Positions 1 to 45,823 of a stretch of DNA of 45,823 nucleotides are shown piece by piece. Origin of the DNA: Desulfovibrio sp. (GTDB taxonomy: Bacteria; Desulfobacterota; Desulfovibrionia; Desulfovibrionales; Desulfovibrionaceae). Both the position numbers and the translations under genes were made by a program. Every line of letters begins with the position of its first letter. Position 1 is the stretch's first letter. Below the pieces are notes generated by a model. That model was not told the origin of the DNA, did no database searches, and was given only the letters and a program-made list of their open reading frames with translations. The DNA is taken from contig JAISMY010000040.1 of NCBI GenBank assembly GCA_031276485.1, forward strand, positions 1 through 45,823, given 5' to 3'.

Positions 1-1
1 C

Positions 2-257
2 ACCGATGAAGGGCTGGAGCTTTTACGTGAGGCTTGCGGAGAAACCCGTGACTTGGCCATGATTGACCTGTTGGCCTCCACCGGCATGAGGGTTGGTGAG
101 CTTGTTCAGCTTACTCGGCAAGACATCAATTTCCACGAACGCTAATGCGTGGTGTTCGGCAAAGGCAACTGCGAGCATGTGGTCTATTTTGACGCCAGAA
201 CCAATATTCACCTGAAAAACTATCTTGACAGCCGAGCCAACGACAACCCTGCCTTGC
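2..257 (+). pseudogene. Tyrosine recombinase (XerC/D or phage integrase type) fragment, inactivated
   Basis: Reading frame 2 gives a piece of the tyrosine-recombinase catalytic domain: a segment matching LLASTGMRVGEL contains the Box I arginine typical of XerC/XerD and phage integrases. An in-frame TAA at 143-145 interrupts the frame, after which recombinase-like sequence resumes (CVVFGKGN, then YLDSRANDNPAL). Homology ends at about 257, where a repeat unit begins, so the Box II HxxR and the nucleophilic tyrosine are absent. The 5' part lies outside the window. Two lesions, a stop codon and a truncation at the repeat, make this a dead gene. It marks an old mobile-element or phage remnant beside the housekeeping block. 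The family is clear from the motif; the subfamily is not. Confidence 0.75.
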
Positions 258-419
258 CAGCAATTCTCATTTTAGACTTTCTTGAGAAAATTTTTCCTCC
301 CGAGCCGATTGAATCGAAAGAATAACGCCCCTTATTCCCACTGAATCGGCGTTTTATCCCACCAGCCGAGGCTGCAAAACCACAGCCAAGGCGACAAGGG
401 GCCATAATGAGAATTGCTG
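258..419. repeat. MITE-like repeat unit 1 with 13-bp terminal inverted repeats
   Basis: The unit begins CAGCAATTCTCAT and ends ATGAGAATTGCTG, a perfect 13-bp inverted pair. Inside, GCCGATT (about 303) and AATCGGC (about 343) form a second inverted pair around a smaller GAATAA/TTATTC stem. It has no coding potential. It begins exactly where the recombinase homology stops. A second, roughly 80 percent identical unit follows after 9 bp. The size (162 bp), the terminal repeats and the lack of an ORF fit a miniature inverted-repeat element, but no target duplication can be defined with certainty. Confidence 0.65.
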
Positions 420-428
420 CTGCCTTGT

Positions 429-579
429 CAGCAATTCTAATCTTAGACTTTTTTGAAAAAATTTTCCCACCTGAGCCGATTGTACCGAAGAAAAAAGTCC
501 ATTATTCCCACAGAATCGGCTTTTTGTCCCGCCGGACAATGCTGCAAAACCACAGCCAGGGCCATAATGAGAATTGCTG
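429..579. repeat. MITE-like repeat unit 2
   Basis: Second copy of the unit at 258-419. It starts CAGCAATTCTAAT and ends ATGAGAATTGCTG, with the same internal GCCGATT/AATCGGC stem, here followed by TTTTT. It differs from unit 1 by substitutions and a 9-bp deletion near the right end. Both units are preceded by CTGCCTTG (249-256 and 420-427), so the pair may be a tandem duplication with a period of about 171 bp. The unit ends 53 bp before the ahbB start and could influence its transcription; nothing in the sequence proves this. Confidence 0.6.
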
Positions 580-632
580 GTCCACGGCAAATTTTTCTTG
601 CAATTTGTCGTTGTTCTGGTAAACAGGGCGAG

Positions 633-1124
633 ATGAGTTCCATGTCTTCCGCGCGCAGTTTTTCTGAGGCCGAGCGGCGCGCGTTGCGTATCATGCAGGA
701 CAACCTGCCCGATTCTCCGGCGCCCTTTGCCGCGGTTGCCGCGGCGGCGGGCATGCAGGAAGAGGAAGTCCTGGCGTTGCTGCGTTCCCTGCGCGAAGAG
801 GGTGTTATTCGTCGTTTCGGGGCCGTGCTCAGACACCGGCAGGCCGGTTACGGCGCCGGCGCCATGGTCGCCTGGAAGGCGGATCGCGCCGGCATTGACG
901 CCGCCGGCGAGCGCATGGCGCGTCATCCTTTGGTTTCCCACTGCTACTGTCGCCCCTCCCCTGTCCCCGACTGGCCTTATGAACTTTTTGCCATGGTGCA
1001 CGGCAGGGATGCGGGCGAGCTGGAACGTACGATACGCGAGCTTGCGCAGGACGCGGCGCTGACGGACTATGTTGTGCTGGAAAGCGCGGCGGAACTGAAG
1101 AAATCGTCTTTAGCCTTTTTTTAG
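633..1124 (+). CDS. ahbB: Siroheme decarboxylase subunit AhbB (Lrp/AsnC-like fold)
   Basis: The 163-residue product is the beta-type subunit of siroheme decarboxylase. With AhbA it removes two acetate carboxyl groups from siroheme to make 12,18-didecarboxysiroheme in the alternative heme pathway of sulfate reducers and archaea. An N-terminal winged-helix (about residues 8-60) is followed by an AsnC-like ligand domain. Visible family signatures are [30 protein letters not shown] and the C-terminal ELKKSS segment, which point to AhbB rather than AhbA. ATG at 633 follows AGGGCG; ATG at 642 in the same frame is an alternative. hemL follows after 10 nt, so the two are very likely co-transcribed, coupling early tetrapyrrole supply to the late branch. 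AhbA, AhbC and AhbD are not in this window. Function is by family. Confidence 0.85.
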
Positions 1125-1134
1125 GGAACTTCCG

Positions 1135-2406
1135 ATGACGTTTGCATCGACGGAACTTTTCCGCAGGGCGCAGGAATACATGCCGGGGGGAGTGAACAGC
1201 CCGGTGCGCGCCTGTCTGGCCGTGGGCACGGAACCGCTGTTTATCGACCACGCGCGGGGGAGCAGAATTTACAGCGTAGACGGCGGCGAGTATGTGGATT
1301 TTGTCCTGTCCTGGGGCCCCATGCTGCTCGGCCACGCGCATCCCGCCGTCACCGCCGCCGTGTGCGAAGCGGCCGGGCGGGGAGCGAGTTTCGGCGCGCC
1401 CTGTCCCGACGAGCTGTATCTGGCGCAACTGTTGGTCGCCGCCTTGCCGGCCGTGGAAATGGTCCGCATGGTCAATTCCGGCACTGAGGCGGCCATGAGC
1501 GCCTTGCGTCTGGCCCGCGCCTGTACCGGCCGCTCCGCTTTTCTTAAATTTACCGGCTGTTACCACGGGCATGCGGATCCTTTTCTGGCGGCGGCCGGGT
1601 CCGGGGTCGCCTCCCTGTCCCTGCCCGGCACGCCCGGCGTCCCGCCCGGCGTTGTCGCCGACACGCTGCTCTGCGCATATAACGACCTGCAGGGCGCGGA
1701 ACGCCTGTTCGCGGCAAGAGGGCGTGATATTGCCGCCGTTATCGTCGAACCCGCAGCCGCCAATATGGGTCTGGTCCTTCCCGCTCCCGGATTTTTGCAA
1801 GGCTTGCGCGCTCTGTGTACGCGCAACGGCAGCCTGCTCATTTTCGACGAGGTGATCACCGGCTTCCGGGTTGCTTACGGCGGAGCGCAGACCCGTTTCG
1901 GCATTCAGCCCGACCTCACCGTCCTGGGCAAAATTATCGGCGGCGGACTGCCGGTGGGCGCGTACGGCGGCAAAGCCGAGTATATGCGGCGCATCGCTCC
2001 GGCCGGCGACGTCTACCAGGCCGGGACCCTTTCCGGCAATCCCGCGGCGTCCGCCGCCGGGCGGGCGATGCTGGAAACGCTGCAAGGCTGCGCTTACGAG
2101 GCTCTTGAGCAGCGCGTGGAAGGGTTCTGCCGCGAACTGGAAAACCTGTTTGCCGCCAAGGGATTGCCGGTCTGCATCAACCGCTGCGCGTCCATGTTCG
2201 CGTTGTTTTTTACGGAAGGGCCGGTGCGTGATTTTGCCGGAGCCGCAGCGGCGGATGCCGGGCGTTGGGCGCGTTTTTACCGCTTCATGCGCGGCAGGGG
2301 GTTTTACCTTGCCCCGTCGGCGTTTGAAACGGCCATGGTTTCCTTTGCGCACACCGACGGGGAGTTCGCGGCTTTTGTCGATGCGGCGCGGGACTTTGCG
2401 GGTTGA
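1135..2406 (+). CDS. hemL: Glutamate-1-semialdehyde 2,1-aminomutase
   Basis: This 423-residue PLP enzyme converts glutamate-1-semialdehyde to 5-aminolevulinate in the C5 tetrapyrrole pathway. It has the class-III aminotransferase fold: the N-terminal [10 protein letters not shown] signature, NSGTEA phosphate contacts near residue 117, a YHGH loop, [10 protein letters not shown] at about 240-249, and the Schiff-base lysine at residue 266 in [12 protein letters not shown]. Length matches the family (about 425). It begins 10 nt after ahbB with GGGAACT upstream and is the second gene of a tetrapyrrole operon. The pairing with ahbB suggests that 5-aminolevulinate made here feeds siroheme and, through the Ahb pathway, heme. 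Nothing unusual is seen. Confidence 0.97.
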
Positions 2407-2463
2407 GCGACCGCGCTGCGGCGCGGGCCGGAGGTCGATGCTTTCTCAAAACAGGAGGGCTTC

Positions 2464-2949
2464 ATGCGTGTCGCGCCATTGGTGCTGCTGGCGGTTTTGC
2501 TTGTGGGCTGCGCCTCGGACGGTTCTTTAAAAAATCCTTTTTCCTCTGACGGCGGGGAAGCGGCCCCGGCTCCGGAAAGTTATTACAGTGAATTTCCCGA
2601 CATCCCCATACCGAGTGAAATGAGTGAAGCGCGCGGCGATACCTTTATAACTTTCGCGCCTTCCGGACTGAAGTGCGGAGTGCAGCGTTTCAGCGGGCGC
2701 GTGGAGCTTGTGTCGCTGATGAACACCATGCGCCGCAATATGGCTTCCAACGGGTGGGCCTTGCGTTCGTTGTTGCGCGCCGCGGAATCTGTGCTGGTTT
2801 TTGAAAAGACGGACCGCCTGGCCGCGATGCAGATTACGGACGGGCTGATCAACACGGACATGCGCATTTTTGTGACCTCGCGCCTTGAAGGCGACACTCC
2901 GCCCGCGCTTGCCGGTCATGCGGACGGCATCGGGCCTCTGGCGCGATGA
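2464..2949 (+). CDS. Predicted lipoprotein of unknown function
   Basis: The 161-residue product has a type-II signal peptide: basic start, hydrophobic core of about 12 residues and the lipobox LLVGC with the acylated cysteine at residue 16. The mature part has a short disordered linker (to about residue 45), then a compact alpha/beta domain with a GWALRSLLRA segment and a strand ending VLVFEKTD. I do not recognise a named family. A strong AGGAGGG lies 6 nt before ATG. Its stop overlaps the coaBC start (ATGA), so the two are translationally coupled. The stretch 2407-2463 separates it from hemL. Outer-membrane or periplasmic-face location is inferred only from the lipobox. Confidence 0.85.
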   Translation: MRVAPLVLLAVLLVGCASDGSLKNPFSSDGGEAAPAPESYYSEFPDIPIPSEMSEARGDTFITFAPSGLKCGVQRFSGRVELVSLMNTMRRNMASNGWALRSLLRAAESVLVFEKTDRLAAMQITDGLINTDMRIFVTSRLEGDTPPALAGHADGIGPLAR

Positions 2950-4157
2950 ATACGCTGCTGCCGGGCTGCGCCTTGCGCAACAGGCGTCTGCACCTGGGTG
3001 TATGCGGTTCGGCGGCCGCATACAAGGCCGTGGAGGTCATGCGCATGCTGCAGCGCAGCGGCGTGTCGGTCGGGGTTTGCCTGACCGAGGCCGCGCAGCG
3101 CTTTATCAGCCCCTTGACTTTTGCGGCGCTGGAGGCTTCACCTGTCTATACGCGTTTTTTTGCGGACGATGAAGGCGTGTTTGCGCATCTTGAGCCGGGG
3201 GGCTGCGCGCACGCGATGCTGATTGCGCCGGCGGGGGCGGCGACCCTCGCGCGCCTGGCCGGGGGCAGCGCAGATACCCTGCTTGCGGCCCAGGCATTGG
3301 CCTTTGACGGTCCGCTGCTCCTTGCGCCGGCCATGAACCCGCGCATGTGGGCGCATCCGGCGACACGGCGCAACATGGAGATTTTGCTGGAACGCGGGGC
3401 GCGTTGCATTCGGCCCGCCGACGGGCGCGCGGCCTGCGGCGATACAGGCGAAGGCAAGCTGGCGCCGGTTCCGGAGATCGTCTTTGCCGCCGCAGCCGCT
3501 TTGCTGCCGCAGGATTGGGCAGGGCGGCGCGTCCTTCTCACCCTTGGGCCGACCCGCGAACGCTGGGACGACGTGCGCTACTGGAGCAATCCTTCCACCG
3601 GCCGTATGGGCGCGGCGCTCGCCTGCGCAGCCGCCTTGCGCGGCGCGGCGGTCAGCGCCGTCGCCGGCCCCGGCGTACCCGCTTTGCCCGCCCCTGTGCG
3701 GCGCATAGACGTGGTGTCGGCCGAAGACATGCTTGCCGCGGCCCTTGAAGTCTGGCCCCATGCCGATACAGGCATCTTTGCCGCGGCGGTGGCTGATTTT
3801 GCTCCAACGCCGTACGGCGCCGGCAAATTCAAAAAATCCGGAGCTGCTTCTTTAAGCGTTGATTTTACCCGCAACCCGGATATTCTCGGCGAACTCGGCA
3901 AACTTGCCCGCCCGGAGCAGAAAATCCTCGGGTTCGCCGCCGAGAGCGAGAATCTTGAGGCCAATGCGCGGGGCAAGCTGCGGGCCAAAAAGATGCATCT
4001 TACGGCGGCCAACTTGCTGGGTCGGCCTGATTCCGGTTTCGGCGGAGACAAAAATACCCTTTATGTGGTCGACTGTCGCGGACGCGAGGAACATTGGCAG
4101 GCCATGAGCAAGGCGGACGCTGCCTGGAGGCTGCTGGATTGGCTGTCAACGCTCTGA
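2946..4157 (+). CDS. coaBC: Bifunctional phosphopantothenoylcysteine decarboxylase / phosphopantothenate-cysteine ligase
   Basis: This 403-residue fusion performs two steps of coenzyme A synthesis: joining cysteine to 4'-phosphopantothenate (CoaB half) and decarboxylating the product (CoaC half). The flavin-binding CoaC domain spans about residues 1-180, with the PAMNPRMW motif near 129-136 carrying the conserved Asn, and ACGDTGEGKLAP containing the substrate-clamp cysteine. The CoaB domain (about 190-403) shows LTLGPTRERWDDVRYWSN, STGRMG, the AAAVADFAP strand and KFKKSG. DDVRYW replaces the commoner DPVR-I-T, a mild variant. ATG overlaps the upstream lipoprotein stop. Length is typical. Confidence 0.96.
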   Translation: MNTLLPGCALRNRRLHLGVCGSAAAYKAVEVMRMLQRSGVSVGVCLTEAAQRFISPLTFAALEASPVYTRFFADDEGVFAHLEPGGCAHAMLIAPAGAATLARLAGGSADTLLAAQALAFDGPLLLAPAMNPRMWAHPATRRNMEILLERGARCIRPADGRAACGDTGEGKLAPVPEIVFAAAAALLPQDWAGRRVLLTLGPTRERWDDVRYWSNPSTGRMGAALACAAALRGAAVSAVAGPGVPALPAPVRRIDVVSAEDMLAAALEVWPHADTGIFAAAVADFAPTPYGAGKFKKSGAASLSVDFTRNPDILGELGKLARPEQKILGFAAESENLEANARGKLRAKKMHLTAANLLGRPDSGFGGDKNTLYVVDCRGREEHWQAMSKADAAWRLLDWLSTL

Positions 4158-5278
4158 CTCTTGCCGCCTGCCTGCGGCCCTGGCGCGGTGCCGGGATCTA
4201 CGTTCTGTTGCGCGACGCCTGCGCCGGCGCGCCGGGTTACGACATGGCCGACGCGGCCGATGCCGGGCAGGCGGATCTCTGTTCTCAAGCTTTTACCCAA
4301 GGCAAGACGGGCGCAGGCGGCGCGGAAAGCGGCCGCCGGCCGCCGTATCGGGAAGCCGGCCGTTCGTATCGCGCTGATGCGCCAGCCGGGGGCGGAGCCG
4401 GCCGCGTTGCGCGTGAGGCGTACATTCCCGGTTCAACAGCGGCGCCTACTGCTGCAGGGATTCGCGGCGCGGCGCGCCGGGCAGGCGTAGAGACCTCCGG
4501 CAGCGGGCAAGATGCGGTCTTTGCCGCGCAGGGCGCGTACAGAAACGCCGCAGACGAGGCGGATGCGGGTGGGGACTCCGCAGCCCCGGCGGCCGGCGTC
4601 CGGGAAGTTGCCGTAAACTTTACTTCTGCGTCTTTTGCGGCCGGCGCCCTGCCGACTGCCGCGCAATTCTCCGCCCCCTGGCGCGCCCTGCTGGAAAAAA
4701 CGCAGCCGGCGCCCCTGGTCTGGACTTATGAGGAACTGGGGTGCGATTTACAGGGAACTCCCTCCGCACAGCGCTCGCACTGCCTGAAGGCGCTGATTGC
4801 CGAACTGCGCCTGCCTAGAGGCTCCAGCGCCTTCTGGCCGCTCTGCCTGCCTTCGCCCGCCGCCGGTACCGGCACCGCGGCAGGCGCAGACGAAGTGAAG
4901 AACGCAGTGCGCGAGGGTGAAGTCCTGTCCGCGAGAACGGCAGGTGAAGGTGTCGACGTATGCGCGGAATTTGTAGCAGGCGTGGGTCTGCTCGGCGCGG
5001 GAGCGGTCTTGTATTTCGGAACCGCTGCCGTGTTGCGCTCCGGTTTTGCCTTGACAATACGCACGCCGTATACGCAGCAGATGGCAGGGGGGATTCAGCA
5101 TATTCTTCTGCCCGCCCTGTCCGTTCTTGCCGAAGGCGCGGAACAGGCGGAAAAAGCTGTGACCTACCTGCGGTCCGTACTGACGGATCACCCCCTGCTC
5201 CGCGCGCGGGCAGCGAAAGGCCGACCCCTTTATTCCGCCCTGTTGAGCGCGCAGGCGACGCAAGGCAAGCCCGATTGA
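4139..5278 (+). CDS. Uncharacterised protein with a low-complexity middle
   Basis: I do not recognise a family for this roughly 379-residue protein. TTG at 4139 is chosen because GGAGG lies 8 nt upstream; an in-frame TTG at 4094 would overlap coaBC further. Three parts are visible: an N-terminal part ending RGAGIYVLLRDACAG, a long Gly/Ala/Arg-rich low-complexity region, and a more ordered C-terminal half starting near WTYEELGCDLQGTPSAQR and containing LPRGSSAFWPLCLP and a hydrophobic stretch around VGLLGAGAVLYFG. It overlaps the 3' end of coaBC by 19 nt, so translational coupling is likely. Tryptophan, tyrosine and phenylalanine are concentrated in the C-terminal half, which looks like a real protein rather than a shadow frame. 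No enzyme motif was found. Confidence 0.6.
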   Translation: MAVNALTLAACLRPWRGAGIYVLLRDACAGAPGYDMADAADAGQADLCSQAFTQGKTGAGGAESGRRPPYREAGRSYRADAPAGGGAGRVAREAYIPGSTAAPTAAGIRGAARRAGVETSGSGQDAVFAAQGAYRNAADEADAGGDSAAPAAGVREVAVNFTSASFAAGALPTAAQFSAPWRALLEKTQPAPLVWTYEELGCDLQGTPSAQRSHCLKALIAELRLPRGSSAFWPLCLPSPAAGTGTAAGADEVKNAVREGEVLSARTAGEGVDVCAEFVAGVGLLGAGAVLYFGTAAVLRSGFALTIRTPYTQQMAGGIQHILLPALSVLAEGAEQAEKAVTYLRSVLTDHPLLRARAAKGRPLYSALLSAQATQGKPD

Positions 5279-5295
5279 CGGCGGGAGCCGCGACC

Positions 5296-6375
5296 ATGCG
5301 CATACTTGTCACCGGAGCAGCCGGGTTTATCGGCCACCATCTGTGTTTGCGTTTTTGCCGGGACGCGCACAGCGTCGTCGGCATCGACAACCTCAACGAC
5401 TACTATAGTCCGGCATTGAAGGAAGCGCGTCTGGCCCGTATGGACGGCATTTCCGGCTTTCGTTTTCAGCGTATGGATATCTGTGACGAGGACGCCGTCT
5501 TCACGCTGTTTGCCCGCGAGCGTTTCACCCATGTCGTACACATGGCCGCCCAGGCAGGCGTCCGCTACAGCCTGGAAAAGCCTTCGGCTTACGCGCGCAG
5601 CAACCTTTACGGCTTTACCGTGATCCTTGAAGCCTGCCGGCGCAACGGGATTGAACACCTGCTCTTTGCCTCTTCCAGTTCGGTATACGGCATGAACGCG
5701 CGGCTCCCCTTTTCCGCAGAAGCAGGCGCCGATCACCCGGTGAGCCTGTATGCGGCCACAAAACGCAGCAACGAACTGTGCGCGCACAGCTACAGCAGCC
5801 TTTTCGGTCTTCCGGTCACCGGATTACGTTTTTTTACGGTGTACGGTCCCTGGGGCCGGCCGGATATGGCCCTGTTTATTTTTACGCGCGCAATACTTGA
5901 AGGAAGGCCGATTCAACTTTTCAACATGGGCAGGCAACGGCGGGACTTTACCTATATCGACGATGCCGCGGACGCGGCAGCGGCCTTGCCGGCTCTGCCG
6001 CCGCGCCCGGACGCGGCACTGCGCCTCCCGACCTGCTCCGGCCCGCCGGACGCGACACCTGCTGCGGATACTCCGGACCCGCCGGCCCGAACAGGTGAGC
6101 CGGACCCGTCGCGCAGCACTGCCCCTTTCCGCATTTACAACATCGGTGCCGGTTGCCCTACCCCTCTGGCCGAACTCGTTGCGGCGCTCGAAGACAGCCT
6201 GGGACGCCGGGCCGTTGTGGAACTGCAACCGCGCAGACCCGGTGATGTCGATGACACGTGGGCCGACTGTGCGCCCTTGCGCGACGCCATAGCCTTTGCG
6301 CCGCGAACGTCGCTCAAAGAAGGCGTAGCCGCCTTTGTCGCCTGGTATAAGGAATATTACGGCAAGCGAGGCTGA
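5296..6375 (+). CDS. NAD-dependent sugar-nucleotide epimerase, UDP-glucuronate 4-epimerase type
   Basis: The 359-residue product is an extended short-chain dehydrogenase: TGAAGFIG nucleotide-binding loop at residues 7-14, GIDNLNDYYSPALKEAR typical of the UDP-glucuronate (LspL/Cap1J) branch, HMAAQAGVRYSLE, the SSSSVYG strand, and the YAATK catalytic Tyr/Lys. C-terminal signatures RRDFTYIDD, YNIGAG and RPGDVDDTWAD agree. Between RDFTYIDD and YNIG sits a Pro/Asp/Thr-rich insert of about 50 residues, longer than usual, probably a surface loop. It would interconvert UDP-glucuronate and UDP-galacturonate for envelope glycans. It starts 17 nt after the upstream unknown gene, with GGGAG before ATG. 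parS1 lies 25 bp beyond the stop. Confidence 0.88.
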   Translation: MRILVTGAAGFIGHHLCLRFCRDAHSVVGIDNLNDYYSPALKEARLARMDGISGFRFQRMDICDEDAVFTLFARERFTHVVHMAAQAGVRYSLEKPSAYARSNLYGFTVILEACRRNGIEHLLFASSSSVYGMNARLPFSAEAGADHPVSLYAATKRSNELCAHSYSSLFGLPVTGLRFFTVYGPWGRPDMALFIFTRAILEGRPIQLFNMGRQRRDFTYIDDAADAAAALPALPPRPDAALRLPTCSGPPDATPAADTPDPPARTGEPDPSRSTAPFRIYNIGAGCPTPLAELVAALEDSLGRRAVVELQPRRPGDVDDTWADCAPLRDAIAFAPRTSLKEGVAAFVAWYKEYYGKRG

Positions 6376-6400
6376 ACGGGCAGATGACAGGCCATTGCGA

Positions 6401-6416
6401 TGTTTCACGTGGAACA
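6401..6416. promoter_or_regulatory. parS: parS centromere site 1
   Basis: TGTTTCACGTGGAACA matches the bacterial ParB/Spo0J consensus (TGTTNCACGTGAAACA, read on either strand) with the invariant CACGTG core. It lies between the epimerase stop (6375) and the glycosyltransferase start (6469). An identical 16-mer occurs 2.1 kb downstream, beside parA. ParB loads here as a CTP-dependent clamp in other bacteria. Confidence 0.93.
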
Positions 6417-6468
6417 GAATGGGCAAACTCATTTTTCCGGCCGCCGCTTACCGGCATTATCGAGAGTC

Positions 6469-7284
6469 ATGCCGAAGAGAATATTTACTTTTTGGGAACC
6501 GCGAGAAAAAATTCCGGGCTACCTCACGTTGTGTATGCAGACGTGGAGCAAATTTTTGCCTGACTATGAAATTGTTGTTCTGGATTACGCAAACCTTGAG
6601 CAATGGCTCGGCAAGGATTGCTTTGATAAGAGCCTGTACACAAATTTCCCGCTTCCCAAGCAGGCGGACGCAATACGTTGTGCTGTGCTGCGGCGTTGGG
6701 GCGGTGTATGGTTTGATACCGACACCATCGTGACTTCGGAAAAAATTCGGGATCTGTTGCGCTCAGATGCTGAATTCACTTTGCTCGGCACCCATATAGG
6801 ATTCATTGTCGCGAGAAAAAATGCGGCCATCCTTCGTATTTGGGAAAAAAATTTACAAATGAAGATCCGTTTGTATAAATACTATAAAAAATACCTTTGG
6901 TTTAGTGGCCGTTTTCCAAGATTTCCCCTGACGCGATATATGGAACGCTGGAATTTTTTAGGCAATTCCATACTTAAACAGCCGTTGTTTCACGCAAACG
7001 CGCATGCCTTCAAGTCAATAGATAAGAGTGCCGTCAATGCTTTTCCCGAACTCGGCAGATACTCGGAACGCACCGGCCTGGAAGAGAATTATGCAGACTT
7101 CTACTTCGGAGATCATCCAATTGATGCAGCCGCCAACAACGGCGGACTTATCTGCCTTCACAACTCATGGACGCCGGAACGATATAAGGCAATGAATGCG
7201 GCGGAGTTCCTGCGTCAAAAAAACACGCTGTCCAATACCTTGAGAGGCCTTTTGGCGCAGCAGACTTCCTGTTCCACGAGATGA
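6469..7284 (+). CDS. Glycosyltransferase of the DXD sugar-binding (Gly_transf_sug / capsular) family
   Basis: The 271-residue product begins MPKRIFTFWEP, as in capsular and mannosyl transferases of the Gly_transf_sug group. LPKQADAIRCAVLRRWGGVWFDTDTIV contains the hallmark A-D-x-R region and the metal-binding DTD (DXD) triad. A basic, tyrosine-rich stretch near residues 130-160 could contact membrane. The upstream in-frame ATG at 6402 falls inside parS1 and is rejected; ATG 6469 has GAGAG just upstream. The gene is visibly more AT-rich than its neighbours and uses many AAA/ATA/TTT codons, which suggests horizontal acquisition. It overlaps the next gene by 4 nt (ATGA), so the two form a cassette. 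Donor and acceptor cannot be deduced. Confidence 0.8.
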   Translation: MPKRIFTFWEPREKIPGYLTLCMQTWSKFLPDYEIVVLDYANLEQWLGKDCFDKSLYTNFPLPKQADAIRCAVLRRWGGVWFDTDTIVTSEKIRDLLRSDAEFTLLGTHIGFIVARKNAAILRIWEKNLQMKIRLYKYYKKYLWFSGRFPRFPLTRYMERWNFLGNSILKQPLFHANAHAFKSIDKSAVNAFPELGRYSERTGLEENYADFYFGDHPIDAAANNGGLICLHNSWTPERYKAMNAAEFLRQKNTLSNTLRGLLAQQTSCSTR

Positions 7285-8108
7285 CCATGCTTAAAAAATT
7301 GTTCGACTATCTTGGCGGCCGCGTTATTTTTGCCGAAATTCCCAAAAACGCGCCGGCCGGAAATGACGACATGTGGGAAGAATTCATGGCCTGTTTTCAG
7401 AACCGTCCTCCAATTTCTTTCTGGTGGCGTGATGATGACGTCGGCGGCGAGGGACGGAATTTTCTACGCCGTTTGCTGAATGAACAACGCCTTGGAATGA
7501 TGCTCGCTCTGCTCGCCAAATACGACATCCCGGCGGTTTTCGCAATTACTCCCTACAATTTGCTGCCGCGGGGCGCCGGTCAAGTCGCGTTACTCAAAAA
7601 ATACAGCGCTTACCTTGCCGTACACGGCATAAGCCATAAAAACAATGCCGGCTCGGACGTCAGTCCGAGTGAATTTCCTGACGGCTGCGATGTGGAGGCA
7701 TCGGCAAGCGCTGTCCTGAAACATATAAGAGAACTGGCGGATATTTTCGGCGACAGGCTGCTGCCCGTTTTTGTGCCGCCATGGAACAACATGGACGAGC
7801 GGCTTAAAGAAAAGCTGCCTGCCTGCGGCATCACGGTCGTATCAGCATTCAACAATGCCGGCACAGCCGGACGCAGCGTATGGAATGCCGACATAGATTT
7901 GATTGATTGGAAGATTAGGAACTTGCGTGATCCGCGGGACATTCTCAGAGATATTGTGAGACTCTTGGGGAATGAAGAAGTCCGCAGCATAGGAATGATG
8001 AATCATTACAAGCTGCTCGGCGCCAAAGGTGCAGCCTTTTTTGACAAGCTGTTTTGCCGGACAAAGCAATGCCCGTCAGTTACATGGACATTGCCGGGCT
8101 TGTTGTGA
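7281..8108 (+). CDS. Polysaccharide-deacetylase-like protein (NodB-type barrel)
   Basis: The 275-residue protein has the motif order of the polysaccharide deacetylase fold: SFWWRDDDVG (metal and general-base aspartates, residues about 47-56), AVHGISHKN carrying two histidines spaced as in motif 2, and FVPPWNNMD as motif 3. Near the end is MMNHYKLLG, resembling the terminal histidine motif. It probably removes acetyl groups from a surface polysaccharide made with the preceding transferase. There is no signal peptide, so it would act in the cytoplasm or with a membrane complex. ATG at 7281 overlaps the previous stop; ATG at 7287 is equally possible. AT-richer composition is shared with the preceding gene. 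Confidence 0.75.
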   Translation: MTMLKKLFDYLGGRVIFAEIPKNAPAGNDDMWEEFMACFQNRPPISFWWRDDDVGGEGRNFLRRLLNEQRLGMMLALLAKYDIPAVFAITPYNLLPRGAGQVALLKKYSAYLAVHGISHKNNAGSDVSPSEFPDGCDVEASASAVLKHIRELADIFGDRLLPVFVPPWNNMDERLKEKLPACGITVVSAFNNAGTAGRSVWNADIDLIDWKIRNLRDPRDILRDIVRLLGNEEVRSIGMMNHYKLLGAKGAAFFDKLFCRTKQCPSVTWTLPGLL

Positions 8109-8298
8109 ATGGAGGTAAACAGAGGCCGGCATCGCGCTAACTTTTTATTGGATCGCTTCACTAACCGGCCCATGCGCCGGCAAGCGACTGAAACACCCCC
8201 CCCCATGTCAGTTGACTTACGGCCAGTGACATGCTTGTACGGGCGATGCTCAGGGAAACGCTGATTTATTTTTTTAAAAGACCTCAAGTCGGCTTCCC

Positions 8299-8350
8299 GC
8301 TTCGCTCAGAATGACAAAAACGTAGTCATTCTGAGCCGGCGCGCAGCGAA
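8299..8350. repeat. Inverted-repeat element (TTCGCTCAGAATGAC type)
   Basis: GCTTCGCTCAGAATGAC (8299-8315) is followed after 9 bp by GTCATTCTGAGC (8325-8336) and GCAGCGAAG (8342-8350), which complete an interrupted hairpin. The motif resembles the widespread intergenic palindromes carrying CATTCTGAGC-GAAGCGAAGAATC in many bacterial genomes. It could act as a bidirectional terminator between the glycan cassette and parAB, but lacks a clear U-tract. Confidence 0.55.
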
Positions 8351-8453
8351 GGTGAAGAATCCGTCTTCATGTATTTGCCTGTCCTGTATAATTCCGCGTT
8401 TCCCTGCGAAATTACGCTTTCGCACACTTGACGCCCATCGTTTCTTCAGTTAG

Positions 8454-9305
<852 letters not shown>

Positions 9306-9404
9306 TTGACAAGGCCGCGCGCGGGAAACAGGGCAACCCCCGCCGTCCGCCTTGCGTGGAAGCGCTGACTTCGCGCGCATGCGGCGCTGAATAAGGAGTA
9401 CGCT

Positions 9405-11033
9405 ATGGCCATACAACAGACAGGCCTGGGTAAAGGACTGGACGGCCTGATCCGCAATACGCAGACGCAGTCTGACAGTTCCGGCCCGGTCGTCCTGCCC
9501 GCGGACGACATCAGCCCGAATCCCCGACAGCCGCGTCGCCGTTTTACCCCAGAAAGTCTGGAGGAACTCGCAGCCTCCATCCGCTCCCAGGGTCTTTTAC
9601 AGCCTCTGCTGGTCCGGCCTTTGGGGGCGGCAAAGCCCGGCAAATATGAAATCGTGGCCGGTGAACGCCGCTGGCGGGCCTGTAAAGCGGCAGGGCTTAC
9701 GGAAATCCCCGCCGTCATCCGTTCCATGACCGAACAGGAGACGCTGGTCGCCGCGCTCATTGAAAATCTCCAGCGCGAAGACCTGAATCCCCTGGAAGAA
9801 GCGCTCGGCCTTCTGGCGCTCAAAGACGAATTTTCTCTGAGCCAGGAAGAGATCGCGCTGAAATTGGGCAAAAGCCGCTCGGCCGTTGCCAACAGCCTGC
9901 GTTTGCTGACCCTGCCGGAGAACATGCGCTCCCTGCTTGCCGACGGCGCGCTCAGTGCCGGGCACGCCAGGGCACTGCTCGGCATCGACGACGCCGGGGC
10001 CAGGGAAGAACTGAAAACGCTGATTCTCGACCGGCATTTGTCGGTGCGCGAAAGCGAAGGTCTTGTCGGCCGCTGGAAAGAGAGCGGACGCTTTGCCCTC
10101 GCCGGAGCGCATGCAGCAGAAGCTGCCGGCGCATCGCCCGCCGCTGCGGGAGGAGAAACCTCTCCCTCTACGCCCGGCGACGCAGCAGACAAGGCGTCTG
10201 TTCCTGTTCCGGGCGCCAAAAAGCGCGGCGCCGGAGCGCAGAGCGCGGTACTTATGGAGATACAGACGCGTATCGAAGCTCTGTTCAGCACGCCGGTGAA
10301 AGTCGTCGGAAAAGAAGAAAAGGGACGCATCAGTTTTGTCTACAACAGCAAAGAAGAATTGGAAGCGCTGCTGCTCCGCCTGAGTGGGCGCACCTTAAAC
10401 GGGCGCGACGATCCGGCGCTGCCCGGCAACGCTGCCCCGGCGTTGCCCGGCAGGGACAATCATGCCCTGGACGGGCGTACCGACCCGGCGCTGTCCGGAG
10501 CAAAGGCCCCGGCGCTGACCGGCAAAGACGATCCGCAACTGACCGGCAGGGATGCTCTCGGCCTGAACGGCCGCGACAATCCGGCGCTGACCGGCAGAGA
10601 CAATCATGTCCTGGACGGACGCGCCGCCCCGGCGCCGGCCGGCAAAGACGATCCGCAACTGACCGGCAGGGATGACCTCGCCCTGGACGGGCGCGCCGAC
10701 CCGGCGCCGGGAGGACGCGCCGATCCGGTCCTGGAGGGGCGCGCCGCCCCGGCCCCGGCAGGCCGTGGCGTTCCCGCCCTGGAAGGAATGAAGTCCGCCG
10801 CAACGGCAGGCAGCCAAGTTTCGGCCCCGGACGGCGGCTGCAATCCGGCGCCGGCGGGCGATAGTGCGCCTCCCGGCAAGGAGCGGCAGCCACCGTCCCA
10901 GGCAGGCTCTGAAGAGGCGGTACAGGAGGCGGGAGCGGCTCCCGGCGGGCGACAACCGCCGGCCGCCGCATTCCGCCCGGCATGGGCACGCCCGCCCCGG
11001 GGGCCGGAGGGAGCGGGCGATGACCGCGCCTGA
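9405..11033 (+). CDS. parB: Chromosome-partitioning protein ParB with a long octapeptide-repeat tail
   Basis: The 542-residue product is nearly twice the usual length (about 290-310). Residues about 1-230 carry the conserved core: IRSQGLLQPLLVRP, the CTP-binding GERRWRA box (86-92), AALIENLQREDLNPLEEA, and the helix-turn-helix around LSQEEIALKLGKSRSAVANSLRLL. A proline/alanine-rich linker leads to the C-terminal dimerisation domain (about 281-328; KGRISFVYNSKEELEALLLRL). After that comes a unique tail: sixteen 8-residue units of the form GRDxPALx from residue 333, then about 80 further disordered Gly/Pro/Ala-rich residues. AAGGAG precedes ATG 9405. The stop overlaps the next gene by 14 nt. 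The core function is certain by family; the tail has no known role. Confidence 0.95.
   Translation: MAIQQTGLGKGLDGLIRNTQTQSDSSGPVVLPADDISPNPRQPRRRFTPESLEELAASIRSQGLLQPLLVRPLGAAKPGKYEIVAGERRWRACKAAGLTEIPAVIRSMTEQETLVAALIENLQREDLNPLEEALGLLALKDEFSLSQEEIALKLGKSRSAVANSLRLLTLPENMRSLLADGALSAGHARALLGIDDAGAREELKTLILDRHLSVRESEGLVGRWKESGRFALAGAHAAEAAGASPAAAGGETSPSTPGDAADKASVPVPGAKKRGAGAQSAVLMEIQTRIEALFSTPVKVVGKEEKGRISFVYNSKEELEALLLRLSGRTLNGRDDPALPGNAAPALPGRDNHALDGRTDPALSGAKAPALTGKDDPQLTGRDALGLNGRDNPALTGRDNHVLDGRAAPAPAGKDDPQLTGRDDLALDGRADPAPGGRADPVLEGRAAPAPAGRGVPALEGMKSAATAGSQVSAPDGGCNPAPAGDSAPPGKERQPPSQAGSEEAVQEAGAAPGGRQPPAAAFRPAWARPPRGPEGAGDDRA
10401..10784 (+). repeat. Array of sixteen 24-bp in-frame repeats within parB
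   Basis: Each 24-bp unit encodes eight residues beginning with glycine (GRDDPALP, GRDNHALD, GKDDPQLT, GRADPVLE and so on). The period is exact, with no indel over 384 bp, and decays into degenerate units after 10784. Units 6 and 11 are identical over all 24 bp and into the next unit, which indicates recent block duplication. The array is high in GC. Spacer-free tandem structure rules out CRISPR. It is likely length-variable between strains through slippage or recombination. Confidence 0.92.
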
Positions 11034-12102
11034 ACTTCGCGCCGGCCTGCGCGCCATGGCGGGCAGACGCGTGTTGGTCGTCGGCGACGTGATGCTCGAC
11101 CGCTATCTGAGCGGCGAAGCCTCGCGCATCTCACCGGAGGCGCCGGTGCCGGTGGTGCGGGTTGAGGAAGAACGGCTGCTGCCCGGGGGCGCAGGCAACG
11201 TGGCCGTGAACATTCGCGCTCTGGGCGGAGAGGCCGTCCTCGTCGGCGCGCGCGGCGACGATCCTGAAGGACGCGAACTGGAGCGACTTCTGGAAAACGC
11301 AGGCGTCATGACTTCGCTGACCGCTTTGCACGGCCGCCCGACGACGACCAAAACGCGCATCATCGCCCGCGGGCAGCAGATTGCGCGTATCGACCGCGAA
11401 CGGATCGCCGTTTTCAACGAAACGGAAAGCACTGCAATTCTGAAAGAAGCGACCGGCCGCGCGGCAGGCTGCCGCGCCCTTGTTCTCTCCGATTACCGCA
11501 AAGGACTGGTCGGCGCGCGCACGGCCGACGGGCTGCGCGCTCTGGCCGCCGACGCGGGGCTGCCCCTGCTGGTGGACCCCAAACCGGCGGATATCGGCAT
11601 GTACGCGGGCATGACCCTGCTTACGCCTAATGCCGAGGAAGCAGGCCGCGCCGCAAACATGCCCGTGCGGACGCCCGCGGAAATCGTCGCGGCCGGCAGA
11701 CGCATCATGGAAACCACCGGCTGTCCCAAGCTTGTGATTACCTTGGGGGAACGCGGCATGGCCGTGTTTGAAGGCCGCGGCCCTGTCTGGCGTATACCCA
11801 CCGTAGCCCGGCAGGTCTTTGACGTGACCGGCGCGGGCGACACGGTGATCGCCGCTCTGGCGCTGGGCGAGGCTGCGGCGCTGCCCCTGATCGACTCCTG
11901 CCTGCTGGCGAATTACGCGGCCGGCATCGTCGTAGGCAAGGTCGGCGCGGCTTCAGCCACGCCGGCTATGCTGCTCGAAGCCCTGGAGAGTCTGCCCCCG
12001 CCCCCGGCCGAAGCATGGGCATGTTTCAATCCGCGGCCGACTCCATCCGCCGACCGCCTCCGTCCCGGCGGACAGGAGCCGGGTGGATTGCCCCCTCCCT
12101 GA
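11020..12102 (+). CDS. hldA: D-glycero-beta-D-manno-heptose-7-phosphate kinase (RfaE domain I / HldA type)
   Basis: The 360-residue protein is a PfkB-family sugar kinase of the RfaE1 group, which phosphorylates heptose 7-phosphate at C1 for ADP-heptose and LPS inner core. Visible motifs are VVGDVMLDRYLSGEASRISPEAPVPVV at the start, the GGAGNVAVN signature, TTKTRIIARGQQIARID, and the catalytic DVTGAGDTV (anion hole plus base Asp) near residue 270. No cytidylyltransferase domain follows, so this is the single-domain form and needs a separate HldC/RfaE2. Residues after about 334 (from CFNPRP on) are encoded by a dispersed repeat, not by family sequence. ATG 11020 has GGAGG upstream and lies inside the parB end. 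Confidence 0.9.
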   Translation: MTAPELRAGLRAMAGRRVLVVGDVMLDRYLSGEASRISPEAPVPVVRVEEERLLPGGAGNVAVNIRALGGEAVLVGARGDDPEGRELERLLENAGVMTSLTALHGRPTTTKTRIIARGQQIARIDRERIAVFNETESTAILKEATGRAAGCRALVLSDYRKGLVGARTADGLRALAADAGLPLLVDPKPADIGMYAGMTLLTPNAEEAGRAANMPVRTPAEIVAAGRRIMETTGCPKLVITLGERGMAVFEGRGPVWRIPTVARQVFDVTGAGDTVIAALALGEAAALPLIDSCLLANYAAGIVVGKVGAASATPAMLLEALESLPPPPAEAWACFNPRPTPSADRLRPGGQEPGGLPPP

Positions 12103-12201
12103 AAGAAGGGGTTCCCGGGAAGGTAGGCCCGGCTCCGCCGGGCGTCAAGCAGGAATCTCCCTGAAGGGAGATGTTTCAGACCATAAGGGAAATTTTGATG
12201 A
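12022..12201 (+). repeat. Dispersed three-hairpin repeat, copy A
   Basis: About 180 bp, matched by 36299-36477 on the other strand and in part by 44782-44891. It contains three consecutive hairpins: CCCTCCCTGAAAGAAGGG (around 12094-12110), GCCCGGCTCCGCCGGGC (12127-12143) and TCTCCCTGAAGGGAGA (12156-12171). It ends in a conserved TTTCAGA-CATAA-GGAA-TTTTGATGA segment. The hldA frame runs into it and stops in the first hairpin (TGA 12100-12102). The right end offers AAGGGAA plus an ATG (12198) that opens only a 12-codon frame, overlapping the cdaA start. Confidence 0.88.
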
Positions 12202-12217
12202 ACAAGGCGAAAGCGCA

Positions 12218-12988
12218 ATGGACATCCCCGGCGTAAATGATCTGCACATCGGCTGGCGCGACGTCACCGACATCGCTCTGGTCACCCTGCTGTTCTACCA
12301 TGCCATCGCGATGATCCGGCAAACCAGAGCCGTCGCGGCCGTTTACGGCCTGCTGCTGATCGCCGCCGCCCAGCTTCTGGCGCGCTTCCTGAGCTTAAAC
12401 ACCCTGAACTGGCTGCTGGAAGAAATTCTCGGCTCCGTCTTTCTCCTGGTGGTCATCGTCTTTCAACGCGACATCCGTCAGGCTCTGAGTTCTCTCGGCG
12501 CGGGGCGCTTGCGCCTGCGCGGCTTCTTTCGCCGCAAGGCCGACGACCCGCTTGCGGATATGACGGCGGCGGCCGCCGCCTACATGGCGCAACGCAAAAT
12601 CGGCGCCCTCATAGTTCTGGAGCGTAACGTGCCCCTTGGGGACGCGGCCGAACGCGGCGTACGCCTCGACGCTCTGCCCTCCGTCGAACTGCTGACCACG
12701 GTGTTCTGGCCCAACAGCCCCCTGCACGACGGGGCGTTGATCATCAGCCGCGGCAGAATCATGGCCGCAGGCTGCATCCTGCCCCTGTCGACGGCCATTG
12801 CCAAACGCGACTACGGCACACGGCACAGAGCCGCCCTCGGCATCACCGAAGAAAGCGACGCCGTGGTGGTCGTCGTCTCCGAAGAGCGCGGCGTCATGGC
12901 CGTTGCCGTCGACGGCAGAATTACGGCAAGCCTTGATGAAACGAAATTGAAACGCGTACTGCAGTCCGCGCTGGCAAAAAAATTGTAA
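12218..12988 (+). CDS. cdaA: Diadenylate cyclase CdaA (membrane-bound c-di-AMP synthase)
   Basis: The 256-residue protein condenses two ATP into cyclic di-AMP. The N-terminal 80 residues hold about three membrane segments (from IALVTLLFYHAIAMI to the LGSVFLLVVIVF helix). The C-terminal DisA_N cyclase domain carries both catalytic signatures: LHDGALII (Asp near residue 171) and GTRHRAALG (RHR near 202-204). ATG 12218 is chosen because the membrane domain starts there; upstream frame sequence derives from the repeat. The YbbR gene follows after 10 nt, the standard CdaA-CdaR arrangement; the usual third partner glmM is absent. Confidence 0.94.
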   Translation: MDIPGVNDLHIGWRDVTDIALVTLLFYHAIAMIRQTRAVAAVYGLLLIAAAQLLARFLSLNTLNWLLEEILGSVFLLVVIVFQRDIRQALSSLGAGRLRLRGFFRRKADDPLADMTAAAAAYMAQRKIGALIVLERNVPLGDAAERGVRLDALPSVELLTTVFWPNSPLHDGALIISRGRIMAAGCILPLSTAIAKRDYGTRHRAALGITEESDAVVVVVSEERGVMAVAVDGRITASLDETKLKRVLQSALAKKL

Positions 12989-12998
12989 GGAAGTTTCG

Positions 12999-13985
12999 GT
13001 GAAATTTACCGGCTACAAGGAACTGATTCTGGCGTTTATGCTGGCCCTGACGCTCTGGTACGGCGTAAGCGGCAGCGAAAAACTGGAATCCCAGATGGAA
13101 GTGCGCGTGGAATACCGCGGACTGCCGCCGGGGCTGGTCGTGCGCAAGGGATATGTCGGCAAGGTGTCGCTGCGCCTGCGCGCTTCGGCAGGCGTGCTGC
13201 GTTCGATAACCGAACGGGACTTTTCCGTGCCCATGGATTTGTCGGGCGTGCGCGAAGGCGAAAATATACTGGCCGTCAACCCGGCCTATCTGCCCATTCG
13301 CGGCGGCGTCGAAGTTATCGAGGTGGTTCCTTCACGCATAGAGCTGGACGTGGACAGCCTGGCAAGCCGGACGATTTCGCTGACGCCGCTTGTGCAGGGC
13401 GCGGTGCCCGGAGACATGGAACTCGCGGTGAGCTTTGTTCCCCCGGAAGTTACGATTTCCGGAGCCGCTTCACTGATCCGGGACATCGACAAACTGGAGA
13501 TCCCGGTACGCATCGACCTTCCGCTTGTGCCTGGGACCAAAGAAAGCCGGCGCGCCCTGATCCTGCCCGACGGAGTGGACGCCGAACCCGCCGACGTTTC
13601 CGTCGTCGTTCAGGCGGGCACGAAACGCCGGCTGCTCGGGATAGTCCGCAACGTCCTGTTCGACGCCGAAACAGCAGGCGGCAGAGTCCCGGTGCCGAAC
13701 AGGGTCCGCATCACCGTACGCCTGCCGGAATCTTCCGCGTCGTCCGCCGCAGCCGACCTCGACATTCGCGCCTATGTGCGTCCGGCCCCCGGCGACGACG
13801 CGGCGCTGCTGCCGGTACAGGTGGATTTACCCTCCCACTCGGAATTAGTAAGCGTGGATCCGCCCCGTGTGCGTCTGGAGAAACGGCGCACCCCGGTCCC
13901 ACCCAAAGCCGCGCAGACTCCGGCCGGGAAAAAGACTTCCAAAGCCGGCGCAGCGCCATCCAAAGACAGGAAGAAAAAACGCTGA
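12999..13985 (+). CDS. cdaR: YbbR-domain protein, CdaR-like regulator of the diadenylate cyclase
   Basis: The 328-residue product starts with a single membrane anchor (ELILAFMLALTLWYGVSG) and continues extracytoplasmically with YbbR repeats, recognisable by MEVRVEYRGLPPGLVV, SLRLRASAGVL, VTISGAASLIRDIDKLEIPV and similar strands; about three repeats fit. The C-terminus is Lys/Pro/Ala-rich. GTG 12999 has AAGGAAG upstream. In Gram-positive bacteria CdaR binds CdaA and tunes cyclase activity; adjacency to cdaA supports the same role here. It is the last gene of the rightward parAB-hldA-cdaA run and converges on a leftward gene at 14045. Confidence 0.88.
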   Translation: MKFTGYKELILAFMLALTLWYGVSGSEKLESQMEVRVEYRGLPPGLVVRKGYVGKVSLRLRASAGVLRSITERDFSVPMDLSGVREGENILAVNPAYLPIRGGVEVIEVVPSRIELDVDSLASRTISLTPLVQGAVPGDMELAVSFVPPEVTISGAASLIRDIDKLEIPVRIDLPLVPGTKESRRALILPDGVDAEPADVSVVVQAGTKRRLLGIVRNVLFDAETAGGRVPVPNRVRITVRLPESSASSAAADLDIRAYVRPAPGDDAALLPVQVDLPSHSELVSVDPPRVRLEKRRTPVPPKAAQTPAGKKTSKAGAAPSKDRKKKR

Positions 13986-14044
13986 CGCCGTCGCGTTCGA
14001 CAGGCGGGGCCTGATCCGGCAGGAGTGAAGACCTGTGTCGCAGC

Positions 14045-15079
14045 CTACATCAGCGTGCCGGCAAAGGCCTCGTCTATGTTCAGGAAGGATCTGTAAAGGG
14101 CGTCGTCCACGGGAATGCCCGTGACAAGCCGTTGCCGCCGGCAGTGTTTCTCCGGATCGCCGGGAATCATTACCGGAATGTCGGGATCGGCCCGCGGCAG
14201 GGCGCGGACGGCATTCGCCACAGCTTGCAGCCGCGCTGCGAACGCCTGCGGTTCCTGGAAACAGGCAACGGAAACGGCCGCAAAAAATTGGCTCAAATAA
14301 CGCGGACGGTCCAGCCGTTCCCCGACGGGTATGATCTCCGGACCTACGGGACCGCCTGTCAGCATACCGCAAAACAGTTCAACCATCATCCCCAGGCCGT
14401 ACCCCTTGTATCCGCCGGCAGGCCCCAGACTGCGGACCGCTTCGGGGTTGCGCGTTTCCTTTCCCTCCTTGTCATATGCCTGCCCTGCTGCCGGAAAGGC
14501 GCCCGTGCGGATGCAGTTGCGGATTTTATTCATGGAAAGGCCGGAAGTAGCCATATCCAGCGTAAACGGCTCCTCGTCCGCCATGGGAGCCGCCAGACAG
14601 ACGGGATTGGTGCCGAAAAACGGTTTTGTCGCGTTAAAGGCCAGGACAATGTCGTTGGTGTTGGTGAAACACAGCCCGAGGCAATCCTGCCTTGCCGCCT
14701 GCATCCCATAATACGCGGCCGCGCCGAAGTGGGATGAGTTTTTCACGGAAACCGCGCCGACACCGCACTCTTTCGCCGAATCCACCGCCGCCTGCATGGC
14801 GGCGGCCCCCGCATGCTGCCCGAATCCGTGGTCCGCGTCGAAAACGGCCGCGCCGGCGCCGGCGCGGACAAGCCTGAAACGCGGGTGCGGGTTGATGCGC
14901 CCCGCCTGCAGCGCCGCGCAGTAATGCGGAAAAAGACTGATTCCGTGTGAATCAACGCCGCGCAACGAGGCCTGAACGACAGCTTCCGAAACATGGAAAC
15001 AGGAACCGGCATCTGCCCCTTTTCGTTCCAGTGTCGAATAAATCAGCTTTTTCAGGGCATCAGGGTTGAACCGCCGCAT
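14045..15079 (-). CDS. Ldh2-family (malate/sulfolactate type) NAD(P)-dependent 2-hydroxyacid dehydrogenase
   Basis: The 344-residue protein belongs to the Ldh2/MDH2 superfamily (malate, L-sulfolactate, ureidoglycolate or 2,3-diketogulonate dehydrogenases), unrelated to classical LDH. Signatures are GVDSHGISLFPHYCAALQAGRINP, VSVKNSSHFGAAAYYG (catalytic His), FTNTNDIVLAFNATKPFFGTNPVCLAAP, TLDMATSGLSMNKIRN and GGYKGYGLGMMVELFCGMLTG. The start MRRFNPDALKKL (15079) aligns with the family; the in-frame TTG further upstream adds unlikely sequence. It sits 57 nt downstream of a NitT/TauT-type permease and is probably the last gene of that operon, so it may oxidise the imported substrate. The exact substrate cannot be read. 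Confidence 0.85.
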   Translation of the reverse strand: MRRFNPDALKKLIYSTLERKGADAGSCFHVSEAVVQASLRGVDSHGISLFPHYCAALQAGRINPHPRFRLVRAGAGAAVFDADHGFGQHAGAAAMQAAVDSAKECGVGAVSVKNSSHFGAAAYYGMQAARQDCLGLCFTNTNDIVLAFNATKPFFGTNPVCLAAPMADEEPFTLDMATSGLSMNKIRNCIRTGAFPAAGQAYDKEGKETRNPEAVRSLGPAGGYKGYGLGMMVELFCGMLTGGPVGPEIIPVGERLDRPRYLSQFFAAVSVACFQEPQAFAARLQAVANAVRALPRADPDIPVMIPGDPEKHCRRQRLVTGIPVDDALYRSFLNIDEAFAGTLM

Positions 15080-15136
15080 ATTTGTTATCCAGCTTTTCCC
15101 AAAGTTGCAAATTTTCGCGCGCAAGGCCGGCCGGCG

Positions 15137-16138
15137 TCATTTCATTCCCCATCTGCGTATTGTTTTGGCTTCCAGCGTATTGAAAAGCAGGTTTTCCACA
15201 AGGAGACCTATAATGATAATGGTGATCAGCCCTGCAAACACCGAAGCAATATCCAGCTGGTTTTTCTTCTCATAAATAAACCAACCGATGCCGCCCGACC
15301 CGGAACTGACGCCGAAGACCAGTTCGGAAGCGATAAGGGTCCGCCAGGAAAACGCCCAGCCGACCCTGAGGCCGGTCAGAATTTGCGGCAGCGCCGCCGG
15401 AATCAGTATTCTGAAAAGAAATGCGGGAGGGGAAAGCTCATAGTTTTTGCCCACCATGCGCAACGTCCCGCTTACCCCGGTAAACCCGGAATAGATGTTC
15501 AGGGTCATGGGCCAGGTCACGGAATGGACGATAACGAACATGATGCTCGGGTAGCCGAGCCCGAACCAGAGCAGGGCGAGAGGAAGAAGCGCTATGGCCG
15601 GCAACAGGTTGAACATGCCGGTGCAGGTTTCCAGAAAATCGCAGCCGAGGCGCGTCGTGAGCGCGAAAACCGTCAAAAGGCCGGCGGCGACAACGCCTGC
15701 GGCATACGCGGCAGCCAGAACGCGCAGAGAGGTACCGACGGCGCGGAGCAATTCCCCCTGCGCCGCGGCTTCATACAGGGCAAGCAACGCGGAACTGAAA
15801 GTCGGAAACATAAGGCCGTTGTCCAGCAGCGCGGCGTAAATCTGCCAGATAAGGGCCAGAAGCAGCACAATGCACCCTTTCCTGACCGCCGTGACCTGCC
15901 GCAACCGTTCAAAGACGGACAAATGAACCCGAAGGTCCGGCAGACTCCCTGCTTTGGTAAAGCCGTACTCGGCGTCCAGCCACAGTACAGGCGCCTGCGC
16001 CGGCGGCGCGCCGGCCGGAGGCTCAACCGGGAGAGCCTCCCGGCCTTGCCCCGGGCGGGCGAAAAGAAGCGGCGGGGAGTGCGGCCGCCCGTCCGGATTC
16101 CGTGAACGACGCGCCCCGTCGTTCGACTCAAACGGCAT
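15137..16138 (-). CDS. ABC transporter permease, NitT/TauT (SsuC/TauC) type
   Basis: The 333-residue product has a polar, proline-rich N-terminal stretch of about 85 residues, then about six membrane helices (for example GCIVLLLALIWQIYAAL and the final ASVFAGLITIIIIGLLVENLLFN). The permease EAA-type loop is visible around SGTLRMVGKNYELSPPAFLFRILIPAALPQILTGLRVG, and GWAFSWRTLIASELVFG is typical of sulfonate, nitrate and taurine permeases. The long N-terminus is unusual and partly low-complexity; a shorter start cannot be excluded. Its start overlaps the ATPase gene end by 11 nt. It forms the channel of a three-part importer with 16128-16919 and 16996-17982. Confidence 0.88.
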   Translation of the reverse strand: MPFESNDGARRSRNPDGRPHSPPLLFARPGQGREALPVEPPAGAPPAQAPVLWLDAEYGFTKAGSLPDLRVHLSVFERLRQVTAVRKGCIVLLLALIWQIYAALLDNGLMFPTFSSALLALYEAAAQGELLRAVGTSLRVLAAAYAAGVVAAGLLTVFALTTRLGCDFLETCTGMFNLLPAIALLPLALLWFGLGYPSIMFVIVHSVTWPMTLNIYSGFTGVSGTLRMVGKNYELSPPAFLFRILIPAALPQILTGLRVGWAFSWRTLIASELVFGVSSGSGGIGWFIYEKKNQLDIASVFAGLITIIIIGLLVENLLFNTLEAKTIRRWGMK

Positions 16139-16919
16139 AGTCCACCCGATCCTGAAAAAGAAGCTGTTCGATGCGTTCCCTAAGTTCTTTCGCGCCCAGG
16201 CCTTGACCGGTATTGTGCCGGACCGGCGTGAATTCGGCCCGTACCTGCCCGGGATGCGGAGAGAACAGGATGATGCGCGTACCGAGAATAAGAGCTTCCT
16301 CTATGGAATGGGTGACAAAAATCAGGGTGCGCCGGCTTTCCTCCCACAGACGCAGCAGTTCCTCCTGCATTGAGCTTCTGGAAAGCGCATCCAGTGCCGC
16401 GAAAGGCTCATCCATAAGAATGACCGGCGATTTGATCGCCAGACAGCGGGCAATGGCGACCCGCTGTTTCATGCCGCCGGAAAGTTCATGCGGATACGCG
16501 TTCGCAAAGGCGGCCAGGTTGACTTTATGCAGCCACTCGCGCGCTTCCGCGACTGCCCGGCGGCGCGGAAGCCGCCCGGCGGCAGTCACAGCGAAAACAA
16601 TATTCTCCAATGCCGTTTTCCAGGGAAGGAGCTGGTCAAATTCCTGGAAAACCATCCCTCTGTCCGCTCCGGGTTTCGTGACGAGCTTGCCCTGAAGCCG
16701 GATTTCACCCCCGGCAGGCTTGATATAACCGCCTACAGCTTTCAGAATCGTTGATTTACCGCAACCCGACGGGCCGAGCAGAATCAATCTTTCGAAGCAG
16801 TCGGCGTGAAAATTTATATTCCAGGTCGCTGTTACCAGATACTGCGCCGTCTTATACTGAAGCGTCAGATTCCGGACTTCCAGAAAGGGACGCGCATCGG
16901 AAGGCGAAGATTCATACAT
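16128..16919 (-). CDS. ABC transporter ATP-binding protein, NitT/TauT (SsuB/TauB) type
   Basis: The 263-residue ATPase shows Walker A GPSGCGKST, Q-loop FQEFDQLLPW, signature LSGGMKQRVAIAR, Walker B VILMDEPFAALD and switch histidine VTHSIEEA. The LSGGMKQR form and the PW after the Q-loop are typical of nitrate/sulfonate/taurine importers. ATG at 16919 (MYESSP) is preferred; an in-frame TTG four codons upstream has no better ribosome site. It lies 76 nt after the binding-protein gene and overlaps the permease gene, so the three are one operon. Confidence 0.92.
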   Translation of the reverse strand: MYESSPSDARPFLEVRNLTLQYKTAQYLVTATWNINFHADCFERLILLGPSGCGKSTILKAVGGYIKPAGGEIRLQGKLVTKPGADRGMVFQEFDQLLPWKTALENIVFAVTAAGRLPRRRAVAEAREWLHKVNLAAFANAYPHELSGGMKQRVAIARCLAIKSPVILMDEPFAALDALSRSSMQEELLRLWEESRRTLIFVTHSIEEALILGTRIILFSPHPGQVRAEFTPVRHNTGQGLGAKELRERIEQLLFQDRVDYAV

Positions 16920-16995
16920 GGGAGGTCTCAAAAAATGCCGTCAGGCGAAGAAACCGGCTTCAGGCTTTTTGCCTTTCCTGTTAAGCGGCGTTTCC

Positions 16996-17982
16996 CTAAC
17001 TGCCTGCCTTGTCGTACACCAGGGGGAAGTAGAGTTCCTTCCAGTCGGCGGGTTTTTTCCCGATCGCCTTGACTTCGTAGAGAAAATTACTGAACGCGGT
17101 TGTGCTTTTCGGGGTGACGGAGAACCCGCCGTGCGGGTTTTGCAGCATACCCAGAATTTCGTCGGGTGATTCCTTGGATTTGGTGACTTTCACATACAGC
17201 TCGGCGGCCCGCTTTTTGTCTGCGGCGATCCACGCATCGGCCTCTTCCAGAGCCTTGACGAAAATTTCCGCGAGCTTGCGATTTTGCTCGTAAAACTTGG
17301 TCGTAGTCGCCAAAAGCTGATATGTTGCCGCGCCCAACACGTCATAGCCGTCAAGCACCTTATGGATTCCGGGGTGCTTCAGTTCGGCGGTCAGGAAAGG
17401 CTCCTGCGTGAAATGCCCGGTAATTTCGGACTTTCCGGAAGTCAGGGCGAGCAATCCGTCGGGATGGCTCATGGTGACGGTGAGCCGGTCGAGTCTGTCG
17501 TAAGCGGCGATGCCGTATTCCCGCGCTACGGCTATCTGCAGAAGCAAAGCCTGCAATGAAACTTTGGCGGCGGGCAGGGCAATTCTGTCTTTCTCCGTAA
17601 AATCCTTGAATGTTTTTACATCAGGATTATTGGTCGTCAAGGACGGAGGGAATTCCGACAGCGGAGCCAGCGCCTTGGCCTGTCCTTTGCTTTTGTCCCA
17701 CAGGCGGATGAAAGGAGGCACGCCGAGGGCGATAATGTCCACGCTGCCCGACAGCAGGGCATCGTTGGCTGCGGCGCCCCCTGCCAAAGTGATCCACGAG
17801 GTGGATACCTCGCCGAGGCCGGCCTCTTTCGCCTTCTTTTCAATAATTTTATGCTGCTCAAGCACAAGCAGGGGAAGGTAATTGATGCCGTATTGCCTGC
17901 TGATGCGGAGTTCCGCGCCCCGGGCAAGCCCTGCCGCAAACAGCGCCAGGCATATCCCCAAAACGGTAATGCGAAGTTTCAT
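16996..17982 (-). CDS. Periplasmic substrate-binding protein of a NitT/TauT-type ABC importer
   Basis: The 328-residue protein has a clear Sec signal peptide (MKLRITVLGICLALFAAGLA, cleavage near ARGA-EL). The mature part is an NMT1/SsuA-like binding fold: GINYLPLLVLEQ, LAGGAAANDALLSGSVDIIALGVPPFI, KDRIALPAAKVSLQALLLQIA and MSHPDGLLALTSGKSEITGHFTQEPF. The family binds sulfonates, taurine, nitrate, aromatic acids or thiamine-pyrimidine precursors. GGGAGG lies 6 nt before ATG. It is the first gene of the importer operon; a palindromic operator candidate lies 33 bp upstream. thiD immediately upstream makes a pyrimidine-precursor substrate possible, but the downstream Ldh2 enzyme favours a hydroxy- or sulfo-acid. 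Confidence 0.9.
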   Translation of the reverse strand: MKLRITVLGICLALFAAGLARGAELRISRQYGINYLPLLVLEQHKIIEKKAKEAGLGEVSTSWITLAGGAAANDALLSGSVDIIALGVPPFIRLWDKSKGQAKALAPLSEFPPSLTTNNPDVKTFKDFTEKDRIALPAAKVSLQALLLQIAVAREYGIAAYDRLDRLTVTMSHPDGLLALTSGKSEITGHFTQEPFLTAELKHPGIHKVLDGYDVLGAATYQLLATTTKFYEQNRKLAEIFVKALEEADAWIAADKKRAAELYVKVTKSKESPDEILGMLQNPHGGFSVTPKSTTAFSNFLYEVKAIGKKPADWKELYFPLVYDKAGS

Positions 17983-18014
17983 GACAGCCTCCCGGTTACG
18001 CCGGTTACGTTCAA

Positions 18015-18034
18015 TGTTTCATATTTCTGAAACA
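18015..18034. promoter_or_regulatory. Candidate operator upstream of the importer operon
   Basis: TGTTTCA-6 bp-TGAAACA is a perfect 7-bp inverted repeat, 33 bp before the binding-protein start. It is flanked by a repeated GTTACGCCGG motif (about 17995-18004 and 18036-18045) and, further upstream, an AT-rich TATATATCGTTATAT stretch that could hold the promoter. The symmetry suggests a dimeric repressor or activator site; no regulator gene is adjacent. Confidence 0.5.
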
Positions 18035-18137
18035 GTTACGCCGGCAGCGTAACAAGGGGAAATACCGATTGTATATATCGTTATATGATAAACGGGTAGT
18101 CGGCAGGCTTCATCATGAATGAAAGTGAGGGAGGGGG

Positions 18138-19016
18138 TCAGCAGGCGGCTGTTCCGGAGAGCAGGTCGGGCGGCCCCGCGCCGAGGCCGGGGGCGAAGGC
18201 GGCTTTCAAAGCCGCGCCGAGAAAGGCCTGCGCCCTGCTTACCGTTTCTTCCAGGGGCAGGCCGTAGGCCAGCAGGGTCGCCAGGGCGGCGGACAAGGTG
18301 CAGCCCGTGCCGTGCGTATGGACGGTTGCGATACGCGGCCGGCTGAAGACCAGCGGTTCCCGGCCCGGCAGGGAAAGCCAGTCGCTTATGCTCTCCGCGC
18401 CGGCAAATTCGGCAAAGTGCCCGCCTTTAAGCAGCACGGCGCGCGCGCCGAGGGCATGCAGACGGTCCAAAAGAGGGCGCAGGTCCGTGGAAGCCGCAAC
18501 GCTCACACCGGCAAGCAGTTCCGCTTCGGGTTTGTTGGGGGTCAGGAGGTCGGCCTCGGGCAGCAGGAGGCGGCGCAGCGCGTCTTCCGCATCGGGACGC
18601 AGCAGCCTGTGGCCGGACTGGCTCACGCAGACCGGGTCGACCACCAGGGGAAAAGCGCGTTTGTCCCGGCCCAGGCAGTCGGCCGCGACTTCAATGATCG
18701 GCGTCGAAGCCAGCATCCCGGTCTTGGCCGCCTTGACCGGAAAGGCGTCCAGCACGGCGGCGAGCTGCATGCGGACGAAGTCCGGAGGCGTTTCCAGAAT
18801 GCCGCGCACCTCCAGGCCGTTCTGAGCCGTCAGGGCGCTGACCGCGCAGATGCCGAAGCCGCCCAGCAGGGTGACGGTTTTCAGGTCCGCCTGTATGCCC
18901 GCCCCGCCTCCGGAGTCCGAACCGGCCAGGGTCAGAACCACAGGGCGGAAGGGCGGGCACGGCGCGGCCGCAGCGTCTTCGCTGCGGGGCGGATGCTCTG
19001 AAAGCCTGTAAGGCAT
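18138..19016 (-). CDS. thiD: Hydroxymethylpyrimidine / phosphomethylpyrimidine kinase
   Basis: The 292-residue protein phosphorylates HMP and HMP-phosphate to give HMP-PP for thiamine synthesis. Ribokinase-fold signatures: VVLTLAGSDSGGGAGIQADLKT, FGICAVSALTAQN, VKTGM-type AAKTGMLAS, VVDPVCVSQSGHRLL, LTPNKPEAELL, VLLKGGHF, and THGTGCTLSAALA with the anion hole and catalytic Cys/Thr region. ATG 19016 (MPYRLSEH) is preferred; sequence further upstream belongs to the promoter region with its palindrome. It is separated from thiE by an inserted SEC-C gene. No ThiE domain is fused. Confidence 0.93.
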   Translation of the reverse strand: MPYRLSEHPPRSEDAAAAPCPPFRPVVLTLAGSDSGGGAGIQADLKTVTLLGGFGICAVSALTAQNGLEVRGILETPPDFVRMQLAAVLDAFPVKAAKTGMLASTPIIEVAADCLGRDKRAFPLVVDPVCVSQSGHRLLRPDAEDALRRLLLPEADLLTPNKPEAELLAGVSVAASTDLRPLLDRLHALGARAVLLKGGHFAEFAGAESISDWLSLPGREPLVFSRPRIATVHTHGTGCTLSAALATLLAYGLPLEETVSRAQAFLGAALKAAFAPGLGAGPPDLLSGTAAC

Positions 19017-19048
19017 AGGCGGAGTCCTGAGAGCGCCGTAGGCAAGCT

Positions 19049-19081
19049 GCATAGTTATGACAACACATATCATAACTATGC
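19049..19081. promoter_or_regulatory. Candidate operator of thiD: 12-bp perfect inverted repeat
   Basis: GCATAGTTATGA (19049-19060) and TCATAACTATGC (19070-19081) are a perfect inverted pair with a 9-bp spacer, 33 bp upstream of the thiD ATG. A third half-site, CATAGTTATGAA, lies at about 19147-19158. The spacing fits a dimeric regulator with cooperative half-sites, or a stem-loop in the 5' leader. No TPP riboswitch core (such as CTGAGA or ACCTGATCTGG) was found here. Confidence 0.55.
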
Positions 19082-19172
19082 AAATGCCGGTGAAAATATG
19101 CCGCCTGCATTGAAACTGCAACACTGTTCGACCGAAAAACCGCTCACATAGTTATGAATTTACAGGAATGCA

Positions 19173-19220
19173 GGCTTTATAGACTCTCCAATAGAATTTG
19201 TTAACAGAATAACACAGATA
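19173..19220. repeat. Left copy of 48-bp direct repeat flanking the SEC-C gene
   Basis: GGCTTTATAG...ATTTGTT-ACAG-ATAACACAGATA; 40 of 48 positions match 20740-20787 in the same orientation by my count. Its right end also starts an AACACAGATATCAGTA motif (19211-19226) whose inverted counterpart, TACTGATATCCGTGTT, lies at 20694-20709, just inside the other copy. Confidence 0.75.
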
Positions 19221-19242
19221 TCAGTATATATCTCCATCGTCG

Positions 19243-20634
19243 CTATTCCCGCGTCAGTCCGAGGCGTTCCCACAGAAAGGCGATGTCGAAGGGCGGTAAA
19301 CCCGTTTCCCCGGCGCGTTTCGCTTCGCCATTCTCAATTTGCTTAAGCAGTTCAACGACTTTCGGCCTATAATTTTTCAGTCGGACCGCCTGGAGGGGCG
19401 TTTTGCCGTTTAGGGCCGGCAGAGACATGGCGGGCCAACTTTTGTAATGTTCATCAAAGTATTCGGACATGATTTGCTGTTGTACTTCCAGGGGAACTGC
19501 ATTCGTGCTTTCAGCCTGTTTTGCACGCGGCCGGACTTCGGATTCGTCAAGCAGGGTTTCACGAGGATCTTCGGTTTCTCTGTCCGTGTGGGAAACATAC
19601 GGCCCTGCCAGTTTTTCCAGCCATGCCCGCGCCTCGTCGGCGCTCCCTTCCGTGCGGCATTCCATTTCCAGCATGCCGGAAGGCAGACGTTCCAGCCGCG
19701 CAAGGGAACGGTACTGTCTTTCGTTGACCCGCTCAGCCCGCGTCCACACGTTTTCGTCTTCCCTTTCCACCTCGTCCTGCGCATTCAGAATGTCTTGCAG
19801 CGCCCGCCAATCCGAGACGCGGTACCGGTCAGTGGTGAAAAGGAGCGGTTCGTTGGTCCGCGCATCCAGCAGTATGGGAATGGAAGGCGGCGCGGTGATG
19901 CGTTCAAGCCATGCGTTGATGATACAGCAGGTGATGATTTCGCGGGCCGTTGCTTTTGGGTATTTTTTCGCGACTCCCTTCCGAACGGTTTTGGCGAGGA
20001 ACTCGGCAAGTATTTTCCCGTGTTCGCGCGTGAAGGGATATACCCCGCCCCCGAGTGCGCACATGCCGTCCCGGCGCAGGATGCGGGCGCCCAGCGTATC
20101 CCAGACAACCAACATTTTCGTTGCCGTCACTTCATGCACGAAAGCGGGATTTTCATTCGTGCGTATCAGATCCCGCAGAAGGAGTCCCTTGCCCTTGTGA
20201 ACTTCGAGAACTTCATAGAGAGAAAGTTCACTCGCGGCCAGCTCTTCGATATGGCGCCTGCCTGCGGTGGTGAACAGGGGACCGCCGGGGCCGAGCAACA
20301 GGTCGCTTGCCTGGACCCATTCCCCATTGAGCATAAGCCGGGCATCGGCGATCAGCCAATCATGCAGGCACGCGAGTACCGCAAGTTGCATGTTTTCCGA
20401 AAGTTCAGCGATGCGCGCCTGCATATCATTTTCTTTGCTCTGGAAAAAATAAAGCGCTGCCGCTTCGTTTACGGCATCGCCGTATTTATCCTCCAGCCGG
20501 CTCACCGCGCGTAATTTCGCATCACGTTGTTCCTGCAGAAGTTGTTGGTAGGCGGTTTCCCGATCAAGACAGCACTGTTTGTATTTCTTTCCGCTGCCGC
20601 AGGGGCAGGGAGCGTTGCGCCCGATTTTTGTCAT
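19243..20634 (-). CDS. SEC-C zinc-motif protein, large form, on an inserted segment
   Basis: The 463-residue protein opens with a textbook SEC-C motif (NAPCPCGSGKKYKQCC, residues 7-22; Cys residues for zinc), the same module found at the SecA C-terminus. The rest is a large alpha-rich region without recognised catalytic residues. Near the C-terminus, SWPAMSLPALNGKTPLQAV resembles a segment of MbcA/ParS-type antitoxin (DUF2384-like) folds that often accompanies SEC-C proteins. Function is unknown; roles in protein quality control or stress are speculation. It interrupts the thiE-thiD neighbourhood and is bounded by 48-bp direct repeats, so it looks inserted. GAGA before ATG is a weak ribosome site. 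Confidence 0.85.
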   Translation of the reverse strand: MTKIGRNAPCPCGSGKKYKQCCLDRETAYQQLLQEQRDAKLRAVSRLEDKYGDAVNEAAALYFFQSKENDMQARIAELSENMQLAVLACLHDWLIADARLMLNGEWVQASDLLLGPGGPLFTTAGRRHIEELAASELSLYEVLEVHKGKGLLLRDLIRTNENPAFVHEVTATKMLVVWDTLGARILRRDGMCALGGGVYPFTREHGKILAEFLAKTVRKGVAKKYPKATAREIITCCIINAWLERITAPPSIPILLDARTNEPLLFTTDRYRVSDWRALQDILNAQDEVEREDENVWTRAERVNERQYRSLARLERLPSGMLEMECRTEGSADEARAWLEKLAGPYVSHTDRETEDPRETLLDESEVRPRAKQAESTNAVPLEVQQQIMSEYFDEHYKSWPAMSLPALNGKTPLQAVRLKNYRPKVVELLKQIENGEAKRAGETGLPPFDIAFLWERLGLTRE

Positions 20635-20739
20635 GCGAATCTCGCGGTCTGAGGGGCATGTTTGTATGAAAGCCCGGCATTATCTGCTGCAATTACTGAT
20701 ATCCGTGTTGTCCCTGAACATGCGGGTTGCCGACACCGC

Positions 20740-20787
20740 GGCTTTATAGGCCGGCCCATAGCATTTGTTTACAGGATAACACAGATA
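20740..20787. repeat. Right copy of 48-bp direct repeat flanking the SEC-C gene
   Basis: Same orientation as 19173-19220, differing at scattered positions (for example GGCCGGCCC against GACTCTCCA). It lies between the SEC-C start (20634) and the thiE stop (20850). Presence of one copy at each boundary is what a duplication-associated insertion or recombination between repeats would leave. Confidence 0.75.
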
Positions 20788-20849
20788 CATTCCCGCCCTG
20801 AAAATGCCCTCAACCGGGGGAGAATGTCAATCGCAATAAAGCGGCGACC

Positions 20850-21518
20850 TCAACCGGCATTCGGGAACCTGTCTTGCGCGACGGCCCGCGCCGCGCGGAT
20901 CAGGGCGCGCAGTCTTTCGATTTTCGCCGGGATATCCCCGGCCGAGGTGATATCCGACACAATGCCGCAGCAGCGCGCTCCCCGTCGGACCGTTTCGGAA
21001 ACGGTGCGTTCGTTGATGCCGCCGATGGTCACAAAGGGCAACGCGCTTTCCGCCGCGATTTCTTCCAGGTAGGCGTAGCCCACGGGCGGGGTGCCGGTTT
21101 TGGTGGCCGTGGGAAAAATGGGGCCGACGCCGATGTAGTCCGCGCCTCCGGCAAGGGCGGCGCGCGCCTCGGACAGGCGGTGCGTGGATATGCCTATGAC
21201 GCGCTCCGGGCCGAGGAGCCGGCGGGCATCGGCAAGGGGGATGTCGTCCTGCCCCAGGTGGACTCCGTCGGCCTCGCAGAGCAGGGCTATGTCCAGGTAA
21301 TCGTTGACCAGGAAACAACAGCCGGCCGCGCGCGTCAGCCTGCGGATCGCCCTGCATTCCCGGAGCATTTCTCCTGCTTTCCTGTCTTTTTCGCGGTATT
21401 GCAGAACCTTGATCCCGGCCTCAAGCATGCGCGCGACAACGTCCACGGTCCCCCGCCCCAGGCTTTGGCGGGAGTCGGTTATGCAGTAGATGTCCGTATC
21501 GGGAAAAGGAATGACCAT
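20850..21518 (-). CDS. thiE: Thiamine-phosphate synthase
   Basis: The 222-residue TIM-barrel enzyme joins HMP-PP and carboxy-thiazole phosphate into thiamine phosphate. Signatures in order: DIYCITDSRQS, VLQYREKDR, FLVNDYLDIAL, DGVHLGQDDIPLADARRLLG, IGISTHRLSEA, YIGVGPIFPTATK, and VTIGGINERTVSE. Start MVIPFPD at 21518 has GGAAGGG upstream; longer frames run into the ABC gene. It lies 43 nt after the ATPase gene at 21562, so it may be transcribed with the DUF2318-ABC genes. Length is typical (about 215). Confidence 0.95.
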   Translation of the reverse strand: MVIPFPDTDIYCITDSRQSLGRGTVDVVARMLEAGIKVLQYREKDRKAGEMLRECRAIRRLTRAAGCCFLVNDYLDIALLCEADGVHLGQDDIPLADARRLLGPERVIGISTHRLSEARAALAGGADYIGVGPIFPTATKTGTPPVGYAYLEEIAAESALPFVTIGGINERTVSETVRRGARCCGIVSDITSAGDIPAKIERLRALIRAARAVAQDRFPNAG

Positions 21519-21561
21519 GGGATGCCCTTCCGGAGCGTATGCCGCCCTGCATACTCCGCGT

Positions 21562-22227
21562 TCATGCCGGCCCGGCGATTCTGCCGTCGGCCATGGCGAG
21601 CACGCGGCCGGACAGGCGGGCGAATTCCTCATTGTGGGTGACCATGACCACCGTCAGACCGTCGGCGTTCAGTTCGCGCAGGAGTTGCATGATTGAGGTT
21701 CCCGTTGCCGAATCCAGGCTGCCGGTGGGTTCGTCGGCGAACAGTACGCGCGCGCCGCGCACCAGCGCTCTGGCGATGGCCGTGCGCTGCTGCTCGCCTC
21801 CGGAAAGTTCGCCGGGGCGCGAACGCTCCTTATGCCCCAGGCCGACGCGCCGCAACACGGCGCGCGCGGTCTCCCTGTGCTTGCGCCCCACCGGGGCAAA
21901 GCCGCGCATGAAGGGAAGCAGCACGTTTTCCAGCACGGAAAGATAGGGCAGCAGGCAGTGCTGCTGGAAAACCACGGCGAACTCCGCGCCGCGCAGCCGG
22001 TTCCGCACGCTTTCCGGCGCCGTGCAGATATCCCGGCCCCGGAACAGCACTTCTCCCGAATCCGGCCGGATCAGGGAGGACAGGATATGCAGCAGGGTGG
22101 ATTTGCCGGACCCGGAGCGGCCGGTGATGCTCACAAATTCTCCCTCGTCCACATGCAGATCCAGATGGTCCACAGCGGGCGTTTCCGTTTCGGAGTAACG
22201 TTTGACAAGGGATCGGGCCGTAATCAC
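21562..22227 (-). CDS. ABC transporter ATPase, LolD/MacB/FtsE type
   Basis: The 221-residue ATPase has Walker A GRSGSGKST, Q-loop VFQQHCLLPYLSVLENVLLP, signature LSGGEQQRTAIARAL, Walker B VLFADEPTGSLD and switch VTHNEEFA. The short length and ADEPTG Walker B place it with MacB/LolD-like mechanotransmission exporters rather than importers. It pairs with the FtsX-type permease 18 nt upstream. Together with the DUF2318 protein the set resembles part of the P19/FTR1-associated iron-acquisition cluster known from Campylobacter; the cargo here is inferred, not shown. Confidence 0.92.
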   Translation of the reverse strand: MITARSLVKRYSETETPAVDHLDLHVDEGEFVSITGRSGSGKSTLLHILSSLIRPDSGEVLFRGRDICTAPESVRNRLRGAEFAVVFQQHCLLPYLSVLENVLLPFMRGFAPVGRKHRETARAVLRRVGLGHKERSRPGELSGGEQQRTAIARALVRGARVLFADEPTGSLDSATGTSIMQLLRELNADGLTVVMVTHNEEFARLSGRVLAMADGRIAGPA

Positions 22228-22245
22228 GGCGACAGGCTCCGCAGG

Positions 22246-23415
22246 TTACAGGGCGACCAAAGCTTCGGCGGGTTCCACCCTGCCGGCCCGCCAGGCCGGG
22301 AAAAGCGCAGCCAGCCCGGCGCTGAGAACGGCAAGCAGCACGACCGCCGCGCAGGCGGCGGGGTCAAAGTCCGGCGCTCCGGCAGCGCCCGCCTCCAGCC
22401 GATGCAGGACATACGCGGTCAGCAGCCTGCCCGTCGCGTAGCCGCAGGCCCCGGCCGCCAGACCTATGCACAGGGCTTCGGCGACAAAGACGACGGCCAC
22501 GCCCGCGCGGGAAAAACCTACGGCGCGCATGATGCCTATCTCGCGCTTGCGCTCCGCCACGGAGGACAGCATGGACATCACCAGCATGGCGCAGGCCGTG
22601 AGCAGAATGACGAGACTGACGGAAAAGGCCAGGTTCTGCGCGAAGCGCACGGAATACATGCGGCTTTCCGCGACCTGGGCCAGCGCGCGCACCTCGCTTC
22701 CCGGCAGGGCCGCCTGCAGTTGAGCCGTGATGTCTTCAATGGGGCACCCGGAGCAGAGCGCGGCCACTTCCAGGAAGGATGCCCGGCCCGGTTTCCCGGC
22801 CAGTTCCTGGGCCAGGGACAGGGGGACGAAGAGCACCGTGTCGTCGTCGTTGCCCGTGGGTTTGAGGACGCCGGCGACGCGCAGTTCCCGGCCGTCGACA
22901 TGCAGCGTCTGCCCGGCGCGCAGCCCCAGCTTATCCGCGGCCGTAGCCCCGACAAGGACCGCCGTTGCATCGTCGCCTTCCGGAAACTCTCCGTCTGTTT
23001 CCCAATAGCCTTTCAGTTGCAGTTCCTGTTCCCAGTCCACGCCGACCAGAGCCGCCGTCCGACCGTTGACGCGCGCCGCCGCGAGCATTTTGGGAGCGAC
23101 GACGGCGATGTTCCCGCGCAACGGCACGGAGTCCACGGCGGGCAGCGCCGTGCCGAGATTGATCGGTTCTTCCCCCATGCTCACGTCACCCAGGGAATAG
23201 CCGCCGTAGCTGATTTTAAGGGTTTCGTACCGGGGCGTTATCAGGATGTTGGCGCCGTAACTGAGGAGTTTTTTTTCAAAATTGTCGGCAATCAGCGTGG
23301 AAACTTCGTACAGGCCGGACATGGAGGCCAGCCCGAGCGTAAACACCGCCGCAAGCAGGAGCGAACGCATCCATTTGGCCCTGAGGTGGCGCGCGGGCAA
23401 GGTCAGAAGGCTCAC
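22246..23415 (-). CDS. FtsX/MacB-type ABC permease
   Basis: The 389-residue membrane protein has a first helix (KWMRSLLLAAVFTLGLASM), a large periplasmic MacB-PCD domain (about residues 45-255, with IADNFEKKLLSYGANILITP), then three C-terminal helices (LAFSVSLVILLTACAMLVM; AVVFVAEALCIGLAAGACGY; VVLLAVLSAGLAALFPAW) with the ERKREIGIMRAVGFSR coupling motif. GTG 23415 overlaps the DUF2318 stop (GTGA), indicating translational coupling. SGCP within the periplasmic domain adds a Cys pair-like motif. It works with the ATPase at 21562. Confidence 0.9.
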   Translation of the reverse strand: MSLLTLPARHLRAKWMRSLLLAAVFTLGLASMSGLYEVSTLIADNFEKKLLSYGANILITPRYETLKISYGGYSLGDVSMGEEPINLGTALPAVDSVPLRGNIAVVAPKMLAAARVNGRTAALVGVDWEQELQLKGYWETDGEFPEGDDATAVLVGATAADKLGLRAGQTLHVDGRELRVAGVLKPTGNDDDTVLFVPLSLAQELAGKPGRASFLEVAALCSGCPIEDITAQLQAALPGSEVRALAQVAESRMYSVRFAQNLAFSVSLVILLTACAMLVMSMLSSVAERKREIGIMRAVGFSRAGVAVVFVAEALCIGLAAGACGYATGRLLTAYVLHRLEAGAAGAPDFDPAACAAVVLLAVLSAGLAALFPAWRAGRVEPAEALVAL

Positions 23416-23870
23416 TTGCGGTTCTCGGGAAAATACTCCGCCGCCGCCAGCACTTCGCGCACGGTCAGGATGACTGAAGAGCCGTCTTCCGCGAAGTTCA
23501 GAGGATGGGGATTGCAGCCTCCGACCAGAATGCCGATGCGGTTCAGGGGGAAGCGGCGTCCGCAGTTCAGGCAGAGCATGGCTCCGCCTTTCAGTTTGTA
23601 GCCTTTGCCTTCGTCCCGGCACACCTCGCAGGCGTCGGCCGCGGCCCGCACCTTACCCTGTCCGTCGCGCACGATAAAAAAGCGCACCGCATTGCCGCCG
23701 GCCCGGTACAGGTAATGTTTGGCGCCTGCCGTTTTCAGGCCGGAAACGTCCACGACGATCCTGCCGCCTTCTGCGGTCACTTTTTCCGGACCGCCGAAAA
23801 TGCCCGGCAGCGCCCCGGCCGGCGACGCATACAGCATGAGGAACAGCACAACGAAAAATACCCGGCGCAC
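23412..23870 (-). CDS. DUF2318 secreted protein with CxxC motifs
   Basis: The 152-residue protein has a signal peptide (FFVVLFLMLYASPAGA) and a DUF2318 domain with two cysteine pairs, CEVC and CLNC, plus a downstream GGCNPHPL; these fit a metal or Fe-S site. In the P19/FTR1 iron system of Campylobacter and relatives a DUF2318 protein precedes FtsX permeases and an ATPase, the same order as here. GTG 23870 has a perfect AAAGGAGG 5 nt upstream, so the three-gene set likely has its own strong translation entry. FTR1 and P19 are not in the window. Confidence 0.85.
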   Translation of the reverse strand: MRRVFFVVLFLMLYASPAGALPGIFGGPEKVTAEGGRIVVDVSGLKTAGAKHYLYRAGGNAVRFFIVRDGQGKVRAAADACEVCRDEGKGYKLKGGAMLCLNCGRRFPLNRIGILVGGCNPHPLNFAEDGSSVILTVREVLAAAEYFPENRK

Positions 23871-24016
23871 GGCAGCCTCCTTTGAAAAGGTTCCGGTAAC
23901 CCGTCAATCCCGCCGCGCTCCGGCCGCTCCCGGCAGAGCCGGAAAGATCGCTCTGCGCGGGCCTGAGGCCGCCCCGGCGGTGTTCAGGGCAGTGCCCCGA
24001 TACGGCAAACTTTCTT

Positions 24017-24925
24017 TTACCGCGCCGTTCGCGGGCGGTCGCCGGCTGCCGTCCGGCCGTCCTCCCCGGCCCGGCTGCCGCCTTCCGGATTCTCCGGCGT
24101 ACAGAGCAGTATGCCTTTTTCGTTGACGGCGACAAGAGGGGTAAAAGTTTTCAGAAAGACGGCCTCCGGTATAAGCAGATAGGAGGGGCGGCTCAGGTTG
24201 TCAAGCATGAACAGGCGCTCGCCCGCATAGACGGCCAGCACGGCGTGGTGCGCTTTGCGGCCCCTGTCGTACGCAAGCAGCAGCCACATGTTTTCCGCGG
24301 GTACGCCGAAGTGGCGCAGGGCCATGTATTTGACGACGGCGTAGTCTTCGCAGTCCCCGCCGTTGTTGCGCACAAATTCCTCCGGCGTTGCCCAGTGTTC
24401 TTCCTCCCCGTAGGTGTTCGCGTCCTTTTTCGACGGCCAGCCGTTGAAAAAACCGTTGATGTGGCGCAGGGCGTCTTCGGCGGACAGTCCGGGCATTTTG
24501 CCGGCCAGCGTCCGCCATTGCCCGAGGCGTTGCCTGTCGAAGTTCGGATGCGGCGTGAAAAAGCGCTCCTGCTCATGCTCTTGCATAATGCGGTCCCAGG
24601 CGGTCCGCAGGGCTTCAGCTTCTCTGTTTTCGGCAGGCCGCAGCGTGTAGCCGCGCAGGCGCAGTTTGCCCGGCGCGCGCGGGCCTGAGCTTTGCGCGGC
24701 CCAGTCTTTGTCCGCGGCTGAGTATGCGCCGGGGCTTTGCGCGGCAACGGATACAGCCGGGTTTTGCGCGGTGCGGGCCGAAGAATTTTGTTCAGCGCGG
24801 GCCGAAGGATTTTGCGCGGGGGCGGGTTCGCCGGGCGCGTTCGCCGCCCCCGCTCCGCCGGGCGCGGCGCACAGGGCGAACAGAAACGCCGCCGCCGTCA
24901 GGCGGCGGGCGCGAGCCGCCGTCAC
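24017..24925 (-). CDS. Transglutaminase-like cysteine protease (BTLCP/LapG family)
   Basis: The 302-residue protein starts with a signal-like segment (LTAAAFLFALCAAPGGAGA), followed by a repetitive Ala/Gln/Asn/Ser stretch (QNPSARAEQNSSARTAQNPA) and then the BTLCP domain. The catalytic triad region is clear: NNGGDCEDYAVVKYMALR (Cys), HHAVLAVYAG (His), MLDNLSRP (Asp). LapG proteases cut large adhesins in the periplasm under control of LapD. No LapD or adhesin is nearby. GTG 24925 overlaps the thiH stop (GTGA), an odd coupling to a thiamine gene. The gap 23871-24016 separates it from DUF2318 and holds no clear terminator. Confidence 0.88.
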   Translation of the reverse strand: MTAARARRLTAAAFLFALCAAPGGAGAANAPGEPAPAQNPSARAEQNSSARTAQNPAVSVAAQSPGAYSAADKDWAAQSSGPRAPGKLRLRGYTLRPAENREAEALRTAWDRIMQEHEQERFFTPHPNFDRQRLGQWRTLAGKMPGLSAEDALRHINGFFNGWPSKKDANTYGEEEHWATPEEFVRNNGGDCEDYAVVKYMALRHFGVPAENMWLLLAYDRGRKAHHAVLAVYAGERLFMLDNLSRPSYLLIPEAVFLKTFTPLVAVNEKGILLCTPENPEGGSRAGEDGRTAAGDRPRTAR

Positions 24926-26127
24926 GCGCCGGTCTCCGTTGCGCCCACGGCGTCGCGCAGGGCGCCGGCCAGGGGCAGGTCTCCCCCGCCCGGCAGCAGC
25001 CAGTCGGAAAACACCGGACTGTATCCGAGCTTTTCCAGGTCCGCCGCCATTTCGGCCACGCTTCTCCGGTCGTCGATATCCCACTGTACGCTGCCGTCCT
25101 GTGCCGGCCGGGCGTAGCCGCCGACGCCGGTACAGACTCCGGCGGAAACTCTGGTCACGCCCAGGGGCAGGAGTTTATCGCGCATAACGGCGCTCTCCCG
25201 CGTGGACAGGGTAATCCCGGCATACGGCATAAAACAGCGCAGGGCCGTCAGGGCCTGTACGAAACAGCGATCCGGAACCGGCGTCGGGCTGAAGGAACTG
25301 TCGGATTTAGCCGGACGTATGCGGGGCAGGGAAAAGCCGATTTCCAGGCCGGGGAAGCGGCGTTGCAGAAAAAGGGCGTGCATGCCGGTCATGAAAATAT
25401 CGCTGCGCCAGTCGCCGAGGCCGAGCAGGGCGCCGAGGTTGACGGCCCGCATTCCGGCTGCGGCCGCGCGCTGCGGGGCATCCAGACGGTTGGCGAAAAC
25501 CCGTTTGGGTCCGGACGGATGCAGGCGGGCGTAGATCTCCGCGTCATACGTTTCCTGAAACATGGTCATGCTGTCGGCGCCGGCCCGGGCAATCCCCGCA
25601 TATTCCTCAAAGGTCAACGCCTGTACCTCTATGCCCACGGAACTGAAACGCCGGGCCAGGATCTCGACGGCGGCGGCGATATAGTCCGCGCCGGTGCGCT
25701 TCGGCGCATCTCCCGTCAAGGCCAGGACACGGCGCAGTCCGACGGCGTACAGGGCTTCGGCTTCAGCTTCGATTTCATCCGGCGTCAGAGCCTTGCGCCG
25801 GATGCCTGTCCCGGCGTGAAAGCCGCAGTATACGCATTTGTTGGTACAGTAATTCCCTAGATAGATGGGTGCGAAAAGCTGACGGGCGCGGCCGAAGCGG
25901 CGCATGGTCTCGTCGCGCGCGCGCCTGGCCAGGGCTTCGAGTTCGGCGCCCGCCGCGGGCGAAAGAAGTGCGGCGAAGTCTTTTTCGTTAAGCGTATCTT
26001 TGCCGAGAGCGCGGCGCACGTCGCCCGGACCGGCTGCGAAGACGCTCTCCGCAAACAGGCGGGCGCAACCCGCAAGCTTCGGGGCAAACCCGTCCGCAAG
26101 AGGAATATACCTGTTTTCCCTGCACAT
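24922..26127 (-). CDS. thiH: 2-iminoacetate synthase (radical SAM, tyrosine lyase)
   Basis: The 401-residue radical SAM enzyme splits tyrosine into 2-iminoacetate and p-cresol to feed thiazole formation. The cluster-binding motif CTNKCVYCGF (CxxxCxxC) is near residue 95, followed by the SAM-contact region LTGDAPKRTG, the FQETYDAEIYARLHPSGPK stretch and GALLGLGDWRSD, all typical of ThiH; the BATS domain is C-terminal. Tyrosine cleavage suits an anaerobe, in place of oxygen-dependent ThiO. It lies 12 nt after thiG and overlaps the LapG-like gene by 4 nt. Confidence 0.95.
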   Translation of the reverse strand: MCRENRYIPLADGFAPKLAGCARLFAESVFAAGPGDVRRALGKDTLNEKDFAALLSPAAGAELEALARRARDETMRRFGRARQLFAPIYLGNYCTNKCVYCGFHAGTGIRRKALTPDEIEAEAEALYAVGLRRVLALTGDAPKRTGADYIAAAVEILARRFSSVGIEVQALTFEEYAGIARAGADSMTMFQETYDAEIYARLHPSGPKRVFANRLDAPQRAAAAGMRAVNLGALLGLGDWRSDIFMTGMHALFLQRRFPGLEIGFSLPRIRPAKSDSSFSPTPVPDRCFVQALTALRCFMPYAGITLSTRESAVMRDKLLPLGVTRVSAGVCTGVGGYARPAQDGSVQWDIDDRRSVAEMAADLEKLGYSPVFSDWLLPGGGDLPLAGALRDAVGATETGA

Positions 26128-26139
26128 GGCGTCGAACCT

Positions 26140-26967
26140 TCAGGCCTCCGGGAATCCTGCCGAGAGGCCTTCATCAGGCGAGGATGCCGCGCTCCCCTGT
26201 TCGAGCACTCTGCCGAGTCCGGCCAGGCGGGCGGCCCGGCCGGCGGCAACGGCCCGGCCGAAAGCGGCGGCCATGCCCACGGGGTCGGCGGCCGTTGCCA
26301 CGGCAGTGTTCACAAGACAGGCGGCCGCCCCGAGTTCCATGGCTTCACAGGCCTGGGAAGGCGCGCCGATACCCGCGTCCACGATGATCGGCAGAGCTGT
26401 TTCCTCAATGAGGATGCGGATCATTTCCTTTGTCTGCAAGCCGCGGTTGCTGCCTATGGGCGCGCCCAGGGGCATGACGGCGGCCGCCCCGGCGTTGACG
26501 AGGTCGCGCGCCACGTACAGGTCGGGGTTGATGTAGGGCAGGACGACGAAGCCTTCTGAGGCGAGGATTTCCGTGGCCCTGGCCGTTTCGTAACCATCGG
26601 GGAGCAGGTTGCGGGGATCGTTGATCACCTCTATTTTAATCCAGTTGCCCGCGCCGCAGGCCGCGGCCAGACGGGCCAGGCGCACGGCTTCCGCGGCGTT
26701 GCGCGCCCCGGAGGTATTGGGCAGGAGGCGCGCGTCCGCGGGAATATGGGCAAGGATGTCGTCCGCCTTGCGGCTCAGGTCGACGCGGCGCAGGGCGACG
26801 GTAATCACGCGCGCTCCCGAGGCCCGGAGCAGGTCGGGGATCAACTCTTCGCGGCCCAGTTTGCCCGTGCCCAGAAAAAGACGGCTCTCCAGACGTTCGC
26901 CGCCCAGGAGCAGCGGATCGTCCGCCGTATCACCGGCCTGAGCTGACTGTGTAGATGTTTGCTGCAT
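26140..26967 (-). CDS. thiG: Thiazole synthase
   Basis: The 275-residue TIM-barrel enzyme builds the thiazole ring from deoxyxylulose phosphate, 2-iminoacetate and ThiS thiocarboxylate. Signatures: [35 protein letters not shown] with the Schiff-base lysine, [32 protein letters not shown], and [19 protein letters not shown]. The N-terminal 15 residues and the tail beyond VLEQ are nonconserved. It is preceded by thiS with a gap of 133 nt. Confidence 0.96.
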
Positions 26968-27100
26968 TGCCTGCCGCCTCTGCGCGCGCGGATTTCGCTT
27001 CCGGCGGGAGTGCCGGCGGCGGTTGCCGGAATTGCCGCCTCTGCGCGCCCGGCATACGTGTCATGTCATTCGCGGAATGTCACGACGCAAGCGGACCGTG

Positions 27101-27307
27101 TCAGCCGCCGCCCACGAAACGGATGAGTTCGACAACGTCGCCGGCTGCGAGACAGGTTGCCGCATAGTCCTTGCGGTCAATCACGCAGCCGTTGAGTTCC
27201 GCAACCACGGCCTGTTCGGCCAGGGCCAGTTCGGCCAGCAGGTCGGACAGAGTGCGGGCGGCGGAGGCGCGTTTTTCTCCGTTGACGACGAGTTCGTGCG
27301 TATCCAT
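27101..27307 (-). CDS. thiS: Sulfur carrier protein ThiS
   Basis: The 68-residue ubiquitin-like carrier begins MDTHELVVNGEKR and ends ELIRFVGGG; the C-terminal glycines are adenylated and thiocarboxylated to donate sulfur to ThiG. The core VVAELNGCVIDRKDYAATCLAAGDVVEL is typical. It is the first thi gene of the leftward run, only 44 nt after the DHH gene stop, which leaves no room for a TPP riboswitch directly upstream. ThiF, the activating enzyme, is not seen in the window. Confidence 0.92.
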   Translation of the reverse strand: MDTHELVVNGEKRASAARTLSDLLAELALAEQAVVAELNGCVIDRKDYAATCLAAGDVVELIRFVGGG

Positions 27308-27351
27308 GCGTGTGTCCGGACAGCGCCGGACCCCGGCCGAAACAGGGCAGG

Positions 27352-28263
27352 TTATTTTACTTTCAGCGCGGCCGTGACCTGCCGTATGGTTTTCTCGGCT
27401 TCTTCCGCCGGCACCTGGCAGGTTCCGACGCGCAGGTGGCCGCCGCCTCCGTAATTCAGCATGAGGCTGCCTATATCCGCGGTGCAGGTGCGGTTCAGGA
27501 TGGAGTGGCCGACGGTCAGCACCACGTTCTGTTTTTTCAGGCCCCAGATGACCTGTATGCTGACGTTGCATTTCGGGAACAGCGCGTATACGGAAAAGCG
27601 GTTGCCCGAGTATATTTCCGGCTCGTTGCGCAGGTCGATGAGGACAACATTGTCGTGGACGGTCGACGTGCGTTTGAGCATGGCTTCAAAGTCGCGCTGT
27701 TGCGCGAAATAGCGATCCGTGCGCTGCTTGACGTCGGGAATTTCCAGAATTTCCTCGGCGGTTTTTTCCGAGCAATAGCCTATCATGTCCAGCATGAGCT
27801 GGTAGTTGCTGACGGCATAGTCCCTGTATCTGCCGAGGCCGGTGCGCGGGTCCATGATGAAGCCGAGGAGTATCCACCCCTTGGGCTGGGAGATGTCTTC
27901 GGCGCTGAGCCGTCCGTTGTCCACCTTGTCCACGCTTGCCATAAGGTCGTCAAGATCTGCGGAAAACTTGGCGTGCCCGCCGAAGTATTCCCAGATGACG
28001 CGGGCGGCGCTGGGGGCGATTTTTGAGCTGCCCTTGAACTCCACGTTGCCCAGGCGTTCGTTTTCGCTGCTGTGGTGGTCGAACCACATGCCGCAACCCG
28101 GAGTGTAAGGCACATTGGCCAGAATGTCGTTTTCCGTGATTTCGATCAGCCCGTCCTGGATGTCCTTGGGGTGGGCGAACTTGTATTCGTCGATGAGCCC
28201 CGCCTTTTTCAGCAGAACGGCGCAGGCGAGGCCGTCGAAATCGGAACGGGTGACCAGGCGCAT
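27352..28263 (-). CDS. DHH/DHHA1 family phosphoesterase
   Basis: The 303-residue protein carries the DHH motifs: MRLVTRSDFDGLACAVLLKK (motif I, DxD), a linker Asp region, MWFDHHSSEN (motif III, DHH) and ASVDKVDNG (motif IV). The DHHA1 substrate domain ends in NYGGGGHLRVG. Relatives are nanoRNases, pAp phosphatases, cyclic-dinucleotide phosphodiesterases and exopolyphosphatases; the sequence does not decide among them. Since cdaA is also in this window, a c-di-AMP or linear pApA hydrolase is a reasonable hypothesis only. AAGGAG precedes ATG 28263. A divergent promoter region (28264-28627) separates it from the OGT-like gene. Confidence 0.88.
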   Translation of the reverse strand: MRLVTRSDFDGLACAVLLKKAGLIDEYKFAHPKDIQDGLIEITENDILANVPYTPGCGMWFDHHSSENERLGNVEFKGSSKIAPSAARVIWEYFGGHAKFSADLDDLMASVDKVDNGRLSAEDISQPKGWILLGFIMDPRTGLGRYRDYAVSNYQLMLDMIGYCSEKTAEEILEIPDVKQRTDRYFAQQRDFEAMLKRTSTVHDNVVLIDLRNEPEIYSGNRFSVYALFPKCNVSIQVIWGLKKQNVVLTVGHSILNRTCTADIGSLMLNYGGGGHLRVGTCQVPAEEAEKTIRQVTAALKVK

Positions 28264-28627
28264 GGTTGTCTCCTTGAAAAAAATCAGCTGATAATTTAAA
28301 TTCCGGAATCCGCGCGCAATGAGGACGGCGATCCGGGCAAAGGCAAGGACGGCGGCAGAACCGGCGGCCTTGCACCTGTACAGGCCGCGCCTCTGCCGGA
28401 GCGGAGCCGGCGGCGCGCGGCATAACGCTGCATGTCCTATAGCGCCGGCTGCGGGTTTTGGCAAGCCCCGCGTCGGGCGCAGGCGGCGCGGGAGCCTCCT
28501 GAAACAACGCATGGGACTTCCCCGCGGAAAGTACGAAGAAGGCGGCACGGGCCTTCGGGCTCATGCGTCTTGCGTCCGGGCCGGCCGGCCTGAAGGCCGG
28601 AGTCTCAACCACAAGGAAGCTTTGCTG
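28264..28627. other. Divergent intergenic region
   Basis: Holds the start regions of the leftward DHH gene and the rightward OGT-like gene. An AT-rich patch (28282-28305) lies just upstream of the DHH ribosome site and could contain its promoter. The remaining GC-rich part, up to CAAGGAAGC at 28610, shows no clear promoter, repeat or small ORF that I can support. Confidence 0.5.
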
Positions 28628-30952
28628 ATGTTCCGGCGGATATCGGCCGCCTGCAACGACTTGCTGCGCGTCGGGCGCAACGATGACGCGGCTGCCCTGG
28701 CCGAAAGCGCCGCGGCTTCCTTCCCGGCCGAGCCTGTCTGGCCCGCGCTCGCCGCCCGCGCCCATTCCGCGGCCGGCCGCCACTCTGCGGCGTTGCGTTC
28801 GGCTCAGGCGGCCGCCGCCCTGCAGCCCGCCGGGGCGGCCGCCGTTACGGCCGACCTGTGGTATGCCCTGGGCCTTGCCGCCCTGGCGGACCGCGCATGG
28901 TCCCAGGCCGCGCGCGCTCTTGACGAAGCGGCGCGCGCGGCGCCGGACAATCCCGGCATCGCTCCGCATCTGGCCGCGGCCCTGCAGTCCCTGCAGCGGC
29001 CGGGCGAAGCCGCCGTCTGGTACCGCAAAGCGTTGCCCGCAGCTCCCGGCGACATGCTGCTCCGCTTCAACTTCCTGCTCTGCCTGCTCGCGGACGGCAA
29101 AACGGACGAAGCCGAAAGCCTGCTGCGCTCCTGGCCGGAACCCGTTCCCGGAACGCCGCGCCCGGAGCGGGATTTGGCCCGCGCGCATCTTCTGGAGGCC
29201 CGGGGCAGGCACGCGGAGGCCTCGGCCCTGCTTGAGAACCCGGAAATCCTTTCCCTGGCGGAGAAAGGCGGCTTTGCCGACGCGGCGCATATATACATCC
29301 TGCGGGGGCGTCTTTTTTACGCTTCCGCGCGCTTGGCCGAGGCGCGCCGGGCATACCGGGCGGCCTTGCGCGTCGCTCCGGATTCAACGGATGCCGCCAA
29401 CGCCCTGGGTTCACTGCTGCTGCGCGAGGGGCGCGTTCGGGATGCCGAAGCGCTGTGGGCCGGCTTCATCCGGCGCAACGGACCCGCGCCGCTGCTTGAG
29501 GCCCGCAAGGCCCTGAGCATTCCGCCCGTGCCCGCGTCCGCCGCCGAAATAGAAGAAATACGCAACAGGATGTCGGAATTTTTGCGGAAAGCCGGAAACT
29601 TGCCGATCCTGGGCCACCCTCTGGCCGTCCTGGGCGTTCCGCCCTTTTCCCTGGCCTTTCACGGGAAAGACGACAAGACGCTTTTGCAGGCCCTGGCGGA
29701 TTTCATGCTGCGCCATACCGCGCCGGTGGGGCGGGCGGAACCGGCTGCCGCCGATCCGGCCGGCAAGACGGACGACGTGCGGCGGCGCGCCGCTTCGTTG
29801 CGGCCCCCGCAGCGGCGCCGCATAGGCTTTATCTCCGCCCACTTCGGCCCGCACACCGTTATGTCGTATTTTTTCCGGCTGCTGGAAAAGCTGTGCCCGC
29901 GCCTGCCCCATTGCCGCATTCTCGAATTCCCGCAGGAAGACAATCCCTACCGCCGCGCCCTGGCGGAACGGACGCCGCTGATCACCCTGCCCGGCAACCT
30001 GGAGGGAGCGAAGGCGGCCGTGGCCGCTTTGGACCTGGATATTCTCGTTTACCTTGACCTGGGTATGGACCCGCTGACCTGGGTTACGGCCTTTTCCCGC
30101 CTGGCGCGCCTGCAATGCGCCCTGTACGGGCATCCCATGACCACGGGCATCCCCGCCCTGGATATTTTCCTGACCCCGGCCTGCATGGAGCCGGACGGGG
30201 CAGCGGCTTTTTACAGCGAAGAACTGCGGACGCTGCCCGGCCTTCTGAGCGGATTTATGCCGCCTTGCGCGCCGGCTGCCGGGCCGCGGGAAAAACGCAG
30301 GGGCCGGGTGTACCTGTGCGCCCAAAGCCTGTTCAAGGTCCATCCGGACCTGGACGCTTCGGCGGAGGCCATACTGCGCGAGGATGCCGAGGCGGAACTG
30401 CGTTTTTTCGTTTCCGCGCGGGAGCATGAAACCCGTGCCTTTCGGGAGCGCCTGCAGCGGAGTCTGGGCGCTGCGGCCGCGCGCGTGCGGATGCTTCCCC
30501 AGTGTTCGGAAGCGGCGTTTATCGCCGCCCTGCGGGATGCGGACCTCGTGCTGGATACCCCGCATTTCAGCGGCGGCAGCACGTCGTACAAGGCGTTGGG
30601 CGCGGGAGTGCCGGTGCTGACCCTGGAAGGCGCCTTTATGCGCGGACGCCAGACGGCGGGCTTGTACCGTTTTTCGGCCGCGGCGGCGGGGTCGCCCGGC
30701 CCGTGCTGTTTTGACGGGCTGATTGCCCGCTCCCCGGCGGAATACTGCGCCAAGGCCCTGGAGTTGGCCCATTCCCCGGCCCGGCGCCGGGAATACGGAC
30801 TCGCTCTGGCGGCGGTCGGTTCCCGCCTGTTCGAGCATGAGGATTCCGTTGCGGCTCTGGAATCTTTCCTGCTTTCTACCGATATTTTCTCGTACGCAAA
30901 GCCCTGTTGCCGCCGGCGGCGGCACGAGAGATATCTCGCGCCCCAGGCATAG
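28628..30952 (+). CDS. TPR protein with O-GlcNAc-transferase-like (GT41) domain
   Basis: The 774-residue protein has N-terminal TPR-like helices (about residues 5-320; AAALAESAAASFPAEPVWPALAAR, SARLAEARRAYRAALRVAPDSTDAANALGSLLL) and a C-terminal GT-B domain like OGT/SPINDLY. Key GT41 segments are RRRIGFISAHFGPHTVMSYFF, YLDLGMDPLT, ALYGHPMTTG, RGRVYLCAQSLFKVHPDLD and LVLDTPHFSGGSTSYKALGAGVPVLTLEG. It probably glycosylates proteins on Ser/Thr in the cytoplasm, or a surface protein before export; in related bacteria such enzymes act on flagellin or adhesins. ATG 28628 has AAGGAAGC upstream. The last residues are Cys/Arg/His-rich (PCCRRRRHERY). Substrate unknown. Confidence 0.85.
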   Translation: MFRRISAACNDLLRVGRNDDAAALAESAAASFPAEPVWPALAARAHSAAGRHSAALRSAQAAAALQPAGAAAVTADLWYALGLAALADRAWSQAARALDEAARAAPDNPGIAPHLAAALQSLQRPGEAAVWYRKALPAAPGDMLLRFNFLLCLLADGKTDEAESLLRSWPEPVPGTPRPERDLARAHLLEARGRHAEASALLENPEILSLAEKGGFADAAHIYILRGRLFYASARLAEARRAYRAALRVAPDSTDAANALGSLLLREGRVRDAEALWAGFIRRNGPAPLLEARKALSIPPVPASAAEIEEIRNRMSEFLRKAGNLPILGHPLAVLGVPPFSLAFHGKDDKTLLQALADFMLRHTAPVGRAEPAAADPAGKTDDVRRRAASLRPPQRRRIGFISAHFGPHTVMSYFFRLLEKLCPRLPHCRILEFPQEDNPYRRALAERTPLITLPGNLEGAKAAVAALDLDILVYLDLGMDPLTWVTAFSRLARLQCALYGHPMTTGIPALDIFLTPACMEPDGAAAFYSEELRTLPGLLSGFMPPCAPAAGPREKRRGRVYLCAQSLFKVHPDLDASAEAILREDAEAELRFFVSAREHETRAFRERLQRSLGAAAARVRMLPQCSEAAFIAALRDADLVLDTPHFSGGSTSYKALGAGVPVLTLEGAFMRGRQTAGLYRFSAAAAGSPGPCCFDGLIARSPAEYCAKALELAHSPARRREYGLALAAVGSRLFEHEDSVAALESFLLSTDIFSYAKPCCRRRRHERYLAPQA

Positions 30953-31124
30953 CCGGCCTGATGCTTCATACCTCAATAGCCGAGGGGAGAGGGAGGCTCA
31001 AGAGAGTCCGCAAACGCCGGCGCCTGCGCCGGAAGCAGGCGGCGTAAAAAAATCTGAACCGGCGTTGCCAGTTGCGGGAGAAGACCGCCAAGGCAAGGCA
31101 ACGGGCGGGCGGATGCCGAAAACA

Positions 31125-31165
31125 GCGATGGGACGAACCCGGACCGCCCGGTTTCGTCCCATCGC
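31125..31165 (+). terminator. Strong hairpin downstream of the OGT-like gene
   Basis: GCGATGGGACGAACC and GGTTTCGTCCCATCGC pair over 15 bp around a 10-nt loop, 170 bp after the stop. No U-tract follows on either strand, so it may be a Rho-dependent or processing structure rather than a classic intrinsic terminator. Confidence 0.5.
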
Positions 31166-31396
31166 CGCTTACAAAATTGGAGGTACTTTTACTGTTGCAA
31201 TTCGCGTGCCGGAAGCTTCCTGCCCGCGCCTGAACAAATTTTCTCTGTTATTACAAGGTGCTTTGCGCATTTTGGGGAACGCGGCCGCCCTTGCCTGCGG
31301 TGCAAGTATTTGAACCGTTCCGGCACAGACCGGGGGGACGGCGGGAGAGAGTACAAGTTTTTTGACGCATATCCGAGAGTGACGAAGCGTTGCATG

Positions 31397-31425
31397 TTGA
31401 AAAAAGAAAGCGGGCAGAGTATAAT
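31397..31425 (+). promoter_or_regulatory. Sigma-70 type promoter of cheV
   Basis: TTGAAA (31397-31402), a 17-bp spacer and TATAAT (31420-31425): a perfect -10 and five of six -35 bases at ideal spacing, upstream of cheV at 31532. This is the best-matching promoter in the window. Confidence 0.75.
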
Positions 31426-31531
31426 TGTCCGGAAGAAGCGTCGCATTGCACGTCGCACATCCTGCGCGTCATTTCGCGAGACAAGGCGGGATCCCGGGAA
31501 GACAGGAGTTGTCAGCAGCAAAGGACCGCAT

Positions 31532-32473
31532 ATGGCCGGCCGTGATGCATCGAGCGGAAACGACCTTGAAATAATTGAGTTTTACATTGACGAGACGCTC
31601 GCCGACGGCGGGGACTATCGCAGCTATTATGCCATGAATGTGGCCAAGGTGCTGGAAATCATCCGCCGGCCGCCGGTGACCGGGGTACCCGGCAAGCATC
31701 ATAAGGCGGCATTGGGCACCTTCAACCTGCGCGGCAAAGTCCTGCCCCTGGTGGACCTGGGGATCTGGCTCGGCAAAAAACTTACGCCCGCAGATACCCA
31801 CAAGGTCATCGTTTCTGAATTTTCGAATGTGGTCACCGCCTTTGTAGTGTCGGGCGTGACGCGCATCCACCGCATGACGTGGCGTCAGGTCGAGCCGCCG
31901 GGTAAATATCTGCAGGCGTTCAGCCGGGATTCCATCACCGGGGTTGTGCGTTTTGAAGACCGCATCGTCTTTCTGCTGGATATGGAATACATTATTTCGG
32001 CCATGGACCCGACGTTCAGCATGACGGCGCGGGTGGAGCAGGTCGAGCGGGACGGCGGCCAGGGGCTGCGCGTGCTGATCGCCGACGATTCGCCGTCCAT
32101 ACGCAGGGTCATAGCCTCCTGCCTGGGGCAGGCGCAGTACACGGTAACCGAGTGCACCTGCGGCCGCGAGGCCTGGGATCAGCTCCTGGCGTGGCGGGCT
32201 GAGGCCGAGCGGACAGGGGTGCCGATTACCGGTTTCGTCAACCTGGTCATTTCCGACATCGAGATGCCTGAAATGGACGGCCATGCGCTGACGACGCTCA
32301 TCAAGGGCGAAGCTGCTTTCGCCGCGGTTCCGGTTATTCTGTTTTCCTCGCTGATCTCGGAGGTGGTGCATGCGAAAGGGGTCAAGGCCGGGGCCGACGA
32401 TCAGGTCTCCAAGCCGGACCTGCCGCATCTGACCAGACGCGCGGGGGAATTGATCCGCAGATTTCAAGGCTGA
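31532..32473 (+). CDS. cheV: Chemotaxis protein CheV (CheW domain plus response receiver)
   Basis: The 313-residue protein joins a CheW-like coupling domain (about 15-165; IIEFYIDET, NLRGKVLPLVDLGIWLG, VTRIHRMTWRQVEPP, SITGVVRFEDRIVFLLDMEYI) to a receiver domain (about 180-310; RVLIADDSPSIRR, phosphoacceptor Asp near residue 242 in LVISDIEMPEMDG, ILFSSLIS and the KPDL lysine). CheV couples chemoreceptors to CheA and adapts by phosphorylation. AAAGGA lies 6 nt before ATG 31532. It stands alone, with its own promoter and no other che genes nearby. Confidence 0.93.
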   Translation: MAGRDASSGNDLEIIEFYIDETLADGGDYRSYYAMNVAKVLEIIRRPPVTGVPGKHHKAALGTFNLRGKVLPLVDLGIWLGKKLTPADTHKVIVSEFSNVVTAFVVSGVTRIHRMTWRQVEPPGKYLQAFSRDSITGVVRFEDRIVFLLDMEYIISAMDPTFSMTARVEQVERDGGQGLRVLIADDSPSIRRVIASCLGQAQYTVTECTCGREAWDQLLAWRAEAERTGVPITGFVNLVISDIEMPEMDGHALTTLIKGEAAFAAVPVILFSSLISEVVHAKGVKAGADDQVSKPDLPHLTRRAGELIRRFQG

Positions 32474-32520
32474 CGTCGCTTCCCGGCGCGACGGTCATGC
32501 CCGTTTGCTTTCTGCGCAAA

Positions 32521-32554
32521 GCAAGCGGATATCACAATTCCTTCCAGTCTTTCA
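32521..32554. repeat. Duplicated 3' end of recJ (outer copy of 34-bp direct repeat)
   Basis: Matches 32702-32735 at 32 of 34 positions (GCAA-CGG-TATCACAATTCC...). The second copy is the true recJ 3' end (encoding KDWKEL and stop on the minus strand). The 147 bp between them, 32555-32701, is strikingly AT-rich relative to its surroundings. Confidence 0.85.
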
Positions 32555-32701
32555 TGGACCTCCGTCGGTCAGGCATGTCATAGCAAGTTGCAATCAATAC
32601 AGTGTAAATTTGATGAAATATCCATCATATTATACTGATAAATTTAGCATATTTTTATAAAATAACTGCCTATTGCCGTCAACTTGGTATCAGGCCCGCG
32701 G

Positions 32702-32735
32702 GCAAACGGGTATCACAATTCCTTCCAGTCTTTCA
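32702..32735. repeat. Inner copy of 34-bp direct repeat (recJ terminus)
   Basis: Partner of 32521-32554 and overlaps the last codons of recJ. An additional ACTTGGTATCAGG at 32682-32694 has an inverted match, CCTGATACCAAGT, at 34434-34446, so a 13-bp inverted pair brackets recJ. Confidence 0.8.
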
Positions 32736-34419
32736 GGCGCAGTTCCACCGCGGCGGCGCCGTTGTAGCGGTCTATGCGGGGCGTGTAGGCGATGCGGATG
32801 CGTTTGCCTTCAACGGCGTTCCGCAAACCGGGCGGCCGCCTCCAGATTTTGGCCGTGCGCGTCGGCCCGCCCTTTTCTTCCTGCACTTCCAGGGCCGTAA
32901 ATCCGTTGCGGGTATGCATTTTTTTGACGTTGACCGGGGGAGAGGCGAAAAGCGGCTCGTCGTTGCCCTCGCCGAACGGCTGAAGCATTTCCAGTTCCTT
33001 GAGGAAGTCGAAATCGGCCTCGGCAAAGGAAAGCTCACCGTCGATGCGGCATTCGGCCTCCGGAGGCGTCTCGCCCTGCCGTTCCAGTACGGCGGCGTGG
33101 AACGCCTCGCGGAAGGCGTCCAGCTCTTCCGCCCGCAGGCTGAGTCCCGCAGCCGCCTTATGTCCTCCGTAACCGAGCAGCAGGCCGGAACACGCCTGCA
33201 GGGCATCGTGCAGATCAAAGCCGGGCACGCTGCGCCCGGAGCCTTTCAGTTTCGCTTTGATTTCCGAGAGCACTATCGTGGGGCGGTGCAGTTTTTCCGC
33301 AACGCGCGCGGCCACGATGCCCACTACGCCCGTGTGCCAGTCGGGAGCAAAGAGGACAAGGCCCGAGCGTCCCGCGCCGGCCTGCTCTTCAGCCTGGAGT
33401 ACGGCTTCCCGGTAAATGCGGTTTTCCTCCTCGCGCCGCGCGCTGTTGAGCCGGGACAGTTCCGCGGCCAGCGCGGCCGCTGCGGCCCGGTCGCGGGTCA
33501 GTAAAAGATCCAGGGCGGTTTCGCCCGAACCCAGGCGTCCGGCGGCGTTGATGCGCGGGGTCAGGGCAAAAACCACCTGCCCCGCCCCCAGCATCGCGCC
33601 GGGGGAAAAATTGCAGGCCGCCTTCAGCGCCGCCAGCCCGACCCTGGCGCCGCAGGCAAGCTGCAGCAGGCCGTTTTTCACCAGAATGCGATTCTGCCCG
33701 TTCAGATCCACTACGTCCGCCAAAGTCCCCAGGGCCACAAGATCAAGCAGCTTGCGCACATCGACCCGCCCTTTCCCGGCAGCGGCCAGTTCCGCGTTCA
33801 GAGCGGCGGCCAGGAAAAAGGCCACGCCCACCCCGGAAAGAGAGGGGCAGGGGCAGGGCAGAAGGCGGGGATTGACTATGGCGTCGGCCGCGGGCAAGGC
33901 TCCGGAAGACAGATGGTGGTCGGTGATGATCACCGTCATGCCCAGGGACCTGGCGTACGCCGCGGCTTCGTTGTCGGCAATGCCGCAGTCCACGGTGAGC
34001 AGGATCTCCGCGCCTTGGCGGGCCGCGGCGGCGATGCCCGGAATATTCAGGCCGTAGCCTTCCGAGAGGCGGTCGGGGATGCGGCACGCGGCATCCAGGC
34101 CGTGCGCGCGCAAAAATTCCAGCATAAGCGCCGCGGCGCTTATGCCGTCCACATCATAATCGCCCCAGATGCAAAGTTTTTTGCCCTGCAGCAGTCCCTC
34201 GGCCAGCAGCGCGGCGGCCTGCCGCAACCCCGGCCAGGCGTCGAGCGGGGCCAGTCCGCGCAATGAAGGATTGAGAAAGGCGGACAAGTCCCCGCGGCTG
34301 CGCAGGCCGCGCTGCCACAGGAACCGCGCCAGACGGGGCGAAATATCCATACTGTCCGCAAGACCGCCGAGGTCGCCCGGCGGGGGCGGCGCTTCATGTT
34401 CCCTGAATTTCCAACGCAC
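32713..34419 (-). CDS. recJ: Single-stranded-DNA-specific exonuclease RecJ
   Basis: The 568-residue enzyme degrades single-stranded DNA 5' to 3' in recombination, mismatch and excision repair. DHH core: WGDYDVDGISAAALMLEFLR, LLTVDCGIADNEAA, VIITDHHLSSGALPAADAIVNPR, and a middle TLADVVDLNGQNRILVKNGL segment. The DHHA1 part ends SGLLLGYGGHKAAAGLSL, and a C-terminal OB-like domain closes with the LRLKDWKEL tail. GTG 34419 (MRWKFREHEAP) is chosen because family RecJ starts this way; AGGAG lies 12 nt upstream, longer than ideal. Upstream frame sequence comes from the 75-bp repeat. Length matches the family. Confidence 0.93.
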   Translation of the reverse strand: MRWKFREHEAPPPPGDLGGLADSMDISPRLARFLWQRGLRSRGDLSAFLNPSLRGLAPLDAWPGLRQAAALLAEGLLQGKKLCIWGDYDVDGISAAALMLEFLRAHGLDAACRIPDRLSEGYGLNIPGIAAAARQGAEILLTVDCGIADNEAAAYARSLGMTVIITDHHLSSGALPAADAIVNPRLLPCPCPSLSGVGVAFFLAAALNAELAAAGKGRVDVRKLLDLVALGTLADVVDLNGQNRILVKNGLLQLACGARVGLAALKAACNFSPGAMLGAGQVVFALTPRINAAGRLGSGETALDLLLTRDRAAAAALAAELSRLNSARREEENRIYREAVLQAEEQAGAGRSGLVLFAPDWHTGVVGIVAARVAEKLHRPTIVLSEIKAKLKGSGRSVPGFDLHDALQACSGLLLGYGGHKAAAGLSLRAEELDAFREAFHAAVLERQGETPPEAECRIDGELSFAEADFDFLKELEMLQPFGEGNDEPLFASPPVNVKKMHTRNGFTALEVQEEKGGPTRTAKIWRRPPGLRNAVEGKRIRIAYTPRIDRYNGAAAVELRLKDWKEL

Positions 34420-34450
34420 TGCCGGTCGTAGCTCCTGATACCAAGTCGCG

Positions 34451-34525
34451 TTCAAATGAGTTTGAATGCAAGACGCCAAAGTTTTTGAAAAACAGACAAA
34501 ACTTGATTTCTCAAAAACTTGCGGG
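34451..34525. repeat. 75-bp hairpin repeat, copy 1
   Basis: Shares about 60 of 75 positions with 41765-41838. It starts with an inverted TTCAAA/TTTGAA pair, then GCAAGACGCC, and has AGTTTTTGA paired with TCAAAAACT around a 20-nt loop. It lies between the HDOD and recJ genes, both leftward. It has no coding capacity that is conserved between copies. Confidence 0.8.
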
Positions 34526-34544
34526 CGGCGGTTGCGCCTCCGCA

Positions 34545-35432
34545 TCAACAGGCAAGCCCGTCCAGGCTCGCGGCTTTGGCTGCCGCCGCCCGCGCAGCCG
34601 CCGTCAGGGCAAAGAGATCGACGTTTTCGGGCAGCAGTTTCAGCACGCGCGCGGGCACCCCGCCGTCCGGTCCCAGTCCCTCGTGGGCGAGAATGTCGGC
34701 CGCGCACAGCAGCCGCGCCTCGGCAGCGTAGTCCGGGGCCAGTTGCGGAGCATGGTGCCAACTGATGCAGTCCGTGAGCATGAGGGGAAGTTTCCAGTAA
34801 TGCAGCACCCGCGCGCCGACCAGCGCGTGGTCGATACTCCAGTATTCGTCCTCGGCCTCGGCAAAACTCAACAGCGCGCCCGTGCGGAGTTCTTCAACGG
34901 CAGCCCAGACCCGCGGCCTGCGCAGCGCCAGAAAAACCTTGCCGATATCGTGTAACAGCCCGGCCGCATAGGCTTCATCCGGTTTGATGCGCAACGCGGG
35001 GTCCGTCCCCTGCAGGGTCTGCGCCAGGGCTTCGGCCAGTTCCGCCGCCAGGATCTGGTGGCGCAGGGCCCCGGCGGCGTTGAAGCCGTCCGGGAGATGC
35101 GCGTTGCGGAGCCACATGTCTGAGCCCGCCATGAGCGCTACATTGCGCACTTCCTGCATGCCCAGCACATTGACGGCGCGGCGCAGGGAGGTAACCTCGG
35201 ACTCCAGCGCGTAGAAGGCCGAGTTGGCCCAGGCAAGTACGCGCACGGCCAGATCCTGACTTTTTTCGATCGCGGCCGTGATTTCTTCCGCAGAAACATT
35301 CGAGCCTTCCCGCGAGACGTCGAAGAGCTTGGGCAGAAGCAGCGGATCGTAGGGCAGTCCCGGCGGGTTGCCCGCGATCTCCTCCAGAAAGGCCCGCGCA
35401 TCCTGCATCCTCGCGTTGTGCGATGAGGACAT
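34545..35432 (-). CDS. HDOD-domain signalling protein
   Basis: The 295-residue protein carries a HDOD domain (about 25-220), related to HD phosphohydrolases but usually catalytically silent: LAVRVLAWANSAFYALESEVTSLRRAVNVLG, EVRNVALM, and AAGLLHDIGKVFLAL. HDIG is retained here. SWHHAPQLAP follows further on. HDOD proteins often act in signalling with receiver or diguanylate domains, but none is fused here. It follows the TPR gene with only 3 nt between them, and recJ lies downstream beyond the 75-bp repeat. Role unknown. Confidence 0.88.
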   Translation of the reverse strand: MSSSHNARMQDARAFLEEIAGNPPGLPYDPLLLPKLFDVSREGSNVSAEEITAAIEKSQDLAVRVLAWANSAFYALESEVTSLRRAVNVLGMQEVRNVALMAGSDMWLRNAHLPDGFNAAGALRHQILAAELAEALAQTLQGTDPALRIKPDEAYAAGLLHDIGKVFLALRRPRVWAAVEELRTGALLSFAEAEDEYWSIDHALVGARVLHYWKLPLMLTDCISWHHAPQLAPDYAAEARLLCAADILAHEGLGPDGGVPARVLKLLPENVDLFALTAAARAAAAKAASLDGLAC

Positions 35433-35435
35433 CGT

Positions 35436-36302
35436 TCAGCTTTCCTCTGCGGCGGGCGGCGGGACGGCGGGCGGCGCGGCGTCCGCGGCCGGTCTTCCGT
35501 TTTCTCCGAACTCGGACCGCAGCGCCGAGACCGCCTTTTTTTTGTCTTCGGGCACCAGTCCTTTGCCGTCCAGCCAGTGCAGGAACTTGAGGGCCGGCTC
35601 CAGGCGGGGGTTGATTGCGAGGGCTTTGAACAGGAAGTCGAGGCAGCGGGCCATATCTTTTTTTTCCAGACACGCGCGCGCGAGGTTGTAGAGCAGGTTT
35701 TCGTCCTGCCCGGCCAGTTCGAGCGCGCGTTCGTAGTATTTCACGGCCTGGTCCGTCATGCCGTTTTTGCGCAGTTTGATGCCGAACTCGTTGAAAAGGT
35801 GCTTGTGTTCCTCTTCAAAGGTCGCATCCAGCTTGACCAGACGGGTAAAGACATTCTGCGCCTTTTCGTTTTCGCCGCGTTCCAGGTAGGTGATGCCCAG
35901 GCCGAAATTGGCGCGCACGTTTTCGACGTCCACCTTGAGGGCGTTGCCGTATTCCATTTCCGCGCTGTACAGCTCGTTGTTGGCCCTGTAGCGCTCGGCC
36001 CGGGCGACGACCTTGTTGATTTCACGCATTTTGGGGTACACGGACCGCATGTACAGCTCCGGTTCCGGGGCAAAATGCGAGAGGAAGGCTTCCCGCGCGA
36101 CGTTTTTTTTGGGGCCGGAGGGGATGTAATTGGAGTTGAGCGGCTGCACCTCCAGTGAACCGTCGTCTTTTTCCTCGCAGAACCAGAAGGTTTTCTGGAT
36201 GGTTTTGCGCGTCGTCGTGCCGGTTCCGACCTTCCTGACTTCCTGGGAAGAAAAGACGCCGCGAATTTTTTGCGGTTCCGCGTCACTCTGCGTTTGACTC
36301 AT
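35436..36302 (-). CDS. TPR-repeat protein conserved in character with Desulfovibrio
   Basis: The 288-residue protein has a basic N-terminal part (VFSSQEVRKVGTGTTTRKT, FWFCEEKDDGS), a PKKNVAREAFLSHFAPEPELY linker, then three to four TPR helices pairs from about residue 95 (YSAEMEYGNALKVDVENVRANFGLG; KNGMTDQAVKYYERALELAGQDENLLYNLARA) and a Pro/Ala-rich end. It likely mediates protein contacts in the cytoplasm; the partner is unknown. ATG 36302 is unusual: it and its AAAGGAA ribosome site (7 nt upstream) belong to the end of a dispersed repeat, copy B. Confidence 0.82.
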   Translation of the reverse strand: MSQTQSDAEPQKIRGVFSSQEVRKVGTGTTTRKTIQKTFWFCEEKDDGSLEVQPLNSNYIPSGPKKNVAREAFLSHFAPEPELYMRSVYPKMREINKVVARAERYRANNELYSAEMEYGNALKVDVENVRANFGLGITYLERGENEKAQNVFTRLVKLDATFEEEHKHLFNEFGIKLRKNGMTDQAVKYYERALELAGQDENLLYNLARACLEKKDMARCLDFLFKALAINPRLEPALKFLHWLDGKGLVPEDKKKAVSALRSEFGENGRPAADAAPPAVPPPAAEES

Positions 36303-36477
36303 CAAAAGTTCCTTTATGATCTGAAACCTCTCCCTTCAGGGAGATTCCCGCTTGACGCCCGGCGAAGCCGGGCCTACCTTCCCGCTAACCCCTTCCTTCA
36401 GGGAGGGGCAATCCACCCGGCTCCAATCCTCCGGGACGGCGTCGGTCGGCGGACGGCGGCGGCCGTGGATTGAAACA
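36299..36477 (-). repeat. Dispersed three-hairpin repeat, copy B
   Basis: Read on the minus strand it runs from TGTTTCAATCCACGGCCG to TTTCAGATCATAAAGGAAC and TTTTGATGA, parallel to copy A (12022-12201). It preserves CCCTCCCTGAAGGAAGGGG, GCCCGGCTTCGCCGGGC and TCTCCCTGAAGGGAGA hairpins; loop and arm differences (TCC/TTC) keep pairing. The pyrF frame enters the repeat in a different phase than hldA does in copy A and ends in the third hairpin. The downstream TPR gene starts at the last bases. Confidence 0.9.
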
Positions 36478-37271
36478 GCGAAAATTTCTTTGCCGCCGTC
36501 GCGGCGCCCGATTCCTCTTTCCATGTCCAGCAGGGCGGCGGCGGCGGCGGCGGCGGGGTCGTCCGCTCCGGTTATCGGCCTGCCCATGACCAGAAAATCC
36601 GCGCCGGCGGCAACGGCGTCCCGGGGGGTGCAGACTCTGGCCTGATCGTCGCCGCCCGCGCTGCCCGCAAAACGGATGCCGGGGCAGAGGCATAAAAAAG
36701 CGGCGCCGCGTTCCTGTTTTACGGCAGCGACCTCGCGGCCGGAACAAATCACGCCGTCCAAACCCCAAGCTTCGGCCGAGCGGGCAAGTCGGCACACCTT
36801 TTTCGTAATTTCCGGCGCATTTCCGTCCGTGCTGGTGAGTACGCTGACGCCCATGAGCAGGGCCGCGCCCCCCGCAGCGTCGCGCGCGGCGACAGCGGCG
36901 CGGCACATCGCCTCGCCGCCCGCGAGATGCAGGCTCAACAATCCCGCGCCCAGGGCGCAGCAGGCCCTGACCGCCCTGCGTACCGTATTAGGTATATCAT
37001 GAAACTTCAAATCCACAAAGACAAGACAGCCCTTGTCCGCCGCCAGGCGGACCGGCTCCGGACCGGCCGCGGCAAACAGTTCCAGCCCGATCTTCAGACC
37101 GCTGCCCACGCTTCCGGAAGGGCTGCGCAGCGCGCCGACTTTTTCGGCCAGAGCCAGAGCCGCCCCGGCGTCCGGCATATCCAGGGCCGTGAACAGGCGG
37201 GGCAGGACGCGGCCGGCTGCGCGGAGCGCTTCCGCGCAGCCGGCATGGGGTGAGGGACAGGGCGCCGTCAT
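36336..37271 (-). CDS. pyrF: Orotidine-5'-phosphate decarboxylase with a repeat-encoded tail
   Basis: The 311-residue product decarboxylates OMP to UMP. Catalytic core: FTALDMPDAG, GLKIGLELF, VFVDLKFHDIPNTV (Asp-Lys-Asp), HLAGGEAM, MGVSVLTSTDG, GLDGVICSGRE, CPGIRFAG, DDQARVCTPRDAVAAGADFLVMGRPITGADDP. The family normally ends soon after this (about 240 residues). The last roughly 45 residues (from about FAVSIHGRRRPPT) are encoded by dispersed repeat copy B. ATG 37271 follows GGGGAGT; upstream frame is rejected. gmk precedes by 31 nt. Confidence 0.92.
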   Translation of the reverse strand: MTAPCPSPHAGCAEALRAAGRVLPRLFTALDMPDAGAALALAEKVGALRSPSGSVGSGLKIGLELFAAAGPEPVRLAADKGCLVFVDLKFHDIPNTVRRAVRACCALGAGLLSLHLAGGEAMCRAAVAARDAAGGAALLMGVSVLTSTDGNAPEITKKVCRLARSAEAWGLDGVICSGREVAAVKQERGAAFLCLCPGIRFAGSAGGDDQARVCTPRDAVAAGADFLVMGRPITGADDPAAAAAAALLDMERGIGRRDGGKEIFAVSIHGRRRPPTDAVPEDWSRVDCPSLKEGVSGKVGPASPGVKRESP

Positions 37272-37302
37272 ACTCCCCACGCGGCTGGGGGGCGGGGCGG
37301 CG

Positions 37303-37929
37303 TCACAATCCCCACTCGGCCGCCGGTCCGGCCTGAAACTGCGGACACAGGGAGGGGGAAAGGGTGGAGGCGACATACACCGCGCGCAGTTCCTGCCATG
37401 CCTGTTCCAGCTCGTCGTTGACTATCCAGAAATCGAACCAGCGGGCCTGGGCCGTTTCGCGGGCGGCCGTCGCCATGCGCAGGGCCAGACCTTCTTCGCT
37501 CTCCGTGCCTCTGGCGCGCAGGCGGCGCTCCAGTTCCGCGCGCGAGGGCGGGAACAGGAAGACAAGACGCGCGGCGGGCAGGCAACGCCGAATCTGCGCC
37601 GCGCCCTGCACGTCTATGTCGAAAAGCGCGTCCTTGCCCTCGGCCGGCAGATTCCAGGCGGCCGCCAGGGGCGTGCCGTAAAAGCTGCCGTGTACCTGCG
37701 CCCATTCGGCGAAAAAGCCCGCTTCGCGTTTCTGCAGAAACTCTTCCCTGCTCAGGAACACATAGTCCCTGCCGTTGACTTCTCCTGCCCTCGGGGGGCG
37801 CGTGGTGCAGGAAACGGAGAGGACGATATTCGGGAACTCCTGCAGCAGGCGCCGGCACAGGGTGGTCTTACCGGTGCCCGAAGGGGCGCAGATGACGACG
37901 GAGATGCCCGTCCGCCTGCAGGCGTTCAT
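37303..37929 (-). CDS. gmk: Guanylate kinase
   Basis: The 208-residue enzyme phosphorylates GMP to GDP. P-loop [10 protein letters not shown] at about 15-24; GMP-binding [34 protein letters not shown]; and [13 protein letters not shown], all conserved. Late segment [15 protein letters not shown] is typical. Start ATG overlaps the remA stop (ATGA), so it is coupled to remA; the yicC-remA-gmk order is a common bacterial arrangement. Confidence 0.96.
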
Positions 37930-38183
37930 TCTTCATCCTCCTGAAAGCGTTGCCGCATGGTTTCCGTTTGTATGGCGGAAAGGATGACGTGGTTGGAATC
38001 GGTGACAAGCAGCGAGCGCGTCTTGCGCCCCCGCGTCGCGTCGATCAGCCGTCCTTCTTTTTCCGCATCTTCGCGCAGGCGGCGCACCGGGGCCGATCCG
38101 GGGCCGACAAAGGCCACAACGCGGGCCGACACGACGAAATTACCGTGGCCGACGTTCAGCAGCAGTCTTCGGGAAGCGGTCAT
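37926..38183 (-). CDS. remA: RemA-family (DUF370) regulatory protein
   Basis: The 85-residue protein matches the RemA/DUF370 family: [65 protein letters not shown]. In Bacillus RemA is a DNA-binding ring protein controlling matrix and osmoprotection genes; the deltaproteobacterial role is untested. It sits between yicC and gmk. The start ATG lies in an imperfect duplication (38168-38210), discussed separately, so its original leader has been replaced. Confidence 0.88.
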
Positions 38184-38210
38184 GCGTCACTCCATATTCC
38201 GCGCCTGCTC
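38168..38210. repeat. Duplicated yicC-remA junction, copy beside remA
   Basis: Imperfect match to 38329-38370: GGAAGCGG-C-GCGTCACTC-ATATTC-GCGCCTG-TC. On the minus strand it contains a ghost of the yicC end (EQAR-ME and stop) followed by the true remA start. Confidence 0.75.
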
Positions 38211-38328
38211 AAGGTCTTGCGCCGCCGCGCGGGCCGGCGCGGGGCCGTTGCCCTGCCCGCTCCGTGCGACAACCCTCTCCTGCAACAGCCGTCTCTGTCA
38301 ACAGCCGTTCCCGCCTGTCGCCGGCCGT

Positions 38329-38370
38329 TCCGGAAAGCGGCCGCGCGTCACTCGATATTCTGCGCCTGTT
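38329..38370. repeat. Duplicated yicC-remA junction, copy beside yicC
   Basis: Contains the true yicC end (EQAQNIE and stop) followed by a decayed remA start. The 118 bp between the copies (38211-38328) is noncoding, includes a CAACAGCCGT direct repeat, and would be the inserted part. Confidence 0.75.
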
Positions 38371-39235
38371 CGCGGCATTTTTCCAGTTCGTTTTTCATGT
38401 CCACGATCAGGCGGGCGAGTTGCGCGTCCTGGATCTTGTTGCCGCAGGTGTTGACCTCGCGAAAGCATTCCTGCAGGGTAAAATCAAGTTTGCGTCCCGC
38501 GTCGCGCTCCGTGCCCGCCAGTTCGCGCAGGCGTTCAAGGTGCGCCGAGAGCCGGGAAAGTTCCTCGCTCACGTCCAGTTTATCCGCGAGCAGGACGACT
38601 TCCTGCAGAAAACGGCCTTCATCCAGGGGGCTGCCGAGTTGTTCCAGCATGCTTTCCAGACGCTCGCGCACCTGGGCGAAGCGTTCTTCCTTGACGGCCG
38701 GGGCGCGTTCCCTGAGGATTTGCGTCCATTGCTCCATGCGCAGGATGCGGGCGAGCAAGTCTTTTTCCAGGGCTGCGCCTTCGGTGAGCCTGGCTTCGTC
38801 CCAGTCGTTCAGCGCCTCGTTAAGACCGGCTTCCAGGTCGCGCAGAATTTCGTCGTCGGCATCGGCATCGGCGGGGTTTTCTTCCCAGAGTGCCGGCACG
38901 GCGAGCAGGCGGTTGTAGTCCGGGTCAAAGGGGTCTCCGCGCGCGTCGGCGTATTCGGCGAGGGCGTTGAGCAGGGAGTCGGCCAGATCTTCGTTGAAGG
39001 ATACAGCCGGCGCGCCCGCGCGTTTTGTCTGCAGGCGCAGGGTGATGTCCAGGCTGCCGCGCAGGGCGCGGGCCTTGACCTTTTTTTCCAGGGCCGCTTC
39101 AAAGACGGCGGCCCCGGCCGGGAGTTTCCAGCGTATGTCCGGACGGCGTCCGTTGACGCTGCGGATCTCCCAGACCTGCGTATGTCTTTCGTTTTCCAGA
39201 AAGCAGCGGCCGAAGCCGGTCATACTGCGCAACAT
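38348..39235 (-). CDS. yicC: YicC/YloC-family endoribonuclease
   Basis: The 295-residue protein has the family start MLRSMTGFGR, the SVNGRRPDIRWKLP strand (in place of the usual SVN.R.LD), the YicC_N domain to about 160, and the DUF1732 C-terminal part with GRFLQEVVLLADKLDVSEELSRLSAHLERLRE and GRKLDFTLQECFREVNTCGNKIQDAQLARLIVDMKNELEKCREQAQNIE-like closing helices. Family members cleave RNA, including small RNAs, in other bacteria. GGGGA precedes ATG. Confidence 0.93.
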   Translation of the reverse strand: MLRSMTGFGRCFLENERHTQVWEIRSVNGRRPDIRWKLPAGAAVFEAALEKKVKARALRGSLDITLRLQTKRAGAPAVSFNEDLADSLLNALAEYADARGDPFDPDYNRLLAVPALWEENPADADADDEILRDLEAGLNEALNDWDEARLTEGAALEKDLLARILRMEQWTQILRERAPAVKEERFAQVRERLESMLEQLGSPLDEGRFLQEVVLLADKLDVSEELSRLSAHLERLRELAGTERDAGRKLDFTLQECFREVNTCGNKIQDAQLARLIVDMKNELEKCREQAQNIE

Positions 39236-39265
39236 CTGGTCCCCTACGGCTTGGCCGCGCGTTTT

Positions 39266-40381
39266 TCAGAGCCGCGCCGCCCGTTGCAGAAGCAGAAAAT
39301 CCGCCGCGCACAGCGCGGCCATCGCCCTCAGGACAGGAACAATGCGCGGCAGAGCGGAAATATCATGCCGGCCGCCGATGCGCAATTCCGTCATCTCCCC
39401 TTGCAGGTTCAGGGTTCGCTGCGTTTTAGCCGTTGAGGCAATCGGTTTGACGCTTGCCGTGACCAGCACGGGCGCTCCGCTGCTCAGTCCGCCCAGGATG
39501 CCGCCGGCGTGGTTGGAAGCAAAGGCGTACGGCGCGCCGCCGGGCAGCAGGCAGCGGGCGTCGCCGGCAGGGCCGGCCGGGACCAGCGGATCGTTGTGTT
39601 CGCTGCCTTTCATCTTTGCCGCCGCGCACCCGGAGCCGATTTCCACGCCCTTGACCGCGCCTACGCCCATGAAGGCATAAGCCAGACGCGCGTCCAGCTT
39701 GTCGAAGACGGGTTCGCCGAGACCGGGAGGCAGCCCGTGAATCTCAACCAGCACCTTGCCGCCCAGGCTGTCGCCTTCGCGCGCCGCCGCCCGCGCCGCC
39801 TCTTCCCAGCGCAGGCAACTGTCCGCATCGGGACAGAACCAGGGCCGGGAACGGGCGCCGAAGGGATCTTCGGGGACGGCGGCGATGCCCGCGAATTCCA
39901 GGATGCAGGCCGCGATGCGGATGCCGCGCGCGTGCAGGAATTTTTCGGCGATTGCGCCGCCGGCGACCCGGCACAGGGTTTCGCGGGCCGAGGCGCGTCC
40001 GCCGCCGCGGTGGTCGCTCAGGCCGTGTTTCAAAAGCAGGCCGAGGTCGGCGTGGCCGGGACGGGGGATATCGGCCAGGGCCTCGTAATCTCCCGGCCGC
40101 TGATCCGTGTTTTCCACGTAAAATGCTATGGGCGCGCCCGTGCTTTGGCCGTCGAACAGGCCGGAGAGCAGGCGCACCCTGTCCGCTTCGCGTCTGGCGG
40201 TGGAGGCCGCCCCGCCCCGGCCGTCCCGGCCGGGGCGGCGTTCGTCCAGGGCCCGCTGCAGGTCGTCATCCGAGAGTTTCAGGCCCGCAGGACAGCCGTC
40301 CACCACTCCGCCCAGGCCGGGGCCGTGCGATTCCCCGAAGGTAGTCAGCCGGAACAGGCGTCCGAAAGTGTTGCCGTTCAT
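39266..40381 (-). CDS. aroC: Chorismate synthase
   Basis: The 371-residue enzyme converts EPSP to chorismate using reduced FMN. Motifs: RLTTFGESHGPGLGGVVDGCPAG (His), RRPGRDGRGG, SGLFDGQSTGAPIAF, RPGHADLGLLLKHGLSDHRGGGRASARET, SNHAGGILGGLSSGAP and a GRHDISALPRIVPV segment. ATG 40381 overlaps the stop of the upstream fusion gene (ATGA), so shikimate kinase and chorismate synthase are translationally coupled; both belong to the same pathway. Confidence 0.96.
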   Translation of the reverse strand: MNGNTFGRLFRLTTFGESHGPGLGGVVDGCPAGLKLSDDDLQRALDERRPGRDGRGGAASTARREADRVRLLSGLFDGQSTGAPIAFYVENTDQRPGDYEALADIPRPGHADLGLLLKHGLSDHRGGGRASARETLCRVAGGAIAEKFLHARGIRIAACILEFAGIAAVPEDPFGARSRPWFCPDADSCLRWEEAARAAAREGDSLGGKVLVEIHGLPPGLGEPVFDKLDARLAYAFMGVGAVKGVEIGSGCAAAKMKGSEHNDPLVPAGPAGDARCLLPGGAPYAFASNHAGGILGGLSSGAPVLVTASVKPIASTAKTQRTLNLQGEMTELRIGGRHDISALPRIVPVLRAMAALCAADFLLLQRAARL

Positions 40382-41739
40382 GGCCCGAAAGCCTCTCTCT
40401 TCAGGATGCGCGCCGCCGCGAAAGCCGTTTGCCGCGCCGGCTGCGCGGCGTCGAGAACATAATGGGCGCATTCCAGGTACAGCGCTTCGCGCCCGGCCAT
40501 AACGGCCGCCGTCTCTTCCAGCGGATCGGCCCCCGTCAGCGAGGGACGGCCTGAAAAGTTTCCGGCGTCGCGCATGCGCTCATACAGGGTTTGCGCGGGC
40601 GCGGCAAGATAGAAGACAAGGCCCGACGCGCGCATCAGGGCGCGGTTTTCTTCCGCGAGAATGACGCCCCCGCCTCCGGCTATGACGCCGCCCGCTTCGA
40701 CGGCGCGGGCCAGGGCGCGCGACTCGCGCCCGCGAAAGCCCGGCCAGCCTTCCCGACTCACGATCTCCGCGGCATTGCTGCCGGTCTCGTCTTCGATCAT
40801 GCGGTCCGTGTCGTGCAAGGGCAAATTCAGGATCCGCGCCAGGATAACGCCGACCGTGCTTTTCCCGGAACAGCGTCCGCCGATGAGAAAGAGGCAGCGC
40901 GGAAGCAACCGGCGCCCGGCGCCGGATGCGGCCTGGGCCGCGGAATTGCGGGCTTCCTTGCGGAGCGGGCGGCGCCCGGCGGCGCAGGCCGGGCCGCAGA
41001 TGTTCCGGGTCGCGGCCTGCCGCGCGGGCAGCGGGGGGGCCGGGGCGGCCCGTTCTATGCCCCGCGCCCAGGAACCCCGGCGCGTGGGCAGGCTGAGAGC
41101 GGCGGCCAGGCGGTCCGTAAATTCCGCCCTGGGCACTTCTTTGGCCCCGAAGCGCAGCATGTGCGGCGTCGTCTGCTGGCAGTCCACCAGGCTGAAGCCG
41201 TTTTTCGCCAGTTCGCCGACCAGAAAAACAAAGGCGGCCCTGGAGGCGCCGGATTCGCGGTAAAACATGGATTCTCCGAAAAAGGCCCCGCCCAGGGCCA
41301 GGCCGTACAGCCCGCCCGCCAGGCGTCCTTCCCGCCGGGCCTCGACGGAATGGGCAAAGCCGAGCCGGTGCATGCGCTCGTAAGCGGCGATCATTTCCGG
41401 CGTGAGCCACGTGTCCGGCTGTCCCCGGCGCGGCCCGGCGCAGGCTCTGATGACCTCGGCAAAGGCCGTGTCGAAGCGGCAGTCGAACGGCGCGTCCCGC
41501 AACGCGCGTTTCAATGAACGGGGCAGGCGGAATTCTTCAGGCAGGAGTATGCAGCGGGGGTCGGGCGCCCACCAGAGCGGCGCGCTCCCCGCGCTGTACC
41601 AGGGAAAGATGCCGCGGCTGTACGCTTCCAGCAGGCGGGGCGGCGAAAGGTCGCCGCCCGCGGCCAGCAATCCGTCCGGCCCCGCCGTACAGGGGTCGGG
41701 GAACGCCGCGTTGTCGGCCTCCGGAAGGTAAACGGGCAC
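40378..41739 (-). CDS. Fusion of leucyl/phenylalanyl-tRNA-protein transferase (Aat) and shikimate kinase (AroK)
   Basis: One uninterrupted frame of 453 codons joins two enzymes. Residues about 1-215 are Aat, the N-end-rule aminoacyl-transferase: FPDP, GLLAAGGDLSPPRLLEAYSRGIFPWYS, PLWWAPDPRC, TWLTPEMIAAYERMHRLGFAHSVE, GGLYGLALGGAFFGESMFY, LVDCQQTTPHMLRFGAKEVPR. A 50-60 residue Ala/Arg/Pro linker follows. Residues about 280-453 are shikimate kinase: LFLIGGRCSGKSTVG (P-loop), LHDTDRMIE, GWPGFRGRES, GGGGVIL, NFSGRPSLTG lid. Both active sites look intact. GTG 41739 has AGGAG 7 nt upstream; the in-frame TTG at 41769 lies in a repeat. aroC overlaps downstream. Because the functions are unrelated, the fusion may be an accident of adjacency. 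Confidence 0.9.
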   Translation of the reverse strand: MPVYLPEADNAAFPDPCTAGPDGLLAAGGDLSPPRLLEAYSRGIFPWYSAGSAPLWWAPDPRCILLPEEFRLPRSLKRALRDAPFDCRFDTAFAEVIRACAGPRRGQPDTWLTPEMIAAYERMHRLGFAHSVEARREGRLAGGLYGLALGGAFFGESMFYRESGASRAAFVFLVGELAKNGFSLVDCQQTTPHMLRFGAKEVPRAEFTDRLAAALSLPTRRGSWARGIERAAPAPPLPARQAATRNICGPACAAGRRPLRKEARNSAAQAASGAGRRLLPRCLFLIGGRCSGKSTVGVILARILNLPLHDTDRMIEDETGSNAAEIVSREGWPGFRGRESRALARAVEAGGVIAGGGGVILAEENRALMRASGLVFYLAAPAQTLYERMRDAGNFSGRPSLTGADPLEETAAVMAGREALYLECAHYVLDAAQPARQTAFAAARILKREAFGP

Positions 41740-41764
41740 GGAGCGCTCCTCATGCCGAATTGCA

Positions 41765-41838
41765 TTCAAATTCTTTTGAATGCAAGACGCCGAAGTTTTT
41801 GAAAAACAGGCAAAGCCTGATTCCCCGAAAACTTGCGC
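41765..41838. repeat. 75-bp hairpin repeat, copy 2
   Basis: Homologue of 34451-34525. The start shows ATTCAAA/TTTGAAT; the middle has a perfect CAGGC-AAA-GCCTG hairpin inside AAGTTTT/AAAACTT arms. Base changes from copy 1 create the inner stem. It lies 4 bp upstream of the asd stop and 25 bp from the Aat start, between leftward genes, the same context as copy 1. Confidence 0.8.
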
Positions 41839-41842
41839 GGCA

Positions 41843-42889
41843 TCAGCGCAGGAATGTTCTCCTGTCCGCGACGCGCGCGCGGCCGCTCCGCACCAGTTCT
41901 TCAGCGATCTGTACGGCGTTCAGGGCGGCCCCTTTCCGGAGATTGTCGCCCACCACCCACATGTTCAGGGCCGCGTCGCGGGACTCGTCGCGCCGGATGC
42001 GGCCGACGAAGACTTCGTCCCTGCCCGCGGCGTCCTTGGGCATGGGATATAGATTGCGGGCGGGGTCGTCAAGGACGGCGACGCCTTCGGCTTTTTCCAG
42101 GGCGTCCCGAGCCTCGGCGACGCTCACGGGGCGCTCGAATTCCACGTTAAGGGCTTCGGAGTGCCCGTAAAAAACGGGCACGCGCACGGTGGTGGCCGTT
42201 ACCCTGATCTTCGGGTCTTCCATGATTTTGACCGTTTCATTGGTCATTTTCATTTCTTCTTTGGTATAGCCGTTTTCCAGGAAGACGTCGATGTGCGGCA
42301 GACAGTTGAAAGCTATGCGGTGCGGGTAGACGGCGACTTCGGGTTCTTCCATGTTGAACATGCGCCGCACCTGGCGTTCCAGTTCGTCCACGGCTTTTTG
42401 GCCGGTGCCGGAAACGGCCTGGTAGGAGGAAACGACCACGCGGCGGATAGGCGCGATCCCGCGCAAAGGGTGCAGGACGAGCACCATCTGTATGGTGGAG
42501 CAGTTGGGGTTGGCGATGATGCCCTGATGCCCGGCCAGGGCGTGGGCGTTGACCTCCGGCACGACCAGCGGACAGCGGTCGTCCATGCGCCAGGCGCTGG
42601 AGTTGTCCACGACGACGCAGCCGGAGCGCACGGCCTGCGGGGCGAATTTTTCCGATGTGCCGCCGCCGGCGGAGAACAGCGCCAGGTCAACGCCGTCGAA
42701 GGAGTCTTCGCGCAGCTCGCCGACCGTGATTTCCGTATCTTTGAAGGGCAGTTTGGAGCCTGCGGAGCGCGATGAAGCCAGGGCTTTGACGGCGGAGGCA
42801 GGGAACCTGCGTTCCTCAAGGATTTTCAGCATTTCACGGCCGACGGCGCCGGTTGCGCCGGCCACGGCCACAGTGAATTTTCCGGACAT
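41843..42889 (-). CDS. asd: Aspartate-semialdehyde dehydrogenase
   Basis: The 348-residue enzyme reduces aspartyl phosphate to the semialdehyde for lysine, methionine and threonine synthesis. Motifs: AVAGATGAVGREML (NADP loop, residues about 6-19), LFSAGGGTSEKFAPQAV, VVDNSSAWRMD, IIANPNCSTIQMV with the catalytic Cys, SSYQAVSGTGQKAVDEL, and FNCLPHIDVFLENGYTKEE-MK with active-site residues. VFYGHSEALNVEF follows. ATG 42889 has GGGAG upstream. Longer upstream frames cover the leader and are rejected. Region 42890-43057 holds an inverted GCAAGG/CCTTGC pair but no gene. Confidence 0.96.
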   Translation of the reverse strand: MSGKFTVAVAGATGAVGREMLKILEERRFPASAVKALASSRSAGSKLPFKDTEITVGELREDSFDGVDLALFSAGGGTSEKFAPQAVRSGCVVVDNSSAWRMDDRCPLVVPEVNAHALAGHQGIIANPNCSTIQMVLVLHPLRGIAPIRRVVVSSYQAVSGTGQKAVDELERQVRRMFNMEEPEVAVYPHRIAFNCLPHIDVFLENGYTKEEMKMTNETVKIMEDPKIRVTATTVRVPVFYGHSEALNVEFERPVSVAEARDALEKAEGVAVLDDPARNLYPMPKDAAGRDEVFVGRIRRDESRDAALNMWVVGDNLRKGAALNAVQIAEELVRSGRARVADRRTFLR

Positions 42890-43057
42890 AAGCGTCTCCC
42901 TGCGGCTGTTCTCTGTAATTCCGAATTCCAGGGCAAGGCGGTCCTTGCGGGTGATGTGCGGGCGGGAGCGAGTATGGGGAGTAACAGGCAAAAAGGCAAG
43001 GAAATTTCTGCGCGCGGCCGCTTGCCGCGTACCGCTTTCCGCGCGAAAACGCATATA

Positions 43058-44197
43058 TCAATATGCGCCGGGGCGGGCGAAGGCGGCAATTTCCGCGCAT
43101 ACCCGCTGTATGCCGCACACGTCGAGGGCGCTGCCGCCCGGCAGATACAGGCCGTTGTCCGCTAGAAAATCAGAGGCCGGATATGCGCCCGCGCAGTCGC
43201 AGCCGTACTTGCGCAGCGCGGGCTGCCGGTGCATGCCGTTGAAAAACAGGCGCGTGTCGATGCCCCGGCCGCGCAGCCGGGCCGCCAGTTCATCACGCGT
43301 GCGCCCGTACTCCGCGGCGCGCACGCAGATGCCGTTCATCCAGAAAACGCTTTCGCAGCCGGGCTGAATGTCCTGCAGGACAATGCCGGGCACGTCCGAC
43401 AGCAGGCGGCGGTACAGCAGACCGTTGCGGATGCGCAGTTCCCTGTAAACATCGGCTTTTTCCGTCTGGGCCAGCCCCACGGCGGCATGGAGATTGCTCA
43501 TGCGGTAGTTGAAGCCTACAGCGTCGTGGATATAGGCGCGCGGGGCGTCGGGAGGGAAACAGAGGTTGCGGAAACGGCGGCAGCGGGCGGCGAGTTCGGC
43601 GTCGTCCGTGAGCGCCATGCCGCCTTCGCCGGTGGTGACGTTTTTGTTGGCGAAAAAACTGAAGGCCGCGATATCCGACAAGGCGCCCGCCCGTTTGCCT
43701 TCCGCGACCGCGCCGTGCGCTTCGGCGGCGTCTTCGATCAGGAACAGCCCGTTGTCGCGGGCAAGGCGGCGCAAGGCGGGCATGGCGCAGGGGTTGCCGA
43801 AAATATGCACGGGCATGATCGCCCGCGTGCGCGGCGTGACTTCGGCGGCCGCCGCTTCCGGCGCTATGTTCCAGGTGCCGGGGTCGGCATCGGCGAAAAC
43901 CGGGGTCGCGCCCGTATAGCATACGGCAAAGGCGGATGCGATCATCGTGAAATCAGGGACAATCACCTCGTCGCCCGGTCCTATGTCCAGGGCCTGCAAG
44001 GCCAGATGCAGGGCGGCGGTGCCGTTGCAGACCGCAATGCCGTGCCGTACGCCGCACCAGTCCGCAAAAGCGCGCTCGAAGGCGGCGATATAGCTTCCGG
44101 ACGAGGATATCCAGCCCGTATCAAGGCAGTCGTCCACATAACGCTTCTCGTTGCCGGCAAGGAGAACGGAGCAGACGGGCAGAGCGTCGGCGCTCAC
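43058..44197 (-). CDS. DegT/DnrJ/EryC1-type sugar aminotransferase
   Basis: The 379-residue PLP enzyme aminates a keto-sugar nucleotide. Motifs: GWISSSGSYIAAFERAFADWCGV, GTAALHLALQALDIGPGDEVIVPDFTMIAS, PVHIFGNPCAM, LIEDAAEAHGA, SFFANKNVTTGEGGM (PLP lysine), FNYRMSNLHAAVGLAQ. The pattern is closest to GDP-perosamine synthase-like enzymes (Per), but the substrate cannot be fixed from the sequence. A cupin gene follows upstream by 75 nt in the same direction, consistent with O-antigen sugar synthesis. No transferase cluster accompanies it. Confidence 0.88.
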   Translation of the reverse strand: MSADALPVCSVLLAGNEKRYVDDCLDTGWISSSGSYIAAFERAFADWCGVRHGIAVCNGTAALHLALQALDIGPGDEVIVPDFTMIASAFAVCYTGATPVFADADPGTWNIAPEAAAAEVTPRTRAIMPVHIFGNPCAMPALRRLARDNGLFLIEDAAEAHGAVAEGKRAGALSDIAAFSFFANKNVTTGEGGMALTDDAELAARCRRFRNLCFPPDAPRAYIHDAVGFNYRMSNLHAAVGLAQTEKADVYRELRIRNGLLYRRLLSDVPGIVLQDIQPGCESVFWMNGICVRAAEYGRTRDELAARLRGRGIDTRLFFNGMHRQPALRKYGCDCAGAYPASDFLADNGLYLPGGSALDVCGIQRVCAEIAAFARPGAY

Positions 44198-44272
44198 GAC
44201 CGCGCCTTAACCTGCGCGCCTGCCGGCGCAGGCGGGAATGTTCACAGGAAATTCCTTTTTCACGGCCGCGCC

Positions 44273-44722
44273 TCACCCGGCCTGCCCGCGGACGACGACG
44301 TGCGCGTCGTCGATGCGCGTGAAACGGCTTTTATCGGCTTCACCGACATACGGTCCCTGCTTGACCTCTATGATTTCGCTTTCCTCAAGCATGACGAAAC
44401 CGTGCCCGCCGTGGGCCAACAGGGCGGTGTCGCCTGCCGACAGGATGCGGCTCTCAAGGTATTCCCTGCCGTCCGGCGCGTAAAGGTCCAGTCTGACTTT
44501 CCCGCTCTTGATAAAGACAACTTCCTGCGTATGTTCGATACTGCGCGGCACGGGGTTGTGGTCGTGCGGCGCAATGGACCAGCCTGGGGGGCGCTTCATG
44601 TAGCCGAGCTGCTGCGAAAACGAAGCGGGCGTAAAAAAGCGTATGCCGTCGGCCGAGAACGCGGCCGACAACACGACAGCCAGACAGGCGCCGTTGTATG
44701 TTATGGTTTCGACGTGGGGCAC
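44273..44722 (-). CDS. Cupin-fold protein beside the sugar aminotransferase
   Basis: The 149-residue product has a beta-rich cupin domain: WSIAPHDHNPVPRSIEHTQEVVFIKSGKVRLDLYAPDG holds the HxH and E metal-type residues, and the second motif is DTALLAHGGHGFVML. It ends with a KQGPYVGEADKSRF segment. The GTG at 44722 (MPHVETITYNGACL) is the most plausible start; longer frames are read through the repeat and are rejected. Location next to the aminotransferase suggests a sugar isomerase or a scaffold role in LPS sugar synthesis; not provable here. Confidence 0.75.
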   Translation of the reverse strand: MPHVETITYNGACLAVVLSAAFSADGIRFFTPASFSQQLGYMKRPPGWSIAPHDHNPVPRSIEHTQEVVFIKSGKVRLDLYAPDGREYLESRILSAGDTALLAHGGHGFVMLEESEIIEVKQGPYVGEADKSRFTRIDDAHVVVRGQAG

Positions 44723-44762
44723 GGCGTTTTTCCGGAAAAAGCTCACTGATGCCGATTTGCGT

Positions 44763-45089
44763 TCAAACTCGCTGCACTCGCGTTTCAATCCGCAGCCGGT
44801 GCCGTCCGCCGAAAGACGCAGGCCCGGCGGACAGCGCCGGGCGTATTGCCCCCTCCCTGAAGGAAGGAGCTGCCGGGACGGCAGGCCCGGCGAGCCGATT
44901 CTTGGCTGTATCTGCATCTATCCGCTTTTTCCCGGTCAACACGCGGAAAAGTTCTCCTAAACATTGCGCCGGAATGACAACGGCGGTAATCGGGAGTTTT
45001 TGTAAAAGCCGCACAGATGTCAGTCTCCGTTCTTCGTCCCCCACGCCTTCGGCATAGGCCAAGATGTTGGTATCCAAGGCTATTCTCAT
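44763..45089 (-). pseudogene. VapC-like PIN-domain toxin, truncated by repeat copy C
   Basis: The frame starts as a PIN toxin: MRIALDTNILAYAEGVGD (first catalytic Asp), LLQKLPITAVVIPAQCLGELFRVLTGKKRI (second acidic residue). Native sequence ends after about 66 codons (44892). The rest of the frame, AGPAVPAAPSFREG..., is repeat copy C read in reverse. A normal PIN toxin has about 130 residues, with one or two further acidic residues near 95-115, all missing. It is therefore probably inactive. Start overlaps the antitoxin stop by 1 nt (TAATG). Name by family only. Confidence 0.82.
44782..44891 (+). repeat. Dispersed three-hairpin repeat, partial copy C
   Basis: Starts CGTTTCAATCCGCAGCC and matches copy A up to AGGCCCGGC, the left arm of the second hairpin, where it stops abruptly (44891) against toxin-gene sequence. 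It keeps CCCTCCCTGAAGGAAGG but has lost the third hairpin and the ribosome-site end. Unlike copies A and B it faces against the direction of the surrounding genes. Confidence 0.85.
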
Positions 45090-45325
45090 TAGCTGTCCCG
45101 ATACAACGCGTCTCGCGTCCAGTCACGTCGCCCCTCGGCCTTTTGCTTTTCCAGCCTTGACAACAGCGTATTTTTACCTGCCTGTCGGTTTTTTTTCCCT
45201 CTGACAGGATTCATCGTGGCAACGGGTGTGCCTCGATACACAACAAGAACGCTTTCGCCATCGGCAATTTCCCGCAGCAGGCCGGAGAAATTCCGACTGG
45301 CTTCGGAAGCCGTGACAGTGCGCAT
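45089..45325 (-). CDS. Phd/YefM-type antitoxin
   Basis: The 78-residue protein opens with the Phd/YefM DNA-binding fold: MRTVTASEASRNFSGLLREIADGESVLVVYRGTPVATMNPV. The C-terminal half, KKNRQAGKNTLLSRLEKQKAEGRRDW, would wrap the toxin. A perfect GGGAGG lies upstream of ATG. It is intact while its partner toxin gene is truncated, so it may persist as an orphan antitoxin or as protection against related toxins elsewhere. Autoregulation is likely through the palindrome just upstream. Confidence 0.88.
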   Translation of the reverse strand: MRTVTASEASRNFSGLLREIADGESVLVVYRGTPVATMNPVRGKKNRQAGKNTLLSRLEKQKAEGRRDWTRDALYRDS

Positions 45326-45340
45326 ACTTTACCTCCCAGT

Positions 45341-45353
45341 AGTGTAAAACACT
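45341..45353. promoter_or_regulatory. Candidate antitoxin operator
   Basis: AGTGTAAAACACT is a perfect 5-bp inverted pair (AGTGT/ACACT) around AAA, 16 bp upstream of the antitoxin start and next to a TATAGT-like element on the minus strand. Position and symmetry suit autoregulation by a Phd-type dimer. Confidence 0.55.
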
Positions 45354-45397
45354 ATATCAAGGGGCAAGGTCCGGGGCAAGAGTTTATGTCCCGGAAC

Positions 45398-45416
45398 AGC
45401 AATTCTAATTTTAGAA
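45398..45416 (+). repeat. Isolated end of the MITE-like family
   Basis: CAGCAATTCTAATTTTAGA matches the left end of both units at 258 and 429 at 18 of 19 positions each (as far as alignment by eye allows). Similarity stops after it. No opposing right end is seen downstream, so it is a solo or decayed terminus. Confidence 0.6.
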
Positions 45417-45432
45417 GTGATATACGTTATAG

Positions 45433-45448
45433 TTGTGAAATATCACAA
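45433..45448. promoter_or_regulatory. Palindrome resembling a CRP/FNR/Rex-type site
   Basis: TTGTGA-AATA-TCACAA is a perfect 6-bp inverted pair with a 4-bp spacer. The half-site matches CRP/FNR-family HcpR and the Rex family, but the spacing (4) differs from the 6-bp spacing of CRP-like sites. No gene with a good start follows directly. Confidence 0.35.
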
Positions 45449-45616
45449 TTTTTACGATTACGGAGGTGGGACACCGGTTATGATTGTTCTCATCAGCATA
45501 TTCCATGAGTTGAAAACGTGGAGAGTTTTTATCTATGGATAGGTACAATCATAGTAACATCTCAAAATTACAAGTTTTTCCGAGCTGTGCCGAGGTGTTG
45601 AGAAACATCCTGGTGA

Positions 45617-45643
45617 CTAATTGTTAAAGTTACGAGCATAATT
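45617..45643. repeat. 27-bp direct repeat, first copy
   Basis: CTAATTGTTAAAGTTACGAG and following bases; repeated at 45712-45738 with one mismatch, 95 bp apart. The second copy overlaps the right arm of the palindrome at 45694-45719. Confidence 0.85.
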
Positions 45644-45693
45644 TAAGTATGTAACGAGCTATATTGAAACATTATATATTATGTAGAACTATG

Positions 45694-45738
45694 ACAATTA
45701 GGCACTAGTGTCTAATTGTTAAAGTTACGAGCATTATT
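45694..45738. repeat. 26-bp palindrome joined to second 27-bp direct repeat copy
   Basis: ACAATTAG-G-CACTAGTG-T-CTAATTGT (45694-45719) is symmetric apart from one mismatched pair; its right arm begins the second copy of the direct repeat. Such architecture is seen at ends of insertion elements, iteron-like sites or recombination sites, but no associated gene is present. Confidence 0.75.
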
Positions 45739-45823
45739 TCTAAGCTGGCTGCCTTTGACATCACGCTTTCGCCAAACAAATGGTTTTGCTGTCTCGTTAT
45801 ATGCGCAAATGAAGCTCTCTATA

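Follow-up and report, generated by a model that had tools for sequence, protein, structure and literature searches.

An in-frame fusion of the aat and shikimate kinase genes in a Desulfovibrio genome

Introduction

The closest described counterparts of the two enzymes treated here are the leucyl/phenylalanyl-tRNA–protein transferase (Aat) of Escherichia coli, for which structures are available (PDB 2cxa, 2z3k, and 2dps), and shikimate kinase (SK) II, AroL (PDB 1shk and 1e6c). Price et al. reported an SK II-like kinase of Desulfovibrio, DvMF_1410, as apparently essential, and the homoserine kinase of Desulfovibrio has been established genetically (PMC5764234). SK-fold domains joined to another protein are also on record, in AROM, in SK–AroB (NF010556 and NF010627), and in BzdR-type regulators (PMC3602430). 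The fusion of neighboring genes is an ordinary and well-known kind of event.

Here, we analyzed a stretch of 45,823 nucleotides (the window), which is contig C71 of a Desulfovibrio assembly (G000) of 2.23 Mb in 116 contigs that is 86.9% complete. Its closest named relatives are Desulfovibrio metagenome-assembled genomes with the isolate codes Nc350, Kf353, and Nm470, which appear to come from termite-gut samples, since these codes resemble the names used in published sets of termite metagenomes.

Results

On the minus strand of the window, a single frame is open over positions 40378-41769. Because a GAGGAG Shine-Dalgarno sequence lies a few bases upstream, GTG 41739 is the likeliest start of the fused gene, giving an open reading frame at 40378-41739 that ends in TGA and encodes a protein of 453 amino acids and 48.7 kDa. 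Pfam Leu_Phe_trans (227 bits) and SKI (126 bits) were matched in this same frame. The Aat domain, together with its N-terminal end, occupies positions 41044-41739 (minus strand) and is full length, with 227.4 bits for PF03588 (E value of 1e-67; cutoff, 22.7) and 184.4 bits for TIGR00667 (cutoff, 143.55). The AroL-type SK domain, stop included, occupies positions 40378-40899 (minus strand) and is likewise full length, with 126.4 bits for PF01202 (E value of 1.4e-36; cutoff, 22.1) and 176.8 bits for NF002988 (cutoff, 161). When aligned to the E. coli structure 2z3k, the Aat half retains GESMF and DCQ. We take these to be the active-site motifs, with roles known from the E. coli enzyme. In the SK half, Walker A, DTD, FRxRE, GGG, the lid arginine, and the REALY arginine are all intact and align to 1shk. 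The first-pass annotation had described Aat and SK in a single frame with intact active-site motifs in both halves, and the Pfam and NCBIfam matches and these alignments bear it out on both counts. The fused frame with two complete domains is thus confirmed as real, and the sharing of one frame by these two domains far exceeds chance.

The next gene, aroC (chorismate synthase; PF01264, E value of 6.8e-118), lies at 39266-40381 on the same strand. Read from the sequence, the TGA stop of the fusion overlaps the aroC ATG as ATGA at position 40378. The translational coupling to aroC claimed earlier is therefore right as to the overlap of stop and start, while the coupling itself is a proposal.

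The two domains are joined by a linker at positions 40900-41043 (minus strand; 144 nucleotides). The low-complexity linker of about 55 residues noted at first is present, with 83% GC, but measures 48 residues between the conserved blocks. It is open in all six frames and hypervariable, being conserved among relatives in neither length nor sequence. Since 75% of shuffles of this 83% GC stretch were also open in frame, its openness is no sign of selection; six-frame openness, shuffles, and comparison with relatives together gave no sign of selection on the linker. Within it is a C7 run, and past this run the linker is still in the aat frame of a relative, G013, with PARQxAT and RRPLR shared in the alignment. 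A mobile repeat was considered as the source of the linker and rejected. Elsewhere in the genome, there were just two short, weak matches to it, and so the linker belongs to neither dispersed repeat family described below.

An AlphaFold2 model, built on a 20-sequence alignment in which SKs from separate genes were 61 to 67% identical to the window protein, consisted of two confident domains with a pTM of 0.52. Between residues 236 and 277, almost every position had a pLDDT below 50. A flexible tether would give such low values, which by themselves are no proof of disorder.

For comparison at the genus level, 15 genomes were searched for both domains, and aat and SK were fused in 2 of them, G000 and G007. 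In G007 (locus L045), a second species of the genus, both domains are in frame without a stop and show 85 to 86% identity by domain. Its linker is much shorter than that of G000 and contains an internal GTG (GTG AAC ACG CGT TGT). In G013, the GTG shared with G007 is the true SK start, and with the aat stop, which is not in the same frame, it forms a GTGA overlap; the C-terminal extension of the G013 aat product matches parts of the G000 linker. In G008, the aat TGA is followed by 84 nucleotides and then by an SK start with a good Shine-Dalgarno sequence. The aat, SK, and aroC genes are neighboring but separate in G005, G006, and G014, and in most other genomes of the genus, the two domains were on different contigs or one domain alone was found. 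The domain order that the first-pass annotation proposed to look for in related genomes was therefore recovered as a fusion in G007, whereas most relatives have separate genes. Separate genes in most relatives date the fusion and do not refute it in G000. Pairwise dN/dS was 0.13 to 0.25 for aat and 0.15 to 0.26 for SK, so that both domains are constrained, as expected for two enzymes still working.

Downstream of SK in G008 (L046), the sequence reads as a copper-type P-type ATPase and not as aroC, the link to aroC being lost there. Other Aat fusions were also sought in the family, where seven Aat matches lay in long stop-to-stop frames (e.g., 1,046 amino acids in G057 and 550 in G056). By inspection, these were rejected as out-of-frame high-GC readthrough, the extra length coming, for example, from readthrough of an upstream ClpA-like gene. 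The survey for Aat–SK outside the genus was limited to the best family matches listed.

G000 has one Aat match and one ClpS, and the shikimate-pathway enzymes that were sought were found, among them DHQ synthase II, proteins of the EPSP synthase family, and AroC. Two SKI-family proteins were found, the SK domain of the fusion and a shikimate-kinase-like homoserine kinase on contig C56 (L003:1429-1971). The latter scored 208.3 bits for NF040667, the Desulfovibrio homoserine kinase family (cutoff, 197 bits); the fusion, at 64 bits, falls below this cutoff and is not placed in that family. Because the second SKI protein scores as a homoserine kinase, no shikimate kinase other than the fused SK domain was found in the assembly, which at 87% completeness could lack another. 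The L003 locus also holds an aroE-like frame beside the homoserine kinase.

Upstream of the fusion, between asd and aat, lies a dispersed hairpin repeat of about 93 nucleotides (41745-41837, minus strand), with a further copy in the window at 34431-34523. It has an RNA fold z-score of −3.0 and is present in G000 in at least 40 copies at 83% identity or more (the best 40 of 90 candidates scored). Since the asd–aat gap is merely 10 to 12 nucleotides in G007, G013, and G008, with the repeat absent, the repeat must have arrived at this site; its end contributes part of the Shine-Dalgarno sequence of the fused gene. In the genome comparison, copies were numerous in G006 and G009 and few in G008, G010, and G014, whereas none were found in G007 or G013.

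A second dispersed repeat, of about 180 nucleotides, is found in the window at 12022-12201, 36299-36477, and 44782-44891 and in G000 at about 40 places or more (the best 40 of 130 candidates scored). Judged by its coordinates, the 36299-36477 copy encodes the C terminus and the stop codon of the open reading frame at 36336-37376. The copy at 44782-44891 lies within a short open reading frame (44763-45089), apparently that of a PIN-domain protein interrupted by the repeat. In addition, seven overlapping copies of a 120-nucleotide unit, spaced by 24 to 48 nucleotides, lie at 10410-10745 inside a long open frame and probably encode a short amino acid repeat in that frame.

Discussion

Taken together, we consider it very probable that this locus is a real, recent, and probably incidental fusion of adjoining genes in a conserved aat–SK(–aroC) cluster, with the domains working separately and probably without a new activity. 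From the separate, overlapping, and fused states in relatives, we infer that the genus has long had the aat–SK pair and that the fusion is young. Incidental loss of the boundary in an aat–SK operon had been one of the options raised in the first-pass annotation, and it is the best supported of them. Indels and substitutions at the junction would have removed the aat stop and put both genes in one frame, and ribosomes starting at the aat GTG would then make one protein of 48.7 kDa. In this protein, Aat and SK may each fold and act on their own, joined by a flexible tether that proteases could possibly cleave. As predicted from sequence, Aat would attach Leu or Phe to N-terminal Lys or Arg residues as a tag for ClpS/ClpAP, and SK would convert shikimate to shikimate-3-phosphate. 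The TGA/ATG overlap may couple translation of aroC to that of the fusion.

How often the fusion arose can be approached through the junctions. In G007, most of the G013-type linker is missing, and the SK frame is entered upstream of the repeated CCGCTCCGCA motif. In G000, the G013 aat frame is kept through this motif and differs after it in a gappy alignment. This alignment, gappy as it is, suggests that G000 and G007 reached the fused frame by two routes. Tree support for G000, G007, and G013 is weak (62 to 82% in the combined and aat trees and 39% in the SK tree), and the aroC tree pairs G007 with G013. Two histories are possible, a single fusion that was later split in G013 or two fusions that arose independently.

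A sequencing or assembly error, also raised at first, would mean that two genes overlapping in the manner of the G013 GTGA look fused because of a small indel within the GC-rich linker. The 83% GC of the linker, its C7 run, and the out-of-frame state of G013 at the same junction are what such an error would draw on. However, G007 was assembled separately and is also fused, through a different linker, and the frame change cannot be placed at the C7 run, past which the G013 aat frame persists. The frames of G000 and G013 part beyond that run, at a place without a long homopolymer. Because G007 is fused in an assembly of its own and the aat frame is conserved beyond the run, we consider such an error very unlikely. 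Still further from what we expect is a selected bifunctional enzyme, with a regulatory or metabolic role for the tether between Aat and SK. The presence of the fusion in two species and the constraint on both domains would fit such a role, but the linker is unconserved in length and sequence, the closest relatives keep the genes separate, Aat and SK have no common substrate, and the predicted model is without confident packing of one domain on the other (pTM, 0.52). Selection for the fusion would call for clade-wide conservation of fusion and linker, and with 2 of 15 genomes fused and their linkers different, this is not what was found. That a small Desulfovibrio lineage has fixed a bifunctional Aat–SK enzyme, perhaps on two occasions, with the tether linking N-degron tagging to aromatic amino acid synthesis or setting the ratio of the two, is accordingly a conjecture to which we give almost no weight.

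The alternative that much SK is made apart from Aat, by internal initiation or by proteolysis of the linker, so that the cell mainly uses two proteins, concerns what becomes of the fused frame. A TTG at 40908-40906 (positions 40906-40908, minus strand) sits where relatives have the SK start codon, aligning with the SK start (GTG) in G013 and with the GTG inside the fused frame of G007, and the alignment to the solved AroL begins a few residues further downstream. Judging from this alignment, the ancestral SK start survives as the internal TTG. The linker, unstructured in the predicted model, would also suit a protein that comes apart. Against this, TTG codons initiate weakly, this one lacks a Shine-Dalgarno sequence (−3.0 kcal/mol versus −7.4 kcal/mol at the separate SK of G008), no stop is left nearby to drive coupled reinitiation, and ribosomes coming from aat must still read through into SK. 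Some free SK could be made from the internal TTG, and the main product should be the fusion; we therefore regard a cell that relies mainly on two proteins as possible but doubtful.

The preferred reading, a recent fusion of neighbors, makes this locus a snapshot of a fusion forming, since the same two genes are separate, overlapping by four bases, or fused in close species, and the junction is the only fast-changing part across these states. It also carries a caution. Domains that co-occur in one protein need not be functionally linked, especially in high-GC genomes, because junctions there stay open through composition alone. For the biology of Aat and SK themselves, the fusion is of minor interest.

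Compared with known systems, the Aat half resembles E. coli Aat over the whole domain, including GESMF and DCQ (E value of 2.8e-57), but the E. coli enzyme is single-domain, whereas the Aat here carries a linker and SK at its C terminus. The SK half has all the substrate and ATP motifs of AroL and DvMF_1410 and scores above the NF002988 cutoff; unlike these kinases, it is without its own Shine-Dalgarno-bearing start and forms the C-terminal half of a fusion with Aat. AROM, SK–AroB, and BzdR-type regulators share with it an SK-fold domain joined to another protein. Their partners are pathway or regulatory proteins, whereas Aat is an unrelated protein-modifying enzyme. A partial literature search that included titles and abstracts on SK fusions did not find an Aat–SK pairing, which appears to be undescribed. 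The initial remark that this was not a known bifunctional enzyme thus agrees with the search as to the pairing, while nothing supports a selected bifunctional enzyme. The locus also resembles the fusion of operon genes by stop loss, in that the adjacent, overlapping (GTGA), and fused states all occur in close relatives, and the only difference is the identity of the gene pair.
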